From: Candidatus Saccharimonadota bacterium
GTDB taxonomy: Bacteria > Patescibacteriota > Saccharimonadia > Saccharimonadales > UBA4665
Assembly: GCA_020427985.1 (NCBI GenBank)
Contig: JAGQNR010000003.1
Coordinates: forward strand, 62,001-126,000
DNA: 64,000 bases
Direction: 5' to 3'
Within the stretch, counting starts at the first letter, position 1. Each line of letters begins with the position of its first letter. The translations under genes and the position numbers were made by a program. This document shows positions 1 through 64,000 of this stretch, in pieces. Below the pieces are notes generated by a model. It saw nothing but the letters and a program-made list of their open reading frames with translations, was not told the origin of the DNA and did not search any database.

Positions 1-93
1 AACAACTTCAAATCCAAGCTTTTTATAAAATTTAACGCTCAGGGTTGCGTCGGCCACCCATAGTACCAAACCAGTTACTTTTAGACTATTCAT
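1..93 (-). CDS. VOC/glyoxalase-like protein, N-terminal part only
   Basis: The gene starts at ATG 93-91 and runs off the left edge, so only 31 residues are visible. AGGGGAT lies directly upstream as a Shine-Dalgarno. The peptide has a beta strand, then VADATLSV, then FYKKLGFEVV, which is the typical first module of the vicinal-oxygen-chelate fold (glyoxalase, dioxygenase and bleomycin-resistance proteins). A GNAT acetyltransferase can carry a similar FYxKLGFE stretch, so the family call is moderate. Substrate cannot be predicted. Confidence 0.6.
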   Translation of the reverse strand, partial: MNSLKVTGLVLWVADATLSVKFYKKLGFEVV

Positions 94-105
94 ATCCCCT
101 AGTAT

Positions 106-991
106 CTCAGTCAGTCTATTTGCTTCAAGGTTTTATTTACAACAATACAAACTGTTGTCTATGTTCACAATCAGATCCTACATGCATTGCGTCTACTACC
201 GAATATAAGTAAGCCAATTGATGTACGTAAGTATTTACATCGTTGGAAACAAATTTATCTCCTGTTATTCTTTCCATTTTTGTGCTGAGCTATCTCATAT
301 TGGGGGTTCTCGTATCTAGCAGCCTATGGTGGTGAAGATTACTGGCGTGATTTAGCCGTATATCTATTTCTGTCATTTGGCGCTTTTTTGTTTTTTGTGG
401 CTTGGCAAAATATGCTACGGCTGTTGCAACTAGTTTGGGGGCGCCTCGAAGTCAGTCGTCATCAGAATATACGGCGACGCATGAACTTGCCATTTCATTT
501 GCAACCTCATTATGGACGGATTTTTGGACAAGCTTTCCACTCGTGAATCTCCTGATTGCCAATCGCAAACGTGTTATCTTGCGATGGTCAAACGCTACAA
601 AAAAATTGTAATTGTCGAATCAGGCCATTCAGATAATCCAATAGTGGAGGTGTTGTACACTCAAATAGACTATGCAGAACTCAGCCTTAACCAAATCCGG
701 CTAAAAATAGGTGGAACGATGTACTATATGTGTCCCGATGTCGGTGTGGCCAGCGATATTGCTCACGTTGCCGGAGCGGTGCAAGGAGTAGGCGCAGGAG
801 GTGCTATTGCAATTCATACAATGGCGATATCGCAATCTGGGTTACGAGAACTCTTTACTGCGATTCAGCAGTCGGGTGGAACGGTTTTTATAACGAGTCC
901 GATGCGAGCAATCATTCTTGGGCTGAGGATTGAGGCAGTGTTAACTGTTATTCTTACCAGTGTTTTCGCTGCAACAGCAGTACTACTGTAA
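106..991 (+). pseudogene. Broken membrane-protein gene (internal TGA plus frame change)
   Basis: Frame 1 reads as plausible protein from about 106 to 285, meets TGA at 286-288, and continues in the same frame to 546. It encodes two hydrophobic spans (around IYLLLFFPFLC and LAVYLFLSFGAFLFFVAW) and then an amphipathic basic stretch. Frame 2 (512-991) then gives a soluble part with a glycine/alanine-rich segment (GAVQGVGAGGAIAIH) and a hydrophobic C-terminus ending in a run of V, L and A. I read these as pieces of one decayed gene. The 512-991 part could instead be a separate intact 159-residue protein. No family was recognised and no convincing start was found for the first part. Confidence 0.4.
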
Positions 992-1004
992 GATAGACTC
1001 CACC

Positions 1005-1040
1005 AATAAAAAGAGTCGTTTGTAAGCGACTCTTTTTATT
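1005..1040. terminator. Bidirectional intrinsic terminator
   Basis: A perfect 14-bp inverted repeat (AATAAAAAGAGTCG / CGACTCTTTTTATT) encloses an 8-nt loop. It has A-runs on one side and T-runs on the other, so it can stop transcription from both the broken gene on the left and dnaK on the right. Confidence 0.9.
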
Positions 1041-1060
1041 ATGCTAGGCGACTAGTTAGG

Positions 1061-2983
1061 CTACTTCTTGTCGACGACTTCGCCCTCGATAGGCTCGTCG
1101 TCTTTGCCGGACTTATCCGGTTTTGCCTGTGATGACGAATCCTCAGATGGCGCTTCATCTGAAGCATCTTTAGCGGCCGACTCGTACATCTTGGCGCCGA
1201 TAGGCATTAACACTTCGCTAAGCTCTTTGGCAGCTGACTCAAGATCTTCTTTAGAGGCTTTGTCGTCTTTGACAACCTTTTGAGCCTTTTCGGCAGCTTC
1301 GTCGATGGTTTTGACATCGTCTTCAGACAGTTTATCTTTGTGCTCACGCTTGAGGCTTTCGGCCTGATAAATGGCGCTGTCCAGATGATTTCGCGCTTCG
1401 ACAGCTTCTTTCTTTTGCTTGTCCTCTTCGGCGTGAGCTTCGGCTTCTTTGGCCATTTTCTCAACCTCATCCTTGTCTAAGCTGCCGCTACCCTGAATGG
1501 TAATATTTTGCTCTTTGCCACTGCCCTTGTCCTTGGCAGTGACATTCAAGATGCCGTTGGCGTCAATGTTAAACGTTACCTCAATTTGTGGAATACCGCG
1601 TGGAGCTGGTGGAATGCCATCGAGAATGAAACGACCCAATGACTTATTGCCTTCGGCCATTTCGCGCTCACCCTGCAGCACATGTACCTCTACCTGTGGC
1701 TGGTTGTCGGCCGCAGTGCTAAATACTTCGGACTTACTGGTTGGGATGGTAGTATTGCGCTCGATAAGGCGCGTCATCACTCCACCCATAGTTTCGATAC
1801 CGAGGCTTAGTGGTGTAACGTCGAGTAGCAGCACGTCTTTAACATCACCCTGCAGTACGCCACCCTGAATAGCTGCGCCGATAGCGACAACTTCATCTGG
1901 GTTGACACCTTTCATAGGGTCTTTGCCAAAAATCTTTTTAACCTTTTCAGCGACTGCTGGCATGCGGGTCATACCACCCACCAAGACAACGTTGTCGATT
2001 TCGCTAGCTTTTAGGCCGGCGTCTTTTAGTGCCTTTTCGCAGGGAACAGCAGTCTTGTCGATAAGCTCTCCGACAAGGTCTTCTAGCTTGGCACGGCTCA
2101 GCTTCATCTCGAAGTGCTTTGGACCGTCGGCATCGGCTGTAAGGAATGGTAGGTTGATGTCGACTTCTTGCGCTGTTGAAAGCTCAATTTTAGCTTTCTC
2201 GGCCTCGTCGCGCAGTCGCTGCATAGCGGCATTGTCGTCACGAATGTCGATACCATGCTCTTTCTTGAACTCGTCGGCAAAGTAGTTAACGATTACGCGG
2301 TCAAAGTCGGCACCGCCAAGATGGGTGTCACCATTAGTGCTCTTGACTTCAAATACGCCATCACCCAGCTCAAGCACGCTCACATCAAACGTACCACCAC
2401 CAAGGTCGTAAACAACGATTTTTTCGTCGGCTTTTTTCTTGTCGAGACCATAAGCAAGGGCGGCAGCCGTTGGCTCGTTAATAATACGCTTGACCTCAAG
2501 GCCAGCGATTTTACCGGCGTCTTTGGTAGCATGGCGCTGACTGTCATCGAAGTAAGCTGGTACAGTAATGACTGCTTCGGTGACTGGCTCGCCCAAGAAA
2601 GCTTCGGCATCGGCCTTAAGCTTGCCGAGTATCATGGCACTGATTTCTTCGGGGCTGTACTCTTTGTCACCCATTTTTACTTTGGTGCTATTGCCACTCT
2701 TAACGATTTCGTAACCCATAAGCTTTAGGTCGCGCTGCACCTCTTTGTCGTTAAAGTTACGACCAATGAGTCGCTTTACCTCATACACAGTGTTTTTGGG
2801 GTTAGTCACCTGCTGGCGACGTGCCACTTGTCCAACCAGGCGTTCACCGTTTTTGTTAATAGCAACCACGCTTGGTGTGGTACGGTTGCCCTCGCTATTT
2901 GTAATAATTTCTGGCTTACCAGATTGCATGACCGCCATGGCACTGTTGGTCGTCCCAAGGTCAATTCCAATGATTTTACCCAT
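1061..2983 (-). CDS. dnaK: Chaperone DnaK (Hsp70)
   Basis: Full-length Hsp70 of 640 residues. The N-terminus carries the phosphate-binding loop GIDLGTTNS, and AYGLDKK and GGGTFDVS mark the ATPase domain. The substrate-binding domain ([11 protein letters not shown] onward) is followed by an alpha-helical lid and an acidic tail ending EGEVVDKK. It folds nascent and stress-damaged proteins in the cytosol with GrpE and a J-protein. The start has a strong Shine-Dalgarno (GAGGAG). It follows a 72-residue ORF in one transcript driven by a CIRCE-controlled promoter. No dnaJ is visible in the window, although dnaJ often accompanies dnaK. Confidence 0.98.
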
Positions 2984-3001
2984 ATTTTCTTTCTCCTCTA
3001 C

Positions 3002-3220
3002 TTATCGTGTTAAATATGTTTTGTCTATATAAGAATCTAGTCCTAGCTGAGCAATAAAGCGTGCTTCCTGAGGATGCGCTCCTTTTCGCTCTAGGGTAGC
3101 TGTGATGGCTTCCTTAGGCGAACAAGCGAGCATCATGTCTGAGTCAGGTTCAGTGTTCCACCAAATCCAGAAATTTTTTGCAGTTGAATAGAGTTGCTCA
3201 CCAGTTGCTATATTTGTCAT
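3002..3220 (-). CDS. Small protein cotranscribed ahead of dnaK
   Basis: A 72-residue ORF between the CIRCE promoter and dnaK, with AGGAG seven bases before its ATG. It is soluble, contains the aromatic cluster NFWIWW near residues 16-21, and has no recognised domain. The 18-bp gap to dnaK and the absence of another promoter suggest it is the first gene of the dnaK transcript and therefore heat inducible. Function unknown; the position suggests a small stress or chaperone accessory protein, which is inference only. Confidence 0.65.
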   Translation of the reverse strand: MTNIATGEQLYSTAKNFWIWWNTEPDSDMMLACSPKEAITATLERKGAHPQEARFIAQLGLDSYIDKTYLTR

Positions 3221-3273
3221 GCCATCTCCTGTTCGGCTAGCAGTATCACTTTTTGAGTGCTAGTGTAGCTACA

Positions 3274-3301
3274 ATTATAGCAATTGGCACTCACATGTCA
3301 A
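3274..3301 (-). promoter_or_regulatory. dnaK transcript promoter
   Basis: TTGACA (3301-3296) and TATAAT (3279-3274), both perfect hexamers, are separated by 16 bp. The -35 box lies inside the CIRCE operator, so HrcA binding would block polymerase. The predicted start near 3267 leaves a leader of about 46 nt. Confidence 0.85.
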
Positions 3302-3310
3302 GAGTGCTAA
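3284..3310. promoter_or_regulatory. CIRCE operator (HrcA site) for dnaK
   Basis: TTGGCACTC, nine bases, GAGTGCTAA matches the CIRCE consensus TTAGCACTC-N9-GAGTGCTAA with one mismatch. A lone half-site GAGTGCTAG lies 20 bp downstream in the leader (3255-3263). The repressor gene hrcA is encoded 1 kb away and carries its own CIRCE. Confidence 0.95.
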
Positions 3311-3343
3311 AACATATTCTGACTAGTGTGTTTTAGGTTCAGC

Positions 3344-3595
3344 TTATCGCTCTTGTGTGTCTGTTAGCTCAGTGAGTGCAGTGATAATGTCTGCTTCGGT
3401 GGCTTTTGCTAATAAGCCATCGTGACGCAAGTGCAGATTTGCACCCTTAACCAAAAAATCAAGCATAGCTGGGTCGCTAGCATCGGGCAATTGTTTTTCG
3501 GCAATGATTCCTGCCAGCAAAAACGCCCCAATAACGTTCTCGGGAGTTAAGACCTTGGGGTCAATGGTCTCGTGCCGCCGTGGATAAGTTGTCAT
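3344..3595 (-). CDS. Small protein downstream of grpE
   Basis: An 83-residue soluble ORF starting one base after the grpE stop codon, so translation is probably coupled. It includes an alpha-helical central part with LTPENVIGAFLLAG and a C-terminal EADIITALTEL helix. No family recognised. It is the last gene of the hrcA-orf-grpE-orf operon and ends just before the CIRCE region of the next transcript. Coding frame and spacing make it a convincing gene; function unknown. Confidence 0.65.
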   Translation of the reverse strand: MTTYPRRHETIDPKVLTPENVIGAFLLAGIIAEKQLPDASDPAMLDFLVKGANLHLRHDGLLAKATEADIITALTELTDTQER

Positions 3596-3596
3596 G

Positions 3597-4073
3597 TTAA
3601 CCCTTTACGCGAACCATAGCGTGACGTATAACATCTTCGCCCAGGCGGTAACCGCTCTGCAGTTCTTCGCTCACCATTTCTTGTTCGCCGTTTCCCGGCT
3701 CCATACTGACGGCTTCATGGTAATGGGGGTCAAACGGCTCGCCCACTGTCTTAATGCGTTCAACGCCAATGTTTGACAGGGTTTTTTCGAACTGCTTAAC
3801 AATAGACTGGACGCCTTTAACGAAGTCGTTGCCTTCAATATCAGATGGCACATGTCCAAGCGCCCGCTCAAAATTATCAATAATTGGCAGCAAGTCTTTA
3901 ACGACGGTGGCCTTGACCGTTGTGCGGAGCGAAGCAATTTGTTCGTCATGACGACGACGCAAATTGACTGCGTCAGCACGCTCACGCTGCAGGGCCTCGG
4001 TTAGTTGGGCGCTTTCGGCAGCAAGTTGTTCAGCAATAGCTTTGTAGTCGGTGTCGTCTTTTTTCTTTGTCAC
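3597..4073 (-). CDS. grpE: Nucleotide exchange factor GrpE
   Basis: A 158-residue GrpE that stimulates ADP release from DnaK. It has an N-terminal coiled coil (roughly residues 10-60, rich in A, E, L and Q), then the conserved VVKDLLPIIDNFERALG segment, and a C-terminal beta domain with PFDPHYHEAV and GYRLGEDVIRHAMVRV. The last two are signature regions of the family. Its start overlaps the upstream small ORF by 4 bp. Shorter than the E. coli protein (197 residues) because the N-terminal extension is reduced. Confidence 0.97.
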   Translation of the reverse strand: MTKKKDDTDYKAIAEQLAAESAQLTEALQRERADAVNLRRRHDEQIASLRTTVKATVVKDLLPIIDNFERALGHVPSDIEGNDFVKGVQSIVKQFEKTLSNIGVERIKTVGEPFDPHYHEAVSMEPGNGEQEMVSEELQSGYRLGEDVIRHAMVRVKG

Positions 4074-4276
4074 TGTTTCGTATCTCCTTGTAATATCTGT
4101 GAGAGTTCGTTGGTGAATGCGTTTACTCCAAGCACAAGCTCGCCATATGCACGCATACCATGCTCGGGCACATAGCTTTTACGAAAATCTTTAAGGGCCT
4201 GCGCAAAATCTTGGTCAGAGAGGTTGCTCTGCCATATATCGTAAAGAAACATAAAAGCTTCTGCGTTCGGGGTCAT
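4070..4276 (-). CDS. Small protein between hrcA and grpE
   Basis: A 68-residue soluble, helical ORF overlapping hrcA by 4 bp (ATGA type) and grpE by 4 bp, so it is almost certainly translationally coupled within the heat-shock operon. It contains DIWQSNLSDQDFAQALKDFRKSYVPEHG. No known family recognised. Its position between repressor and exchange factor suggests a role in stress response, but that is only inference. Confidence 0.65.
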   Translation of the reverse strand: MTPNAEAFMFLYDIWQSNLSDQDFAQALKDFRKSYVPEHGMRAYGELVLGVNAFTNELSQILQGDTKQ

Positions 4277-4971
4277 AATACCTCCTCGAGAGTTTTGCCA
4301 GCGTGCGCGACCAGCATCATAACGTCACGGTAGCTCTGCCGAGTGGGACCCAGGGTGCCAATGTAACTATGGTCGCTATAAGGGCTACGGAACTTACTAA
4401 TCACTAGACTAACATCGGCACTGCGGCCAATGGGGTTTTCGGCCCCAATATAGACACTTAATGGTTCGTTAGGACGGGCTTCGCGGAGCCATGGCTCAAG
4501 GTTATCGAGAAGACGCGCCACCTGTTGCACCTGCTCGCCACCATGAAACTCTGGCTGAGCAAACAGATTGCTCAGGCCACTAATATACAACTGGTTGCCA
4601 ATGGTCGCAAGACCGAGATTATGTGTCAGCTCGACAAGAGTATCAACGGCATTGCGAATTGCCCGCTCGGGGAGACCGCTCCCCTGCAGGCGAGTGGTGA
4701 GTGCCCGTTCGGCTCGACCCTCTGCAGGGACCAAATGGGCTTCGGCAATATGATTAACATAGTAGCGATAGCCTTTGTCGGTGGGGGTACGCCCAGCACT
4801 CGTATGCGGCTGGCGAATATAGCCCATCTGCTCGAGTGCTGCCATTTCTGACCGAACGGTTGCAGACGACACATTAAAGGCTTTGGCAAGCAAGCTACTC
4901 CCGACTGGCACGGCTACTTCGGCATACTGCTCAATGATGGCACTAAGTATTTGCTTTTGTCTAGGACTCAT
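4273..4971 (-). CDS. hrcA: Heat-shock repressor HrcA (short form)
   Basis: The repressor of CIRCE-bearing operons. The N-terminal winged helix (residues 1-75 from this start) contains QILSAIIEQYAEVAVPVGS, SATVRSEMAALEQMGYI and HTSAGRTPTDKGYRYYV, all typical of HrcA. The C-terminal part ends in YIGTLGPTRQSYRDVMMLV, the usual family ending. At 232 residues it is about 100 shorter than classical HrcA. I chose ATG 4971 rather than the ATG eight codons earlier, because the upstream start lies within the CIRCE palindrome and promoter. The -10 box ends 6 bp before this ATG, so the mRNA is probably leaderless. Confidence 0.93.
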   Translation of the reverse strand: MSPRQKQILSAIIEQYAEVAVPVGSSLLAKAFNVSSATVRSEMAALEQMGYIRQPHTSAGRTPTDKGYRYYVNHIAEAHLVPAEGRAERALTTRLQGSGLPERAIRNAVDTLVELTHNLGLATIGNQLYISGLSNLFAQPEFHGGEQVQQVARLLDNLEPWLREARPNEPLSVYIGAENPIGRSADVSLVISKFRSPYSDHSYIGTLGPTRQSYRDVMMLVAHAGKTLEEVL

Positions 4972-4977
4972 GTCATA

Positions 4978-5018
4978 AGTATAGCATACTGGCACTCAAT
5001 TGTCTAGAGTGCCAGTAT
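4978..5018 (-). promoter_or_regulatory. CIRCE operator and promoter of hrcA operon
   Basis: CTGGCACTC-N9-GAGTGCCAG (4989-5015) is a CIRCE element extended to 12-bp arms. TAGACA (5006-5001) sits in its spacer, 17 bp from TATACT (4983-4978). Transcription should start at or next to the hrcA ATG (4971). HrcA thus autoregulates hrcA-orf-grpE-orf. Confidence 0.92.
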
Positions 5019-5055
5019 ACCGTGCCCTGGTTGAGCAGTTGTTGGGTGTTGGGTA

Positions 5056-6825
5056 CTAAGCGTGAAGCTTGTAGCGCTTGGCTTTCCAGGTATGGACTGC
5101 CTTGGCACTGCCAAAGAGGACTACAGAAGCAAGCAGGAATGGTACAATCGCTTGTCCAGTGTCGGCTAGGGCTCCCCTGCCAGACCCAGCTGCGGTGTCT
5201 ACTGGAGTTGTTGAGTCAGTCGCACCGAGTACTCCAACGTAGAGTGGGTCATCGAGTACGCCGTTGACCGTAGCGTCGCTGTCAAAGTTAACGCCGTCCA
5301 CGATGGTGTAGGTAGCAACTGTTGCAGTAGCGGTATTGCGGACCGTAAATTGTGAGGTGACGTCGGTCGGTGCTGAGGTGGCAGTTTTTTTGTAGAAGCG
5401 TAGCTTGGAGGTGTCGGGGTACAGTTTGCCAAGGGTTATATCGATGGTTGCCTGTCCGCCTGCAGCAGTACAGTTAATCGAGAAGTCAAAGCCACCAAGC
5501 ATAGTAACGCCTGTTTCTGGCACAGTTACTCCAGTAGGTGAAGCTGTTGTGCCACTAACAAAGTTGTTACAAGTGCCGGCAGTGACGTTCATGACCGCCT
5601 TACGGATTGCATCGACTTCTGTGGATGGAGTGGTGCTGTAGTCGAAGGTGGAGGTCCCCGTAGCTGGTGGAGTAGTAGGCTGGTTAAGAGCAGCACCTAG
5701 GTCTAGGCGAGTCCAACCAATATTTGCCGTTGTAGCTGCAGTGCCAGTCGTATCAAGTGGGTAACCCGAATCAATTGCCGTACTTACAAGAATTTGCTCT
5801 TTTTCTGCCTGAGTGGCCGTTGGGTAGGCATAGTCTAGTAGCTCATAGCTGTAATCTGGCGCTTGAAAGGTTTGTCCAGCCGCGCCAACACGTGTAAATC
5901 CGTAGGTGAGTTTGTCGCGAGCATAGGCCCTAGCATCTGTGTTTGACATAGTTGGTGGGCTGCTTGCGATGCATTCAGCGATTGTTTTACCACAATGTGC
6001 CTCAATAGCACTGCGGAGTTGCGTACGTGCGGCATCAAACTTTGCCTTCCAGGTATCGTCGTGCATACGGTAAGCAATCATGCGTGTCGCAATAGCGCGG
6101 CCAGCAATAACATCAAGCGGGTAATGTACACCGGCTACAACACGGCCATTTGCAACATATGCAGTCCGTGCCATAATCTGTGGCGCCAACTCGGGGAGCA
6201 TTATGGCGAGACCAACCCCTTCGTTCCACGCTATCATAGAGTGGCCCGATGGATAGCTAAGGCTTGGACAAGTGCCAGAGTCGTAGCCAGGAATGGTGTT
6301 TATGCCAGACAAACGGCAATATGGGCGAAGGTAGTTATAGTGCTCTTTGGCGGTATCTGCAGAACCCCACTCCTGTTTGAGGTATGCGTTGTTGGTGTCA
6401 CCAACAGTAGCCTGAGCAAGAAGTGTATTCGCTAACGATACTTCTCCGGCAGAGTTTGCCGCATTATAGGCGTTCTTTATGTCAGTACCAGCGTAATCGA
6501 GCGACATTAAAGACGAAGCGGTGTAGGGATACTGGTCAAAAGTATATGATTCGTTGTGTTCTGCAGGTGTTGCCCCATTATTGATTGCTGTGGCCTTAGC
6601 GTCATTTTCACTGATTGTAGACGGTGGCAAGCTCGAAAAGCCATCAAGCATAGGCCAAATTGATGGGTCGGCATTTGAATCAAATACAGCGGCCCGGGCC
6701 ACTGTTGCGGTCATACCTGCAAATACAAGTGCAAATACAAGTGTACCAATAATCCCAATTGGCTTTATGGAGAATTTATTTAATCGTGCCCTTCTTTGAC
6801 AATCCAAAACATATAGACGTGACAT
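5056..6825 (-). CDS. Secreted PAP2-family phosphatase with LAxTG wall-sorting signal
   Basis: A 589-residue extracytoplasmic acid phosphatase-like protein. A basic N-terminus and hydrophobic segment (about 22-43) ending ARA-A form a signal peptide. The three PAP2 motifs are present: K160-x6-R167-P168, PSGH 192-195, and R228-x5-H234-x3-D238, the catalytic set. The C-terminal third is beta-rich. The last 37 residues have LADTG (553-557), a hydrophobic span and a basic tail (KAKRYK), the layout of a sortase substrate. Start supported by AAGGAG. The phosphate donor is unknown. Monocistronic, with a TTGACA promoter upstream. Confidence 0.85.
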   Translation of the reverse strand: MSRLYVLDCQRRARLNKFSIKPIGIIGTLVFALVFAGMTATVARAAVFDSNADPSIWPMLDGFSSLPPSTISENDAKATAINNGATPAEHNESYTFDQYPYTASSLMSLDYAGTDIKNAYNAANSAGEVSLANTLLAQATVGDTNNAYLKQEWGSADTAKEHYNYLRPYCRLSGINTIPGYDSGTCPSLSYPSGHSMIAWNEGVGLAIMLPELAPQIMARTAYVANGRVVAGVHYPLDVIAGRAIATRMIAYRMHDDTWKAKFDAARTQLRSAIEAHCGKTIAECIASSPPTMSNTDARAYARDKLTYGFTRVGAAGQTFQAPDYSYELLDYAYPTATQAEKEQILVSTAIDSGYPLDTTGTAATTANIGWTRLDLGAALNQPTTPPATGTSTFDYSTTPSTEVDAIRKAVMNVTAGTCNNFVSGTTASPTGVTVPETGVTMLGGFDFSINCTAAGGQATIDITLGKLYPDTSKLRFYKKTATSAPTDVTSQFTVRNTATATVATYTIVDGVNFDSDATVNGVLDDPLYVGVLGATDSTTPVDTAAGSGRGALADTGQAIVPFLLASVVLFGSAKAVHTWKAKRYKLHA

Positions 6826-6875
6826 TTTGAGCTCCTTGTGTGTTTTAGGTGTTTCATTTTTTATAAACTATTAGC

Positions 6876-6905
6876 AGGGTAGCATGTTCAAAACTCTTAT
6901 GTCAA
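6876..6905 (-). promoter_or_regulatory. Promoter of the PAP2 phosphatase gene
   Basis: TTGACA (6905-6900) and TACCCT (6881-6876) are separated by 18 bp. The predicted leader of about 45 nt carries AAGGAG before the start codon. The rest of the 207-bp gap to gmk is AT-rich with nothing else evident. Confidence 0.55.
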
Positions 6906-7032
6906 TAGGGTAATTCTTATCTGTTAAATGTTGTTTTGAAAGATATATTCTGCAAAAAATATTATTGCTTTTATAACAACGTTTTACGTTTTCGAGTCAC
7001 TGTAAGGTGATACATGCTGCCCTGTTACCTGA

Positions 7033-7752
7033 CTAGCGACTACTAGTGAGTTCTTGCAGAATGCGCTCTGCCCAAACGTGGAAGCTGCGGTCAATCTGAT
7101 TAAACTCATCACCCGCCTTGTGGGCAATAGCGTAAGCTGCATGAGTCGCTTCGACAATATTTTCATTTACAATAAAGTGATAATAGGGTTGAGAGAGTGC
7201 AATCTCTAGTTCCATAATGGCACTCTTGCGACGGACCGGCCATGCCTCGTTAAAAGCAGCGTCATTTGGATAGCGGTTACGCATACGTTTAACCCACTCG
7301 TCGTAGCTTGGGGGAACAACGAAAATTGCAATCACTTTATCGGACAGCTTTTTAAAAGCTGCAACACCCTGAACGTCAACATCAATGATAGGTACCTTGC
7401 CGCTTTGCGCCGCAATCTCAAACTCAGATGCCAGTACACCGTTTATCTTGCCATGAACATTGGCAGCCTCTAGATATTCACGGTTTTGCAACTTTGCAAC
7501 TGCCTGTTCAGTGGTCAAGAAATGATAGTCGACCCCTGAAACTTCCATGACTCCATCATTCTCACGTGGCGCCCTTGTAGTGCTAGTAACGACATGGTGA
7601 TACTCGCCCGTTTTAAGCAGCTCATTCATAATGGTGTTTTTGCCTGCGCTAGTAATACCTGCAAAGATAATTAAAGGCTGGCTTTGGAGTGCCCGAATAG
7701 ATGTATTGCTCGGTGCGTACGTGCTAAGTAGTGCTTGTGTATCGTCTGTCAT
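7033..7752 (-). CDS. gmk: Guanylate kinase
   Basis: Phosphorylates GMP to GDP. A variant P-loop GITSAGKNT lies at residues 32-40 (classical form GxSGxGKS/T). It is followed by VTSTTRAPRENDGVMEVSGVDYHFLT, the GMP-binding region, and IIDVDVQGV, the strand that follows it. The C-terminal half has the lid and EIALSQPYYHFIVNE. Length 239 residues, slightly longer than usual because of an N-terminal extension. TATAAC ends 6 bp before the ATG, suggesting a leaderless transcript. Divergent from the peroxiredoxin gene. Confidence 0.93.
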   Translation of the reverse strand: MTDDTQALLSTYAPSNTSIRALQSQPLIIFAGITSAGKNTIMNELLKTGEYHHVVTSTTRAPRENDGVMEVSGVDYHFLTTEQAVAKLQNREYLEAANVHGKINGVLASEFEIAAQSGKVPIIDVDVQGVAAFKKLSDKVIAIFVVPPSYDEWVKRMRNRYPNDAAFNEAWPVRRKSAIMELEIALSQPYYHFIVNENIVEATHAAYAIAHKAGDEFNQIDRSFHVWAERILQELTSSR

Positions 7753-7835
7753 GCAACAGTTATACCAGATGTGGGGTTGCTTACAAAATTATCATGACAT
7801 ATGTGGTAGAGTAATGGTACGTAATTGGAGACCCT

Positions 7836-8303
7836 ATGCAAAACACACCAGCACCCGACTTTACTTTGCTCGACCAAGATGGCAAGCTACACTCACTGGC
7901 CGACTACCGTGGGCGCTGGGTGGTGTTGTACTTTTACCCTATGGATGGCACTCCTGGCTGCACAACAGAAGCGTGCCAGTTCCGCGACGCACGCGATGCC
8001 ATAGCTGAGTTTGGCAACGCCGCCGTGCTGGGTGTGAGTAAAGATTCTGTAGCCAGTCACCGCAAGTTTGCCGACAAGCAAAGCCTCAATTTTACGCTCC
8101 TAAGCGATCCTGAACACCGTGTAATTGAGGCGTATGACTCCTGGGACCCCAAATTCTTCTTTGGTAAGGAGTTTCTTGGTACACGTCGTAACACATTCCT
8201 CATCCGCCCCGACGGAACCATTGCCAAAGAGTATCGAGGAGTCGACCCGGCCAAACATGCCGCCGAAATCATCGCCGACCTGCAGTCACTGCAAAACGCC
8301 TAG
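7836..8303 (+). CDS. bcp: Thioredoxin-dependent peroxiredoxin (BCP/PrxQ type)
   Basis: Reduces hydrogen peroxide and organic hydroperoxides. In PMDGTPGCTTEAC the peroxidatic Cys42 and resolving Cys47 are five residues apart, as in the BCP subfamily. The downstream VLGVSKDSVASHRKFADK and FLIRPDGTIAKEYRGVDP are family signatures. Length 155 is typical. A GGAG Shine-Dalgarno precedes the ATG, so this gene has a leader, unlike its divergent neighbour gmk. Confidence 0.96.
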   Translation: MQNTPAPDFTLLDQDGKLHSLADYRGRWVVLYFYPMDGTPGCTTEACQFRDARDAIAEFGNAAVLGVSKDSVASHRKFADKQSLNFTLLSDPEHRVIEAYDSWDPKFFFGKEFLGTRRNTFLIRPDGTIAKEYRGVDPAKHAAEIIADLQSLQNA

Positions 8304-8338
8304 TTTCACCTGGGACGGTTAAATAACTTCTTATTATT

Positions 8339-8715
8339 TTACCTGGTTTGTTGTGCGATACGGTGCGCAACCGTCCCTGCGCCTGCAAGCAATGTAGCTT
8401 TTTGCGCAGGACTGTCGACATTATGATAGCCATATTGACCAATGTGCTCCCGCCAAGCATATGACCCAAATAACATATTACCCTCTACCCCCATGCACGC
8501 ACAGTTTCCTAGAACACTAAGCTCAAGATGTCCACGACAGAGCTCGCGTGTCCAGAACCCAAATCCACTACCTTTGGCCTCCTCAAGTATTCGTCGAGGA
8601 ACACTCGGAACCGCTTATCATCAACCAAAAACTTCTTTGCTTCGCTATCAAAACGGACCTCAATAGGCGAGTAGGCCTGATAAGACTCAACAAGCATGTC
8701 TGTGTAGTGTCCCAT
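8339..8715 (-). pseudogene. Hypothetical gene interrupted by a one-base frameshift
   Basis: The first frame runs from ATG 8715 to residue DEYL, then meets a stop at 8509. Slipping back one base at about 8587 joins it to an open frame that continues EEAKGSGFGFWTRELC...MLFGSYAWREHIGQYG and stops at 8339. Together they give a coherent soluble protein of about 125 residues. The second part reads as real protein in composition, so I treat them as one gene. TACGAT ends 7 bp before the ATG. No family recognised. A sequencing deletion or programmed slip is possible. Confidence 0.55.
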
Positions 8716-8790
8716 TTGTCTTATCGTATCACTATAATGAAGGCTGGCTCATACGATTCGCTTCGGTAGCCTGAGACTTATTGCTAAATA

Positions 8791-10569
8791 TTAATCGCGC
8801 TTTAACATGACGGTGAAGGCTTCGGCAGGGATGTCGACTTTACCGAAGCGTTTCATGCGCTTCTTGCCTTTTGCTTGTTTGGCGAGGACTTTCTTTTTGC
8901 GTGATACGTCGCCGCCGTAGAGGCCAGTAGTTACATCTTTACGGTATGCACTGAGGTCTTCACGGGCAATAAACCGCCCGTTAATACCGGCCTGCAAGGC
9001 AACCTGAAAGTTTTGACGCGGTATAACCTCTTTGAGTTTTTCGACTGTTTCGCGTCCCAGGCGCTGCGCCTCGCTACGGTGCACCATAACACTCAGTGCT
9101 CCAACCACCTCACCAGCTACATAAAAATCTACTTTAACCAGGTCTTCGACTCGATAATCATCAAGCTCGTAGTTGAAGCTGCCGTAGCCACTGGTAATAC
9201 TTTTAAGTTGATCATAAAAATCGGTGAGAAGGTTGGCAAGTGGCGCTTCAAAGCTCACCATTGCACGTTCGTCGATGTAGCTAAGGTTTGTTTGTTGACC
9301 ACGCTTGTTGTTTATGAGCTGTATAACCGGTCCGACGTAATTTTGTGGCACGACAATCTCTCCTTTTATCCACGGCTCGCGAATTTCGGCAATTTTGGTA
9401 ACTTCTGGAAGGTCTGAGGCAGACTTGATGTCAACCTCGTCACCAGTTATTAGGCGGATTTGATAATCGGTACTTGGGTTGGTAACTACTAGCCCAAGAT
9501 TATACTCACGCTCGAGACGCTCGCGAATAATATCCATGTGCAGCAAGCCCAAAAAGCCAATCCGCACCCCAAATCCTAAGACAGGTGAGTTTTCTGGTGC
9601 AAACTGCAGGGCGCTATCACTTAAACTCAGTTTTTCGATGGCATCTTTAAGTTCTTGGTAATATTCGTTGCTTTCGGGGAAAAACCCGGCATACACAAAC
9701 GGCTGGACGTTACGATAGCCCGGCAGTGGTTCGGTGGCTGGGTTATTTGCAAGGGTAATAGTGTCACCTACCCGTGCTTCGCGGGTACTTTTAAGGTTCG
9801 TGACAATATAGCCAATCTCACCAGTTTGTAGCTCGATACCGGCAGTCATGTCGGGTTTGAGTGCGCCTACCTCAAGCGCAATGCCCTGTGCGCTTGTCGC
9901 CAGCATTTTAATGTGTGCATTTTTGGCAATGTGGCCGTCGATAACACGAACATATAGTATGACGCCGCGGTAGTCGTCGTAGTAGCTGTCAAATATGAGT
10001 GCCCGCGTTTTGAGCTCGCTAGATGGTTTTGGTGCGGGTATATCTGAGACAATACACTCTAATACTGACTCTACACCTTGGCCAGTCTTGGCAGATATCA
10101 TCAAAATGTCTTCTTGCTTGCAACCAAGCAAGCTAATTACTTCACGGCTTACCCGATCGACATCGGCAGCTGGCAAATCGATTTTATTGAGCACTGGTAT
10201 GATATGCAAATCTGCCGCCATGGCTAGATAGACATTGGCGAGCGTTTGGGCCTGAATGCCCTGACTAGCATCTACCACCAACAGTGCGCCCTCGCAGGCC
10301 TGCAGGCTGCGTGATACCTCATAACTAAAGTCGACGTGCCCCGGTGTATCGATGAGGTTTAATTCATAGCCCCTATATTCCATACGAACAGGCGCGAGCT
10401 TAATGGTAATACCTTTTTCACGCTCCAAGTCCATGCGGTCAAGCAACTGAGCCTTCATGTTGCGTTTTTCGACAGTACCAGTTATTTCAAGCAGTCTGTC
10501 GGCAAGCGTTGACTTGCCGTGGTCAATATGGGCGATAATACAAAAGTTGCGTATGTGAGATTGATTCAT
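8791..10569 (-). CDS. lepA: Elongation factor 4 (LepA)
   Basis: A ribosome back-translocase GTPase of 592 residues. G1 AHIDHGKST is at residues 13-21, followed by the EREKGITIK switch, G3 DTPGH and G4 NKID. The C-terminal domain specific to LepA is present (RLGRETVEKLKEVIPRQNFQVALQAGINGRFIAREDLSAYRKDV split across two helices). Length is typical. A TATACT hexamer lies 21 bp before the ATG, so this promoter gives a short leader rather than a leaderless mRNA. Confidence 0.97.
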   Translation of the reverse strand: MNQSHIRNFCIIAHIDHGKSTLADRLLEITGTVEKRNMKAQLLDRMDLEREKGITIKLAPVRMEYRGYELNLIDTPGHVDFSYEVSRSLQACEGALLVVDASQGIQAQTLANVYLAMAADLHIIPVLNKIDLPAADVDRVSREVISLLGCKQEDILMISAKTGQGVESVLECIVSDIPAPKPSSELKTRALIFDSYYDDYRGVILYVRVIDGHIAKNAHIKMLATSAQGIALEVGALKPDMTAGIELQTGEIGYIVTNLKSTREARVGDTITLANNPATEPLPGYRNVQPFVYAGFFPESNEYYQELKDAIEKLSLSDSALQFAPENSPVLGFGVRIGFLGLLHMDIIRERLEREYNLGLVVTNPSTDYQIRLITGDEVDIKSASDLPEVTKIAEIREPWIKGEIVVPQNYVGPVIQLINNKRGQQTNLSYIDERAMVSFEAPLANLLTDFYDQLKSITSGYGSFNYELDDYRVEDLVKVDFYVAGEVVGALSVMVHRSEAQRLGRETVEKLKEVIPRQNFQVALQAGINGRFIAREDLSAYRKDVTTGLYGGDVSRKKKVLAKQAKGKKRMKRFGKVDIPAEAFTVMLKRD

Positions 10570-10639
10570 AAAATTCCCGAGTTCCTATGCAGTATACCAG
10601 AAAAACAGAGGTGAGCCAGAAGAACAATTATGGGCCACG

Positions 10640-12241
10640 CTAGTACTCAACCTTTAACGGACGCAAAACGATGCGTTTTGTCCAGTTATAGAGCGACTTA
10701 ACTTCAGGTATGCCAAACAGTGCAGACATAACGAGGTGTGTTGTTAGTGTTACCCCTGCGATAGCCGAAAGTTTTAGTAGAAGTGTGGTACCTATATCGG
10801 CCGTCAGCAGTGGCCAGGTACGCACCGCTATAAAGCCCGAAACAAGGCTAAACCCAGTGACTGCTACGATCTTAAAAATATCGTTCCAGAACAATGCGTC
10901 AAACAATTTTCTGTCGCGTGAAACCATAATTACCCCCAAAATGAGTACCTCTATAGCGGCAACTATTGATTGAGCGATGGCAAGCCCGGCAACTCCGTAG
11001 CTAGACGGTCGTGAAAGTGAATACGCCAGCATAATGTTTAAAGCTATGACAAATACAGAAACAAACAGGGGTGTTTTGGTGTCTTTTTGGGCATAAAACC
11101 AGCGAGAAATAATTGCAAAAAGCGTTCTAAACAAAATTGCCACACACAAAGACCCAAAAATAATCGCAATATCACGTGAATTTCGCGTATAGATAAGCCG
11201 CGCCAAATAACCTCGAGCAAAAAAGCTTATCACGACAACGGGGAGTGTTATCCATATTATTAATCTCACTATTCGCAAAAACTCATGCCTAAACAAATCT
11301 GGTCTACCCTGACTAATGCGGGCGCTCAGTCGCGGATAAATGGCGGTTGAGATGGCGGTGCCAATAAGCAAAATTGGTGCCATGTGGAGCACATAAGCAC
11401 TGTTATAGTTGCCGACAGCTGTTGCACCACCGAGTCGCTGGTTAGAGGCGAGGTTAGTTTCGACAATATTTTGTACTTGGTCAAGCCCTTGATCGAGCGA
11501 GCGGGCTGGTAGCTGACGCAACATCGATGCAAAATCAGTAGTTTTTTGGATAACCGGGCGCCAGTGAAATCCTAAGCCATACGAGCCAATAAGTATAACA
11601 AGGAGCTGCAGTACTGCCCCAGCAACTGCACCAATTGCGAGGCCTACAATACCGATATTGTCTTTGAATAGGTAGATACTGGCTATAATTGCTAGGTTAT
11701 AAAACAACGGCGCAATGGCGTAGAAAAAGAACCGTCCAAACACTTGCTGAACGGCCGAGATAATGCCGGATATAGTAAAGAGCATTGGGTTGAGCGAGAG
11801 TATTCGTATCATCGTGGCAACATTGTGCAGTTGTTCGGGGGTAAAGCCATGAGCAACTTTGCGCGCCAAAAAATCGGCAAAAATAAACATCACTACCCCA
11901 ACCCCAAACAAGCAAATTCCAAGAAAATTGAGCAGGCTGCTCGATAGCTCCCAAACACCCTTTCGATCGCCTTTGGCAAGCCGGTCAGATAAGTATGGCA
12001 TGAATGCTACACCCAGTGCACCCGCAGCAATAGTAAAAAAGAAGAAGTCGGGCAACACAAAAGCGGCGAAATACACACCAAAGTTATCGGGCGAATTAGA
12101 CGGAAAAGCACCAAAGTTGGCATTTACCAGTTTGGTTCTAAAAAACCCAAGCACTTGAGCAACCATGGCAGTAGCCACTAACAGCACAGCGGCATTGCCA
12201 AACGAAATCCGTTTACGCGTACGAGGGATTTGAGTAAACAC
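10640..12241 (-). CDS. murJ: Lipid II flippase MurJ
   Basis: A 533-residue polytopic membrane protein of the MVF/MATE superfamily that flips lipid II for peptidoglycan synthesis. It starts with the cytosolic IPRTRKRISFGNAA segment and the first helix AVLLVATAMVAQVLGFFRTKLVNANFG split by the conserved FxR motif. About 14 hydrophobic segments follow. The start codon is GTG at 12241, with TATACT 10 bp upstream. It lies downstream of ftsH on the same strand. With murC and the LCP protein it supports a peptidoglycan wall. Confidence 0.9.
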   Translation of the reverse strand: MFTQIPRTRKRISFGNAAVLLVATAMVAQVLGFFRTKLVNANFGAFPSNSPDNFGVYFAAFVLPDFFFFTIAAGALGVAFMPYLSDRLAKGDRKGVWELSSSLLNFLGICLFGVGVVMFIFADFLARKVAHGFTPEQLHNVATMIRILSLNPMLFTISGIISAVQQVFGRFFFYAIAPLFYNLAIIASIYLFKDNIGIVGLAIGAVAGAVLQLLVILIGSYGLGFHWRPVIQKTTDFASMLRQLPARSLDQGLDQVQNIVETNLASNQRLGGATAVGNYNSAYVLHMAPILLIGTAISTAIYPRLSARISQGRPDLFRHEFLRIVRLIIWITLPVVVISFFARGYLARLIYTRNSRDIAIIFGSLCVAILFRTLFAIISRWFYAQKDTKTPLFVSVFVIALNIMLAYSLSRPSSYGVAGLAIAQSIVAAIEVLILGVIMVSRDRKLFDALFWNDIFKIVAVTGFSLVSGFIAVRTWPLLTADIGTTLLLKLSAIAGVTLTTHLVMSALFGIPEVKSLYNWTKRIVLRPLKVEY

Positions 12242-12416
12242 TATGGCCCTTAGTATACGCTAGTAAAGGCGTGATAACTACTGTTCAGACTATAGAATGT
12301 ATTGGCGTTGCGCGGTGGCTCAAACCCTATTTTTGGCGTAGCCACACTAAGTGAGCCTTTATGATCATAGCCTTGAGTAGCAAAACATACGACGAGCTTC
12401 ACGCCATACTGTATGG

Positions 12417-14282
12417 TTAATACAGCGCAGCAGTTTTGGGAAGGTGAGTGCCATCTAGCAGCTGTAGCACCTCTGCTGCTTCGACGGTTTCTTTTTCGAG
12501 CAATGCATCCTTGAGTTTTTCTAGCTGGGCAAGGTTAGCTTTAATGACTACTCGAGCGCGTTCAGCTGCTTCTGATATGAGCGACTCGACTTCTTGGTCA
12601 ATGACCTTAGCTGTTTCTTCAGAGTACTGGCGGTCGTGCATCATACGCTCCATCATCATGCCTTCCTCAGAATGGAATACTTGATCGCGTAGTTTTGTGC
12701 CCATACCCTGGTTAGCAACCATCTCACGTGCTAGCTCAGCGGCTTTCTGGAGGTCGTTGCCTGCACCCGTGGTCACACGGTCACGCCCATACTTTACCTC
12801 TTCGGCAATACGACCACCCAACATTCGTGCCAAAACATCTTTGTACTCTACGATGCTGTGGTAGCTCTTGTCTTCGGGGGGAATAAACCATGTTACGCCC
12901 CCTGTGCCGCCGCGCGGAATAATGGTTACTTTGTGTACGACATCGCTATCAGGCAACACATGGCCCACAATTGCATGACCAGCTTCGTGATAGGCGGTAA
13001 GTTCCTTTTCATGCTCATTCATAACTTTGCTTTTGCGTTCTGGCCCAATGGCAACACGTTCAAACGCTTCAGTAATATCTTCTTGGGTTATTTCGGCATG
13101 GTTGCGCCGTGCCGCAATTATCGCTGCCTCGTTGGCAATGTTGGCCAGGTCTGCACCAGACGATCCTGCAGTTTTAGCTGCCAATGCATCGATATCTACG
13201 TCTTTAGCAACTGGCTTCTTTTGAAAGTGAATACGCAGAATTGCCTCTCTGTCTGGTCTGTCGGGAAGGCCAATGCCTACACGACGGTCAAATCTGCCTG
13301 GTCGCAGCAGGGCTGGGTCAAGTACATCGGCACGGTTAGTTGCAGCCAAGACAATAACATTTTGTCCTTGTTCGAAGCCATCCATCTCAACAAGAATTTG
13401 GTTGAGTGTTTGCTCGCGTTCATCGTGGCCGCCGCCCATACCGCTGCCGCGGCGGCGTCCAACCGCGTCAATCTCGTCAACAAATATTATACACGGCGCG
13501 TTCTTTTTAGCTTTGGCAAATAGGTCACGGACTCGACTCGCACCGACCCCAACAAACATCTCCACGAACTCAGAACCCGAAATACTAAAGAATGGCACCC
13601 CCGCCTCCCCAGCGACTGCTCGAGCCAACATTGTTTTACCGGTTCCTGGAGGACCAACAAGTAGAACTCCTTTTGGAATTCGCGCACCAAGCTTGTCAAA
13701 TTTTTTAGGGAACTTTAAGAACTCAACGACTTCTTGTAAGTCCTGCTTCGCCTCGGCCTGGCCGGCAACGTCCGAAAAGACAACTTTGTCTTTTTCGTTT
13801 CCGTATAGGCGTGCCCGGCTCTTGCCAAAGCTAAGAGCTTGGTTTCCCTGGCCCTGAGCACTACGCATCATCCAAAACAGCAGACCACCAATCAGGATAA
13901 TGGGAAATAACGAAGTAAGCGCAAAGCCAAGAATATTTGAAGTAGTAGAGCTGGTTGGCTTAACCTCGACCTGCACCTTAGACGGGTTAAGACCACTCTC
14001 TTTAAGCGTTGCTTTTTCTTCTTGTCTCGACTTGATGGTTGGGTCTTTTTTACCCTTCTCGGTAATAATGAGTTCTTGGCCGTGAACTTCGATTTTACTG
14101 TATTTACCCTCGTTAGCAGCCTTAATGACTTCGCTAATTGGTTTTTCTTTAAGTTGTGATGGCTGTACAAAAAAACCAGCTACAAAGATTGCCGCAAAGA
14201 TAGCTAGTATCGCCCATCCCCAATTTTTATTGTTACGGCTTGGGGCGCCGTGCTTTGATGGTTTGGTCGGATTTGCATTCAT
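12417..14282 (-). CDS. ftsH: ATP-dependent zinc metalloprotease FtsH
   Basis: Membrane AAA+ protease, 621 residues. Two transmembrane helices (about 22-38 and 117-138) flank a small periplasmic-type domain. Walker A GPPGTGKT is at 210-217, Walker [12 protein letters not shown] follows, and [21 protein letters not shown] holds the SRH. The zinc motif HEAGH lies near residue 434. The C-terminus ends without the long tail of E. coli FtsH. TATACT ends 8 bp before the ATG, pointing to a leaderless or near-leaderless mRNA. Confidence 0.98.
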
Positions 14283-14350
14283 GTTTTCCTAGTATACAAC
14301 AGATGTAGCCTTTGGTCACGCTGCATAGCAACCAAATACAAATTTAAAAG

Positions 14351-16315
14351 CTACTCGTCACGCATATCACGAATTGGATTCCGACGAATGTTAGTCAGCA
14401 GTGGCAAAAATGCACTCATAAGTGCCGATGCAATAATAACCGCTGTGATACCAAGTACCAGCGTCCCGTCTAGGCCGAACAAGATAAACTTTTTGTGAAC
14501 ATCCGCGGCATTATAGGCAAGCACTGCGGCAGTACTTATATCTTCTGAATACCTGCGGCTCAACCATGCCGCACCCATTGCCCCCAGTAGCAACGCCACC
14601 AGGGTAATACCAAAGCTCAAAAATATCGTATAAATAATATAAATATAGCCAATATCGCTGCGAGTTGCCCCAAGTGCACGGAATACGGCTGTTTCGCGGC
14701 GACTGTCGGCTACAATCTTGCCGACAACGCCCATCAGTACCAAACTGGTGAGTGCCATAACGACTACCGTAACGTACTTCATAACTCGCCAGGTGTTTTG
14801 GCGGAGATCTTCGATAGCGCTCGCGTTGCTTCCAAATGGCTTACTGTCAAAATATTTACCTTGCCCGGCACATTTGGCGACACGAGTGTCTGGTCTGTCG
14901 GGCTCCGTCATCATGTCTGACTTGGCGCTACAGCTTGTTTCACGCACAAACTTTCTCGCCGCAGCCAAAGTCTCAAACTCTGCATAATAGGCCCGTCCCA
15001 TTGGGGTGGAATCTTCAAATGTTGGGCTAATTTTACTGGCAACAGACTCAGCTGTTATTGCCCTACTGGGTGAGTACCAGCCATTGCCCAGACTTGACTG
15101 CAAAACAGAAGCCGCAATAGCGCGAACACTCATGCCGTATTCAAAGTTCATGTCTGGTACGAGTCCCACTATGCGCACATCCGTTATCGTTTGCTGCGGG
15201 TCGTCGTAGTTTTCGTATGTTTTTTTGAACATAAGCTCATTGTTGGCCTGCTGTTTCTCGCTAGCCGTACGAGTATCTTTAACTACTTTTACCTCACCGC
15301 AAGGTTCAGTTGGCACAGCATACTGCAGAGCTGGCACCACATAGTCTCGCTTGCCCTTGTTGGCAGACATTTCTCGCACTTGGTCACGAGCCAGTTGTAC
15401 TAGCTGGCTACTGGCTGGGTTACGATAACAAAGCTGCGCGGTTTTACCTGCAATGTCACTACGGATTTTTACCAAGTAATCAAGTCGTTCTTTAGCCGAA
15501 GCAGTCGATGGCAGCTTGTCTCTGCCTAGTATGGCTTCGGCGACACTTATGGGTGCAATGACCGGTACACTCCCATCTTTGCCGATCGCGAGGCTCTGCC
15601 CCGGCAGCACAAATGGGCGCAATAAATCCTCGTCAAAGTACGACCAGCCCGATGAAGCAAGGGTATCGAAGCCAGTCGGCCCCATCATTTCACCTTGTTT
15701 TTGGCTATCAGCATATATCTCTTTGCCGTTTTTAATAGGCTGCAGATACGTCTGTTGACCGCCCGTCATATACATACTGCCCGACATGATGTCGTAGTAA
15801 GTACTTTTATAAATATTTTTGGCAGCAGCAGCCTCAGCTAGCTTCTTAAAATCATCATAGCCTACGTGCTGTAAAGCGTTGTAGTGCTCTTTGGCTGCGG
15901 CCTGAACGATAGGCGAACTGAAGTTAGCCATAATGTCATTTTCCCCGCCAGGACCACCTTTCATAGTTGGTAGCGTTGAGTCAGTGTCAGCATCATACGC
16001 CAGCCCTAAACGCTTAGCGGCAGCCTTTTTTTCTGCTACTAGACTAACTGTCTTGACGCGCATTTGCTCCTTTAGGTCGGCATTGCTGAACATATACGAT
16101 GCGTCGACTATTGGCCGAGCCTGAACAATATAGCGGCTGCTAAGCCCTTCGTTACTAAAATCACGCAAACTCTGCACTATGCCAGCAAACACAAAAGCAA
16201 TTAGCGATATCCCAGCAAAAAGAAGTGCAACAATGCATATAACCACACCGGTTCTTACCGGTCTAACGCGCAATTTTGCAGCCGCCAGCCGCGTTGCATC
16301 TCTCAGATACATCAT
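14351..16315 (-). CDS. ABC transporter permease, MacB/FtsX type
   Basis: A 654-residue permease. One N-terminal transmembrane helix (about 20-45) is followed by a large extracytoplasmic domain of roughly 440 residues. Three C-terminal helices follow, with ETAVFRALGATRSDI between the first two; this is the coupling region shared by FtsX/MacB permeases. The final RRNPIRDMRDE is the typical end. The start overlaps the stop of the upstream ATPase by 4 bp. The unusually large outer domain suggests a dedicated substrate-handling role. Substrate unknown. Confidence 0.88.
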   Translation of the reverse strand: MMYLRDATRLAAAKLRVRPVRTGVVICIVALLFAGISLIAFVFAGIVQSLRDFSNEGLSSRYIVQARPIVDASYMFSNADLKEQMRVKTVSLVAEKKAAAKRLGLAYDADTDSTLPTMKGGPGGENDIMANFSSPIVQAAAKEHYNALQHVGYDDFKKLAEAAAAKNIYKSTYYDIMSGSMYMTGGQQTYLQPIKNGKEIYADSQKQGEMMGPTGFDTLASSGWSYFDEDLLRPFVLPGQSLAIGKDGSVPVIAPISVAEAILGRDKLPSTASAKERLDYLVKIRSDIAGKTAQLCYRNPASSQLVQLARDQVREMSANKGKRDYVVPALQYAVPTEPCGEVKVVKDTRTASEKQQANNELMFKKTYENYDDPQQTITDVRIVGLVPDMNFEYGMSVRAIAASVLQSSLGNGWYSPSRAITAESVASKISPTFEDSTPMGRAYYAEFETLAAARKFVRETSCSAKSDMMTEPDRPDTRVAKCAGQGKYFDSKPFGSNASAIEDLRQNTWRVMKYVTVVVMALTSLVLMGVVGKIVADSRRETAVFRALGATRSDIGYIYIIYTIFLSFGITLVALLLGAMGAAWLSRRYSEDISTAAVLAYNAADVHKKFILFGLDGTLVLGITAVIIASALMSAFLPLLTNIRRNPIRDMRDE

Positions 16316-17115
16316 GCAAGTATCCTCCCATCTTTCATTTGCACTGCCCGGTCGGCAATAGCTGCCAGTGCCATGTCGTGCGTTACTACGACGATGGTAG
16401 TGCCCTGTTCGGTGGAGATTTTCTTAAATAGTTCAAAGATTGCAACGGCGTTCTCGTGGTCAAGGTTACCGGTTGGCTCATCGGCCAGTAATATATCTGG
16501 CTCGTTTTGTAGCGCTCGTGCAATTGCTGCCCGCTGCATTTGACCTCCCGAAAGCTCCCTAGGAAAGTGCTGTAGCCTATCGCTAAGGCCCACTATTTCG
16601 GCAGTGGCCTTGCTTTTAGTCGCACGTCTGTCTCGTCTTGTGCGGGCAAACATAGCCGGCACTTCAACATTTGTTTGCAGCCGTAAAAAAGGCTGCAAAT
16701 AGAAAAACTGAAACACAAAACCAATTGTACGGTTGCGAAACCTCGATAGTTTTACATCACTCAGTTTGCGCAGATTTTGGCCGCGAACTTCTATATCGCC
16801 AGCAGAAGGCTGGTCGAGTCCGCCTATAAGATGCAGCAATGTACTTTTACCACTCCCACTCGTACCGGTAATAGCAATGAATTCCCCCTTATGAATAGCG
16901 AGGGTAACGTCTTGAATGGCGCTAACAGTTGCTTTGCCCATTTTGTACTGCTTTTGTAACCCCATCGTCCGAATGACGACTTCTTGGCTTTTTGGTTCGT
17001 ACTTTTTTTGTGAAACCGTATTAGCAGCGACCCGTTTTAACTCTGTTAGGGCAGCCCGAATATCCCCTCCGACTGCTTGGAGCAATTGTTTTGCATACAG
17101 CTGCTTGTCTTCCAC
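16312..17115 (-). CDS. ABC transporter ATP-binding protein (LolD/MacB class)
   Basis: A 267-residue nucleotide-binding subunit partnering the overlapping permease gene. Walker A GTSGSGKST, Q-loop VFQFFYLQPF, signature LSGGQMQRAAIARAL, Walker B DILLADEPTGNLD and the H-loop VVTHD are all present. A 50-residue N-terminal extension precedes the core and includes a helical stretch (KQLLQAVGGDIRAALTELK). Start is GTG 17115, preceded by GAAGGG and, further up, a TATACT hexamer, so this operon has a leader. Confidence 0.95.
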   Translation of the reverse strand: MEDKQLYAKQLLQAVGGDIRAALTELKRVAANTVSQKKYEPKSQEVVIRTMGLQKQYKMGKATVSAIQDVTLAIHKGEFIAITGTSGSGKSTLLHLIGGLDQPSAGDIEVRGQNLRKLSDVKLSRFRNRTIGFVFQFFYLQPFLRLQTNVEVPAMFARTRRDRRATKSKATAEIVGLSDRLQHFPRELSGGQMQRAAIARALQNEPDILLADEPTGNLDHENAVAIFELFKKISTEQGTTIVVVTHDMALAAIADRAVQMKDGRILA

Positions 17116-17186
17116 CGTTTACCCTTCGTTAGGCTTATGGTTTCAGTATAACTCCAATACCTTTCAGCGCAAGTAGCAAGCTTGCA

Positions 17187-18095
17187 TTAAAGGTCTCGGT
17201 TTCGTTGTAGCAGAATCTGATCACGCTGAATGTGTAGCGACCACCCACGCGCTACATCTGCCAAAGAATTGTTTTGTCCCTGTCGTATAGCCTCATCAAG
17301 CCGGACTATCATCGCACGCGATATTTCAACTTCAGTTTGGCTACGTAACCACTGTGCCAGTACCTCACGCGCAACAGATTCTGGCAGTGCTCGATACTGC
17401 TCGCGGTGCAGTGTAATTTCACTCGGTTGTGTTGTTAAGTAATCTTTTACCAGATGAGAAATTTTGGCGTTTAACTTAGAAGCTGTTTTTGACAGCTGCA
17501 AAAGAGAGGCCTTTTCGGCCTCGGAGAACTTTGTCAAAATTTGATGACGAACACGATTGCGAGCGTATTTTGGGCTTGCATTAGTCTGGTCTTCACGCCA
17601 GATTAAGTAATTTCTTTGTGCATAGTCCAAAAGGTCTTGTTTGCGATACTCAAGCAGCGGCCGTAGTAGGGTTTCGGATGACCTAAGCGAACTTAACCCC
17701 TTGCTACCGGTGCCCCGTTGCAAGTTAAAAACAATGGTTTCAAGTACGTCATCTTGGTGGTGGGCAGTAATGATGGCTTGAGCCCTGTACTGGGTCATGG
17801 CATCGCGCAAAAAACCGTACCGCGCCTGTCGAGCAGTGTTCTCGCTCACGTCTCCTAGCTTGCCGGCCGACGAAACAAACGCTAGACCTTTTTGGGCAGC
17901 AAGCCCGGCCACAAAACGTTCGTCTTCGGCTGAATCTGGCCGCATGCCATGGTCAAAATGCGCTACCACTAACTCGCGCCCTTCGAGCTGCACCAAGACA
18001 CTCAACAAGACCACCGAGTCTATTCCGCCGCTCACAGCCACAATATATTTTCCTGGAGCCACTCGTCGCCCGATGTTTATTGCCGTCAGTTTCAT
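17187..18095 (-). CDS. tilS: tRNA(Ile)-lysidine synthetase TilS (short form)
   Basis: Converts C34 of the CAU-anticodon tRNA-Ile2 to lysidine, changing decoding from AUG to AUA. The PP-loop SGGIDS is at residues 22-27 and is followed by VVAHFDHGMRPDSAEDE and TAHHQDDVLETIVFNLQRG, the usual catalytic regions. At 302 residues it lacks most of the C-terminal domain of E. coli TilS (432). Its likely substrate tRNA is encoded at 29326-29401. It shares a palindromic -10 box with the divergent rdgB gene, 9 bp from its ATG. Confidence 0.95.
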   Translation of the reverse strand: MKLTAINIGRRVAPGKYIVAVSGGIDSVVLLSVLVQLEGRELVVAHFDHGMRPDSAEDERFVAGLAAQKGLAFVSSAGKLGDVSENTARQARYGFLRDAMTQYRAQAIITAHHQDDVLETIVFNLQRGTGSKGLSSLRSSETLLRPLLEYRKQDLLDYAQRNYLIWREDQTNASPKYARNRVRHQILTKFSEAEKASLLQLSKTASKLNAKISHLVKDYLTTQPSEITLHREQYRALPESVAREVLAQWLRSQTEVEISRAMIVRLDEAIRQGQNNSLADVARGWSLHIQRDQILLQRNRDL

Positions 18096-18104
18096 GTCTG
18101 TTCT

Positions 18105-18112
18105 AGTATACT
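18105..18112. promoter_or_regulatory. Shared palindromic -10 box for tilS and rdgB
   Basis: AGTATACT is its own reverse complement, so it supplies TATACT on both strands. The rightward hexamer ends 6 bp before the rdgB ATG and the leftward one 9 bp before the tilS ATG. Only 23 bp separate the two start codons. Confidence 0.7.
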
Positions 18113-18118
18113 AATTTT

Positions 18119-18685
18119 ATGCAAATTGTTTTTGTAACGAGCAATCTGGCCAAATATAATCAAGCAAAGCTCGACTGTAGCCAGTTTGGCATAAAGATCG
18201 TACAGGATGCATCGCACGACTTTACCGAGATCCAGTCCGAATCAGGCGAAGAAATAGCTCGTCACAAAGCAACAGCCGCTTTTGAGTTGCTCCAAAAACC
18301 CCTCGTTATTAGCGATGACAGCTGGAACATACCCGGCTTAGGTGGGTTTCCTGGTGCTTATATGAAATCAATAAACCACTGGTTTACCCCTGAAGACTGG
18401 CTAAGGCTCACGGCTAGTCTCACCGACCGACGCATTATTTTACGGCAAGTTGTGGTCTATCAGGACACAGCAGGCCAGCAGGTCTTTATCAGGGAGCTGC
18501 CTGGGGTACTTATGAAAGAAATTCGGGGTAAGTCGCCTTATCCTCACAGTACTATAACCTCGCTAGACGGCGGCAAAACAACTACTGCCATGTGGCACGA
18601 ACGTGGCGAGAGCGCGGCGCAGGGCCTGGCAAGCCCCTGGCACGACTTTGCAGCGTGGTACACTAAAAATCATGTCAAAATCTAA
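18119..18685 (+). CDS. rdgB: Ham1/RdgB-type non-canonical purine NTP pyrophosphatase
   Basis: Hydrolyses ITP, dITP and XTP to monophosphates, keeping them out of nucleic acids. The N-terminal FVTSNLAKYNQAK is the family substrate loop, followed by the acidic FTEIQSESGEEIARHKA. The catalytic SDDSWNIPGLGGFPGAYMK is close to the classical DDSGLEVxALxGxPG but with W in place of G-L, so the specificity pocket may differ. Length 188. Predicted leaderless from TATACT 6 bp upstream. Confidence 0.88.
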   Translation: MQIVFVTSNLAKYNQAKLDCSQFGIKIVQDASHDFTEIQSESGEEIARHKATAAFELLQKPLVISDDSWNIPGLGGFPGAYMKSINHWFTPEDWLRLTASLTDRRIILRQVVVYQDTAGQQVFIRELPGVLMKEIRGKSPYPHSTITSLDGGKTTTAMWHERGESAAQGLASPWHDFAAWYTKNHVKI

Positions 18686-18944
18686 CTTATCCTCTATCGA
18701 AGCCCGCCTTGCGGCGCTCGAGGCACGTAACACGCGTGTCGAAGCAGATAAGGCCTGGGAAACAAGTTGGGCACGGCGTGGCCTCATTATGCTACTTACC
18801 TATATAGTGGTTGCATTGTACTTACGATTTGTTGTCCACATAAGCGCATGGATAAATGCACTCGTGCCAGTACTGGGGTTTGTGTTGTCTACTTTAACGC
18901 TTTCAGCTGCTAAAAAACTCTGGACAAAAAAACATCAGCCATGA
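18672..18944 (+). CDS. Small two-helix membrane protein
   Basis: A 90-residue protein starting at ATG 18672, inside the last codons of rdgB, so it is translationally coupled. It opens with a short coiled-coil helix (IEARLAALEARN), then has two hydrophobic segments (about 37-55 and 60-80) and a basic tail. I recognise no characterised family. The long upstream extension in the same frame overlaps rdgB and is not likely to be translated. It overlaps the next gene by 4 bp. Confidence 0.75.
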   Translation: MSKSNLSSIEARLAALEARNTRVEADKAWETSWARRGLIMLLTYIVVALYLRFVVHISAWINALVPVLGFVLSTLTLSAAKKLWTKKHQP

Positions 18945-19456
18945 AACATCTGTACTACTGTCGGCATGGGTTAAGTGTTATGAATAAGCAAGGGCTGCTC
19001 GCTGGCAGTACTGACACACCCCTACACGACGAGGGACGGGAACAAGCCCGTGTAGCCGGACAAGCAGCCAAGCAGTACCGCTTTGACCTCATCGTTGCCT
19101 CGCCCATGAAACGCGCCCGCGAAACGGCCGAAATTATTGCTCGTGAATGTGGCTATCCAATTGAAAAGATTGTGTTTGACAAACGCGTTGTCGAGCGGCA
19201 CTTTGGCGACCTTGAGGGCACGCCATGGCACCCTGGTATAGACTTTGGTAGCAACACCACCGTTGAACCGCACGACATCATTATGGCCCGCGCTCAATCT
19301 GCCAAAGACTGGTTAGATGCCCGGCCCGAAACAAACATACTGCTTATCAGCCACGGAGCATTCATTCGTGCCATCCGTAGCCTATACCTACCCAACATGC
19401 CCTACGCCGACGCTACTGCAAACATGCCAAACGCCAAAATCGTTAAAATTATTTAG
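18941..19456 (+). CDS. Histidine phosphatase (phosphoglycerate mutase-like)
   Basis: A 171-residue member of the histidine phosphatase superfamily. The phospho-accepting R8-H9-G10 motif begins the protein, and the second catalytic histidine lies in ILLISHGAFIRA near the C-terminus. LAGSTDTPLHDEGREQAR is the typical second segment. Could act on sugar phosphates or nucleotides; true phosphoglycerate mutase is unlikely at this length. Third gene of a four-gene group starting at rdgB. Confidence 0.88.
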   Translation: MKHLYYCRHGLSVMNKQGLLAGSTDTPLHDEGREQARVAGQAAKQYRFDLIVASPMKRARETAEIIARECGYPIEKIVFDKRVVERHFGDLEGTPWHPGIDFGSNTTVEPHDIIMARAQSAKDWLDARPETNILLISHGAFIRAIRSLYLPNMPYADATANMPNAKIVKII

Positions 19457-19473
19457 CTGTGTATACTAAAGCT

Positions 19474-20091
19474 ATGAACACCAACACTAATAAACCAGAT
19501 ATAGCCCGGCTCTTAGAGCTACAGCGGCTCTTGCAGCAGTTCAACTCGGTCGACCGCGTTACCCATCGCCAGCACAATGGCAGAATGCGCCAAGAAAATG
19601 ACACTGAGCACAGCTACAACCTCGCCATGACTGCCTGGTTCCTAGCACCACACTTCCCGCACCTTGATAGTAATCTTGTTATTCGCTATGCGCTCGTACA
19701 TGATTTGGTCGAAATTCACGCTGGCGACACCTATGTGTATGCCGATGCGGAACGAGTGAGTACTAAGGCCGCTCGTGAAGCAGAGGCTGCCAAGCAGCTC
19801 GCCAAAGACTGGGCAGATTTTCCAGATGTACACACACTTATTGAGGGCTACGAAACAAAGTCAACCGCCGAAGCCAAGTTTGTCTATGCACTCGACAAGA
19901 TTATGCCAATTATGCAAATTTACATTCACAACGGTTACACCTGGAAAAAAGAAGGTATCACGCTCGGACAGCTGCATGCCGTGAAGGCCAAGCAGGTTGC
20001 GCTGTCTCCCGAAGTTGCCCCATACTACAACCAACTTTACGACCTTTTGGTTGCCTCTCCGCACCTTATCCCGCCAGGGGCTTCTCGCTAA
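19474..20091 (+). CDS. HD-domain hydrolase (YfbR/HDDC2-like nucleotidase)
   Basis: A 205-residue HD-domain metal-dependent phosphohydrolase. QENDTEHSYNLAMTAWFL holds the first histidine, YALVHDLVEIHAGDTY the HD pair and acidic residue, and FVYALDKIMP the last aspartate, as in 5'-deoxynucleotidase YfbR and human HDDC2. I chose ATG 19474 because TATACT (19462-19467) ends 6 bp before it; a GTG five codons earlier lies inside that promoter. Together with rdgB it suggests nucleotide pool cleaning. Confidence 0.88.
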   Translation: MNTNTNKPDIARLLELQRLLQQFNSVDRVTHRQHNGRMRQENDTEHSYNLAMTAWFLAPHFPHLDSNLVIRYALVHDLVEIHAGDTYVYADAERVSTKAAREAEAAKQLAKDWADFPDVHTLIEGYETKSTAEAKFVYALDKIMPIMQIYIHNGYTWKKEGITLGQLHAVKAKQVALSPEVAPYYNQLYDLLVASPHLIPPGASR

Positions 20092-20264
20092 AGCATTTCT
20101 ACTCATGGGTTGTTTTACTTGGGATTGCCATATGACCCCTGTTATTTTTACCGCATTTACTTACTCTTCGGCATAAAGTAAAAGCGAAGTTTATGGTTAT
20201 AGCGACGCAAATCAAGGTTGGTACCTTTGGGCTCAATCTGTTACAATATGTCTCGAACTGACAT

Positions 20265-20341
20265 GGCGGCGTAGCTCAGCTGGTTAGAGCACAGGACTCA
20301 TAAGCCTGGGGTCAGTGGTTCAAGTCCACTCGTCGCTACCA
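20265..20341 (+). tRNA. tRNA-Met (CAU), elongator
   Basis: A 77-nt cloverleaf with encoded CCA. The acceptor stem pairs GGCGGCG with CGTCGCT (two G-U pairs), the anticodon loop is CTCATAA, and the D arm is GTAGCTCAGCTGGTTAGAGC-like. The D and variable regions resemble elongator tRNA-Met, including GGGGTC after the anticodon stem. TACAAT lies 17 bp upstream of the 5' end. Confidence 0.93.
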
Positions 20342-20606
20342 GATTGATCATTGAACAGTGTTACTGATTTTGAACAGGCGCTTTGCCTAACAGATTAGGC
20401 TTGGCTGAAAGTAGTGTTTGAACCAAAGATGATTTTCAAAACCTGGCCGACCGCTCTATGCAGGCTTATCAACACGTTCGCTGCGTTTCAAGAAATTGAC
20501 AATACCAAAAGCCAAGACCATTAGTCTGTAATGTGCAGTACCAGATATACAGCGACAGAACGTAGGTAATAGTAGTAAAATAGCCGCCACATGGTACACT
20601 CAGGGC
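20342..20606. other. Intergenic stretch without a recognised gene
   Basis: 265 bp between the tRNA and the GIY-YIG gene. All frames are short; no hairpin terminator or repeat was evident. TACACT at 20595-20600 at the right end is the likely -10 box of the next gene. Confidence 0.5.
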
Positions 20607-21011
20607 ATGAATACAAAAACAAAACATTATTGGCTGTATGTTCTGCAGCTTGAGGGTGGTAAATATTATATCGGCTTGAGCTCCCGCTCCGATGCGAAAG
20701 CACGAATTCTAGAGCACTTCCACGGATTTTATACCGCACAATGGGTACGTAAGCATGCGCCGATAGATGTCTACGATATTATACATATTGGTGAAATGAC
20801 TTTTGACGAAGCCCAAATTATGGAAAACAGGCTCACCAAACAATATATGCAGAAATACGGTCGAAACAATGTTCGAGGCGGAGTGCTAAACTACAGCGGC
20901 AAATATGTCTACATTCCAATACTAGGCTATTTCTACCGTGGACAAGATGCAGTGATTATAGCGACACTGTTGTTGCAACTGTTCGTTATCGCGTATCTTG
21001 TCATCAACTGA
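20607..21011 (+). CDS. GIY-YIG domain protein with C-terminal membrane helix
   Basis: A 134-residue protein. YWLYVLQLEGGKYYIGLSS matches the GIY-YIG signature (WLYVL...YYIG), and the helix with RILEHFHG follows as in UvrC-like and homing-type nuclease domains. The catalytic Glu is plausible in DEAQIMENRLTKQYM. The last 25 residues (DAVIIATLLLQLFVIAYLVIN) are hydrophobic, which is unusual for this family and suggests membrane tethering. TACACT ends 6 bp before the ATG, so the transcript may be leaderless. It ends with TGA, showing that TGA is a stop here. Confidence 0.8.
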   Translation: MNTKTKHYWLYVLQLEGGKYYIGLSSRSDAKARILEHFHGFYTAQWVRKHAPIDVYDIIHIGEMTFDEAQIMENRLTKQYMQKYGRNNVRGGVLNYSGKYVYIPILGYFYRGQDAVIIATLLLQLFVIAYLVIN

Positions 21012-21102
21012 AAGCACCAACAATTTTGACTCCCTATCACAAGCCAGTGGGACTTAGCCGGCTCTTAATTGTCTTCAGATGCTCGCTTTTTACAGACATA
21101 CC

Positions 21103-21131
21103 AAATAACTCCCTCGAAGAGAGTTATTTTG
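21103..21131. terminator. Bidirectional terminator
   Basis: AAATAACTC (21103-21111), a 9-nt loop, then GAGTTATTT followed by T. It separates the convergent GIY-YIG and OmpA-like genes. Confidence 0.85.
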
Positions 21132-21142
21132 TGTTTGCTTAG

Positions 21143-22075
21143 TTACATTGCAGACGTATCAGATTTACAGGTGGACGGTACTGTTAGGAACAAGGTGATA
21201 TTGCGTGCCGCCTCGGCGTCATATGCACCATTGGTCGGTTCTAGAACAGTCACTTTGTCAGCCGATACACCGAGCGAGACTAATTGGTCCTTTACCTTTT
21301 GAGAGCGCTCTTTTGCCAGCTGTACACCACCAGACGTACTAGCTGCTTGGTAGACAGATCCCTGCACCGAAAAACCATAATCTTTGTCGCTGGTGTTCTT
21401 GTAGAGGTTGGCTGCCTTACCTAGTTCCTGCGCTGCAATGCTATCACTACGATAGTTCGTTGAATCAGCATTAAAAAACAAATCGCCAAAGAAGGTTTTT
21501 TCACCAAGACTTTCGTCTTCGATATATGTAATACCGTTAGACTTGAGGTCACTCGCGGTCAGACAGCTCGATGTAGGAGCGGGCGTCGAGAGCTCAGTAT
21601 TCTCCGTTTTGCTTGCTCCCTGAGCGTTTACCAAAAACGTATCAACCTTGCCCTTTAGTATCACTACTGTGGTGGTGCGTATGCTCGAAGAGCCCTTGAC
21701 ATCAAAGTTCACCACATAGCCCTTATCGTTAGGCTTTGCTGTGGAGATGTCATAGGTAGCATCTTTGAGTTTTTCACTCACACTGGTCGTGAAAGCCGAA
21801 GCGCCGTCACCAGATAGTCTTTTAAGCTCTGTTTCATCATTGGTTTTGACTGCGTCCATATATGCAGTTGCGACGGCTCTTGCCTGTAACGAAGGGTAGG
21901 CTATAACAAACAGTGCACCCAAAAGCAGCAGTAGTCCACCAACAATACCTAGTGTTACCCATAGCCATGTTTTGCTTTTTTGGGGTGGCGGTACCGCAGC
22001 CGTTGCATATTGCTGTGGAACAGGCGGAGTGGTCACAACAGGTTGTTGTACCCCGAGTTGGTTGTTTTCGTCCAT
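21143..22075 (-). CDS. Membrane-anchored OmpA-like domain protein
   Basis: A 310-residue protein. A Pro/Gln-rich cytosolic N-terminus is followed by a transmembrane helix (about 37-62), an outer region of about 110 residues, and a C-terminal OmpA/MotB-like peptidoglycan-binding fold: FFNADSTNYR, then LAKERSQKVKDQLVSLGVSADKV and EAARNITLFL. In OmpA domains the second segment carries the wall-binding D and R residues. It probably links membrane and wall. Start has AAGGAGG and a TACAAT promoter box further up. It follows the LCP gene on the same strand. Confidence 0.82.
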   Translation of the reverse strand: MDENNQLGVQQPVVTTPPVPQQYATAAVPPPQKSKTWLWVTLGIVGGLLLLLGALFVIAYPSLQARAVATAYMDAVKTNDETELKRLSGDGASAFTTSVSEKLKDATYDISTAKPNDKGYVVNFDVKGSSSIRTTTVVILKGKVDTFLVNAQGASKTENTELSTPAPTSSCLTASDLKSNGITYIEDESLGEKTFFGDLFFNADSTNYRSDSIAAQELGKAANLYKNTSDKDYGFSVQGSVYQAASTSGGVQLAKERSQKVKDQLVSLGVSADKVTVLEPTNGAYDAEAARNITLFLTVPSTCKSDTSAM

Positions 22076-22126
22076 GAAGCCTCCTTATAAATACATAAGC
22101 ATTGTAGCGCAAGGGACTTCGTTTCG

Positions 22127-23848
22127 CTACATATTGGTTGGAGAAGACGTCACTTGACTAGTAGAGGTTTTTGTCGGGTCAGGCTTAGCATTGTTGCCAA
22201 GCACTACAATAATATCGGCGTTGGGGTAGCGTGCTGTCACGGCAGCATCGGTGACGACCTTGGCTGTAAACATATTTTTAAGCTCGGCTATAGAGGCTGG
22301 TTTTTTGCCACTGCTATTATCAATAATCAGTGTAGTTGGTTGCTCTGGGTCATAATTGCCCTGAAGCAGCACATCCATGCCCTTGCCAATAATTTTATTG
22401 CTTTGCAACCGTGCCAAGCCAGCATATTGTGTACTATTGAGTACGACAACACTAGCCGCTTCCTTGGTAACTGGCGTTGCGCTAAAGGTACGCCGAATTT
22501 GCATAGCAATCTCGCTAAAGTCATCAACACCGGCAGTTGGCACCTGCACAGATTGCCCGCCTATCATTTGGCCGGCCAACATGTAAGTATTTGGTCCCTT
22601 TAGACTGTTGATGTTGTACGAATCAATCTTGGTGGGGTCAACCTTTTTGGCATAGTAGTAAAGTGTTTGTATTTCGCTAATCTGCAAGTCGGTTTTGACA
22701 TTGCCCGCTACGGCGCTAAACAAGTTGCTGACTTTAAATGGGTTGGCAATCACTGCTGGGTCAGAAGCTTTCTCTTTTATGGCAAGCAGCATCGTACGCT
22801 GGTTTTCGGTACGGTTATAGTCAGCTTGCGGGAACCCATAAGCGCCATACCCATCGCCACGCGCCCGAGCCAGATTAAGCGCCTGCTTACCGTTAAGCGT
22901 CACCTGCCCATTAGGATATTTGGCCAGAGCGCAGCAGTTACGCGAGGTGTAGTCGAGATTTGGGTCATAAATACCACGCGAGTCGCTGCTTTTAATGGTA
23001 ATAGTAATGCCGCCAACAGCGTCGACCAGGTCCTTGAAGGCAGTGTAGTTAATGAGTGTGGTGTAGTGAATCGGCAGTTTGGTGACATCCTCAACTACGT
23101 TTTTAAGACCTTCCATATTTTGCAGGGGGTACACTGCATTAATCTTCATATGTCCCTCGCCTGGTACAGACACCCATAAGTCGCGGGGAATACTGAGCAT
23201 CATGGCCGTATTGGTTCGGGTGTCAATACTAAGCACCATTATTGAATCGGTCAGTTCCCCACCGTTATGACCTAAGTCGTCGGCCGAGTTTCCCGCCACT
23301 AGCACATTTACCCGTCCCTCATCGTTTTTTAAGTCAGTCGGATGAAACAATCCCAGCAGGCTAAAAGGGTTATTGTTGCCGGTAATATTTGCCACATTTT
23401 GATAAAATTGCAGCCCAAAGAGAGCCGCACCAATCAATACAACTACGCCAAACATTTTAAGATAGCGCTTTTTCTTTGACGATTGAGACCTAGGTTGTTT
23501 GGTAGACTTTTTAAACAAGCCCCGCTTGCCTGATTGATTGCGGCCCTGGCTATATGGATTGAGCGTATCCTGCAGTTCCGAGGCAATTTCTACGGCTGGC
23601 TTTTGGTTAGGAAGCGATACCGGCCTGTCTACCCTTACGATAGAAGGCTCTTGGAGTACCCGAGGAGCAGGAACGGTGGGAGTTTTGGGTGGGAATGCAG
23701 CGGCTTGGGGAGTGGGGAGTGAACGAGGACTCGCCGAGAAACGTGGCGAAGCATAATTGGGCCGTCTAGGCCGCTGCCCTGCCCCAGTTATAAATCCGTC
23801 GACACTTGCAGCACGACGAGGCTTAAAATCATCGTATTCGTTTGACAT
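22127..23848 (-). CDS. LytR-CpsA-Psr (LCP) family glycopolymer ligase
   Basis: A 573-residue wall protein. A disordered basic, proline-rich N-terminus of about 130 residues precedes one transmembrane helix (about 132-150). The LCP core has DSIMVLSIDTRTNTAMMLSIPRDLWVSVPG, an INAVYP segment, VDAVGGITI and LNLARARGDGYGAYGFPQADYNRTENQR, matching the catalytic Arg and Asp positions. A LytR_C-type domain (VVVLNSTQYAGLARLQSNKI) follows. It transfers lipid-linked glycopolymers to peptidoglycan. TAAAAT lies 11 bp upstream of the ATG. Confidence 0.92.
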   Translation of the reverse strand: MSNEYDDFKPRRAASVDGFITGAGQRPRRPNYASPRFSASPRSLPTPQAAAFPPKTPTVPAPRVLQEPSIVRVDRPVSLPNQKPAVEIASELQDTLNPYSQGRNQSGKRGLFKKSTKQPRSQSSKKKRYLKMFGVVVLIGAALFGLQFYQNVANITGNNNPFSLLGLFHPTDLKNDEGRVNVLVAGNSADDLGHNGGELTDSIMVLSIDTRTNTAMMLSIPRDLWVSVPGEGHMKINAVYPLQNMEGLKNVVEDVTKLPIHYTTLINYTAFKDLVDAVGGITITIKSSDSRGIYDPNLDYTSRNCCALAKYPNGQVTLNGKQALNLARARGDGYGAYGFPQADYNRTENQRTMLLAIKEKASDPAVIANPFKVSNLFSAVAGNVKTDLQISEIQTLYYYAKKVDPTKIDSYNINSLKGPNTYMLAGQMIGGQSVQVPTAGVDDFSEIAMQIRRTFSATPVTKEAASVVVLNSTQYAGLARLQSNKIIGKGMDVLLQGNYDPEQPTTLIIDNSSGKKPASIAELKNMFTAKVVTDAAVTARYPNADIIVVLGNNAKPDPTKTSTSQVTSSPTNM

Positions 23849-23918
23849 TACTTCGCTCTATTTTACCGTAAAATAGCTTACTTTTAAACCGGTTTTGCTT
23901 GTTTTGGCTCGAAATTGA

Positions 23919-23956
23919 ACAAACACCCTTCAGACTGTATCTGCGAGGGTGTTTGT
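23919..23956 (-). terminator. Hairpin downstream of the 31-codon ORF
   Basis: ACAAACACCCT and AGGGTGTTTGT form an 11-bp stem with a 16-nt loop, 25 bp after the small ORF. The T-run that follows on the minus strand is weak, so it may act as a terminator or as a 3' stabiliser. Confidence 0.55.
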
Positions 23957-23981
23957 GCAAGCCGCTAATGCACTTAAAGCC

Positions 23982-24077
23982 TTATAGTCGCATTAGCTCT
24001 TCGTCTACGGCCACAATAGCCGCGTCGCTGCATGGAACTAACTCATAAGCTAGACCATGTAAAGCCGCAAATACCAT
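23982..24077 (-). CDS. 31-residue small protein with very strong expression signals
   Basis: ATG 24077 to TAA 23984-23982 encodes MVFAALHGLAYELV-PCSDAAIVAVDEEL-MRL, a mildly acidic peptide with an aliphatic first half and one Cys. A perfect AGGAGG lies 5 bp upstream of the ATG, the leader is about 80 nt and A/C-rich, and the promoter is a perfect TTGACA-17-TATAAT. A stable hairpin lies downstream. No homologue is known to me. The combination of signals is much stronger than chance, although the peptide might be a leader rather than an end product. Confidence 0.6.
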   Translation of the reverse strand: MVFAALHGLAYELVPCSDAAIVAVDEELMRL

Positions 24078-24163
24078 GTAGGCCTCCTGTTTTTATATTT
24101 GTTGTTTTTGTTTTGTTAGTTTTGGGAATGTTATTTCGTGTTTGTTTTCTCAAAACTATTTAC

Positions 24164-24192
24164 ATTATATCAAAAAGGTTATGTTTTGTCAA
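24164..24192 (-). promoter_or_regulatory. Perfect consensus promoter of the 31-codon ORF
   Basis: TTGACA (24192-24187), 17 bp, TATAAT (24169-24164), all twelve positions matching the sigma-70 consensus. Predicted start near 24157. The 80-nt leader is rich in A and C and nearly free of G until the Shine-Dalgarno. Confidence 0.85.
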
Positions 24193-24206
24193 TATATAAA
24201 ATCATT

Positions 24207-25135
24207 TTATATTGATTTATGCCAGTCTCCGTCACCAGCTATTTGATACCCCATCGACTGAGCAGCATAGTCGTAGGTATTGCGTGCGCTGTCACTGCTA
24301 CGCACAGATTCCCAAGCGTTATTCGCAGCCGAGACAACTGCTACATGAGTAATACCTACACTCGTAGCAACTTGTTCCGCAGCTTTGATGAGCACCTCGC
24401 TCCAGCGTAACCGTGCCAGCCCGCGCGGGCCATATCGTCTTGCAAACGGGGCTGGCGTCATTTCTGTTATTGTTGAGATTCCTTGGAGCTGTCGAATAAC
24501 AAGCGTTTCGCTCGATACCGTAAAACTCACCACCGCTTCTGTTTTACCTTGGAACACCAACTGCAATCCGACTGGTGCGTCAAGAAATACATGTGAAAGC
24601 GTCTCTGGGTTGCCGCCTTCCAGCTCGTTTGGATGGAACACCCAACCTGCCCCTTGCGCGTCTTCATGCGCAATACTACGAACTGCATACTTTTCCCGCG
24701 ATTTAGAGAAGGTGTCTGGTCGATGCGCAAAGCTATCCAGCTTAAACGGTATGACATGAGAACTCCGTACCGACTCAATCAACGCATAGTTGGCCAGGCT
24801 ATCGCTCGCAAGTGCCGTAGTCCCTACTTCGCCTGCAATACTTCTTGCTTGCAATAAAAACTTTGGGCGTACACCAAGTTGTACTGCGTCATAGGCATAT
24901 TCATCCTTTGGCCAGCCCGCTATGGACATTTGATTGGCAAGAATAAACATGGCGAGCTGTCGCTCTTTTTCGTTGGCCGGCGCATATGGCGCTTCAGGCA
25001 AGTTAAGAGTTTTTGGTGTAAATACCAGGGATTTTCAGCTGCAACTCTGTCAATAAACCTTATAGGATCGGACTGAGCCGTCAACCAATCCCACCGTAGC
25101 TTATCTAGTACTTCATACTTATCGCACGTCACCAT
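24207..25135 (-). pseudogene. Unknown protein gene with a one-base frameshift
   Basis: ATG 25135 opens a frame (CDKYEVLDKLRWDWLTAQS...NPWYLHQK) that fails after the A5 run at 25014-25010. Shifting back one base there joins the long second frame (TLNLPEAPYAPANEKERQLAM...DGDWHKSI) ending at 24207. The joined product is about 309 residues, soluble, with a C-terminal part (RGLARLRWSEVLIKAAEQVATSVG split over one helix, then THVAVVSAANNAWE) that faintly resembles an acyltransferase fold. No family recognised. It may be an indel, a sequencing error or a slip site. Confidence 0.6.
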
Positions 25136-25541
25136 GCTAGGGTACACCACTCTGCGTCACACAAAAATTGCTTGTGGCTATATTCTTACTCGGGCAGTTT
25201 GACTCGTGCTATCAATCAGGCAAAATTTATTCGCTGAATACGTTAAAGCTTTTTGCAAGCGCAACATAAGTGAACCGAGCCAGTGGCTTACGCCAGCATC
25301 CGCTGGCTTATCCCAGTCTCAAGTTTTGGCCATAAACCAAGAAAAAAGCCGGTCAAACGACCGACTCTTTTCTTGGTTGCCCAAGTACATCTGCATTGGA
25401 ACCAAATCTGTAACGAGATACTACGCTGGAAGCAACAACTAGGGTCGCTACCTCAGTTACAGTACTCTGGCAGCTGGGGCTAGAACTGCCCGAGCATAGC
25501 TACTAGGCATTCTATCCCAACAACCCCTCTTGCCTCAAGCC
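25136..25541. other. 406-bp gap: 3' UTR and terminator, no convincing gene
   Basis: A 78-codon ORF on the plus strand (25206-25442) crosses the terminator hairpin, so I do not accept it. The right half is probably the 3' untranslated region of the minus-strand gene ending at 25542. A short inverted repeat AGCCAG/CTGGCT lies at about 25275-25305. Confidence 0.5.
25335..25378. terminator. Bidirectional intrinsic terminator
   Basis: CCAAGAAAA...CGGTC-AAAC-GACCG...TTTTCTTGG. On the minus strand the stem is followed by six T, so it should end the transcript of the gene at 25542-26216, about 170 bp after its stop codon. Confidence 0.85.
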
Positions 25542-26216
25542 TTAGTTAAGGAACGGTAGCTTATTGTTTGCGGCATTAACTAAGAAGTGAAAGATTGCTA
25601 TTGCACTAAAGTGATTAATGCCCCAGTCAAGTAGCTTGGCGGTTATAGCTCCAATGAGTGCGTTAATAAAGTCTTTACGACCTAATCGGTTGGTGCTTTG
25701 TCTAATCTCATTAAGCGTGTTTTTAATATCCTCTTGAACTTCGGCACTTTTTTCAGCCATATCTAGCAGCTTAACTTCAAGTGCATCAATCGCTTTTATG
25801 ACTACACGTTGCTCGTCAGCAGTAAAAGCTGCATTCTCACTTACCCACGCTAGGTATTCCTCACTATCATCGTCATTCCATAAGTCAGGCTGGCTTATTT
25901 CCTCTTTGATGTAATTTAGCCAGTCGTTAAAAGCATCTAGCATCCCAATCCAGCTACCACATTTCTGGTATGCACCTACAGTTTCTCTTCCGGGTCGCAT
26001 TCTTGCTACGCGGTAGTGGTCAGGGTCATACATCGTGGGGTCATGGTGGTCGAAGCTAAAGGAGTATGGTGTGTCTTTCATGAACAGAACCGGCACCCTG
26101 CCGGTTGTCGAAGAACTAGCATTCTCACCCCAAACAAACTGTTTACTACTAAAGCCTGCTGCCCTAACAGCTAGTGCGGTGTCGTTCATTTGAGTTTTCT
26201 TTAGTACCACTGACAT
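25542..26216 (-). CDS. Uncharacterised accessory protein with C-terminal membrane-like helices
   Basis: A 224-residue protein. I place the start at ATG 26216 (SVVLKKTQMND), because the longer frame to 26381 adds an unconvincing N-terminus. Order of parts: an N-terminal AGFSSKQFVWG module, a beta region with YSFSFDHHD, a tryptophan-rich helix SWIGMLDAFNDWLNYIKEEI followed by PDLW, an acidic FTADEQ linker, a helix pair ending STNRLGRKDFINALIGAI, and a hydrophobic end. This order matches, from memory, a widespread unnamed family found in genomic islands. Role unknown. Confidence 0.65.
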   Translation of the reverse strand: MSVVLKKTQMNDTALAVRAAGFSSKQFVWGENASSSTTGRVPVLFMKDTPYSFSFDHHDPTMYDPDHYRVARMRPGRETVGAYQKCGSWIGMLDAFNDWLNYIKEEISQPDLWNDDDSEEYLAWVSENAAFTADEQRVVIKAIDALEVKLLDMAEKSAEVQEDIKNTLNEIRQSTNRLGRKDFINALIGAITAKLLDWGINHFSAIAIFHFLVNAANNKLPFLN

Positions 26217-26505
26217 ATATCTACATATTTTATTGCTTATTGTATCCTTATGTAAAGCCACATGCTTATGTAAGGAAGTTTGCATCATTCCTACGGATAT
26301 AGGTAGAGTCCGCTGCAGAGTATTGCCTACCACCTTATTAGTCCTCATGAAGTGAGGGGAATTGAGTAAACCGAACTGCATATAAGTCGATACACTCAGT
26401 GGATGTAGCTACCTTACCCCTCAGCTTTGTGGGTTCCCATAGCCCCTTTACTAAGGATAAATGACAGCACCATACATAGCTTCCTTCAGTAACCTTTACA
26501 GAATG

Positions 26506-26534
26506 TTGACATAAATACTATTTTGTAGTATTAT
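26506..26534 (+). promoter_or_regulatory. Promoter giving a leaderless mRNA for the 556-residue protein
   Basis: TTGACA (26506-26511), 17 bp, TATTAT (26529-26534), then 8 bp to the ATG at 26543. There is no Shine-Dalgarno and no room for one, so the transcript should begin at or next to the start codon. Confidence 0.8.
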
Positions 26535-26542
26535 GTATATCT

Positions 26543-28213
26543 ATGACTAATCCAAATGCATTCCCAGACGGTTTTCCCAAAGTTGGCGAGTTCGTAGATG
26601 AAGCAATTACGCTTGAGTCACGATTCCCTCAAATTGTCATGCCACGTGACAGTATGTGGCCACTTCGTATACACGATGAAGCTACTAAAGAAGCGGCAGC
26701 TGAGGCATTACCGCAGCTTGTAGCTACCTTATCGGAGCCGATTGCACCAGCCAGCGAGACTCAGCTTCGTGCATTGTTCGCTACCAACCCCCACGACCGA
26801 CGCCACGGCTGGACAGCACGTAAAACTGATGAAGGTCTAACCTATTCAACAGCAGCCTACGTGACGCCAGAAGATGCTCATGGTCGTTCGCAAATCTTTT
26901 ACGGGGTCAATTACACATTTGATACTAACGGTCGCCTGGTTAAGCGTGAGTACATCGAAGATGAGCGTTCATATGACCGAGGTCGCCCGAACTTCCAGGA
27001 ATACCTGAAGTATGATGATTACGGCTTCCTTACTGAACGACTTACCTGGGCAGAATACGAAACTTCGATGACCGACCGATTTGAGTACACTACGGATGAA
27101 AACGGCCGAAAAGTACCAGCAAAGATGGCTCGTACGCAAAAGGTTAAAGCCGATGACTATAGCGTTAGCGATAGTGACCCAATGACTGTCGACCTGGCAA
27201 ATTATGAGGAGTGGCTTGCAACTAACCCTAATGGCTTTGCGGCACTAACTCGCGAACAGCTGGCTCCAAACGAGTTTGAAGTCAAAGACTTTGAAGTAAC
27301 AGAAAACCGTCGTGGCATCCTATTTGCTCATCCTGAGCAGCTCGAGCACGCTTTGGTTATGTACGGTGACGGTTCATATCCTACACCTGGTGATAAGACC
27401 GCTCTTGAGCACAACGATGAGGCTTTTACTGAGGCACATGGCCCACTAGGAGGTGCTTTATTCTCACTGATGGCTCGTAGTGGCGATATGCGTGAGTTCG
27501 TAAAAAACCGTATTACTGATAAAGTGCAGCGTAAATGGGAAGACGTACAGCAATCTGACGACACGAATGCTGAAGAGTTTGCAGGCTTTGACTTCGACTA
27601 CGACGGTGCAGGCCACTTCCACAAAACTGGTGGCGATATAACTATCACAAAGTCTGGCATTGAGCTTAAGATGCACGCTGCTTATGTTGGCGACGGCGTC
27701 GAAGACCAGCTGGCAAGTGCTTTGCAAACGAAGCGTGGCCTTCGCTCGGCAAGCATTACAGTACCTGTCAACCAGACTGAGCGAGAGGGCTATTTCTTCG
27801 TAGATGTAAAGGCTGCTTGCGATGCACTTGGCATTCCAGTTACGGATGAAGACGTTGCCAACTACCTTAGCGAATATCTTTTTGAAAATGATGACGCACC
27901 AACTAGTAGCTATGATCGAAAATACGGCAAGCAGCCAGTACTGTGGCATGACGAAGATACTGGCGTAACCGTTCAGCTCGTTACTGAACGTCACGACTAC
28001 GATTCTGATACCGACGTCGATGCATTCTTTCAGCACGACTCGACTTCTATATGGGGGCCACTGCCTCGTGAAGTCCGTCGAGTTAGCGATGACAAAAAGA
28101 ATATGCCAAAGCTGAAGGTCATCGTTGAGCCAGTAGGCAACCCCTTCGCACCAGAAACGACTGAGCGAACCGACGATATAGTACGTAGCTACATGATGAA
28201 GCTCGATAAGTAA
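26543..28213 (+). CDS. Large acidic protein of unknown function
   Basis: A 556-residue soluble, acidic protein with no signal peptide or membrane segment. An N-terminal region (1-85) precedes a beta-rich part with YTFDTNGRLVKREYI and YDDYGFLTERLTW, which look like repeated hairpins. Then come a helical central region and a C-terminal half with DFDYDGAGHFH and a second beta domain. No family recognised. It is divergent from the 25542-26216 gene, strongly promoted, and lies in an accessory zone, so it may be an island cargo gene. Codon usage resembles its neighbours. Confidence 0.8.
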   Translation: MTNPNAFPDGFPKVGEFVDEAITLESRFPQIVMPRDSMWPLRIHDEATKEAAAEALPQLVATLSEPIAPASETQLRALFATNPHDRRHGWTARKTDEGLTYSTAAYVTPEDAHGRSQIFYGVNYTFDTNGRLVKREYIEDERSYDRGRPNFQEYLKYDDYGFLTERLTWAEYETSMTDRFEYTTDENGRKVPAKMARTQKVKADDYSVSDSDPMTVDLANYEEWLATNPNGFAALTREQLAPNEFEVKDFEVTENRRGILFAHPEQLEHALVMYGDGSYPTPGDKTALEHNDEAFTEAHGPLGGALFSLMARSGDMREFVKNRITDKVQRKWEDVQQSDDTNAEEFAGFDFDYDGAGHFHKTGGDITITKSGIELKMHAAYVGDGVEDQLASALQTKRGLRSASITVPVNQTEREGYFFVDVKAACDALGIPVTDEDVANYLSEYLFENDDAPTSSYDRKYGKQPVLWHDEDTGVTVQLVTERHDYDSDTDVDAFFQHDSTSIWGPLPREVRRVSDDKKNMPKLKVIVEPVGNPFAPETTERTDDIVRSYMMKLDK

Positions 28214-28251
28214 CCAATGTCATACTCGCCTTAAGGTGATATAATTAACCC

Positions 28252-28440
28252 GAAAGCTAATCAAGAATTGGTGGCCAATCGAGCCAAAGAACTAGAAGGA
28301 TTTTAGTCCCGCATAAGCAATGGTGCAACGCGACACCCGAAGCACGGCGTAGGTTCCAAAGCGTGTTATCCCCAAGGGGTTTGGTTTACGACCCTCAAAC
28401 GCGTAGGTTTGGAACCACCGAGATTAGCCCGCTTTACAGA
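28252..28440 (+). ncRNA. Candidate structured RNA of about 190 nt
   Basis: TATAAT (28240-28245) with a weak ATGTCA 17 bp upstream predicts a start near 28252. The ends pair: GCTAATC with GATTAGC (28256-28262 and 28422-28428) and GGTGG with CCACC (28270-28274 and 28415-28419). Inside, GGTTCCAAA (28352-28360) is complementary to TTTGGAACC (28408-28416), continued by GCGT/ACGC. TTTGGAACC can also pair with the 5' GGTGGCCAA, so two folds compete. No open frame fits. I do not recognise tmRNA, RNase P or SRP signatures. Confidence 0.45.
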
Positions 28441-28449
28441 TTGGTAACA

Positions 28450-28474
28450 AAACAAAAAGGCACCGAAGTGCCTT
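28450..28474 (-). terminator. Terminator of tRNA-fMet
   Basis: AAGGCAC-TTCG-GTGCCTT followed by TTTTG on the minus strand: a 7-bp stem with a UUCG tetraloop and T-run, 13 bp after the tRNA 3' end. Confidence 0.9.
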
Positions 28475-28486
28475 CTAAGTCTAATT

Positions 28487-28561
28487 TGGTTGCGGGACCA
28501 GGACTCGAACCTGGGACCTCATGGTTATGAGCCATGCGAGCTGCCGCTGCTCCATCCCGCG
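28487..28561 (-). tRNA. Initiator tRNA-Met (CAU)
   Basis: A 75-nt tRNA with encoded CCA. The first base C1 faces A72 (CGCGGGA against TCCCGCA), the mismatch that marks bacterial initiators. Anticodon loop CTCATAA. The anticodon stem reads CATGG/CCATG, so only two of the usual three consecutive G-C pairs are kept. The D loop is short (7 nt). A terminator follows. Confidence 0.92.
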
Positions 28562-28562
28562 A
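28525..28562 (-). repeat. Source copy of a 38-bp tRNA-half duplication
   Basis: This segment covers the 5' half of tRNA-fMet through its anticodon loop. An identical 38-bp copy lies 120 bp to the right at 28682-28719. Confidence 0.9.
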
Positions 28563-28681
28563 CGTTAATCTGTAGTGTACCAAAGCTTGCCTCATGGTTA
28601 TATAGCTTCACGCCAGGCCCGCTTTTATTTTTTAGCTACCCGCGGGCTTGGGTTCTGCATATAATCTCGCTAACCGCTCGA

Positions 28682-28719
28682 TTATGAGCCATGCGAGCTG
28701 CCGCTGCTCCATCCCGCGA
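28682..28719 (-). repeat. Duplicated 5' half of tRNA-fMet
   Basis: A 38-bp identical copy of 28525-28562, from the anticodon loop to one base beyond the tRNA 5' end. The 3' half is missing. A short CCTCATGGTTAT match at about 28591-28602 suggests that the copy was once longer and was split. Confidence 0.9.
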
Positions 28720-28773
28720 TAAAGCCATACAATAATAGCAGCTAGACCAAATAATGTCAATGTGTGCACAAAG

Positions 28774-29247
28774 TTAGTTGCTGTTTCTGTGTAGGAGGTA
28801 GTCTACCCAGTCCTGAAAATTTTGTTGCCAGGTAGGGAGCTTTTGGGTAGCAACTGTTTCGGTTGGCGCGGCTGGTGTGGCTACCGTATTCGCCAGCGCC
28901 ACACTTTTGGGTACAAGCAGCACTGTCTCACCCGGTTTGGCAAGGCCAAAGTTTTGGCGAGCGGTTAGTTCTAAGTATTGGCTAGATTTGTAATACTCGT
29001 TTTCGAGTGTAATGTTGGCGTTTTCGAGCTTTTTTAAGTTGTTTTGTTGCTTAATTTCGCCAATTTGCTTTTGTAAATCGTAGTTGGCTTGAATCGACTT
29101 TATACCACTCCAGCTCACCAGTAGCACCATAACCAAGAAAACTAGCTGGCCAAGCGTTCTAATGTCTCGCAGGTTCAACACAAAAGCTCGCACTTGCTGT
29201 CCATAGGAACGAAAACGACTTAAAAATTGCTGGATTTTTGGCATCAT
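28774..29247 (-). CDS. FtsB/DivIC-like septum formation protein
   Basis: A 157-residue bitopic membrane protein. A short basic cytosolic N-terminus is followed by one transmembrane helix (about 33-50) and a coiled coil (QANYDLQKQIGEIKQQN...). Next comes the LTARQNFGLAKPGETVLLVP segment, the conserved end of the DivIC/FtsB fold. It probably acts in the divisome. Two ATG codons are adjacent; the second (29244) lies 7 bp after TATACT and the first 4 bp, so the second may be the leaderless start. Confidence 0.85.
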   Translation of the reverse strand: MMPKIQQFLSRFRSYGQQVRAFVLNLRDIRTLGQLVFLVMVLLVSWSGIKSIQANYDLQKQIGEIKQQNNLKKLENANITLENEYYKSSQYLELTARQNFGLAKPGETVLLVPKSVALANTVATPAAPTETVATQKLPTWQQNFQDWVDYLLHRNSN

Positions 29248-29325
29248 TAGTAGTATATCACCCCCGAAACCTGGTATAATCGGCCTGTTGCGTTATAGCG
29301 CACAGAGCCCTTAAAGGTTTGTGGA

Positions 29326-29401
29326 GGGGGTATAGCTCAGTGGTTAGAGCAGTCGGCTCATAACTGATTGGTCCTTGGTTCAAGTCCAAGTACCCCCACC
29401 A
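29326..29401 (+). tRNA. tRNA-Ile2 (CAU, lysidine-modified)
   Basis: A 76-nt cloverleaf with encoded CCA. Acceptor GGGGGTA/TACCCCC, anticodon loop CTCATAA, and TAGCTCAGTGGTTAGAGCAG-type D arm with TTGGTC variable region and GGTTCAAGTCC T arm closely resemble E. coli tRNA-Ile2 rather than tRNA-Met. TATAAT lies at 29275-29280. It is the expected TilS substrate. Confidence 0.88.
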
Positions 29402-29459
29402 TGATGGAATGAGGTTAACGCAACTAATGACGCAAAAGGCTCTTTTAAGGAGTAACGCG

Positions 29460-29672
29460 TCATTTTTGTTGGTCAAAATAGAGGCTCAAACACAAATTGC
29501 TAACAATGATGTCTTTTTGAACCACATCGGCTGCTTTAAGCTTTTCTGCCATCTCTTTTAGGATTGTCCTGAACTAATCCTTATCCATTGCCGGCAAGAT
29601 ACTCCGGCTGATGCACTGTTCATATTTTTCAATTAGCTGGTCTTGCTTCGTCTTATTGGTCCCTGGTAACGC
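29460..29672 (-). pseudogene. Short coding relic with an internal TAG
   Basis: One frame reads ALPGTNKTKQDQLIEKYEQC...ILPAMDKD, meets TAG at 29576-29574, then continues in frame with FRTILKEMAEKLKAADVV and ends SLYFDQQK. It is protein-like on both sides of the stop and has no start codon, which suggests the tail of a decayed gene. It lies just beyond the tRNA-Ile2 3' end, a common insertion target. Family not recognised. Confidence 0.3.
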
Positions 29673-29731
29673 TCAGTGGTCAGCTACCAGAGACGTATAA
29701 AACTTTACCATAGGCGTTGTATACTAAGCAT

Positions 29732-30604
29732 ATGTCATCAGCACAACAGCCGTGGATACACGCAGAAGCTCCCAGCTCCGAAGAAATAGCGCTGCTTGCC
29801 AAAGAATACGGTCTTGAACCACGCTTTATATACGATGCACTTGACCGCGACGAGATTCCACGTGTCGAAGCTATCGGCAAATACACCTACATCATTACCC
29901 GATTTGCATACGAGAAAGCATCTGGCGACATTCTAACTGCCCCAGTCCTTTTTGCTATAAACCACACTAAGCTTGTTACAGTAAGCAGCGAACGACTTCC
30001 CAGCCTAGAAGAAATTGCCCCCGGGCAAAAGGATGCTGCAGACCCGGTACATATCATGCTCAAAATACTCCTGTATATCGATGCCGAGTACGACCGCTTT
30101 ATCCATGACTCTTCTAAGCAGATTCGCCATCTTATGCAAAAGCTGGGAACGCGGGCAGTCGGACCGCAATCCTTTATCCGATTTGTGCACATCGAAGACG
30201 ATATGAATGACTTTCTTAACTCACTCATGCCGACCAACACTACCCTAAAGCACCTGCTCAGCTCTAGCTCGGCTCCAAACTTCGAGAAGCACCGCGACCT
30301 GGTCGAAACAGTCATCCTCAACAACAATCAATCTATCCAAACATGCGAGGCCAACCTCAAAACAGTCGATTCGATTCGCCGCACCTATACACTTATTAAC
30401 TCGCACAACCTTGACAGAACTATCAAAATCCTCACCCTCGCATCGGTATTTATATCAATCCCCACCATGTTCTTTAGCATGTATGGTATGAATATCGGCT
30501 TACCGCAGCAAAAGCACCCTCAGGCATTTATCGTACTTATGATAGTGTGCGTGCTTACAGTCATTACGGCCTATATCGTTGGCCGAAAGAAAAAAGTTTT
30601 CTAG
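29732..30604 (+). CDS. corA: CorA-family magnesium transporter
   Basis: A 290-residue CorA-type divalent cation channel. A large cytosolic N-terminal domain precedes two C-terminal transmembrane helices, the first ending in YGMN with the selectivity signature GMN at 252-254 followed by IGLP. A basic GRKKKVF tail closes the protein. I chose ATG 29732 because TATACT (29720-29725) ends 6 bp before it; an alternative TTG start would lie inside this box. Predicted leaderless. Confidence 0.93.
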   Translation: MSSAQQPWIHAEAPSSEEIALLAKEYGLEPRFIYDALDRDEIPRVEAIGKYTYIITRFAYEKASGDILTAPVLFAINHTKLVTVSSERLPSLEEIAPGQKDAADPVHIMLKILLYIDAEYDRFIHDSSKQIRHLMQKLGTRAVGPQSFIRFVHIEDDMNDFLNSLMPTNTTLKHLLSSSSAPNFEKHRDLVETVILNNNQSIQTCEANLKTVDSIRRTYTLINSHNLDRTIKILTLASVFISIPTMFFSMYGMNIGLPQQKHPQAFIVLMIVCVLTVITAYIVGRKKKVF

Positions 30605-30610
30605 CTATAT

Positions 30611-31009
30611 TTAGCGCTTGCCAATAGTAACGACTTTGGCGAACAACCATGCAACAAGTGCATACACTAAAATGGCAATCAGTGTTTCAAACTCAAATCG
30701 GCCAACGCCTAAGTCTGCACTGTAGCTAAATAGCCCAAAAAACGGTGCGGCAAACGGATGGCTAATAGTGTAAATAAAGTCGGCAAAAACATTATTTGGA
30801 TCAGCGCCAAGCAGCCGCAGCAAAAAGCGCAAGGCAAGTAGCCCCATAATAACGCCGGCAACCAGCCAAATGACACGTTCCGCAACATTCATGCGATGGT
30901 CGTCACGTGGGGTTACGGGACGCTCTTCACGTACTTCCTCTCGAGCTTCTTCGACAGGAACTTCGCGAGTTGTTTGGGTTGTTTGAACTTCTCGGTCTTC
31001 GTATGCCAT
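30611..31009 (-). CDS. YggT-family membrane protein
   Basis: A 132-residue protein. A charged N-terminal 45 residues rich in R and E (REVPVEEAREEVREERP) are followed by hydrophobic segments with LLRLLGADPNNVFADFIYTISHPFAAPFFGLF, the YggT signature split by the short loop. A final helix ends VVTIGKR. The charged extension is not typical of the family. AAGGAG before the ATG indicates a leader. Convergent with corA. Role in osmotic or divisome functions is only suggested for the family. Confidence 0.85.
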   Translation of the reverse strand: MAYEDREVQTTQTTREVPVEEAREEVREERPVTPRDDHRMNVAERVIWLVAGVIMGLLALRFLLRLLGADPNNVFADFIYTISHPFAAPFFGLFSYSADLGVGRFEFETLIAILVYALVAWLFAKVVTIGKR

Positions 31010-31147
31010 TGTCTGGCTCCTTAATTACGTAGTAATAACTTAGCGTACTGCTTGGGCGGGCTTATAGCTGTAATAATTCATACGTACCGTCTCATTCCAT
31101 AACCACATGAATTAACCTAAATCCAGTGAAATATGCAACATCAGTAC

Positions 31148-31831
31148 TTATGAGCTTCTGAGCCGATCCTGGATAACACGAACAGCGTCTGGCAGCTCGT
31201 TAAGATGATTGATGAATAAATCTACTGGATACTCAACAAAGTCTTGCTCGGTTCGCAGTCCCTCCTCAAGATTTGCCACAAAATGTAGCCCTGCCCCCTT
31301 TGCGGCTACCGCATCACTCGGCTGGTCGCCCACGTATACACACTCTTCGGGCTTTAAGCCGTGCTCGGTCTCGATCTGGCTAAAAGCACGTGGATCAGGC
31401 TTGTGATATCTCATATTTTCTTTGTAATAAAATGCGTCTACCAACTCGTATAGGGGAGTCTCGGGATTCATCAGGTGAGACATCTCTGCTGCAGTCCGCG
31501 ATGTAAGGACTATGTGGTATAACTTCATATCACGAATTTTGGCTAGAATCCGCAGACGGTCAGGTGTAAGGCTGTCAAGCTCACCGCTATCAACAAACTC
31601 TTGGTAGACAGTCGGAAAAAGTTGCCAAAACCGTACCGCGTCCGCAGCCCCACCAGAGCGCTCTGCAATCGCCTCATTAAGGCGTATACCTCATGTTTTG
31701 CGGTGTACATCACGAGACATCGGCTCAAGACCCATACGCTCAAAAATTGTGTTTTCCAGTCTCCAGCAAGGTTCTTCGGTTATTATAAGGTTGCCGTCAA
31801 TATCGTTGATAACAGCTCTTATCTTTGTCAT
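31148..31831 (-). pseudogene. HAD-family hydrolase gene with an in-frame TGA
   Basis: One continuous frame of 228 codons from ATG 31831 to the stop at 31148, broken only by TGA at 31693-31691 (after HRKT, before GIRLNEAI). HAD motifs are intact: I with NDIDGNL, II with LTSRT, III with YHKPDP, IV with YVGDQPSDAVAAKGAG. A beta-phosphoglucomutase/GPH-like phosphatase is likely. TATAAT ends 8 bp before the ATG. Either a recent nonsense mutation, readthrough, or an internal restart giving the 126-residue C-terminal product. Selenocysteine is unlikely here. Confidence 0.8.
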
Positions 31832-31840
31832 AGCACTCTA

Positions 31841-32842
31841 TTATATCTTATTTTGGTTATGAAGCAGATTGAGCACCTCATCGACAGACGGCGCAACCAT
31901 GAGCTCCTCTCGGAGTACTTTGGCACCGTCAAAGTCCGAAACATAGACTTTGCAAAATTTATTGAGCGTATGAATGGGTCGCTCGCCATTTTGCCATGTG
32001 TCTTTAAACAGAGTGACTTGCTTTTTGTATAGGGCTAGCCTCTGTTTTTTGCTCCACTGCGACCACTCTAAGGGTCCGTCCCTTAGAAAACAAAGTGGAT
32101 TGGTAAAGATGCCTCGCCCTATCATAATGCCATCGAGCTGATACTGCTTAGCAAGTGCCTCGCCGTGCTCGCGGTCACGCACATCGCCGTTACCGACAAT
32201 GAGTGTTTTGACACCTAGCGCATCTCGTTTTGTGCGCACCTGGCCAATGAGTTCCCAGTCGGCGGGAACCTTGCTCATTTGCTTGCGGGTACGCCCGTGT
32301 ACGGTTAGCATGTCTAGATCGAAGCCAAGCAAAAAATCAAACCATTCCATATCGACCGCGCTAAACCCCACCCGCGTCTTGACACTCAACGGCAACCGTC
32401 CATTTAGACCATCTTGCGTCGCCTGGATGATAGCACCAGCCAGCGGCCAGCTCTCGCGGCGTATCAGGGCCGCACAGGCACCGTTACGCACCTCACTCTT
32501 GGCTGGGCAGCCCATATTTAAATCGACTCCGGCAAAATTTACCCCTGGAGGAAGACCGAGTTCACGAGCCAGTTCACCAGAAGCAATTTGCCCAGCAACC
32601 GCTCGAAAGTTATCGGGGTCGAGCCCCCAGAGCTGTGCCACTACCCTGCCTTCTTTTTCAGCGAAGCGAAGCTTTTTAAGCAAATTTGGTCGGCCGGCGC
32701 TCATTAGCCCATCGACATTAACAAATTCTGTAAAAAATACATCGGGTGGTGCGACATCGGCAACGACCTGCCGAAACACCGTGTCCGTCACATCGTCCAT
32801 TGGCGCTAACGCAAAAAAAGGCCTAGGCAAATCGTCAAGCAT
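31841..32842 (-). CDS. dus: tRNA-dihydrouridine synthase
   Basis: A flavoenzyme reducing uridine in tRNA D loops. The N-terminal LAPMDDVTDTVFRQ, the LNMGCPAK segment with the catalytic Cys, LSVKTRVG, MLTVHGRTRKQ and VGNGDV/IMIGRGIFTNP give the FMN-binding TIM barrel in order. Length 333. Overlaps the upstream unknown gene by 8 bp, in one operon with the ABC-2 exporter. Confidence 0.95.
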   Translation of the reverse strand: MLDDLPRPFFALAPMDDVTDTVFRQVVADVAPPDVFFTEFVNVDGLMSAGRPNLLKKLRFAEKEGRVVAQLWGLDPDNFRAVAGQIASGELARELGLPPGVNFAGVDLNMGCPAKSEVRNGACAALIRRESWPLAGAIIQATQDGLNGRLPLSVKTRVGFSAVDMEWFDFLLGFDLDMLTVHGRTRKQMSKVPADWELIGQVRTKRDALGVKTLIVGNGDVRDREHGEALAKQYQLDGIMIGRGIFTNPLCFLRDGPLEWSQWSKKQRLALYKKQVTLFKDTWQNGERPIHTLNKFCKVYVSDFDGAKVLREELMVAPSVDEVLNLLHNQNKI

Positions 32843-33638
32843 CCTGCTGTTGGGCAGCGCTATAGAGCGCTTCTAGGTTTTTTTTAATCTGCTGTATATC
32901 TGTATCCGCTTGGTTCTGACGGGAAACAAATAGTGCCCTGCGTTGCACCGCATAATTACCAGCGACCTTCGTAATATCATGCCAATAGCCCACTCTAGCT
33001 CGTTGACCACCTTGGGTCAGTTTTGCGGCCATAGCATTGAGTGCCTGTTCTTTTTCTGCAGCTCCCCACCCCCGCTGTCGTGCGGCTACCGCGATAATAT
33101 TATTGAAGCTAATCTCCCAGGCTGAAGTGGCCAGAATACGCAGCTCTGCCTCGGTCGCATGGGCATATCCGGGGACTTTTATAAGCTTCATGAGAGCACT
33201 TAGGTCTTGTATTTCCTTTTCCAGTCCACGAATCACTTTACTCTGCTGCTCCTGCTTGGAAGTAAGCGCATTATTTTTTGAATGCAAAAAGGCAGCCTCA
33301 GTACCTTCTGTGTGTTGCCCTCGACTCGCCAGTGTTTTGGCTCCTATCGCACGAGCAAATGATGTTGGACTTCTTAAAATTGCGCTGTACTCCATTGGGT
33401 TCAAGGCAATACCGCTCACGGTGTGTTCACCTTCGCCATACAGAGAACCCATCAAGCTCTGCGGGTTCACCCTGTCATAGCCCATGTCAGTCCTAAAATA
33501 AATATCTAGATTACGACCAAGCAGATTCGGTATACTCCCAAAGGCGCGGCGCTTTTCTGGAGTGATAGCAACAGGCATTGTTATCTCAGGGAATGATTCT
33601 TGGCCAGTACCTGGTACCCTGCTATTTTGTGCCATCAT
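32835..33638 (-). CDS. Hypothetical protein upstream of dus
   Basis: A 267-residue soluble protein. I place the start at ATG 33638 because AAGGGA lies just upstream; the frame remains open to 33677. The middle region is helical (KQEQQSKVIRGLEKEIQDLSALMKLIK across a coiled coil) and the C-terminus is rich in Q and A. No family recognised. Overlaps dus at its end and the preceding small gene at its start, so the three are translated as a unit. Confidence 0.65.
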   Translation of the reverse strand: MMAQNSRVPGTGQESFPEITMPVAITPEKRRAFGSIPNLLGRNLDIYFRTDMGYDRVNPQSLMGSLYGEGEHTVSGIALNPMEYSAILRSPTSFARAIGAKTLASRGQHTEGTEAAFLHSKNNALTSKQEQQSKVIRGLEKEIQDLSALMKLIKVPGYAHATEAELRILATSAWEISFNNIIAVAARQRGWGAAEKEQALNAMAAKLTQGGQRARVGYWHDITKVAGNYAVQRRALFVSRQNQADTDIQQIKKNLEALYSAAQQQDA

Positions 33639-33900
33639 TTCCCTTTTGTGCACCGCGCAAGGCGGTTCGTGCCGCATCTATCCAAGGTTTTCGTTTAGCC
33701 TGCTCCTCTGGGGTACGCGGGTAGTAGTAGGCGCCCCTCCACCCCTCTGGAACAATGACATCATCAAAGGCTGGACGTATATTCCCATGCTGAGCTGTGT
33801 GAACATCAGGAGCCTGGTGAACAGTACTTTGATGGGCTGAATCGGCTCTTTGTTCGGGGCTCATAGATAGCATATTAGCATATTTTGAGTGTTTTTGCAA
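33622..33900 (-). CDS. Small hypothetical protein
   Basis: Up to 92 residues; the first ATG may not be the real start, as methionines at positions 10 and 13 are possible. It contains VPEGWRGAYYYPRTPEEQAKRKPW, and the charged C-terminus ends GNDGTK. It starts 14 bp after the ABC permease and overlaps the next gene by 17 bp. No family recognised; position in the operon supports it as a gene. Confidence 0.5.
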   Translation of the reverse strand: MQKHSKYANMLSMSPEQRADSAHQSTVHQAPDVHTAQHGNIRPAFDDVIVPEGWRGAYYYPRTPEEQAKRKPWIDAARTALRGAQKGNDGTK

Positions 33901-33913
33901 GTAGTGCTTGTGG

Positions 33914-35020
33914 TTATTCCCAGCGGAAAACCCGGAAGGCTATCAGGTACACCACAACGCACCAGCCGGCAATCAAGCCAACCTGCGGCAGCAGTTCTAC
34001 GAATCCTCTCCCCTCAGTGATAATGAGTCGGGCGCTATCGATTACTGGGGTCAGCGGCAAGTAAGTCGTAATACCCTGCAGCCACTCGGGCATAAGGAAC
34101 CGAGGGAAAAACGCACCAGTTAGGAACATCATTGGGAAGGTGATGATTTGTGCTAAGGGTGCCGCCTGTCGCTCGTTGCGTGCCCAGCCACCTACGGCTA
34201 AACCAATACCAAACAGCATAAGGGCGCTGAGCGCAATTACTCCTACTAGGAGCAGCCAGTTACCACGCATATTTAAATGAAAAACGGTAATTCCCACCGC
34301 TAACATTGTCGTGATAGAAAGCAGCCCAACAATTACGTTAGAGATGGCATTACCCACAAAATACTGCCAAACTTTAAGCGTGGTCGTGCGGTAGCGTCGC
34401 AGCACGCCGCGCTCCTTAAGCTTAGGGAACACACTGGTTGGGCCAAATATGCCCGCCCCCAATAGCGAGAAGCCAAGTAGCCCAGCAAACACGTAGTCAA
34501 ATTGTGTCAGCCCCTGTTTGGCGGTAGACTTGGCAGTAACGCTAAAGGGCTTTTCGACAGGTACATATTTGGCATTAATGCCGTCAAACACCGACTGTAA
34601 TACAGATGCTAGTGTTTGCCCTGCCTGTTCACTGTTTTTATTGTAAATGACCTCGGCTTTGCCGGCTGGATATCCCTTGGTGCTCTGCTCACCAAAATCG
34701 GCCGGGAGTACGATGGCGGCATCTAGCTCGCCACGACTCATCTTTTCCTCGGCAGCAGACAGTGTTGTTACTTCTTTGTTAATTTTAAGAACCTTGTCTT
34801 TGTCGGCCTGGGCCACAAAGCCTTTGGCAAATTCGGTTTTAGAATGATTAATGAGCGCAACATTAAAGCTCACACTGCTATTACGACCAAATATTCCACC
34901 AAACACAAAAAGAAATAAGAGCGGAAACACAAAAGTAAAAAACATTGCCAGCCGGTCGCGAAACAGGCGCCTAATGTCGATTTTAACAAAAGTGATGATA
35001 GGTAAAAGTGCTTTTGGCAT
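33914..35020 (-). CDS. ABC-2 type exporter permease
   Basis: A 368-residue membrane protein with one N-terminal helix (about 21-45), an extracytoplasmic domain of roughly 130 residues, and five or more C-terminal helices. GAFFPRFLMPEWLQGITTYLPLTPVIDSARLI before the last helix is the conserved ABC-2 end. The companion ATPase is immediately upstream. Drug, lipid or polymer export is possible; substrate unknown. Confidence 0.9.
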   Translation of the reverse strand: MPKALLPIITFVKIDIRRLFRDRLAMFFTFVFPLLFLFVFGGIFGRNSSVSFNVALINHSKTEFAKGFVAQADKDKVLKINKEVTTLSAAEEKMSRGELDAAIVLPADFGEQSTKGYPAGKAEVIYNKNSEQAGQTLASVLQSVFDGINAKYVPVEKPFSVTAKSTAKQGLTQFDYVFAGLLGFSLLGAGIFGPTSVFPKLKERGVLRRYRTTTLKVWQYFVGNAISNVIVGLLSITTMLAVGITVFHLNMRGNWLLLVGVIALSALMLFGIGLAVGGWARNERQAAPLAQIITFPMMFLTGAFFPRFLMPEWLQGITTYLPLTPVIDSARLIITEGRGFVELLPQVGLIAGWCVVVYLIAFRVFRWE

Positions 35021-35026
35021 AGTAAA

Positions 35027-35788
35027 TTAATCCCTTAGAGCCTTTCCGGTCAAATCAATAAATACATCTTCTAGATTTGCTTGTTCAACGTGCTGATCTT
35101 TCTTAAATCCCTTTTTGAGCAGGGCTTTAATAAGGTTTTTAGGCGTGTCGAGGGCAATAATTTTGCCGGCATCCATTACTGCAACTCTGTCACACAGCAA
35201 TTCGGCCTCGTCCATATAGTGCGTAGTCATTATGACAGTCACCCCACGGTCACGCACCTCGCGTATCAAATCCCATAGGTTACGCCGAGCCTGCGGGTCA
35301 AGCCCGGTCGTAGGCTCGTCGAGAAAAAACACCTTAGGACCGTGTACCAACGCCGCTGCAATCGAAAAGCGCTGACGCTGTCCACCCGAAAGCTGTTCGG
35401 GGTAGCTATTGGCCTTTTCTTCTAGCTGCACACTGCGCAAAAATTCCATGGCATTAACTTTTTCGCCGTAAGCGGCCGAAAAGAACTCAATCAACTCGGT
35501 AAGCTTGGTCTTTTCTTCAAAGCTGGGTGTTTGGGGCTGTACACCTATCATTGCTTTGATAGCATCAGACCGCGATGAAACATCCACTCCATCTAGGTGA
35601 GCGCTACCGCCGTCAATCGGGCGCAGCGTTTCAAGCATTTCTAGTGTCGTCGTCTTGCCTGCACCGTTTGGACCGAGAATGCCAAATATCTCACCCTTTT
35701 TAACATCAAAACTTATGCCATCGACCACTGCTTTGTTGTCATAGCGCTTTACTAAGTCTCTTACTTCGAGTATTGTTGCTTGTTTCAT
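35027..35788 (-). CDS. ABC-2 exporter ATP-binding protein (DrrA/CcmA-like)
   Basis: A 253-residue ATPase. Walker A GPNGAGKTT, Q-loop IGVQPQTPSF, signature LSGGQRQRFSIAAAL, Walker B VFFLDEPTTGLDPQARR and H-loop MTTHYMDEAE are all present. It has the short C-terminal domain usual in ABC-2 systems. TAGGAT ends 6 bp before the ATG, possibly another leaderless start, though it could serve as a weak Shine-Dalgarno instead. Confidence 0.95.
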   Translation of the reverse strand: MKQATILEVRDLVKRYDNKAVVDGISFDVKKGEIFGILGPNGAGKTTTLEMLETLRPIDGGSAHLDGVDVSSRSDAIKAMIGVQPQTPSFEEKTKLTELIEFFSAAYGEKVNAMEFLRSVQLEEKANSYPEQLSGGQRQRFSIAAALVHGPKVFFLDEPTTGLDPQARRNLWDLIREVRDRGVTVIMTTHYMDEAELLCDRVAVMDAGKIIALDTPKNLIKALLKKGFKKDQHVEQANLEDVFIDLTGKALRD

Positions 35789-35816
35789 CTATCAATCCTA
35801 CCACAAACAAACAAAC

Positions 35817-35844
35817 AAAAACACCCGTAGTACCCGGGTGTTTT
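35817..35844. terminator. Terminator of the 64-residue protein gene
   Basis: ACACCCG (35821-35827) pairs with CGGGTGT (35835-35841), flanked by A-runs and T-runs. It lies 19 bp past the stop of the minus-strand gene. Confidence 0.8.
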
Positions 35845-35862
35845 ATAGCTTGCTAACGTAGA

Positions 35863-36057
35863 CTAGCCGCGCTTAACAGTCAAGAAACCGTTGCGTGGGT
35901 TTTCGTTTACGCTAAAACCGCTTGGCAAATCACTTGCTTCTGGTCGCTCGTCTTTTGAGAAGTAGTAGATTGTTTGTTCTTTGCCACCACGAAGCGTAAC
36001 TTTCTTTGAGTTAAGGTAGTAGGTTACACCCTTTGAGTTTGTGTGCTTGTATGCCAT
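35863..36057 (-). CDS. Small basic conserved protein
   Basis: A 64-residue beta-rich protein starting MAYKHTNSKGVTYYLN and containing GGKEQTIYYFSKD and PSGFSVNENPRNGFLTVKRG. From memory, near-identical small proteins are common in CPR genomes and have no assigned function. A GAGGGAG Shine-Dalgarno sits about 12 bp before the ATG, and a strong terminator follows, so it is a monocistronic, probably well-expressed gene. Confidence 0.85.
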   Translation of the reverse strand: MAYKHTNSKGVTYYLNSKKVTLRGGKEQTIYYFSKDERPEASDLPSGFSVNENPRNGFLTVKRG

Positions 36058-36230
36058 GTGCGTACATCTCCCTCTGTAACATTATGTTAGTACCCCTAAC
36101 ATACCCTGAGCCTAAACTATTTGTCAACAGTTTATCTTACAATTACCTCTGTTTTTTTGGGCTTGCACTTGAGAGGGGGTATATATTACACTTATGGTTG
36201 TTAGTATCAATATCTTAAAAGGTGGTGAAA

Positions 36231-36878
36231 ATGGATTTTCGACAAACATCTCAGGTTCCTCATAATCGCGTAGAGCCTGCTACGCAAGTTACCCACAGTG
36301 GCGCTAAGGCTACAAAATCACGCGCTCAGTCAAGAGATTGGCTCTCTTACCTAAAAGGACTGCTCCTCTTGTGTGTCAGCCTACTTGTTTTGGCCTCTTT
36401 GTTTGCACTTTTGCGAGGCGGCTCAACAGTCAACGAATCAAGCAATGTAAACACCAGCAAATACCAGGCAGTGTTCTTAAACAATGGCCAGGTATACTTT
36501 GGTAAAGCTAAGGAAGTAAACGGGCGTTTCATTACTCTTGATGACGTTTACTACCTCACGCAAAACACTGGCAGTACCGCCAATGGTCAAACAACCACAA
36601 CTGGCGATTACACACTTGTGAAACTTGGCTGTCAGCAAATTCACTACCCAGAAGACCGTATGGTTATATCACGTGACCAAGTGACTTTCTGGGAAAACCT
36701 AAATGCTGATGGCAAAGTTGCCAAGAGCATTGCCGACTTTAAGGCAAAGTATCCTAAGGGTCCAGATTGTACTGAGCAAACGAGCCAAACTCCTGCCCAG
36801 AATACTCCTAGCCAGGCTACAACACAGCAGACTACGCAAACACAGACTAACACCACCACCCCTACCACTACTCGTTAA
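36231..36878 (+). CDS. Membrane-anchored CPR-conserved protein
   Basis: A 215-residue bitopic protein. The N-terminal 40 residues are polar, one transmembrane helix spans about 45-65, and the outer domain carries YQAVFLNNGQVYFGKAKEV, ITLDDVYYL, LVKLGCQQIHYPEDRMVI and VTFWENL. I associate this pattern with a conserved protein of unknown function in many CPR bacteria. A Thr/Gln-rich tail (about 180-215) may span the wall. ATG 36231 preferred, with AAGGTGGTG upstream, over the GTG three codons earlier. Confidence 0.82.
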   Translation: MDFRQTSQVPHNRVEPATQVTHSGAKATKSRAQSRDWLSYLKGLLLLCVSLLVLASLFALLRGGSTVNESSNVNTSKYQAVFLNNGQVYFGKAKEVNGRFITLDDVYYLTQNTGSTANGQTTTTGDYTLVKLGCQQIHYPEDRMVISRDQVTFWENLNADGKVAKSIADFKAKYPKGPDCTEQTSQTPAQNTPSQATTQQTTQTQTNTTTPTTTR

Positions 36879-36895
36879 TTGAGTAGCTTGGTCAG

Positions 36896-36923
36896 CAAAA
36901 CCCCCTACGAGTAGGGGGTTTTG
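36896..36923. terminator. Bidirectional terminator
   Basis: CAAAACCCCCTA and TAGGGGGTTTTG form a perfect 12-bp stem with a CGAG loop, 17 bp after the preceding stop codon. Confidence 0.93.
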
Positions 36924-36956
36924 CTTTTGGGCCCAAAGGAGGTAAGGAAGCTATAA

Positions 36957-36987
36957 GTGCATCCTCCTTCGCCAAGGCTACGGAGGG
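36957..36987. repeat. Hairpin of the CCTTCGCCAAGGCTACGG type
   Basis: CCTCC and GGAGG flank TTCGCCAAGGCTAC, giving a short hairpin. From memory, similar TTCGCCAAGGCT-type hairpins recur in CPR genomes. Only one copy was seen in this window, so its repeat nature is unverified here. Confidence 0.4.
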
Positions 36988-37034
36988 CAAGGAGCTTAGA
37001 AAAACGTTAGAATTTCAGATGTCCAGAATTTCAC

Positions 37035-37217
37035 TCTTACACAAACTCTCGGCACCTTCACCCCTTAGCAACTGGAGACTGCAGTCTATTGTCCGGGAAT
37101 GCATAACGGCCTACTTTAGGGTGTTTGGTATAGGAAGAGCTTGTTGCTTCTTTGCGTAAAGCTATGCAATAGACCCACTGCGTTCGAAATAAGGAGAAGG
37201 CCTGTTCGCCCTGAAAC
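37035..37217 (-). ncRNA. Candidate 6S-like rod-shaped RNA
   Basis: No open frame occupies 36930-37250. A long-range stem pairs 37051-37064 (GGCACCTTCACCCC) with 37193-37202 (GGAGAAGGCC). A second pairs 37082-37091 with 37167-37174 (GTCTATTG/CAATAGAC), and a third pairs GCATA with TATGC. Between the first two stems lie opposed unpaired strands of 17 and 18 nt, the rod-with-central-bubble layout of 6S RNA, which mimics an open promoter. On the minus strand TATGAT (37229-37224) predicts a start near 37217. The other strand is possible. Confidence 0.4.
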
Positions 37218-37252
37218 GTCCAAATCATACACTCCGCACCCCGTCACTAAGC

Positions 37253-37855
37253 CTACTTAATAAGTTGCTTCAGTATCCAGCGGTAAATAGCCGTTACAAA
37301 AAACAAAACCCCGCCGAGTACCGCCGCCACAAGCGACCAGCCAGCTACATCGGGTGACCATTTGGCCGAGGTAAAGTCAAACTTATACAGCGCGTCGGGT
37401 ATTGTTCCCAACTGAACGCCGCGGGCTGCCGTATAGGCTTCGACACAAGCTACCAAGTCAGGTGCGGTCATATTTGGGTTTTCGGATTCGCAGCTCGCTT
37501 GCGCTTCATGATACAAGTTACTGCGTCCAGGGCCAAGCTGCTGCTGCTGAGTAGCCTGTGCCCGTTCGTAGCTATATTTTAATTGTATCGGAGGATGGAC
37601 CGCGTTTGGACCAGTAGTAAGACTGGTATTCATGTGTCCATATACGTGCTCTCTAAGCGCCCGAATTGCTGCTTCTACATCACCATTGTCGCGATCAGCC
37701 GTATAGACTGCTTCACGTAGTTGCACCATTTGCTCGTTGTTTTTGCGTAGGGCTGGTATAGCTATCGCCAAGCTCACAAGTGCAACGAGCAAAAAATACC
37801 AGGGATGAACTTTGTGTATGTACTGCCAAAGCTGTCGTAATATTGGTTTGTTCAT
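37253..37855 (-). CDS. Membrane protein with two helices and an outer domain
   Basis: A 200-residue protein from ATG 37855 (MNKPILRQLWQYIHKVHPW). The longer frame overlaps murC on the other strand and is not used. One transmembrane helix at about 18-38, an outer domain with LREAVYTADRDNGDVEAAIRALREHVYGHMNT and PPIQLKYSYERAQ, and a second helix near the C-terminus followed by a basic end. I recall similar proteins in Saccharibacteria but no function. TATAAT lies 10 bp before the ATG. Confidence 0.75.
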   Translation of the reverse strand: MNKPILRQLWQYIHKVHPWYFLLVALVSLAIAIPALRKNNEQMVQLREAVYTADRDNGDVEAAIRALREHVYGHMNTSLTTGPNAVHPPIQLKYSYERAQATQQQQLGPGRSNLYHEAQASCESENPNMTAPDLVACVEAYTAARGVQLGTIPDALYKFDFTSAKWSPDVAGWSLVAAVLGGVLFFVTAIYRWILKQLIK

Positions 37856-37924
37856 ATTGCTTATGATTATACATGAATCAATAAAGCCTGTACTGTCAAA
37901 GAAAGAAGTTGCTACAATATTGTC

Positions 37925-39217
37925 ATGCATATATTCTTTTCGGGAATTGGCGGAACCGGCATTGGCCCACTCGCCTTGGTTGCTCAGCAAAGTGGATATA
38001 GTGTTTCGGGGTCTGACAAGCAGGCTTCGCAGTATATCGACTACTTGGCTAAACACGGTATTAGCGATGTCACTATTGGCCAGTCGGCCACAAATATTGC
38101 AGCTGCTCATAGCAAAAATCCAATTGACTGGTATGTTTACTCATCGGCAGTTGCTATTGAACAGCCCAATCATCCCGAGTTTGCTTTTTGCCAGGCAAAC
38201 AACATTCGCATGAGTAAACGGGACGAGCTACTCAACGAAATTATCACCCAAAAACAGCTTAACCTTATTGCCGTAGCTGGCACTCATGGTAAAACTACTA
38301 CTACTGCCCTGCTCGTTTGGGCGTTGCAGCAACTAAACGTTCCTGCCGGGTATATCTTGCCAGCCAAAAGCAGTTTTGCCGATATGGGTGCCTGTGAGCC
38401 AGACGCAAAATATTTTGTTTATGAGTGCGACGAATTTGACCGCAACTTTTTGCATTTTCGGCCACATTTGAGCCTTGTAACCGGCATCGATTGGGACCAT
38501 CCCGATATTTTTCCAACGCGAGAAGCGTACTACCAAGCGTTTCGTGAGTTCATTGCGCAAAGCGACTACAACGTCTTATGGCAAAGTGATGTTAACCGCT
38601 TAAATCGTAATCCAGGTGAAAAAGACCGTGTTTTATCAGATACCGACGAAAAAATGAAGTTAATTACCTTAGCCGGCGAGGTCAATCGGCGCAATGCTTG
38701 GCAGGTAGCTCAGTCTATTAATCTCTTGTTCGCCATACCGCTCGACAAAAGTATAGCCGTACTCAATACCTTCCCTGGTGTCTCAAGACGGTTCGAGCAA
38801 ATTACACTAGGGCTCTATAGCGACTACGCACACACAACCGAGAAGATTCGCGGGGCGCTCCAGATTGGCCAGGAGATTGCGGGCGATAACTTGGTAGTTG
38901 TATATGAAGGCCTTCACAACACTAGACAACACTTTATACGTGATGACCTGACGCATCTATTTGATGCTGTCAAACAACTCTATATCGTTCCTAGCTATCT
39001 TGCGCGCGAAGACCCATCTCTAGAGCTACTCACCACCCCAAAACTTAAGGCAGGGCTGTCTGAGGCCTCACAAAGCAAAACAACCGCTTCCGCCCTGTCT
39101 AATGAGCTGCGCCTTGCCATACAGCAGCACCTAGCTGCAGGCAATACCGTACTCTGCCTGAGTGCCGGTGGGGGTGGTAGTTTAGACGAATGGCTCCGCC
39201 AGAATTTCGCCTCATGA
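37925..39217 (+). CDS. murC: UDP-N-acetylmuramate-L-alanine ligase (MurC-like)
   Basis: ATP-dependent ligase adding L-alanine to UDP-MurNAc in peptidoglycan synthesis. The N-terminal FSGIGGTGIGPLA is the Rossmann loop of MurC/Mpl. GTHGKTTTT begins at residue 119, and ECDEFDRNFLHFRPHLSLVTGIDWDHPDIF holds the metal-binding Glu and DHPD motif. The C-terminal domain has YSDYAHTTEKI, slightly diverged from YGHHPTE. Length 430. Mpl is an alternative. TACAAT ends 6 bp before the ATG (leaderless). Confidence 0.88.
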   Translation: MHIFFSGIGGTGIGPLALVAQQSGYSVSGSDKQASQYIDYLAKHGISDVTIGQSATNIAAAHSKNPIDWYVYSSAVAIEQPNHPEFAFCQANNIRMSKRDELLNEIITQKQLNLIAVAGTHGKTTTTALLVWALQQLNVPAGYILPAKSSFADMGACEPDAKYFVYECDEFDRNFLHFRPHLSLVTGIDWDHPDIFPTREAYYQAFREFIAQSDYNVLWQSDVNRLNRNPGEKDRVLSDTDEKMKLITLAGEVNRRNAWQVAQSINLLFAIPLDKSIAVLNTFPGVSRRFEQITLGLYSDYAHTTEKIRGALQIGQEIAGDNLVVVYEGLHNTRQHFIRDDLTHLFDAVKQLYIVPSYLAREDPSLELLTTPKLKAGLSEASQSKTTASALSNELRLAIQQHLAAGNTVLCLSAGGGGSLDEWLRQNFAS

Positions 39218-39957
39218 AACTCATGCAGCTCAATGTATGGCTTGGGCGGTTAACACCACAAATCGTACGACTCATTGAGCAGGAATCACCAGATATTATC
39301 TGCTGTCAGGAGGTATTTTCGGCTGAAAGTACGGTAGTATTTCCAGACAATATGTTTGATGTTTTGCAGCAAATGACTGCCGCTGGTGGCTATCCACACG
39401 TGTTTTTCTCACCGCTTTGGCAAATGGCTATTGCTGATACGACCGCACAAATGGGCAATGCCATATTGAGCAGATACCCGCTTAGTCAGCAAGAAACTAT
39501 CTTTCTTAGTGGTGTCTATAACCCTAACTTGACTGCGGAGACTCGGGTATCAAACACCCGTAATGCTCAGTTCTGCAAGATTGATACCCCAGCAGGCAAG
39601 CTTTCACTCGTAAATTATCATGGTTGGTGGGAGGCAACCCCAGTTGGCTCAGCTACTTCTGTCGAGAAAATGCAGCTTGTAGCCGACAAAGCTCGTACCC
39701 TATCCATGCCCCTAATCATAGCAGGTGACCTGAATGTCGATCCAACATCTCCAGCAATGCGTGTGTTTGATGGGTTTCTCGAGGACCTTACTGCCACGCA
39801 TACCGCCACCGAAACACTCAGCCAGCTTGGCAAGGTACGTGATGTCGCCTGTGACCATATTTTAGTAAGTGATGGGGTCAGGGTTGAGGCCTTCACCGTC
39901 AGAGATGAGCTGGTTTCTGACCACCGAGCATTGGTGCTTGAGTTTTCACTTTCATAG
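39214..39957 (+). CDS. Endonuclease/exonuclease/phosphatase family protein
   Basis: A 247-residue EEP-superfamily hydrolase. MQLNVWLG (Asn), CCQEVF (metal-binding Glu), AGDLNVDP, and the final VSDHRALVLEFSL (catalytic Asp-His) mark the fold. Start chosen at ATG 39214, which overlaps the murC stop as ATGA. It could be a phosphodiesterase, sphingomyelinase-like enzyme or DNA repair nuclease; not resolvable from motifs. Confidence 0.85.
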   Translation: MKLMQLNVWLGRLTPQIVRLIEQESPDIICCQEVFSAESTVVFPDNMFDVLQQMTAAGGYPHVFFSPLWQMAIADTTAQMGNAILSRYPLSQQETIFLSGVYNPNLTAETRVSNTRNAQFCKIDTPAGKLSLVNYHGWWEATPVGSATSVEKMQLVADKARTLSMPLIIAGDLNVDPTSPAMRVFDGFLEDLTATHTATETLSQLGKVRDVACDHILVSDGVRVEAFTVRDELVSDHRALVLEFSLS

Positions 39958-39967
39958 AATTTGTTAC

Positions 39968-41533
39968 TTACCAAATCACAATGGTAATGATGACTAGTAG
40001 GATGAGCAAAACGAGCGCCCACATGGCGGTGGCAAAGGGTGTAGTGGGCGGCTGTGTAATATGCTGCAGAGGTGTTTTGTCGGTGGCTGGTTTTGATGAT
40101 GGCAGTAAGTTTGAGGGCTGATTGTTAGTTTGGGGCCTAGTGGAAGACTGCATACTACTCCCCTGCAACGTTCCGCCAGATGCAACCGTGCCTTTGATAG
40201 CATTAGCCGTCGTCGAATCAACTGGCGCTCGCTCCCGAGCACGCTCCTTATAATATTCCTTGCCATATTCAAAATGAGGGGTTTCGACTACATTACCCTG
40301 TTTGTCGACTTCGGTGCTAAGCCAAGCGCTCCGCTCAACATGATGTTCGGGTGGTAACTCTAACACTTCCTGCTTCACTTTTTCGGCGCGGAGGGTTTCT
40401 AGACGAGTATGTGCCGCTCCTACGACCGCAGTTACGGGAGCCTGCTCGATCGTTTTTTCGACAGTAGGCGGCGCCTCTGGAGCTTTGTACTTGGTGGCAA
40501 ACGCCGCGCGCGCCTTGGCGGCCTCGTCTTCTCTTATGTGGTCCCAGCGACTTGTTTCGGTTAATTCTTCATGTTTCTTTAGAACTGCTTGATGATTTTT
40601 GGTCATTTTTTTCTCGCGGCGACGGTGACGAATATGCTCAATACCACCTGCTAGAAGTGCACCTGTCCAAAATCCACTTGGTCTTTCGATTACTGCCGGT
40701 GCGGGTGCAGTTTCAATGGTGGTCTGAGGCTGGGGTGCTTGATTGGGGTTATTGAGTATTTGAGGTGGCACGTTTGGCCTATAGGGCCGGTGCCCACCCC
40801 AAGACTGAGGCTGAGTGGGCATGGCCCCACTGGCATTGCTGCCACCACCCGACCCAGGAGGTACACCGCCACTCCGTCTACTCCCAGAGGCTGGAGGGGT
40901 TGATGATGCAGACCATACAGCGGCTGGTGGAGTGGACTCCTCGGGTTCATCAGCTTCTTCGACCTGCTCGGCAGCCACTTCGACTGGGTCGACAGCGGGT
41001 GTTTCTAATTCTTTCTCTTCGGTTTCGGCTTCAAGCATCGTAGCTTCCTGCTCGGTTGCAACCGGCAAAGCTATTTCACCTGGGATGTTCTGTATATATT
41101 CGGTCGATATCACCTGAGATTGCTCCCTTGCCAATAGAGGTGCTACGGCTGTAAGGCTTGGTTCAAGCTGTTCCGGAGCTCCATCGGGGTCAGAACTGGC
41201 TACTACACTTTCGGGGGCAGCTGTTTGCTGGCTGGTATCTGCTGATTCCTCTGAAGCTGCTTCATCCTCTTCTGGATGAGATTCTTTGGCCTCTTTTTGG
41301 TCTTGAGAGATTCGCTCCAGCGACAAGTGTGCCAGTAGCCGGTCAAAGCCGGTGACTTCGGTGGGTTTGGGCCGTTCCTTGTTAATGGCCTGCTCTGCCC
41401 CTTTTACTACCGAGCCAATGCCAGCGGCACGACCGAGGGAAACACTTTTTTTGGAACGGGCTGCCGAACTGTCTTTTTCGTCTTCGTCATCGTCTTCGGA
41501 TTCTGGCGACGAAAGTGGTATGTATTCTGCCAT
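39968..41533 (-). CDS. Low-complexity protein with C-terminal membrane anchor
   Basis: A 521-residue protein dominated by acidic and Pro/Ala/Glu/Gln-rich disordered sequence. A helical segment with KKMTKNHQAVLKKHEELTETSRW lies near residues 305-330, and RLETLRAEKVKQEVLELPPEHH further on. The last 24 residues form a hydrophobic tail anchor. No family recognised. A cytosolic tail-anchored scaffold is one reading. TATAAT ends 7 bp before the ATG (leaderless). Confidence 0.75.
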   Translation of the reverse strand: MAEYIPLSSPESEDDDEDEKDSSAARSKKSVSLGRAAGIGSVVKGAEQAINKERPKPTEVTGFDRLLAHLSLERISQDQKEAKESHPEEDEAASEESADTSQQTAAPESVVASSDPDGAPEQLEPSLTAVAPLLAREQSQVISTEYIQNIPGEIALPVATEQEATMLEAETEEKELETPAVDPVEVAAEQVEEADEPEESTPPAAVWSASSTPPASGSRRSGGVPPGSGGGSNASGAMPTQPQSWGGHRPYRPNVPPQILNNPNQAPQPQTTIETAPAPAVIERPSGFWTGALLAGGIEHIRHRRREKKMTKNHQAVLKKHEELTETSRWDHIREDEAAKARAAFATKYKAPEAPPTVEKTIEQAPVTAVVGAAHTRLETLRAEKVKQEVLELPPEHHVERSAWLSTEVDKQGNVVETPHFEYGKEYYKERARERAPVDSTTANAIKGTVASGGTLQGSSMQSSTRPQTNNQPSNLLPSSKPATDKTPLQHITQPPTTPFATAMWALVLLILLVIITIVIW

Positions 41534-41560
41534 AGTGTGTATTATACCGGTTCAGGCAAA

Positions 41561-41899
41561 TTAGCGATTATCGCCGTTGCCATGGAGCTTGTCGCGTTGT
41601 TTGCGACTCGCCAGTTTGTTGAGGTTTTGCTGAGCGACTTCGTTAAAGCTTATTCCCAAAAAATCTGCCATAACAGCTAAGTACCATAAGACATCACCGA
41701 CTTCCTTAGCGAGTTCAGTTTTGGCTTCGACCGATAGTTCTCCGTCAAAGTCGCGAATGAGCTTTTTGACTTTTTCGGCAACCTCGCCACCCTCACCGAC
41801 GATGCCGAGCGTCCAGTGGCTAAGGTCACGCATCTGGTCTCCCGAGCTAAGTGCAGTAGTTAAGGCCCGCTTTTGGTATTCGTCAAATGTTAGGTTCAT
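41561..41899 (-). CDS. MazG-like nucleotide pyrophosphohydrolase
   Basis: A 112-residue all-alpha NTP pyrophosphohydrolase. GIVGEGGEVAEKVKK carries the ExxE metal ligands and ELAKEVGDVLWYLA the ExxD pair. Single MazG domain; substrates are probably non-canonical or damaged NTPs. GGGGAG precedes the start, and it overlaps the upstream tsaC by 4 bp in the same operon. Confidence 0.92.
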   Translation of the reverse strand: MNLTFDEYQKRALTTALSSGDQMRDLSHWTLGIVGEGGEVAEKVKKLIRDFDGELSVEAKTELAKEVGDVLWYLAVMADFLGISFNEVAQQNLNKLASRKQRDKLHGNGDNR

Positions 41900-42495
41900 A
41901 ATTCAATTCTCCCCGCTTCGTTAATTTTAACCGCTCCCTCACGCACAACTTCAATTGCGTCGTCAATAATGCGGATAATGGTAGAGGGTGGACGCCCACT
42001 CAAATCACCCCCATCGACATAAAAATCTATCATATCACCAAAATATTGCTGAGCAGAATCAATCGTTTGGGCAGTAGGCTGAGTAGGCATATTAGCGCTT
42101 GTTGTTAGCAACGGGCCTACCTTTTCGAGCATAGTCTGAAGACTTGGGGCTTCTGGTAAGCGAACCGCGAGTGACTGTTTGCCTCGATGCAGGTACGCGA
42201 GAGCGGCGTCTGCACATGGAACAATCACACTGACCGGCCCCGGCCAAAATGAACTATCTGCTGTTAAATACCTTCTTTTGAGCCCAAGGGCTTCAAGTTG
42301 GTCAATTGATGCGGCAATAATAGTCCCTGGCTTTTCGTCACGAAGTTTTGTCTGAAACAATCGCTGCACGGATTGTTCATCTTTGGCACAGCAAACTAAG
42401 CCGTAAACGGTATCAGTTGGAATGACGCCTATCTTTCCTTCTGCTATTGCAGCATGCAACTGAGGATCTGCGAGCGAAGTAAACAGCTGTGCCAT
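41896..42495 (-). CDS. tsaC: Threonylcarbamoyl-AMP synthase (TsaC/Sua5/YrdC)
   Basis: First step of t6A37 tRNA modification. IGVIPTDTVYGLVCCA, TKLRDEKPGTIIA (KxR type), FWPGPVSVIVP, LAVRLPEAP and LLTTSANMP cover the YrdC fold and nucleotide pocket. Length 199, no Sua5 extension. The final REGAVKINEAG is typical. t6A matters for AUN-decoding tRNAs such as the CAU tRNAs in this window. Confidence 0.93.
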   Translation of the reverse strand: MAQLFTSLADPQLHAAIAEGKIGVIPTDTVYGLVCCAKDEQSVQRLFQTKLRDEKPGTIIAASIDQLEALGLKRRYLTADSSFWPGPVSVIVPCADAALAYLHRGKQSLAVRLPEAPSLQTMLEKVGPLLTTSANMPTQPTAQTIDSAQQYFGDMIDFYVDGGDLSGRPPSTIIRIIDDAIEVVREGAVKINEAGRIEL

Positions 42496-42836
42496 TACTT
42501 GCCCTGCGTAAACGCTAGAACTGCCACTCCCACCAGCGCGGCACAGACCACTACAGCAACCACAATCGGAAGCTTGGACCCAAATGAACCGGATGCGTGC
42601 TGGGGCATCGTGGGTGCTGCACTTTTGGCCGGTGGAGTATTGGGCTGCGGCTGGGTTACTGCTTGACTCGCCGGTGTCTGAGAAGTCGGTGCATCGACTT
42701 CGACTGGTGCGGCCTGAACCGGTACCACTACTTCGGTAGGGGCTGGGGTTGCTGCGGGGGTTGGCGCTGGGGTTGAAGGTGGCACTACGTCCATAACAGG
42801 TTGCGATATGGGAGCGGGTGTTGTAGTTGGTTCCAT
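42495..42836 (-). CDS. Proline-rich tail-anchored small protein
   Basis: A 113-residue protein beginning MEPTTTPAPISQPVMDVV: a Pro/Ala/Thr/Val-rich disordered region, then a C-terminal transmembrane helix (IVVAVVVCAALVGVAVLAF) and a short TQGK tail. I chose ATG 42836 because TACAAT ends 6 bp before it. No family recognised. It runs directly into tsaC. Confidence 0.65.
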   Translation of the reverse strand: MEPTTTPAPISQPVMDVVPPSTPAPTPAATPAPTEVVVPVQAAPVEVDAPTSQTPASQAVTQPQPNTPPAKSAAPTMPQHASGSFGSKLPIVVAVVVCAALVGVAVLAFTQGK

Positions 42837-42850
42837 GCTTCTATTGTACG

Positions 42851-43666
42851 CTAGCCTAGCCAATATTTACCGTCTTTTTGGCAAATTAGTCCCTCTTTTT
42901 CGAGTTCATATAGTACGGTAGCCAGTCGCTCATCGGTAATAGTGCTAGCGAGCTGCAATCCCGTTTGGGGTGTATCTAGGGCTCGTAAGACTGCACCGCG
43001 AACTTGACGTTTTGAGCCCTCAAACTTAGACTGTTTTTTATAATGAGCGCTCTGGGCATTGTTGCGAACTTGAGTCTTTAGGTAAGTACCGTAGTCCATG
43101 AGTGCCCAATAAAACTCGCGTGGGTTTTCGCGATCAAGTGTCTGTTCTAGCAAATCCCGGATGAAATCATCAGATACAGTTTTATCATCCGAGGTGAAAT
43201 GGTGTATATACACTGTACGAATATTGGTTTCGATAAAGACCGCTGGTTGGTTATAGGCGTAGGCCAAAATGGCACCGGCAGTATTGCTCCCAATACCCGG
43301 CAATTCTTGGAGCTCGCTGCGCGTAGTTGGAAAATTATTGCCATGAGCAATGCTTATTGCCGCTTGCCACAAAAACTTAGCCCGTCGGTTGTAGCCAAGT
43401 CCCTGCCATGCACGCAGCACATCGGCAAGTTCCGCTGCTGCAAGACGTTCGAGCGTTGGGTATTGCTTTATAAAATCGTGAAACTTTGGCTCAACCCGTG
43501 ACACCTGGGTCTGCTGAAGCATTATTTCACTTACCAAAATGATGTAAGGGTCAAACCTTTCCATGTCACCCGATTGGCGCCACAGCAAATCATGTCGACC
43601 ATGCTGGTCGTAATACTCCCAAAGAATTTCTAAAAACGACTGTATTTGCGTGTTAGTGAGCTGCAT
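42851..43666 (-). CDS. MutY-like adenine glycosylase without an iron-sulfur cluster
   Basis: A 271-residue HhH-GPD DNA glycosylase. SEIMLQQTQV places the catalytic Glu at residue 47, and LPGIGSNTAGAILAYA is the helix-hairpin-helix. The usual catalytic Asp of the next strand is replaced in FIETNIRTV by Glu. The four Cys of the MutY 4Fe-4S loop are absent (region around LKTQVRNNAQSAHY). The C-terminus is a small winged-helix-like part (TVLYELEKEGLICQKDGKYWL), not the NUDIX-like domain. TATGAT ends 6 bp before the ATG. Confidence 0.88.
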   Translation of the reverse strand: MQLTNTQIQSFLEILWEYYDQHGRHDLLWRQSGDMERFDPYIILVSEIMLQQTQVSRVEPKFHDFIKQYPTLERLAAAELADVLRAWQGLGYNRRAKFLWQAAISIAHGNNFPTTRSELQELPGIGSNTAGAILAYAYNQPAVFIETNIRTVYIHHFTSDDKTVSDDFIRDLLEQTLDRENPREFYWALMDYGTYLKTQVRNNAQSAHYKKQSKFEGSKRQVRGAVLRALDTPQTGLQLASTITDERLATVLYELEKEGLICQKDGKYWLG

Positions 43667-43689
43667 CTTGTCATCATATCATGACGTAT

Positions 43690-45696
43690 TTAGCGGCTAT
43701 CGGGACTGACGTCGGCAACTTTTCTGGAGTCTCCACCACTTAAACTCATGACGTAATCGGCGGCATCTCCGCCAGAAACACTACGATACAGCACTAAATC
43801 GTCGTTTAGCATACGAATACCAAATTGGACATTTGGCAACGTGGCAGCAGTGCTTTCTTGACCATTCGCTTGGCGACGAATAAAAGCTGTTTTGGCATCG
43901 CGAGAGTCAAGCCATGTGCTTACCGTACCGCTTGGTGCTACTAGATACTGTCTTGACAAAAATGAGCTCGGTGGTGTGCTGGGGGTAGGAGTATTAGCGC
44001 CAACTTTGTAGTCCAACCATTTATCGGGTGTTTGTAAGCGGTAGGTGTCGTATCCAGTCCGAATCGCAGACCAAACTTCACCCTGGTATAAAGCTTTTTT
44101 ATTGTTGCCGTCGTAGCCAATCCGGCTAAAGCTTTCCTTGGCTGCTGGGTCGGTAGCCGACAGTACATAGTAGAGCGCTGTGGTGTCGAAGAAGGATGCC
44201 GAAAAGTAGTTGGCATTTGCGAGCTGTAACCGACGCTCTTTGGGGATATCGTAGAGCATGATTTTTTGCCGATTTGGGTTAGCTGCACTGGCACCGGCTA
44301 CAGTGACTTGGTAAACAATAGCGTCGTTTTTCCAGCCAAGCAGCGCAATGCTTTCGGCGTGTTCAATCACGGTTGCTTCACCGCTCGCAATATCCACAAG
44401 CGTTAGAGCGGTGAGCAAATAACCATCTTTGTTACGCTGCTCATCTCTGGTAGAGGTAACTGCCACCGCCTTTCCGTCTGGACTCACACTAGTCGTCATG
44501 CCGGGTGATTCTAGCCCAGTTGCCTCGAGCAATACCTCGTTTTTCTTACCATCTAGGTAAGACTTGTAGACATCGTACTTGCCGCTTTGTTTAGAAACAT
44601 AAACATGCTGCTGGTTTGCCACCAGGCGTACGGGCAGCGGTTTTGTACCATCGGCGGGGGCAAGTAGTGTCTCGGAACGGTACCCTTTGGCACCAACAGT
44701 AATCTTAATATCGCTCTCGGTGGATGGCTGCAAGGTAATAACGGCCTTACCAGATTTGTCGGAGGTGGCAGTTGATTCACCACTTTCCAGTTCTACGCCA
44801 ACAATAGGCTTTCCCGACACAAAATCTGTTAACAGATAAGTAAGCTGAGTGCCACTAGGCTTCATAGCCACATCACCAAGGTCTGCTACTCGCATGCCAA
44901 TGGACACCTTTTTGGTGACTGTCGCAAAAGCGATCTTCTTGATGGTGACTGTTTGTGGTCCAAGTTTTACCCCTTTTAGCCGAGCATTGCCATCTTCGTC
45001 GGTTTTGACTTGCGTACTGCCAACTTCAACGATAGCGTTTTTGAGCGGCATGGTGGTTGAGCTGTCAATGACATGTGCCACAACACCCGAACGCATGCCG
45101 ACGAGGTTAAGCGCCAGTGTTCGAAGTGACGGTACAACACTGACCGCCCCAATCACCAGCACCGCAATACCAAGTGTAAGGTACCGCTTGCGAGGATTAT
45201 CCCACCATGCGAGTATTGCCGTCTTGAGTCTGTCGAAAAGTCCCTGCTTCATGACGATTGGCTCGGCATCGGGAATAGTAATGGGAATTTTGGTTGGTGC
45301 AGTCAAATTGTGAAGTTCGTTGGCTAGTTTCTCGGTTTGGACAACATCAGATTCGCCGAGGGTTGCAATATCAAGGTCCTCAAGGCCTTCTTCGACCTGT
45401 TTTTCGAGCTGCTTATTGATGTCTGTAATGTCGGTATCTGGTGCTGGGTCTGGTATAGGCACTGGCTCGACTGGCTTTGGGCTAATCTTTGGTGGTTCGG
45501 CTGTAACAAGCTGAGGTACCTTGCGCTCTCCCGCGACTTTGTATTCATCATGAATGAGTCCGGCGTTCTGTAGGGCGGTCATTTCTTCTTCGGTGGGCTT
45601 GCTGCCATCGAGCCGTTGGGCGGGGCCCATGAGCGTTTCTACATTCTCTGGAACAGGTTGCTCGGAGTGGTCTTGAACTGAAATTTGTTTAGTCAT
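43690..45696 (-). CDS. Surface protein: membrane anchor, Ig-like carboxypeptidase-regulatory domains and beta propeller
   Basis: A 668-residue bitopic protein. An acidic cytosolic N-terminus of about 165 residues precedes a transmembrane helix (around 172-190). Two carboxypeptidase-regulatory-like modules follow (IDSSTTMPLKNAIVEVGSTQVKTDEDGNA and FVSGKPIVGVELESGESTATSDKSGKA split), then WD40/TolB-like repeats with SVSPDGKAVAV. Probably a surface-exposed binding protein. No recognised signal of enzymatic activity. Same strand as the next large surface protein upstream. Confidence 0.75.
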   Translation of the reverse strand: MTKQISVQDHSEQPVPENVETLMGPAQRLDGSKPTEEEMTALQNAGLIHDEYKVAGERKVPQLVTAEPPKISPKPVEPVPIPDPAPDTDITDINKQLEKQVEEGLEDLDIATLGESDVVQTEKLANELHNLTAPTKIPITIPDAEPIVMKQGLFDRLKTAILAWWDNPRKRYLTLGIAVLVIGAVSVVPSLRTLALNLVGMRSGVVAHVIDSSTTMPLKNAIVEVGSTQVKTDEDGNARLKGVKLGPQTVTIKKIAFATVTKKVSIGMRVADLGDVAMKPSGTQLTYLLTDFVSGKPIVGVELESGESTATSDKSGKAVITLQPSTESDIKITVGAKGYRSETLLAPADGTKPLPVRLVANQQHVYVSKQSGKYDVYKSYLDGKKNEVLLEATGLESPGMTTSVSPDGKAVAVTSTRDEQRNKDGYLLTALTLVDIASGEATVIEHAESIALLGWKNDAIVYQVTVAGASAANPNRQKIMLYDIPKERRLQLANANYFSASFFDTTALYYVLSATDPAAKESFSRIGYDGNNKKALYQGEVWSAIRTGYDTYRLQTPDKWLDYKVGANTPTPSTPPSSFLSRQYLVAPSGTVSTWLDSRDAKTAFIRRQANGQESTAATLPNVQFGIRMLNDDLVLYRSVSGGDAADYVMSLSGGDSRKVADVSPDSR

Positions 45697-45788
45697 ACGT
45701 GTTATGCTTACATTCTAACAGACTAGGTCACAACACTCGCTATCAGTCAGCCAGTTTCTACCCCCCACACTGTAGCGGCAGCTTAGAC

Positions 45789-48700
45789 TTAGTAGTAGTA
45801 CCCCATCACGTCAATAATCACGTCTGACGTACCGTAGCCATTAAAGATACTAAAGCTTCTAGAATCATCAACTGCTACTGTCGCCTGATTAAAGGCAATG
45901 CCCGTGCTAGCTCCAAAGTTAATGTTTGAAGTGTCTGGCCGTGCAATGTCTGAACGATACAGCGTCATGTATGAGCCGGCTGCTGTGGTGCTAGGAACGG
46001 TTACATTTGCCACAATACCTTTCACCCCAGCTGGCGCATTGGCTGGTAGCTGTACCTTTAGAGTCCCTCCCGCCCCAATATGCTGCCCAGCATAGGCCAT
46101 GCCCGAGTTCGTACGCGTATCGGCTATGCGCTGCGGAACGATTGGCGCATATGACAAGCCAGCTGAAGTTGAGTAGGTTCCCACCAAGTCAACCACAGTG
46201 TTGGCCTGTGTAAACGGTAGCATGTTATAGATGCTTACCCCTTTGGCACTTACTTTGGCGGTCGATGCCTTGGCAAGTACATCCCCCTTAACGTAGTTAA
46301 GGCTTGAAGAAGTTGGCAGGGTTTCACCTGCTGGATAGGTAGTAAGGTACCCGGGCTGAGTTGGCTGTACCATCGTTAAGTTGAGCTCTGCACCTGTTTT
46401 ACCGGCAAAGTCAACAGGATTAACGGTGAGTGTTTGAGTACTATTGGGAGTAAGACGGGTATCTGCCAAACGCTTTGGCGGGTTTGACAGCGATAGGTAT
46501 GAGCCAGTTTGGTCATAATAGCCCACCACATCTACAATCACATCAACATTTCCAAAAGCATTAAAGATTGTTATCTGACCATCTGTGCCTACTCCAACTG
46601 TTGCCTGGTTATTTCTTACGTCTCCAGGTTTTAGGTTTACCACTGACGTCTGTGGTCGAGCTGCACCAGTTGGGTACACCGCAAGGTAATTGTTCGCCGT
46701 TGGGTTAACAGCGGTAATATTGACTACGGCAGCCTTGGCAGTGGCAGGAACGGTCTTATTGCCAGCGACCTTTACTGCCAATTCGGTAGCAGCTTTCATT
46801 GTTTTGCCAGCATAGGGCATGCCCGAGTTGGCGCGAGTATCTGCCACGCGCAAAGGAGTCACCGAATTAAAGCCATAGGTACTAATGCCCTCCCAGAGAA
46901 AGTTGTATGTCCATGCAGTACCACTGCCAATTTTCGTAAGACCGGATCCATCTGGGTTGACGGTATATATCCCAGCGGTTGAAGCTTGATTTGAACTTGG
47001 GTAGGTAGAAAAAGCTATTTTAGTTCCATCGGGTGCCCATTGGCTAATGTTAATTTGCCCTGTGTCAGACGGGCTAGGTATCTTAGTTTTGACCGTTGCA
47101 GACTCGATATTGATAACATAAAGTAACGAGCTTACAGCGACACCGTTCAGAGGCTGGTGGGCATTAATAAGTAGTGACTTACCATCGGGCGATACTGCTC
47201 TCTGGTCGGGCGTAACTCCATATTTCGCATCTAGACCCTGGATTGGCCTACAAAGCGGAGCGGTATTATCAAGCCGTAGTTGACAAAGATTTGTGCTAAC
47301 TAGAGTCCCGTTATCCCATTTGTTATACGTAAAGTAAATACCTTTTGAGTCTGAACCCCAGGCGTACGTTGTGTAATAATCGGTCAGGTAGGGATCGCTT
47401 CCTGTAAGCCTCATGAGTGAGGTGCCGTCGGGGTGCACTAGCCATAATTCGTTATAACTAGTGTAGCTGGCACTTCGTGAGCTGCTTAGCAACAGCCAGC
47501 TCCCGTCCGGCGACCAACCGTGAAACCGCCATTTCGCCTCTGTCATTGGTAATTGGAGTATTTTTGTGCTTATACCACCAAGTACAGACTGGAGATGAAG
47601 CTCTGCAGGAGCAGTAAAGACGTAGGTCGAGCCAGATAATACTTGCGTGCGATCGGGTATGTAGGCAAAGTTTTTGCCATCGACTGGCGATACCCTTGCA
47701 CCCCCCATATAGTTAAAGCTGTCATATGGCCGTGTTAGCTGCGTTCCAGCTAAGATACTACCATTCTTATGAGGAATTGCCGCTCCGGTTGCAATGGAAG
47801 TGGTGCGAGGTGGGGTTGCTACATATGAAGTCCACTCAGGAGCAGAGCCGCCCATATTTGTAACCCCCCCAGAACGAATTAGCGTTCCATCGGGCCTGAC
47901 AAACAAGATGCCGTCATCTTTGAATACTGCAATCGTACTGCTATCTGGTGACCATAAAGCACTACTGACCGTATAATGCATATCTGATGATTTAAATAGC
48001 TGGGTAAGCTTCTGATCTGCGAAGTTATAAGCATAGGCTGCAGCGACTCTTTCTGGATCGCAAGAACCCCCAGTAGCAGGACAAACTGATGTGTTTACCG
48101 TAACAGTAAATCCGGTACCATTAGGAGCAATACTAGAGATATTTGGAATCGAACTAAAAGTTTTATCAGCGGGGAGGTTAGCCGGCTTGAGGCTGGCGGC
48201 CATGTTATTCCAGGCAGTCCAATCTTCGCACGATTCGGTACCTGCTACCGAGTTGGCATCGATTGACATTGAACAGAGCTTCGCAGTCATTGTTGACGTG
48301 TTTTGGATGTAGATGAGCTTACTGTCATCACCTGACCATCGTCCGGCAGAAAGGGTATATGGATTTTGAACGGTTAATTTCTTCCATTCTCCCGTACTGA
48401 CCGTAAGGATATAGCTTTCTGCTGCGCTAGATGATGCGGGGTACAGCAGTGTTAATATCCGAGTACCGTCAGTCGACCAACGAATAGGGATGCCCGTGTT
48501 TTCGTTAATCGCAACAGGTGGGTTTAGTGCGGCAGTCCTTTTACCAGAGGTGCGGTCAAGTACGATGAGTTGCTTGGCTGTTTTATCATAATAGGCAACA
48601 GCATTGCCTAGCCTACTTGAATATAACGTGCCATCACTTGTTTCGGTTAGTTTTGGTAGTTGCGAGTTCCAAGTAACATCTTGGCCATCTGCCGATAAGG

Positions 48701-48974
48701 AATACTCTCCAAAGAACAAGTCTCCGTTTGGCAAGACTGCTGCCTTAGAGGCAAAAAGCATGTACGAGCCAATACCGCCAAACACGAGTGCAATTGCGGC
48801 TAAGCCGGTCCATTTGTTGGCGACCTTGCCAAAAAACGAGGATGATTGGCGCTTATGAGCGCTAGCGATTGGTGCCGAAGGCGCGGGCGCTGATTCTGCA
48901 AAATCACCAATAATTTTAGGAGCATCTTGACCCAGGTGGGTTATTTTTTCGTCTGAGCCGTGTAAATCACTCAT
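45789..48974 (-). CDS. Giant surface protein: TolB-like propeller plus three actinobacterial-type repeats
   Basis: A 1061-residue protein. Cytosolic 50 residues, a transmembrane helix (56-75), then a beta propeller with repeated WSPDxxxI-type blades (ALWSPDSSTIAVF, HGWSPDGSWLLL, ISQWAPDGTKIAF, AVSPDGKSLLI). From about residue 700 there are three repeats of about 115 residues, each with xRxADTR, a central valine-rich NITAVNPTANNYLAVYP-type strand pair and a DVIVDVVGYY-type end. Such repeats are familiar from secreted actinobacterial proteins. AGGAA precedes the ATG. Confidence 0.8.
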   Translation of the reverse strand: MSDLHGSDEKITHLGQDAPKIIGDFAESAPAPSAPIASAHKRQSSSFFGKVANKWTGLAAIALVFGGIGSYMLFASKAAVLPNGDLFFGEYSLSADGQDVTWNSQLPKLTETSDGTLYSSRLGNAVAYYDKTAKQLIVLDRTSGKRTAALNPPVAINENTGIPIRWSTDGTRILTLLYPASSSAAESYILTVSTGEWKKLTVQNPYTLSAGRWSGDDSKLIYIQNTSTMTAKLCSMSIDANSVAGTESCEDWTAWNNMAASLKPANLPADKTFSSIPNISSIAPNGTGFTVTVNTSVCPATGGSCDPERVAAAYAYNFADQKLTQLFKSSDMHYTVSSALWSPDSSTIAVFKDDGILFVRPDGTLIRSGGVTNMGGSAPEWTSYVATPPRTTSIATGAAIPHKNGSILAGTQLTRPYDSFNYMGGARVSPVDGKNFAYIPDRTQVLSGSTYVFTAPAELHLQSVLGGISTKILQLPMTEAKWRFHGWSPDGSWLLLSSSRSASYTSYNELWLVHPDGTSLMRLTGSDPYLTDYYTTYAWGSDSKGIYFTYNKWDNGTLVSTNLCQLRLDNTAPLCRPIQGLDAKYGVTPDQRAVSPDGKSLLINAHQPLNGVAVSSLLYVINIESATVKTKIPSPSDTGQINISQWAPDGTKIAFSTYPSSNQASTAGIYTVNPDGSGLTKIGSGTAWTYNFLWEGISTYGFNSVTPLRVADTRANSGMPYAGKTMKAATELAVKVAGNKTVPATAKAAVVNITAVNPTANNYLAVYPTGAARPQTSVVNLKPGDVRNNQATVGVGTDGQITIFNAFGNVDVIVDVVGYYDQTGSYLSLSNPPKRLADTRLTPNSTQTLTVNPVDFAGKTGAELNLTMVQPTQPGYLTTYPAGETLPTSSSLNYVKGDVLAKASTAKVSAKGVSIYNMLPFTQANTVVDLVGTYSTSAGLSYAPIVPQRIADTRTNSGMAYAGQHIGAGGTLKVQLPANAPAGVKGIVANVTVPSTTAAGSYMTLYRSDIARPDTSNINFGASTGIAFNQATVAVDDSRSFSIFNGYGTSDVIIDVMGYYY

Positions 48975-49132
48975 TTTTTTCCTGTCTTTAAAATAGTCTT
49001 GTTGGGCTTAGTGTACGGTTTTTGAAGCACAAGCGTCAAGAGTAATGGTTGTGTTATTTACATTCTTTTTCTCTTCTACCTGGGCCAATGCCGTACAGCT
49101 GCGCCTTTTGCAAAGCGCGTATAGTACTAGGT

Positions 49133-49309
49133 ATGGCAAAAATACTACTTTGGACAAGTATTGGTGTGTTTTCGGCACTCGGGGGCTACCTGCCCATGTT
49201 GCTCATGACGGGTGATGCAACTATTGCAAGTGTACTTGGTTCTTTGGCGGGTGGTTTATTTGGCATTTTTATGTATGTAAAGCTAAGAGATGCCGGGTAT
49301 ATCGAATAG
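49133..49309 (+). CDS. Small two-helix membrane protein
   Basis: A 58-residue protein from ATG 49133: MAKILLWTSIGVFSALGGYLP, then a second hydrophobic segment with SVLGSLAGGLFGIFMYVKL. The longer frame from 49049 is not used, because TATAGT ends 7 bp before ATG 49133. No family recognised. It precedes another membrane protein gene with its own leaderless-type promoter. Confidence 0.7.
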   Translation: MAKILLWTSIGVFSALGGYLPMLLMTGDATIASVLGSLAGGLFGIFMYVKLRDAGYIE

Positions 49310-49335
49310 GCCTCTAGGGTTGTATACTACTATTT

Positions 49336-49992
49336 ATGAATAAACTGACGCTTTACCGGCAAGACTTTGCCCTGGCCCAAACAGCGCTGTTTGTCGCTAT
49401 CTGCTTACAGATTGTCACCTGGGCAAACAATGGCAATCTCTCTTTTGGCCCTCACCCACTGATTATTTTGAGCGAAATCGCGCTGGCGGCCATATTGGGC
49501 ATGATGGCATTGCACCCTACTTTGCCCAAACGCGGCACTTACCGCACAGCGTCGTTCTCGCTACTAGGGCTTATCACCATCGAAAACATTATTTCTATCG
49601 TTTTAGTGCTCCGCCAGCTTATTAGCAATGCTTCTAGCTTGTCTGGGTATCAACTACTTGGTTCGGCTGTGGCGATATTTTTGACCAACATCATCGTGTT
49701 TGCACTCTGGTACTGGGAAATTGATAGTCCAGGCCTCACAGGCAAGCGTTGGTCGCGCCATGACCGTGATTTTTTATTCCTTCAGCACGACAAGCCACAC
49801 GACTACCCTGGTTGGCAGCCCAATTTTGTCGACTATCTTTATCATTCTGTTACGAATGCTATCAACTTTGCGCCGGCCGATACTCGGCCCATCACACGCC
49901 AGGCCAAACTACTCATGGGAGCGCAGGCACTTGTTTCGGTCACGACCCTTGCTCTCATCATCGCCCGTTCTGTCTCCATCCTCGGCCAATAG
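49336..49992 (+). CDS. Multi-spanning membrane protein, unknown
   Basis: A 218-residue protein with five hydrophobic segments (about 15-32, 44-60, 75-93, 105-125 and 195-213) and a hydrophilic loop with SRHDRDFLFLQHDKPHDYPGW. I recall similar DUF1345-like or voltage-channel-like membrane proteins, but cannot assign one with confidence. TATACT ends 7 bp before the ATG. Confidence 0.7.
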   Translation: MNKLTLYRQDFALAQTALFVAICLQIVTWANNGNLSFGPHPLIILSEIALAAILGMMALHPTLPKRGTYRTASFSLLGLITIENIISIVLVLRQLISNASSLSGYQLLGSAVAIFLTNIIVFALWYWEIDSPGLTGKRWSRHDRDFLFLQHDKPHDYPGWQPNFVDYLYHSVTNAINFAPADTRPITRQAKLLMGAQALVSVTTLALIIARSVSILGQ

Positions 49993-50005
49993 AATTTTAG
50001 ATATT

Positions 50006-50593
50006 TTAGTTAGTTACAAAGTACTTACCAATTTTAAAGCGTATTAAAACATACAAAACGGCGCAGATAACAAATATATACATCGCAAAGGCAGCACTGG
50101 CCACCGTCCATGTCTTGAGCGTCAGTAGCGTAATAGCCGCACTGAGCGCACCGTTCCGAAACACACTATGATGCTCAGTTTCTGGTTGATTGAAGGCTTT
50201 TATGAGCGTCGGTATGCCAGCGATTAAATCCGCCAAAATACTAAACACGATTGCAACGGTGCCAGTTCCGGTCGCAAACCACAAAACAAGTGCAAAAATA
50301 GATATGATGCCGCACGCAACATCAAGCTTAGTGATGTCCCAAAACGCCTTCTTGTTCATAAAAGACGCAATGAATATCAGTAGCGGACCAAAACCGACCA
50401 TAAACGTCATGAGAGCTTGCCATACGACACCTTCTCCCAGCTGTGCCGCAAAAGCGATAAGTGGTGCCAAAGCCCATAGAAACCACGTGACTCGATTGGG
50501 CTTGGTGCGACCCTGCAGCGTATTCCAAGCGTAGGTCCCGCTTCCAATAATATTTAGGAACGCCCCAACCAAAACAAACTTTTCATTAATCAT
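50006..50593 (-). CDS. Multi-spanning membrane protein, unknown
   Basis: A 195-residue protein with six or so hydrophobic segments; the first (FVLVGAFLNIIGSGTYAWNTL) is followed by GRTKPNRVTWFLWALAPLIAF. The pattern NxxxWxLW resembles SemiSWEET/PQ-loop-like carriers, which is tentative. I chose ATG 50593 because TATACT ends 6 bp before it; the upstream ATG of the open frame lies beyond this promoter. Confidence 0.68.
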   Translation of the reverse strand: MINEKFVLVGAFLNIIGSGTYAWNTLQGRTKPNRVTWFLWALAPLIAFAAQLGEGVVWQALMTFMVGFGPLLIFIASFMNKKAFWDITKLDVACGIISIFALVLWFATGTGTVAIVFSILADLIAGIPTLIKAFNQPETEHHSVFRNGALSAAITLLTLKTWTVASAAFAMYIFVICAVLYVLIRFKIGKYFVTN

Positions 50594-50615
50594 TGGGGTA
50601 GTATAGCAAACCAGC

Positions 50616-51551
50616 TTAGCTGGAAACCGTGTTAAGTTTTTTGGAATCACGCCCATCCAAATAACTCATCATCACTGCCGCTAAAAGCACCAGTACAGCG
50701 CCCATCCAGTCCCTGAAACTCAGCGCCTCTCTGTAAAACAAGTAGCCAAACACCACCCCAAAGACAATTTCGAGGTCTAGTATCACACTTGCTACAGTTG
50801 CCTTGATATGTTCAAAGCCATAGCTTGCCAATAGGCTCATTCCGACACTGAGAAGCCCGGCTCCAACGAACAGCCAATGCAAGCCCAGTGAAAAGTGTGA
50901 AAGGCTCGGTAGTAGGCGATGATTGAATGCAATACTTAAGATGTAGTTTCCAATCATCCCGACAAGTGTTGTGATGAAGGCTAACTCGTAATTATTAAGT
51001 TCTCCTGTCTGTTTCTTACGCAACACAAATGAGAGTGAAAACAATCCTCCAGAAAAAAGTGAGGCCACAGCTCCCCAGCCCAATTTCGACCAATCATCCG
51101 CGCCCGGAGATATAATGACGACCGCGCCAATAAACGACAAGACTATACAGGTTGTCTTTAATCTATTGAGTCTTTCTCCAAGCAGCCACATACCCAAAAG
51201 AGCAGTTGTAGGTACAACTTGCATCACCGTCACGATGCCTAGTTTGGCATGCTGCGCTGACCAGGCATACAGTCCAGCACCCAGAACTAAAGCAATAAAC
51301 CCTCGCAAAATAGCTAGCCATAATTCGTAACGTGAAACAGTCTTGAGGCGCTGGAAGCGTAAATGATGCCGGAACACTAAACTCATAATGACTGCCGCCC
51401 AGAAAAAACGTATATACCATTGTTCAAAAATACTCGTAGCATCACTAAAATAGCGTGCCATTACAGCTGTTAATCCATAAATTGCTGTTAACGCGACCAG
51501 CGCCAATACTGCTCTGTTAGCATCTTTGTGAAGCGCAGAACGGTGCTTCAT
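50616..51551 (-). CDS. EamA/DMT-family transporter
   Basis: A 311-residue drug/metabolite transporter with ten predicted helices in two EamA repeats: GAGLYAWSAQHAKLGIVTVMQVVPTTALLGMWLLGE in the first and GMSLLASYGFEHIKATVASVILDLEIVFGVVFGYLFYREAL in the second, each split by a turn. Starts 4 bp after the aspS stop, so probably cotranscribed. Substrate unknown. Confidence 0.88.
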   Translation of the reverse strand: MKHRSALHKDANRAVLALVALTAIYGLTAVMARYFSDATSIFEQWYIRFFWAAVIMSLVFRHHLRFQRLKTVSRYELWLAILRGFIALVLGAGLYAWSAQHAKLGIVTVMQVVPTTALLGMWLLGERLNRLKTTCIVLSFIGAVVIISPGADDWSKLGWGAVASLFSGGLFSLSFVLRKKQTGELNNYELAFITTLVGMIGNYILSIAFNHRLLPSLSHFSLGLHWLFVGAGLLSVGMSLLASYGFEHIKATVASVILDLEIVFGVVFGYLFYREALSFRDWMGAVLVLLAAVMMSYLDGRDSKKLNTVSS

Positions 51552-51555
51552 CTGA

Positions 51556-53316
51556 TTACTCGATGCTTTTAAGAGATAAATCTTTCAGTTGGTGGTCATC
51601 GACAGTGCTTGGGCTGTTCATCATTAGGTCTACGCCGCTGCCGTTTTTAGGGAACGCTACCACTTCGCGAATGTTATCTTCGCCTGTTAGCACCATAAAT
51701 ATGCGATCCAAGCCAAAGGCACAGCCAGCATGCGGTGGTGCGCCATACTTAAATGCATTCAGCATAGCGCCAAATTTTTCCTCGACGTACTCTGGAGTAA
51801 AGTCAAGCAAACCAAATACCTTATACAGCACCTCTGGGTTGTGGTTGCGCACACCCCCGCTGCATATTTCGTAACCATTCATTACCATGTCGTATTGGTC
51901 GGCCACAATATCGAGTTTGTTTTGAACGCTGTCAAGCTCAGCCAGCGAAGCCTTGGGCATGCTGAATGGGTTGTGGCCAAAGTCGAGCTTGCCGGTTTTT
52001 TCGTCGCGCTCATAAAACGGAAAGTCCACAATCCATACCAACGCTACAACAGTAGGGTCCTTAAGTTCAAAGTACTCGGCGAACTCGTTGCGTAGCCGTC
52101 CTAACACCTTGTTAACCACTCCACGGGTATCGGCGCCAAAAAATACAGCGTCACCGTCATCCGCCTGGGAACGGTTTTTAACTTCGGTGAGTTCCGTTTC
52201 ATTCATAAACTTAGCAATTGGCGACTGCACCTCGCCATCTTTGTAGGTTAGGTAGGCAAGGCCACCAGCACCTTCGCTTTTTGCGATTTCGGTGAACTTG
52301 TCTATTTGCGAACGGCTCAAGCTTGCACCGCCTTTTACACAGATTGCCTTCACGGCACCGCCTTCGCTCGCGGCGGCATTTTTGAACACACCAAAACCGG
52401 AGACTTTGAACACATCGGTCAGTTCTACGAGCTCCATGCCAAACCGTAGGTCTGGTTTGTCGGAGCCATAGCGTTCCATGGCTTCGGTGTACGGAATCCG
52501 TGGCACGTCTTCATGCAGCAATTTTTTGCCCGCAAAGTCTGTCACCAACTGGGTGATGAGCGGTTCCATAGTGCGGCGAACTTCGTCACCCTCGCTAACA
52601 AAGGCCATTTCTAGGTCGAGCTGATAAAAATCACCGTAGAGCCTATCTGCACGCGGGTCTTCATCCCTAAAACAGGTCGCAATTTGGTAGTAGCGCGGTA
52701 CCCCTCCGACCATGAGTAGTTGTTTGAACTGCTGTGGCGCTTGTGGCAGAGCGTAAAACTTGCCGGGGTGCACGCGAGACGGCACTAAAAAGTCGCGAGC
52801 GCCTTCAGGGCTACTGTTTGCCAAAATTGGCGTGGTTACTTCTATAAAATCGTGCTCTTCCATGTAGCTACGTAAAAATCTGTAGTATTCGGCACGCTGC
52901 TTAAGCCGCTCTTGCATTTTAGGGCGGCGCAGGTCTAGGTAGCGGTATTTGAGGCGCAACTCTTCGTTCGCTTGAGCCTCGGCAAATGGCTGTATGGGCA
53001 AAACTTCGCTGCGGTTGAGTATAGTTAGTTCTTGGACAACTAGTTCAATAGAACCAGTTGGGATTTTGTCGTTTTTTAAGGCGTCGTCGCGCTCTTTTAC
53101 TTCACCGGTTGCGCGCACAACAAATTCGTCACGCAGTTCGTCGGCAATCTTAAACGCCTCTGCTGCCTCTGGGTGAATAACCAGCTGCAACAGTCCGGTG
53201 TGGTCGCGTAAGTCTATAAAAACAAGCCCGCCATGGTCGCGGCGTGAATGTACCCACCCGCACGCGCTTATTGTTTTTCCGACTTGTTGTGGTGAATCTA
53301 TAGCAAGTGTTCTCAT
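51556..53316 (-). CDS. aspS: Aspartyl-tRNA synthetase
   Basis: Class IIb synthetase, 586 residues, bacterial type. N-terminal OB fold with GWVHSRRDHGGLVFIDLRD. Class II motif 2 is in RYYQIATCFRDEDPRADR, and motif 3 is AFGLDRIFMVLTGEDNIREVVAFPK split around the invariant Arg. The bacterial GAD insertion lies around residues 280-410. AAAGGA precedes the ATG, and a structured leader of about 115 nt lies upstream. Confidence 0.98.
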   Translation of the reverse strand: MRTLAIDSPQQVGKTISACGWVHSRRDHGGLVFIDLRDHTGLLQLVIHPEAAEAFKIADELRDEFVVRATGEVKERDDALKNDKIPTGSIELVVQELTILNRSEVLPIQPFAEAQANEELRLKYRYLDLRRPKMQERLKQRAEYYRFLRSYMEEHDFIEVTTPILANSSPEGARDFLVPSRVHPGKFYALPQAPQQFKQLLMVGGVPRYYQIATCFRDEDPRADRLYGDFYQLDLEMAFVSEGDEVRRTMEPLITQLVTDFAGKKLLHEDVPRIPYTEAMERYGSDKPDLRFGMELVELTDVFKVSGFGVFKNAAASEGGAVKAICVKGGASLSRSQIDKFTEIAKSEGAGGLAYLTYKDGEVQSPIAKFMNETELTEVKNRSQADDGDAVFFGADTRGVVNKVLGRLRNEFAEYFELKDPTVVALVWIVDFPFYERDEKTGKLDFGHNPFSMPKASLAELDSVQNKLDIVADQYDMVMNGYEICSGGVRNHNPEVLYKVFGLLDFTPEYVEEKFGAMLNAFKYGAPPHAGCAFGLDRIFMVLTGEDNIREVVAFPKNGSGVDLMMNSPSTVDDHQLKDLSLKSIE

Positions 53317-53451
53317 GGTTTCCTTTGATCTTGAAGTAAGTAGTGGTATGACTGTTGCTTGGGTCGACTACGCAGACTAAGCCCGCCAGGAGTAGCTGCC
53401 GACCCGAGGATTTATATTTGCTCGTACCACTGTTTGCATGCAGCTATTTTA
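53317..53451 (-). promoter_or_regulatory. Structured 5' leader of aspS
   Basis: Nested stems: AGTGGTA (53342-53348) with TACCACT (53425-53431), and GGGTCG (53361-53366) with CGACCC (53400-53405). The inner loop offers alternatives CTAC/GTAG and GCAG/CTGC. TAAAAT (53451-53446) is the likely -10. A short match to the T-box GGTGGTAC-type motif lies at the 5' end rather than the 3' end, so this is not a canonical T-box. Confidence 0.45.
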
Positions 53452-54342
53452 TCACTTTTTATCTGTTTTTGTACCAAGAAGCAGGTTGATTTGTTTCACG
53501 ATTGTTAATGGCATCATGTACATCTCGTCGGGGTATCTAAACCCTGTCTCGGGGTTCAGGAGGTTTCGAACAGTGTTATAGTGCTCTTTATGTCGTTTCT
53601 CTGCGCCTATTTGAGTCAGAGCAACAAAGAAGTCTTGGGGGCTCGGTTTTTCTATAACCATTGGCGCAATCTCTGCCTTTTGCATAGATAGTAAATGCTT
53701 AGATAGATGCGAAAAATGGTATTCCTTTGTTTCTGGATGATCCACCTCGTACTGCTTAAGTATTCTTTTGCGTTCACTAACACCCCAAGCTGTAAACTCA
53801 CTGCCCCAGGCTTTTATTTTAACCCCTTGTGGAGTCTGGTATGACTGCAGGGAATATAGCTCCCGTTCACCTGTAGACTGAGTGGCTTCATCTTTCACGC
53901 GCTGCACAATCTCTAGGTTCTTCCGAGCACTAACAATGTGACTTTTACCATGCTCTATCACATATTCTACGTGTCTGTTTTGCTTTGTTCGACACACAAG
54001 ACCGCTAAATAGCAGGTGTTCACCAGAAAGGTTTGCTATCACCCCATCCGTAAGTGCTTGCGTCTCTACTGTATTACCCTGCTCAATTACCCCCAAGTTA
54101 CTTAAACGAAACATGCGCGCAAACCTAGGATGCCGCGCAAGCCAATCCATGCGGCGTATCAGACTATCTGCTTCTGCAGCGAGCTGTGCTTCGTAACTAC
54201 CTTCGTGTTCCAGAGCCAGTCGAGCATTTTCGGCCGCTTCACGGCGAATTCTTTCTTGTCCAGCACGAATCTGGCGACCACTTTCAAGCACTTGTGCGGC
54301 AAGCGCTTCCGCCAGCGGATCTGGAGTATACATTTCGGACAT
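53452..54342 (-). CDS. Hypothetical soluble protein
   Basis: A 296-residue protein from ATG 54342 (MSEMYTPDPLAEAL), chosen because TACTAT ends 8 bp before it. The first 75 residues form a charged helix (QIRAGQERIRREAAENARLALE). The remainder mixes beta and helix, with RTKQNRHVEYVIEHGKSHIV and SLQSYQTPQGVKIKAWGSEFTAWG. No family recognised. Lies downstream of the CBS protein on the same strand. Confidence 0.65.
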   Translation of the reverse strand: MSEMYTPDPLAEALAAQVLESGRQIRAGQERIRREAAENARLALEHEGSYEAQLAAEADSLIRRMDWLARHPRFARMFRLSNLGVIEQGNTVETQALTDGVIANLSGEHLLFSGLVCRTKQNRHVEYVIEHGKSHIVSARKNLEIVQRVKDEATQSTGERELYSLQSYQTPQGVKIKAWGSEFTAWGVSERKRILKQYEVDHPETKEYHFSHLSKHLLSMQKAEIAPMVIEKPSPQDFFVALTQIGAEKRHKEHYNTVRNLLNPETGFRYPDEMYMMPLTIVKQINLLLGTKTDKK

Positions 54343-54503
54343 ATTCGCCAATAGTACACCAGTCACAGTCAATAACCAAAAGCCGCTTCAGCCTCGCTCT
54401 CCTACACTACAGCTCCTCTTATTTCAACTTTGTAAACCTACTGTGGTCGCGAAAGGCTTGCAGGCAAATGAGGTGTAGAATGCGGAAGGTGAGGAAGGAA
54501 GGA

Positions 54504-55622
54504 TTATAGTTTGTTGGTGGGACTAGAGTGCTTGGGAGTGGCGCTACTGGGGTGAGTTTCGTCTGGGATTATTTTTTCAACAGGGTTAGGTTTTACCTCA
54601 TTTGCCTGATGTGCCTTGTGTTCACGCTTGGCGGCCGAGGCAGCAACAGCTCGCAAATCGTCGTATTTATCAAACTCGTCAACAATGGGCGAGCCAATCA
54701 CCTGTTCGATAACATCCTCGATAGTCAATACCCCAACGTACTCCTCAAACTCGTCGACCACAATAAAAAGATGCTGTTGAGTTTTGAGGAATGCCTGCAA
54801 TGCCTGAAACAAAGAATAGTTTTGATGAATGTATATCACACGTGACCTCATAACATCACTCACCTTGGGGGCGTTTTGGTGTTTAATGGCCTCGTGCAAA
54901 TACAACACACCGACAACCTGACTGTCTGACGACGACTTGACGACGGGAAAGCGACTATGCCCAGTGGCATGGAGACTATCCATTAACACTGGAGCAACCG
55001 TATCATCTGGTGAAACCGCTGAAACCACACGTTTTGGTGTCATAACGTCGCCTACAAGCTTATCGCCAAAAGTAAGTGCGTGTTTGAGTAGGTTGATTTC
55101 TTCCAAGGGGATGCGGTTGTCTGGCTGATGAGATTGTGTTTCTAGCAGAGTAACAAGATCGGCTTTTTCGTACACACCAGTGTGAAACTGCACCGGTCTG
55201 ATACGTCGCAAGCGTCGAGCAATAGCATCAAGTATGGGATGGGTTCTTTCTGTTACCCAAGTAATAACTGGAGCAGACCAAGTAGCTAGCCGGATACTGT
55301 ATTGTCTTGCTTTGCCACGAGACTGTGTGATACCTATTCCCCAAAACAGAAAAAGTATCGCCAATAGACTTGCCCATACAACCCCCAGTGAACGCTCCAG
55401 GCAAACGAGACTGCCATAGGCAAACACTCCAGCTATAACAACCAACAGTATTTTAACGGTAACACCATAGCAGACTGCGCGGTACAAAACGCTAGCAACC
55501 ACGTCACCCCTTCGTGCCCGACGCTTTAATTCAATAGTCGGCAAGCTAACATAGCCGCTGTAAACCGCCACAACAACCAGGCAACAAAATGCGAGCAGCA
55601 AGCCCATGATAAGCAAAAACAT
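54504..55622 (-). CDS. CBS-domain membrane protein (CNNM/HlyC/CorC-like)
   Basis: A 372-residue protein from ATG 55622. The N-terminal half has about four hydrophobic segments; IPLEEINLLKHALTFGDKLVGDVMTPK leads into a CBS pair (VAPVLMDSLHATGHSRFPVV and LFQALQAFLKTQQHLFIVVDEFEEYVGVLTIEDVIEQVIG split by sheet turns). A charged tail with Lys/Glu/Pro ends it. Possibly magnesium or metal homeostasis. TACTAT ends 6 bp before this ATG; an upstream ATG in the frame lies before the promoter. Confidence 0.85.
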   Translation of the reverse strand: MFLLIMGLLLAFCCLVVVAVYSGYVSLPTIELKRRARRGDVVASVLYRAVCYGVTVKILLVVIAGVFAYGSLVCLERSLGVVWASLLAILFLFWGIGITQSRGKARQYSIRLATWSAPVITWVTERTHPILDAIARRLRRIRPVQFHTGVYEKADLVTLLETQSHQPDNRIPLEEINLLKHALTFGDKLVGDVMTPKRVVSAVSPDDTVAPVLMDSLHATGHSRFPVVKSSSDSQVVGVLYLHEAIKHQNAPKVSDVMRSRVIYIHQNYSLFQALQAFLKTQQHLFIVVDEFEEYVGVLTIEDVIEQVIGSPIVDEFDKYDDLRAVAASAAKREHKAHQANEVKPNPVEKIIPDETHPSSATPKHSSPTNKL

Positions 55623-55706
55623 AATTCTATAGTACGAGTATCGGTCGCTTTTTAAAAGCCTGCTGGAGTATGTGATACCATAGAAGTTGTAAAAGAGGGA
55701 GCACAC

Positions 55707-56354
55707 ATGGATAAGCGATTTTGGGCTGTTATCGGAGTATTACTGATTGGTTTTTTGGGAATCGTGTTTATTAACAACGGCAAAGAAAAGGTAGTTTCAG
55801 AGCCGACGAACCACGTATCTGGTAATGTTGCGAGCAAAGTTACACTGGAAGAATATGGCGATTACCAATGCCCTGCCTGCGCAGGTTTTGCCCCAGTTAC
55901 TACTGAGGTGCGGCAAAAGTATAAAGATACCGTTAAGTTCCAGTTCCGTAACCTGCCCCTCACCCAAATTCACCCCAACGCCTACGCTGCTGCCCGTGCT
56001 GCCGAAGCTGCCGATAAGCAAGGTAAGTTCTGGGAGATGCACGACTTGCTTTATACTCAGTCAAATTGGACTGCCTGGACAAATGCAACCAACCCAGAGC
56101 CGTTTTTTGAACAATACGCGAAACAGCTTAACCTAAATGTCCCAACGTTTAAGACCGACGCCAAGAGCGAAGCAATAAACAACCGTATTGCTTCCGATGT
56201 GGCTGCCTTTGACGCGACTAAACAACAAAAGGCCACGCCAGCGTTCTTCCTTAACGGCAAGTATATCAAATCGAGTGAACTGGTTGATGCTCAGGGCCAG
56301 CCTAGCGTTGAGATGTTTAGCAAGATTCTTGATGCTGCGCTCGCCAAAAAATAA
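55707..56354 (+). CDS. Membrane-anchored DsbA-like thiol oxidoreductase
   Basis: A 215-residue protein. An N-terminal signal anchor (about 5-23) is followed by a thioredoxin/DsbA fold with EYGDYQCPACAGF (C55, C58), QFRNLPLTQIHPNAYAAARAAEAA as the helical insertion, and ATPAFFLNGKYI holding the cis-proline. It should form or isomerise disulfides in exported proteins. GAGGGA precedes the ATG, so the gene has a leader. Divergent from the CBS protein gene. Confidence 0.93.
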   Translation: MDKRFWAVIGVLLIGFLGIVFINNGKEKVVSEPTNHVSGNVASKVTLEEYGDYQCPACAGFAPVTTEVRQKYKDTVKFQFRNLPLTQIHPNAYAAARAAEAADKQGKFWEMHDLLYTQSNWTAWTNATNPEPFFEQYAKQLNLNVPTFKTDAKSEAINNRIASDVAAFDATKQQKATPAFFLNGKYIKSSELVDAQGQPSVEMFSKILDAALAKK

Positions 56355-56381
56355 CGCTCCCTGCGACAACCTGCATAAAGT

Positions 56382-56410
56382 AAAGTCCCGGGACTTTAAC
56401 CCGGGACTTT
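56382..56410. terminator. Bidirectional terminator
   Basis: AAAGTCCCGGG and CCCGGGACTTT form an 11-bp perfect stem with a 7-nt loop. Serves the DsbA-like gene on the left and the 30-codon ORF on the right. Confidence 0.93.
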
Positions 56411-56411
56411 A

Positions 56412-56504
56412 TTAGTAGTGGATGAACTGCTGCCAGCCTGGGCGGCGGACGCGCACCCGAACAGCTGAGGGGCGTTCAAACACGGTTGTAACTGGTATGG
56501 ACAT
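56412..56504 (-). CDS. 30-residue arginine-rich small protein
   Basis: ATG 56504 to TAA 56414-56412 encodes a basic peptide, MSIPVTTVFERPS then AVRVRVRRPGWQQ and FIHY, with six Arg. A second TAA follows immediately toward the terminator. GGAGAG lies upstream as Shine-Dalgarno, preceded by an 8-bp hairpin TGTACTGC/GCAGTACA and an A-rich leader, with promoter TTGACC-18-TATACT. The layout matches the 31-codon ORF at 23982-24077. No homologue known to me. Confidence 0.55.
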   Translation of the reverse strand: MSIPVTTVFERPSAVRVRVRRPGWQQFIHY

Positions 56505-56606
56505 AGTGTCTCTCCGGCATGTACTGCACCCGCAGTACAACCTTTGTTATTTTTGTTATTTTTGTCTCTAACCACTACACTCGCCTGTAGCTGTAAAGTA
56601 CTTATA

Positions 56607-56636
56607 AGTATAGTAAACTCCTTGTGCTTTGGTCAA
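56607..56636 (-). promoter_or_regulatory. Promoter of the 30-codon ORF
   Basis: TTGACC (56636-56631), 18 bp, TATACT (56612-56607). Predicted start near 56600 gives a leader of about 95 nt with A-rich tracts (CAAAAATAACAAAAATAAC). Confidence 0.7.
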
Positions 56637-56728
56637 TCACTACATGTAGTAAATTTGTCATGATACTGTACCTGAAGTTACGCCTCAGTCATGACTTTGC
56701 CATCTACTTATACACAGCTTTGGACCAA

Positions 56729-56893
56729 CTAGTCCTGGGGAATACCTTCGCAGCATTTGGTAATATTTTTGCACGCTGGGCAAGCAAAATGCCCATGCAC
56801 CGGCTCAATTGGATAATGACCGCAGACTTCGCAAAATAACTCAGGTGCTCGCTCCTTGACCATTTCTGCATAGGGGTCAAATGCATCGCTCAT
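56729..56893 (-). CDS. 54-residue zinc-ribbon protein
   Basis: ATG 56893, preceded by AAAGGAG, to TAG 56731-56729. Residues C21-E-V-C24 and C38-P-A-C41 form two CxxC knuckles, with C47-C48 following, typical of a rubredoxin-like or zinc-ribbon fold. It lies 18 bp after the stop of the riboswitch-preceded gene, so it is the second gene of that transcript. Role unknown; nucleic-acid or protein binding is plausible. Confidence 0.75.
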   Translation of the reverse strand: MSDAFDPYAEMVKERAPELFCEVCGHYPIEPVHGHFACPACKNITKCCEGIPQD

Positions 56894-56911
56894 GTCATCT
56901 CCTTTTTTAAA

Positions 56912-58078
56912 CTAACCACAGCCAACACTGCCTTCTTTGCAAGGCTTGGTTTGACACTCTGTAAGTAGCTCGTTTTTTTTGCGGTGATTGGTGTGGCCCT
57001 CGGTGCATTTGAAGGTAAGCGGGCCAAATTCGTCCTCTTCATTAGAGGGCTCTTCGCTCTTGTTGCCATAACCCAGAGCATTGAGCTGTGATTCAGCGCT
57101 CGGCCCCGCCTCTGATGAACGAAGTGTACTGCCGCAGCTGCTGTATACCTTGCCTTCGGCTCGTGCCTGGGTGCCCATGAGATGGAGTTCAGCGCTTAAG
57201 TGTATGTGGGGCAACAATGCGGCAACCGGTAATTCCGATACCTGGCGATAGGTTGTCTCGGTCCGCTCAACAAACCCAGTAGCTCGTTCATAGCGCGCCT
57301 CGAGGGCCGCAATTACGTTGAACCGCTCATTGTCAGTGTGAGCCATGGCGTAGGCATCAATCAAATCTTGCTGCTTACAGGCAAACTCGTAGGTATTCCT
57401 GCGGGTGTCTTTGCGGCCAGCGTACCAGGTGCCACCATATTGCTTTGTGAGACTACGGTCGTACACCCCTGTGAGCCTGTCGATTAGATAGGTCTGTTCA
57501 TCCCCTGAGAGCTGCATATGAGTACGTTGACCTAGCAACTCCCCAGCTGCTGGCACTCTTCCATGGTATTCGTACAACGCCTCTAGAGCGGTTCGGTTAG
57601 AACCATCAAGAGTCTGCGAAACCATGTGCATGGTGCCGTCTTGCCAATAAATCACTCTCAGCATGGTCTGCTGGCGAGTTACATTATAGCCACCGACATC
57701 CTCCCGAGCATTTTGTAGCTCAGATGGGAAGTCAGATACTACAATCATAGTATTTGGCAGTTCGCCTTTTGCCATGGCGAGCATATCGCGGTACTCAGCC
57801 TGTTCGTGACGACGACGACGCTGCTCAAAGGCAAGCTTGGGTGTGCGCATGGCGATTTCTTCGGCCTGGTCGAGCGATTTTTGGAAAATTGGCCCCATAG
57901 CATCACCATCGCTGGCATAGAGCTCGCCGCTGTGATAGCTGTATTCAAACGGCGTACGCATGGCACCGTTTAGAACCTCTGCAAAGAGCGTTGTGGTGTC
58001 GTTGTAGTCGCGCAGATAGGTATCGAATTCATGCGTATTTACAAGACTTTCGACTGATTTTTCGGCAGTTCGGACCAT
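56912..58078 (-). CDS. Unknown protein under a cobalamin-riboswitch-like leader
   Basis: A 388-residue soluble protein (MVRTAEKSVESLV start, preceded by GAGGG 7 bp upstream). Mostly helical, with LNGAMRTPFEYSYHSGELYASDGD early on, TMIVVSDFPSELQNA around residue 120, and GTWYAGRKDTRRNTYEFACKQQ mid-way. The C-terminus is Cys-rich (FKCTEGHTNH, LLTECQTKPCKEGSVGC), like a zinc-binding tail. No family recognised, no known B12-related motif. Coupled with the zinc-ribbon gene. Confidence 0.8.
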   Translation of the reverse strand: MVRTAEKSVESLVNTHEFDTYLRDYNDTTTLFAEVLNGAMRTPFEYSYHSGELYASDGDAMGPIFQKSLDQAEEIAMRTPKLAFEQRRRRHEQAEYRDMLAMAKGELPNTMIVVSDFPSELQNAREDVGGYNVTRQQTMLRVIYWQDGTMHMVSQTLDGSNRTALEALYEYHGRVPAAGELLGQRTHMQLSGDEQTYLIDRLTGVYDRSLTKQYGGTWYAGRKDTRRNTYEFACKQQDLIDAYAMAHTDNERFNVIAALEARYERATGFVERTETTYRQVSELPVAALLPHIHLSAELHLMGTQARAEGKVYSSCGSTLRSSEAGPSAESQLNALGYGNKSEEPSNEEDEFGPLTFKCTEGHTNHRKKNELLTECQTKPCKEGSVGCG

Positions 58079-58085
58079 AAGAATA

Positions 58086-58104
58086 CCCTCGGTCCCTCCG
58101 AGGG
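58086..58104 (-). promoter_or_regulatory. Hairpin sequestering the Shine-Dalgarno
   Basis: CCCTCGG and CCGAGGG form a 7-bp stem with a 5-nt loop. The GAGGG at its 3' arm is the Shine-Dalgarno of the downstream gene, so folding would block translation. Likely expression platform of the upstream aptamer. Confidence 0.6.
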
Positions 58105-58159
58105 CAAACGGTCAAACCATGGCTACAGGTAGCTATGGTTTGCTTCTGCTCGGAAGGCT

Positions 58160-58260
58160 TATTTCCGTTTCGGACTTGTCCCTTTGACTGATTAGAGTAG
58201 GGCTTACCGTTGCGGCACAGTTGAGGAATTTCACCTCATTCCGGATTTGTTTATTAAAAG
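58160..58260 (-). promoter_or_regulatory. Cobalamin (B12) riboswitch-like aptamer
   Basis: On the minus strand the leader reads CCGGAATGAGGTGAAATTCC, then TCAACTGTGCCGCAACGG and TAAGCC, followed after a short stem by AGTCAAAGGGACAAGTCCG. This matches the cobalamin core GGGAAnnnGGTGAAAnTCCnnnnCTGnCCCGCAACTGTAAGC and its downstream AGTC box. Two hairpins follow, AAACCATAGCTAC/GTAGCCATGGTTT and the Shine-Dalgarno hairpin. TACTAT near 58309-58304 is a possible -10. A variant or partial aptamer is possible, since the P1 closing stem was not confirmed. Confidence 0.7.
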
Positions 58261-58323
58261 TAGAGACTGCCTAGAGTCTAGCATGAGCATGACTACGCTA
58301 GATATAGTAGTTTTTACGGCAAG

Positions 58324-59013
58324 CTACTTCATTTTGAAGCTGTCTAGAATATCGTAGAGCACAGAGTAGTTTGGGTTAACGCCGTAGTCAGCAAAGACAA
58401 TAAAGAGTTTATGTTCGCCCGTGGTTGGCCCAGTTAGCTTGATGTAATTTATGCCGTCGCTCGAGATTGCGCCAACCACCGGCCGCTGAATATTGGCCAT
58501 GTCACACAAAAAATCGATATTTTGCCACTTGGCAGGCGCTATGCCCGTACGGCTATCTTTGTATTTCGCGTCGGTAAAATTAACACAGTTTTCTGACACC
58601 ATATCATGGTCAATGCCGCTCCCGCTTGCTGAAACGGTAATAGCCCTGTTAACCGCAAAGTTTGCTGGGGACGCATCGACATAAAGCCGTAATGTTTGTT
58701 GTTGGGTGGTTGGACTAATGAAGTTGTAGGTGGGCGACGGCACTACCGAAGCATCACGCCCCGCCTCTTTCCAGCCATCTGGCAGGTCAAAAGCAAAGAA
58801 TGGTTTATCGATGTGCGCCTTTTTGTCGCCATTTGGTTTGTAGGGAGCAGTAGCAGCGGTATCGTTTTGGATGTTTTGAGACGGAGCAATACGAAGATGA
58901 AAGAGAAAGTAGAACAGCGCTATCAAAAACAGCAAAAGCGCAATCACTATCGCTCGACGGCGAGCACGCCTGTAGCGATGGGTTCGGCGGTCAACATGAT
59001 AGCGATTATTCAT
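58324..59013 (-). CDS. Membrane-anchored protein of unknown function
   Basis: A 229-residue protein. An Arg-rich cytosolic start (RRTHRYRRARRRA) is followed by a transmembrane helix (about 22-44) and a beta-rich outer domain with FFAFDLPDGWKEAG, TLRLYVDASP and VIGAISSDGINYIKLTG-type strands. From memory this resembles PsbP/LpqN-like lipoprotein folds, but the call is weak. Overlaps the LexA-like gene by 8 bp and is therefore cotranscribed with it. Confidence 0.7.
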   Translation of the reverse strand: MNNRYHVDRRTHRYRRARRRAIVIALLLFLIALFYFLFHLRIAPSQNIQNDTAATAPYKPNGDKKAHIDKPFFAFDLPDGWKEAGRDASVVPSPTYNFISPTTQQQTLRLYVDASPANFAVNRAITVSASGSGIDHDMVSENCVNFTDAKYKDSRTGIAPAKWQNIDFLCDMANIQRPVVGAISSDGINYIKLTGPTTGEHKLFIVFADYGVNPNYSVLYDILDSFKMK

Positions 59014-59485
59014 TACTGACCCCAGCAGACTTTAAGGCACTGTAACGCTCTGCAAAGCTTTGAGCAGCACCCCCCAGACCGAGAACCTGTAAGGCCGCCA
59101 GTAGGGTTGCAATGTCTTTTTGCTGTGCTTCAGTTGCAAAAGCTTCGGTTTCTGCCTGAGTAAATAAATATTCGACTTTTTCAACGAGCCACCGTTCTTG
59201 GGCTGGCGTAATTTCGTTGGTTTTTAGTTTGGTTGGCAGTGGTTCTTGGCTAACAACTTCTAGTGATCGGGCGCTGTGGTCGCGCTTGCGCAGGTGGCCG
59301 CGCTTGATGAGATTGCCAACATGCAAGGCGACAGTTGCTACGGAGGTGTAATGCAGGCCATTCATAATCTCGCGGTAGCTAGGGCTGTAGCCATTCTCGG
59401 CAATAAATGTAGTAATGAATTCTAAAAGCTCTTTTTGCTTTTTGGTTGGGCGCACTGGCTCTAGGATGCTGGTCGTGGGTTCCAT
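59006..59485 (-). CDS. LexA-like repressor lacking the peptidase domain
   Basis: A 159-residue protein. Residues 12-78 form the LexA winged helix: TKKQKELLEFITTFIAENGYSPSYREI then SVATVALHVGNLIKRGHLRKR. After RSLEVV there is no S24 peptidase; instead a helical region (PAQERWLVEKVEYLFTQAETEAFATEAQQKDIATLL across two helices) follows. It may bind DNA without RecA-triggered self-cleavage. TATACT ends 7 bp before the ATG. Confidence 0.82.
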   Translation of the reverse strand: MEPTTSILEPVRPTKKQKELLEFITTFIAENGYSPSYREIMNGLHYTSVATVALHVGNLIKRGHLRKRDHSARSLEVVSQEPLPTKLKTNEITPAQERWLVEKVEYLFTQAETEAFATEAQQKDIATLLAALQVLGLGGAAQSFAERYSALKSAGVSNE

Positions 59486-59583
59486 ACTGTGTAGTATACA
59501 AAACCATAAACAAAATAAGAACTACCCGTTGTAATTTTGTAAGGACGGACCCTTAGCCGTACGATTTTAGCAATTCATATCTG

Positions 59584-60726
59584 TTATTTTGTGATTTTTG
59601 CCAAATAAGCGGCTAGTTGCTTACGGAAGGTTGGCACTGAATAGCTCTGAGCGCAGGCACGTATGGCCGCACTGCTATAGGCTTTTGGGGTAAACCTCTT
59701 GAGGGTCGTTGCGAGCGAAGCAGCCGTTTGGTGAGAAAAGAACTCACCAGTTACCCCTGGACGTACATAATCAAGTGCTCCACCTGCTTTATACGCAATC
59801 ACTGGTGTGCCAGCTGCCATCGCCTCGACTGGGGTAATACCAAAGTCATCGGTGCCTGGAAAAAGAAAGCCGGCCGCGCGAGCAAATTCTTCTTCAACCA
59901 CTTCGTCACTCACCTTACCCAGAAATGTCACCGATTTGCCAGCCAGGTTTCGTAACCGCTTGTGGTCGGGACCAGACCCAATGACAGTCAGTGGAATACC
60001 AAGTTTACTGCAGGCCACAACCGCTAGGTCAAAGCGCTTGTAAGGAGTTTGACGGCCAGCAATGAGCAGGCCCCGGCGCTTTAGGTTGCGGTTTTCTGGC
60101 TTTTGAAAGCGTTCAAACGACACCGGCGGGAATATAACGGTGCTATCGCGGTTATAGTATTTCTTGATTTGCTTTTGCGTATGGGTAGAATTAGCAATTA
60201 TATATCCGGGGCGCTGAGCGGCTTTGTAGTCCCAACGGCGAAGTGGCTTGACTAACAACCATAGGCCCAGTCGTGCCAATGGACTAAACACCCCAAGACC
60301 CGGATGCTGCATATATTCGTCGTAGCGACTCCAGTAGTAGTGAGTGGGAGCGTGGCAGTAGTTGACATGAACCACCCCTGCCGGCACCTTAATGCCCTTA
60401 GCTTCGGCACCGGAACTACTAATAACAAGGTCATACCCCTTAAAGTCTAGATGGGTATACCAAAGAATACGGAGAAACCCGAGAAACTTGTAAGCACGAC
60501 GCAGCGGCCACCACTGCAAATATCCCGTTTTAACTTTGCCGTCCAGTCGCTTACGCCATTCCTTGGTTGCAAAAGTGGCGTAGATTGGAGCTTCGGGAAA
60601 CATATGATGGAGCTGCTCAACCACGAGCTCAGCGCCACCACCGTAAAGCCAATCGTGCACAATGGCCACTTTGAGGTTTTGCTCTCCAGAATATGCGGTG
60701 TTCTTCTGGCCATGTGTCATGCGCAC
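59584..60726 (-). CDS. GT4-family glycosyltransferase
   Basis: A 380-residue GT-B glycosyltransferase. HDWLYGGGAELVVEQL starts the acceptor domain, and the donor domain carries RRGLLIAGRQTPYKRFDLAVVACSKLGIPL and the EX7E motif region FLFPGTDDFGITPVEAMAAGTPVIAYKAGGALDYV. Probably adds a sugar to a polyprenyl-linked chain. Starts one base after the sugar transferase gene and belongs to the same operon. Confidence 0.92.
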   Translation of the reverse strand: MRMTHGQKNTAYSGEQNLKVAIVHDWLYGGGAELVVEQLHHMFPEAPIYATFATKEWRKRLDGKVKTGYLQWWPLRRAYKFLGFLRILWYTHLDFKGYDLVISSSGAEAKGIKVPAGVVHVNYCHAPTHYYWSRYDEYMQHPGLGVFSPLARLGLWLLVKPLRRWDYKAAQRPGYIIANSTHTQKQIKKYYNRDSTVIFPPVSFERFQKPENRNLKRRGLLIAGRQTPYKRFDLAVVACSKLGIPLTVIGSGPDHKRLRNLAGKSVTFLGKVSDEVVEEEFARAAGFLFPGTDDFGITPVEAMAAGTPVIAYKAGGALDYVRPGVTGEFFSHQTAASLATTLKRFTPKAYSSAAIRACAQSYSVPTFRKQLAAYLAKITK

Positions 60727-62166
60727 TTAATACCTTGCGCCTTTACGAAATAGTCGCTGTAGTGCCACGCGGACGGTCTTCAGAAGAATTAATATGTCTA
60801 ACCAAAGCGTCCAGTTCTGTACGTAGAATAGATCGAGCTTTCGTCGCTCTGCAAAGCCTATTCCCTCCCTGCCAGAAACGACCGCAAGTCCGGTCAAACC
60901 CGATTTAACACTCAAAATGAGGTTCTTTTTTGAGTATTGTTCTAGTTCAAACACATCAAGCGCTCGTGGACCCACCAGACTAATATCGCCCTTTACCACG
61001 TTAAATAGCTGTGGCAGCTCATCAAGACTTGTTGAGCGCATAAATCGACCTAAACGACCGATGCGAGGGTCATCAGCCAGCTGGTCGCCATTTTTACGAT
61101 ATTCTGCTACCAGTTCTGGACGACCCATTTTACGGAATCCTTGTTCGGGAGACATATTGTTATAGGCTTGTTTCATAGTCCGAAACTTATAGATGCTTAT
61201 CGGGGTTGCGAAACGCGTCAGGCGTTTGGCGCGGTAGAGTACAGGCGCTTTAGTGTCACTAAGCTTGACTAGAAGCGCTGCTAGGACCATCAGCGGGCTG
61301 GCAAGCAATATAAACATGCTCCCAAGGATTACATCCATTAAACGCTTGGCGATTCGGCCCGAACCAAATAGAGCGGTGTGGTGAACTCGTATGACCGGTA
61401 CCGAATTGCGAAACAGCTCGACATCTATATTCCCTACAAACAACTCATTGTTGCCAGGAACAAAACGGTAACTTACATGGTTTTCCTGGGCATAATTTAG
61501 AATTTCGGCATTGCGCTCTTCGTCAGAAAATAATTCTGTCTGTACAATGCCGTGCATATCATGTGGTGTTGCCCGGAGGAAACTCTGAAAACTTGAAAAG
61601 CTAGGTACTGCACCGTCAAGTTTGCGGCGAAAGCCAATAACACCAAGTACTTTATAGCCTGAATCACGATGTGTGAGTGATTCAAGCAACTCTCGTGTCA
61701 TATCTGTATTGCCAACTAACACCACCCGCGTTAGACCAACGCCGTAGCGAAATAAGCTGGTACGAATCAACCGAGCAATGTTACGCAGTACCACCAACAG
61801 CACAAAGGCAATAGCAAAACCATAAATTGGTACCAGCTTGGCTGGAAAAATGGGATCAAGACTCATATAGTCCCATGAAATGAGAAATAGCAGCCCCACA
61901 AATGACCCCACAAAAAGTCGTGCAACTTCGGAGAAGCGTCGTTCGTAAATAGTTGTGTTATAGAGCCCAAGTAGCGCAAACACTACAATCCAAAACGGCA
62001 GTAAGCCAGCCAGAATAATCAGGTAATCCTCGATACGCATGGGGTGAGCTACATCGACGCCCGTTTTAGAACGGATGATGAATGCCGCCAAGAATCCAGC
62101 AATCAGCGCCAGGCTATCACCCAGGAAAAGAAAAACGTTATACGTAAGAGATGCGTCGTTCTTCAT
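60727..62166 (-). CDS. Polyprenyl-phosphate sugar-phosphotransferase (WbaP/EPS type)
   Basis: A 479-residue priming enzyme that loads the first sugar phosphate on undecaprenyl phosphate. Four N-terminal helices, a nucleotide-like domain (VVLVGNTDMTRELLESL), then the catalytic part: helix KRLMDVILGSMFILLASPLM, YRAKRLTRFATPISIYKFRTM, DPRIGRLGRFMRSTSLDELPQLFNVVKGDISLVGPR and SGLTGLAVVSGR. TACAAT lies 11 bp before the ATG, divergent from the ligase gene. Confidence 0.94.
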   Translation of the reverse strand: MKNDASLTYNVFLFLGDSLALIAGFLAAFIIRSKTGVDVAHPMRIEDYLIILAGLLPFWIVVFALLGLYNTTIYERRFSEVARLFVGSFVGLLFLISWDYMSLDPIFPAKLVPIYGFAIAFVLLVVLRNIARLIRTSLFRYGVGLTRVVLVGNTDMTRELLESLTHRDSGYKVLGVIGFRRKLDGAVPSFSSFQSFLRATPHDMHGIVQTELFSDEERNAEILNYAQENHVSYRFVPGNNELFVGNIDVELFRNSVPVIRVHHTALFGSGRIAKRLMDVILGSMFILLASPLMVLAALLVKLSDTKAPVLYRAKRLTRFATPISIYKFRTMKQAYNNMSPEQGFRKMGRPELVAEYRKNGDQLADDPRIGRLGRFMRSTSLDELPQLFNVVKGDISLVGPRALDVFELEQYSKKNLILSVKSGLTGLAVVSGREGIGFAERRKLDLFYVQNWTLWLDILILLKTVRVALQRLFRKGARY

Positions 62167-62189
62167 TTATACTAGAGATTGTAACATCT

Positions 62190-63530
62190 ATGAACAGAAC
62201 AAGCACAACCAGTTCAGCATCGGTGCGAATCGCCAACCTCCTGGCTGCTACTTTATTTGCACTTGTACCGTTTCATGCCTTTTTGACAGTATGGGGGTCA
62301 ACCCTTTTTGGGCACTACGTTGTACTACGGCTTTGGAATGGGGTGTTCCTTGCCATGCTGACTGCTATCGGCATGTGGTGGCTGGTAAGAGACAGCGCAA
62401 CACGGCGCTGGTTGGTCAGCAACAAGATTGCACATATCATCTTGCTGTATACGGCGGTGACGTTTGTTGTGACAGGCGTAGCGTACTGGCGTGGCGGAAT
62501 AACTGCTATGGCATTGGCTTACGGTGTATTTGTTAATTTGCGCTATTTGGCGTTTTTTCTCTTGGTATGGGCCCTAGCGCGCAAAAGTAATTGGCTAAAA
62601 AGGCATTGGATACCTCTTGTTTTGGGGCCGGCCGTGGTGGTTTGCGTGGTGGCTTTGATGCAGTATTTTGTGCTGCCAGCTGATGTTATGAAGCATTTTG
62701 GCTATGCCGACTACACCATCCCCCCTTATGAGACGATAAACAATAATCCCGAGTTCATCCGAGTGGCATCAACCCTTCGCGGAGCCAACCCACTTGGAGC
62801 TTATCTGGCACTGATTGTGGGCTCCTTGGCAGCGTTGCTGCTCGCAGCAAAGGCTGGAGTGCGGCGTGGTGTTTTGGTCGGGATGAGTCTCGTGGTGGCC
62901 CTGGCACTATTGGTAAGTTTTTCGCGCAGTGGCTGGCTGGGCGCTTTTGTGGCAGCAGCACTCGTCTGGTTTGGCTGGCTTAAGACTACCAAAACACGGC
63001 GAATCTTTTGGTTTGTTTTACTTGGGGTTATTATTTTTACAGTGGTGACTTTTACCGCATTTCAAAATAACCGTGCGGTACAAAATGCAGTATTCCATAC
63101 AGATGACCAATCGAGCATCGAAACAAGCTCCAATGAAGCGCGGTGGAGCCATCTCACTACTGCTCTTGAGGATGTCCGAGGCCATCCGCTGGGGGGAGGC
63201 GCTGGTAGCGCTGGACCTGCCAGTGTTTACAATGTTCACAGTAAGATTGCCGAAAACTACTTCTTGCAAATTGGCCAAGAAACTGGCTGGGTAGGACTGG
63301 GACTATACCTAACGATAGTGGTTGCAGTGGCACAACGACTGTGGCGTTCTCGAACTGACCTATTAGTACTTGCCTGTTTTGGCGGCTTAGTAGGGTTGTC
63401 ACTTATTGCTATGCTGTCTCATTCGTGGACCGACGAAACGGTGGCTTATCTATGGTGGGGGTTAGCCGGGATTGCTCTGGGGGATGCCGAAATCGTAAAA
63501 CCGGCTAAAGTACGAAAGCACCGCGCGTGA
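62190..63530 (+). CDS. O-antigen ligase-like (Wzy/WaaL) membrane protein
   Basis: A 446-residue protein with about eleven helices. The long outer loop ends with the O-antigen ligase signature region: HPLGGGAGSAGPASVYNVHSKIAENYFLQIGQETGWVGL (split by a turn). Joins or polymerises glycan repeat units. I prefer ATG 62190 over ATG 62151, which overlaps the divergent gene; TATACT at 62168-62173 would give a leader of about 9 nt. Confidence 0.85.
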   Translation: MNRTSTTSSASVRIANLLAATLFALVPFHAFLTVWGSTLFGHYVVLRLWNGVFLAMLTAIGMWWLVRDSATRRWLVSNKIAHIILLYTAVTFVVTGVAYWRGGITAMALAYGVFVNLRYLAFFLLVWALARKSNWLKRHWIPLVLGPAVVVCVVALMQYFVLPADVMKHFGYADYTIPPYETINNNPEFIRVASTLRGANPLGAYLALIVGSLAALLLAAKAGVRRGVLVGMSLVVALALLVSFSRSGWLGAFVAAALVWFGWLKTTKTRRIFWFVLLGVIIFTVVTFTAFQNNRAVQNAVFHTDDQSSIETSSNEARWSHLTTALEDVRGHPLGGGAGSAGPASVYNVHSKIAENYFLQIGQETGWVGLGLYLTIVVAVAQRLWRSRTDLLVLACFGGLVGLSLIAMLSHSWTDETVAYLWWGLAGIALGDAEIVKPAKVRKHRA

Positions 63531-63928
63531 GGCGGCCAAGCAAAGCGACCTGGTTGCAGTTTTTGTACTATAACCTTGGCGGAACAGCGTTTTTTGTGGT
63601 AGGCTATGCAGTTTTTGCGCTGCTCTATGGGCTGCTACATTTTGATTGGGTTGTGGCCAAGGTAGTTTCTGATGGCCTAGGCTGGCTGAGTAACTACGGT
63701 GTGCAACGCTACCTTGCTTTTCACCGCTCAACACGTGGACAATCTCATCTGGCACTCATGAAGCGATTAATCCCCCTAAGCCTCTTTGATATACCACTCG
63801 ACTATGCCATCGTAGGCGGCCTGAAATGGCTAGGTATATCCCCTTTTATTGGCCTGGTGGTATCAAGCGCATTCTTCACCATTTGGAAGTGGATATGGTA
63901 CAAATACTGGGTTTTTGCCAAACACTAA
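63527..63928 (+). CDS. GtrA-like membrane protein
   Basis: A 133-residue protein with four helices and typical GtrA elements: FLYYNLGGTAFFVVGYAVFALLYG, a helix with DGLGWLSNYGVQRYLAFH, and the final FTIWKWIWYKYWVF. Family members flip polyprenyl-linked sugars. Start GTG 63527 overlaps the ligase stop as GTGA, so the two are coupled. Confidence 0.88.
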   Translation: MRRPSKATWLQFLYYNLGGTAFFVVGYAVFALLYGLLHFDWVVAKVVSDGLGWLSNYGVQRYLAFHRSTRGQSHLALMKRLIPLSLFDIPLDYAIVGGLKWLGISPFIGLVVSSAFFTIWKWIWYKYWVFAKH

Positions 63929-64000
63929 CTACAAGTATTCAGGCGTTTCGCGATTCTCGAGCTCGGCCTGAATGTCTTTAATCTTATCGATTTTATCTTT
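63929..64000 (-). CDS. C-terminal end of an unidentified protein
   Basis: The last 23 codons of a minus-strand gene enter from the right edge: KDKIDKIKDIQAELENRE then TPEYL and TAG (63931-63929). A charged helix, possibly a coiled coil. Too short to assign. Confidence 0.6.
   Translation of the reverse strand, partial: KDKIDKIKDIQAELENRETPEYL

Follow-up and report, generated by a model that had tools for sequence, protein, structure and literature searches.

On the minus strand of the window, as we call the whole 64,000-nucleotide stretch of DNA analysed here, a 31-codon open reading frame is flanked by strong expression signals. Its conservation shows it to be a genuine gene, encoding an unannotated micro-protein. 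Homologous ORFs of 24 to 34 amino acids are spread over no fewer than 18 families of Saccharibacteria, and a literature search returned no description of the gene. We regard the chances as about even that this locus is a stand-alone transcription unit of a Saccharibacteria micro-protein family and that its product acts as a docking module, which would bind and modulate one conserved partner.

Organization of the locus

The preliminary description had listed a promoter, an A/C-rich leader, an AGGAGG, the 31-codon ORF and a hairpin. All of them were recovered, in this order, on the minus strand:

24164 to 24192, minus strand: sigma-70-type promoter TTGACA-17-TATAAT, matching at 12 of 12 positions (-35 TTGACA at 24192-24187, 17-nt spacer, -10 TATAAT at 24169-24164)
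24144 to 24156, minus strand: short inverted repeat GTTTT-GAG-AAAAC where the predicted transcript begins; relatives carry symmetrical elements of other spelling at the same place
24089 to 24143, minus strand: A/C-rich, weakly structured leader (74% A+C over the whole leader, counted from about 24157)
24083 to 24088, minus strand: Shine-Dalgarno sequence AGGAGG, 5 nt 5´ of the ATG at 24077
23982 to 24077, minus strand: 31-codon micro-protein gene MVFAALHGLAYELVPCSDAAIVAVDEELMRL followed by its stop codon, marked by ORF conservation and codon-level selection
23919 to 23956, minus strand: hairpin ACAAACACCCT/AGGGTGTTTGT, a probable intrinsic terminator; most relatives have a strong terminator at the same place

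Judging from the sequence, transcription would start near 24157. In the window's hairpin the T-rich part lies inside the 3´ arm, which makes it weaker as a terminator than the hairpins of relatives.

The promoter had been called the best in the window, and it is indeed the only perfect TTGACA-17-TATAAT found there. The entire genome contains 11 perfect promoters, compared with one in a backwards control. In this genome and three relatives, the other perfect promoters mostly lie a few bases 5´ of the start codons of ordinary genes; among those of the genome, only the micro-protein promoter is combined with a long A/C leader, a 6-nt Shine-Dalgarno sequence and a mini-ORF. Such promoter and translation signals would imply high expression. 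A second promoter of the same genome (L002, G000:C41:35628-35686) has a near-identical -35 to -10 stretch; a very short leader separates it from an ORF of 299 codons.

Selection on the reading frame

The peptide is present in all six other genomes of the same genus that were searched, with 55-71% identity and E-values from 2.5e-10 to 6.7e-6 per genome. Pairwise codon comparison within the genus gave a pooled pS of 0.80 and pN of 0.21 in the ORF frame (pN/pS 0.26). In the shifted and antisense frames tested, pN exceeded pS, the opposite of the ORF frame, and none of 500 column shuffles reached the observed ratio. This establishes that the peptide sequence itself is under selection. Two checks proposed in the preliminary description thus came out in favour of the gene: substitution is biased to synonymous changes, with strong purifying selection in the ORF frame only, and the search for the peptide in relatives found homologues in distant genomes, with frame and translation signals kept.

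That description had offered a tiny protein or a regulatory RNA as the product. Codon-level selection and order-wide conservation of the frame speak for the former, and RNA as the main function is disfavoured. A transcript working mainly as a regulatory or dual-function RNA, with the ORF secondary, would agree with the predicted folding of the window transcript, which is better than that of shuffled sequences (z -3.9), and with the 5´ element, whose symmetry is retained while its spelling changes. Nevertheless, it is mainly the synonymous sites of the ORF frame that change, the leader is variable in length and sequence, and no Rfam family was matched at gathering scores, the only match being sub-threshold and on the opposite strand. 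We consider the RNA reading unlikely.

Distribution in Saccharibacteria

A first profile of 13 rows gave credible matches in many families of the order. A broader and more sensitive profile was built later; one genome (G011), negative with the first profile, was positive with the broader one. Altogether 71 loci were assembled, of which 69 were retained for statistics, families being anonymised. When 381 genomes sampled across the phylum were searched with the broad profile at E 0.01, a single match fell outside the class; it lies inside a longer frame and was taken as chance.

No credible copy of the gene was found in the 81 genomes of family f26, nor was there a match in g55, a genus of the same family as the window, searched with the first, less sensitive profile only. 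These absences, the latter at lower sensitivity, suggest that the interaction with the partner is dispensable in some lineages. A diverged copy hidden 5´ of tilS in f26 was considered and rejected. Promoters and leaders were looked for in 14 regions; one f26 genome (L076) has a 49-codon ORF behind a similar promoter and an A-rich leader, located some 0.88 kb upstream of where its stretch ends at tilS, and this ORF shows no recognisable family motif. It could be a replacement gene in this genome.

A 28-base promoter pattern, from which the ORF was excluded, was scanned over 84,980 genomes and matched 59 times, 40 times in Saccharibacteria, Patescibacteria or unassigned bacteria and 19 times in other organisms. 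A promoter kept with its reading frame lost had been named beforehand as evidence against the gene, and this is not what was seen: the family ORF was found 3´ of the match in 34 of the 40 and in none of the 19, counts which speak for specificity and not for independence, since the pattern was derived from the same family and many of the genomes overlap those of the earlier searches. Records carrying the ORF bear the names Candidatus Saccharibacteria, Saccharimonadia or Patescibacteria in their titles. In two of the six ORF-less cases among the 40 (L195 and L200), the available sequence ends at the promoter.

Transcription signals in relatives

The promoter matches at 12 of 12 positions in 42 of the 69 loci and at 11 or more in 61, compared with 7 of 560 stretches drawn at random from the same regions, where the micro-protein gene itself may be included in some draws. 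The spacer measures 16 bases in most relatives (17 in the window), a Shine-Dalgarno sequence of at least 4 nt precedes the ORF in 65 of 69 loci, and leaders vary between loci both in length and in sequence.

Like these promoter counts, three further values overstate the evidence, because the loci are related and not independent: a terminator-like hairpin lies within 200 nt past the stop codon in 62 of 71 loci (17 after shuffling); of 67 leaders, 28 have an even palindrome with a length of 8 or more in the initial 30 nt of the transcript, and 16 have one of 10 or more (4.8 and 1.1 expected, respectively); and the 5´ stretch folds better than its shuffles, with a mean z of -1.33 against 0.14 for a downstream control stretch. 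The palindrome is spelled in several ways (TTGTGATCACAA, TTGTCATGACAA, TTGATGCATCAA, TTAGTCGACTAA), and looped stems replace it in other loci, including the window with its GTTTT-GAG-AAAAC. Symmetry of this self-complementary element is thus kept while its sequence changes between loci; it might be either an RNA hairpin or a DNA site. A fixed operator was rejected on account of the varying spelling (GTGATCAC, GTCATGAC, GATGCATC, AGTCGACT) and of the loci with looped hairpins instead.

Genomic neighbourhood

Longer flanks were available for 15 loci, and in 12 of these the gene is located 0.3-7.5 kb upstream of tilS, which is mostly followed by ftsH, murJ and lepA in the same orientation (gene names assigned by reading the sequences, not profile-based). 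Upstream, at a distance of about 0.5-0.6 kb, many families encode a divergent RRM-type RNA-binding protein, and several genera belonging to the family of the window encode a protein whose C-terminus has a hydrophobic segment. The shared position upstream of tilS-ftsH-murJ-lepA supports orthology of the loci, not any function. The gene directly downstream varies by family: LytR-CpsA-Psr, a second mini-ORF, tRNA, tilS or others. In the window's genus it is LytR-CpsA-Psr (22127-23848 in the window).

This arrangement bears on the possibility of a cis-acting leader peptide (an attenuator or arrest peptide) controlling the downstream gene, here LytR-CpsA-Psr. Within this genus, that gene begins just past the ORF and hairpin, the hairpin could be an attenuator, and a short ORF followed by a hairpin is also the layout of leader peptides of the TnaC and SecM type. 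Across families, however, no constant gene is found directly downstream, as such control would call for, and the peptide is conserved despite changing downstream genes. A terminator usually follows directly 3´ of the ORF; unlike TnaC and SecM loci, the unit is closed by its own terminator and its neighbour gene is not conserved. We judge control of this kind quite unlikely.

The second mini-ORF, itself conserved, encodes MLIQDIxP and then a tail that varies and is mostly basic; it lies directly downstream of the first gene in eight loci of seven families (L010, L011, L012, L026, L027, L038, L039 and L138), and no convincing occurrence of it away from the first gene was found. The beginnings of the two peptides, YELxP in the first and QDIxP in the second, look alike, which may point to a shared binding site or mean nothing.

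The pair could be taken for an antitoxin-like or toxin-like system, in which the small protein acts alone or with the second mini-ORF, and several of the eight loci that have both ORFs do encode an acidic peptide followed by a basic one. Most loci are nevertheless without a recognised second ORF, the family displays shared synteny and not mobile scatter, and we found neither a PADLOC match nor a transmembrane toxin-like stretch. This makes a toxin or antitoxin very unlikely.

The second mini-ORF can also be read as leader plus core of a RiPP precursor. Together with the small size and short extended motif of the first peptide, whose YEL segment would be the recognition strand, it could suggest that the family belongs to such precursors. 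Of the maturase types searched, PqqD/RRE domains were found in 0 of 38 genomes and SPASM in 1 of 38, with positive controls, and no maturase family recurs beside the gene. Moreover, the conserved motif reaches the C-terminus of the peptide, so that a leader followed by a variable core is not what we see. A RiPP precursor is therefore highly improbable.

Peptide sequence and predicted structure

Members of the family conform to the consensus Phi-[AS]-[YF]-E-[LF]-x-x-T-x-[DN]-x-x-[IL]-L-x-[IV]-D-x-Phi-L-x-x-[LI], whose conserved positions extend to the C-terminus. In 61 aligned rows, D25 and [YF]11 are invariant (61/61 each) and E12 is nearly so (58/61). Net charge is not conserved across the family (-9.5 to +3.5), and the peptide, as read from its sequence, contains no transmembrane or hydrophobic membrane stretch. 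AlphaFold2 predicts residues 11-30 with pLDDT around 90, as an extended segment followed by a helix at 19-29, with a pTM of only 0.40; Foldseek found no match to this model. Pfam, NCBIfam, PHROGs, PADLOC and PDB gave no significant match, and Pfam/NCBIfam at E up to 1 a single insignificant one.

Mimicry of the ribosomal protein uS2 was considered, as a C-terminal segment of that protein, VPCNDDAIKAID, resembles the stretch VPCSDAAIVAVD of the window's genus. The uS2 matches (per-genome E-values around 0.02 to 0.15) appear with a genus-weighted profile only and are absent at E 0.01 with the broad profile; the weak matches in f26 and f6 comprise uS2 and an apparent methionyl-tRNA formyltransferase, judged from sequence, at E 0.002 to 0.15. 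The likeness, being weak, no better than matches to an unrelated protein and lost with the broader profile, was judged to be chance.

Proposed function

The failure of the RiPP, leader-peptide and pure-RNA readings in their tests favours an abundant cytosolic docking micro-protein. The near-perfect promoter would drive strong transcription, the A/C-rich leader would keep the mRNA open for ribosomes and the 5´ hairpin would possibly protect it, yielding an abundant cytosolic small protein. Its conserved extended segment Phi-[AS]-[YF]-E-[LF]-x-x-T-x-[DN] and, following it, an amphipathic helix of the form x-x-[IL]-L-x-[IV]-D-x-Phi-L-x-x-L would dock onto one conserved partner and modulate it, as other small-protein regulators do; the product would thus be neither an enzyme, nor a membrane peptide, nor an RNA. 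Given the pTM value and the Foldseek result, conservation and secondary structure are what this guess at a docking module is drawn from. The variable net charge and the absence of the gene from f26 and, at lower sensitivity, from g55 also speak against it.

Short regulatory proteins of bacteria such as Sda, MciZ and SpoVM are similar in having tens of residues, a single gene and a short conserved motif, and in the proposed binding of one partner. The micro-protein differs from them in showing no Pfam/NCBIfam similarity or structural match and in being confined, as far as searched, to one order. A more specific version, which we find rather doubtful, makes it a Saccharibacteria-specific, very abundant regulator of a core machine, expressed from one of the genome's few perfect promoters, with a symmetry-keeping 5´ element and sometimes in an operon with the basic MLIQDIxP peptide, which might use the same docking site.

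Saccharibacteria are tiny parasitic bacteria with very small genomes, living on other bacteria. That many families keep the gene behind a near-perfect promoter in such genomes suggests that it matters. The profile libraries searched have missed it, and it offers a concrete target for small-protein proteomics. Genetic tools are scarce in Saccharibacteria, and the promoter-leader module might find practical use for expression in them.

Other features of the window

Three tRNA genes with anticodon CAT lie within 9.2 kb of one another in the window, at 20265-20341 (plus strand), 28487-28561 (minus strand) and 29326-29401 (plus strand); in several relatives, a CAT tRNA lies right 3´ of the micro-protein gene. 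A cobalamin riboswitch at 58148-58280 (minus strand) scores barely above the Rfam gathering score (33.0 versus 31.5).
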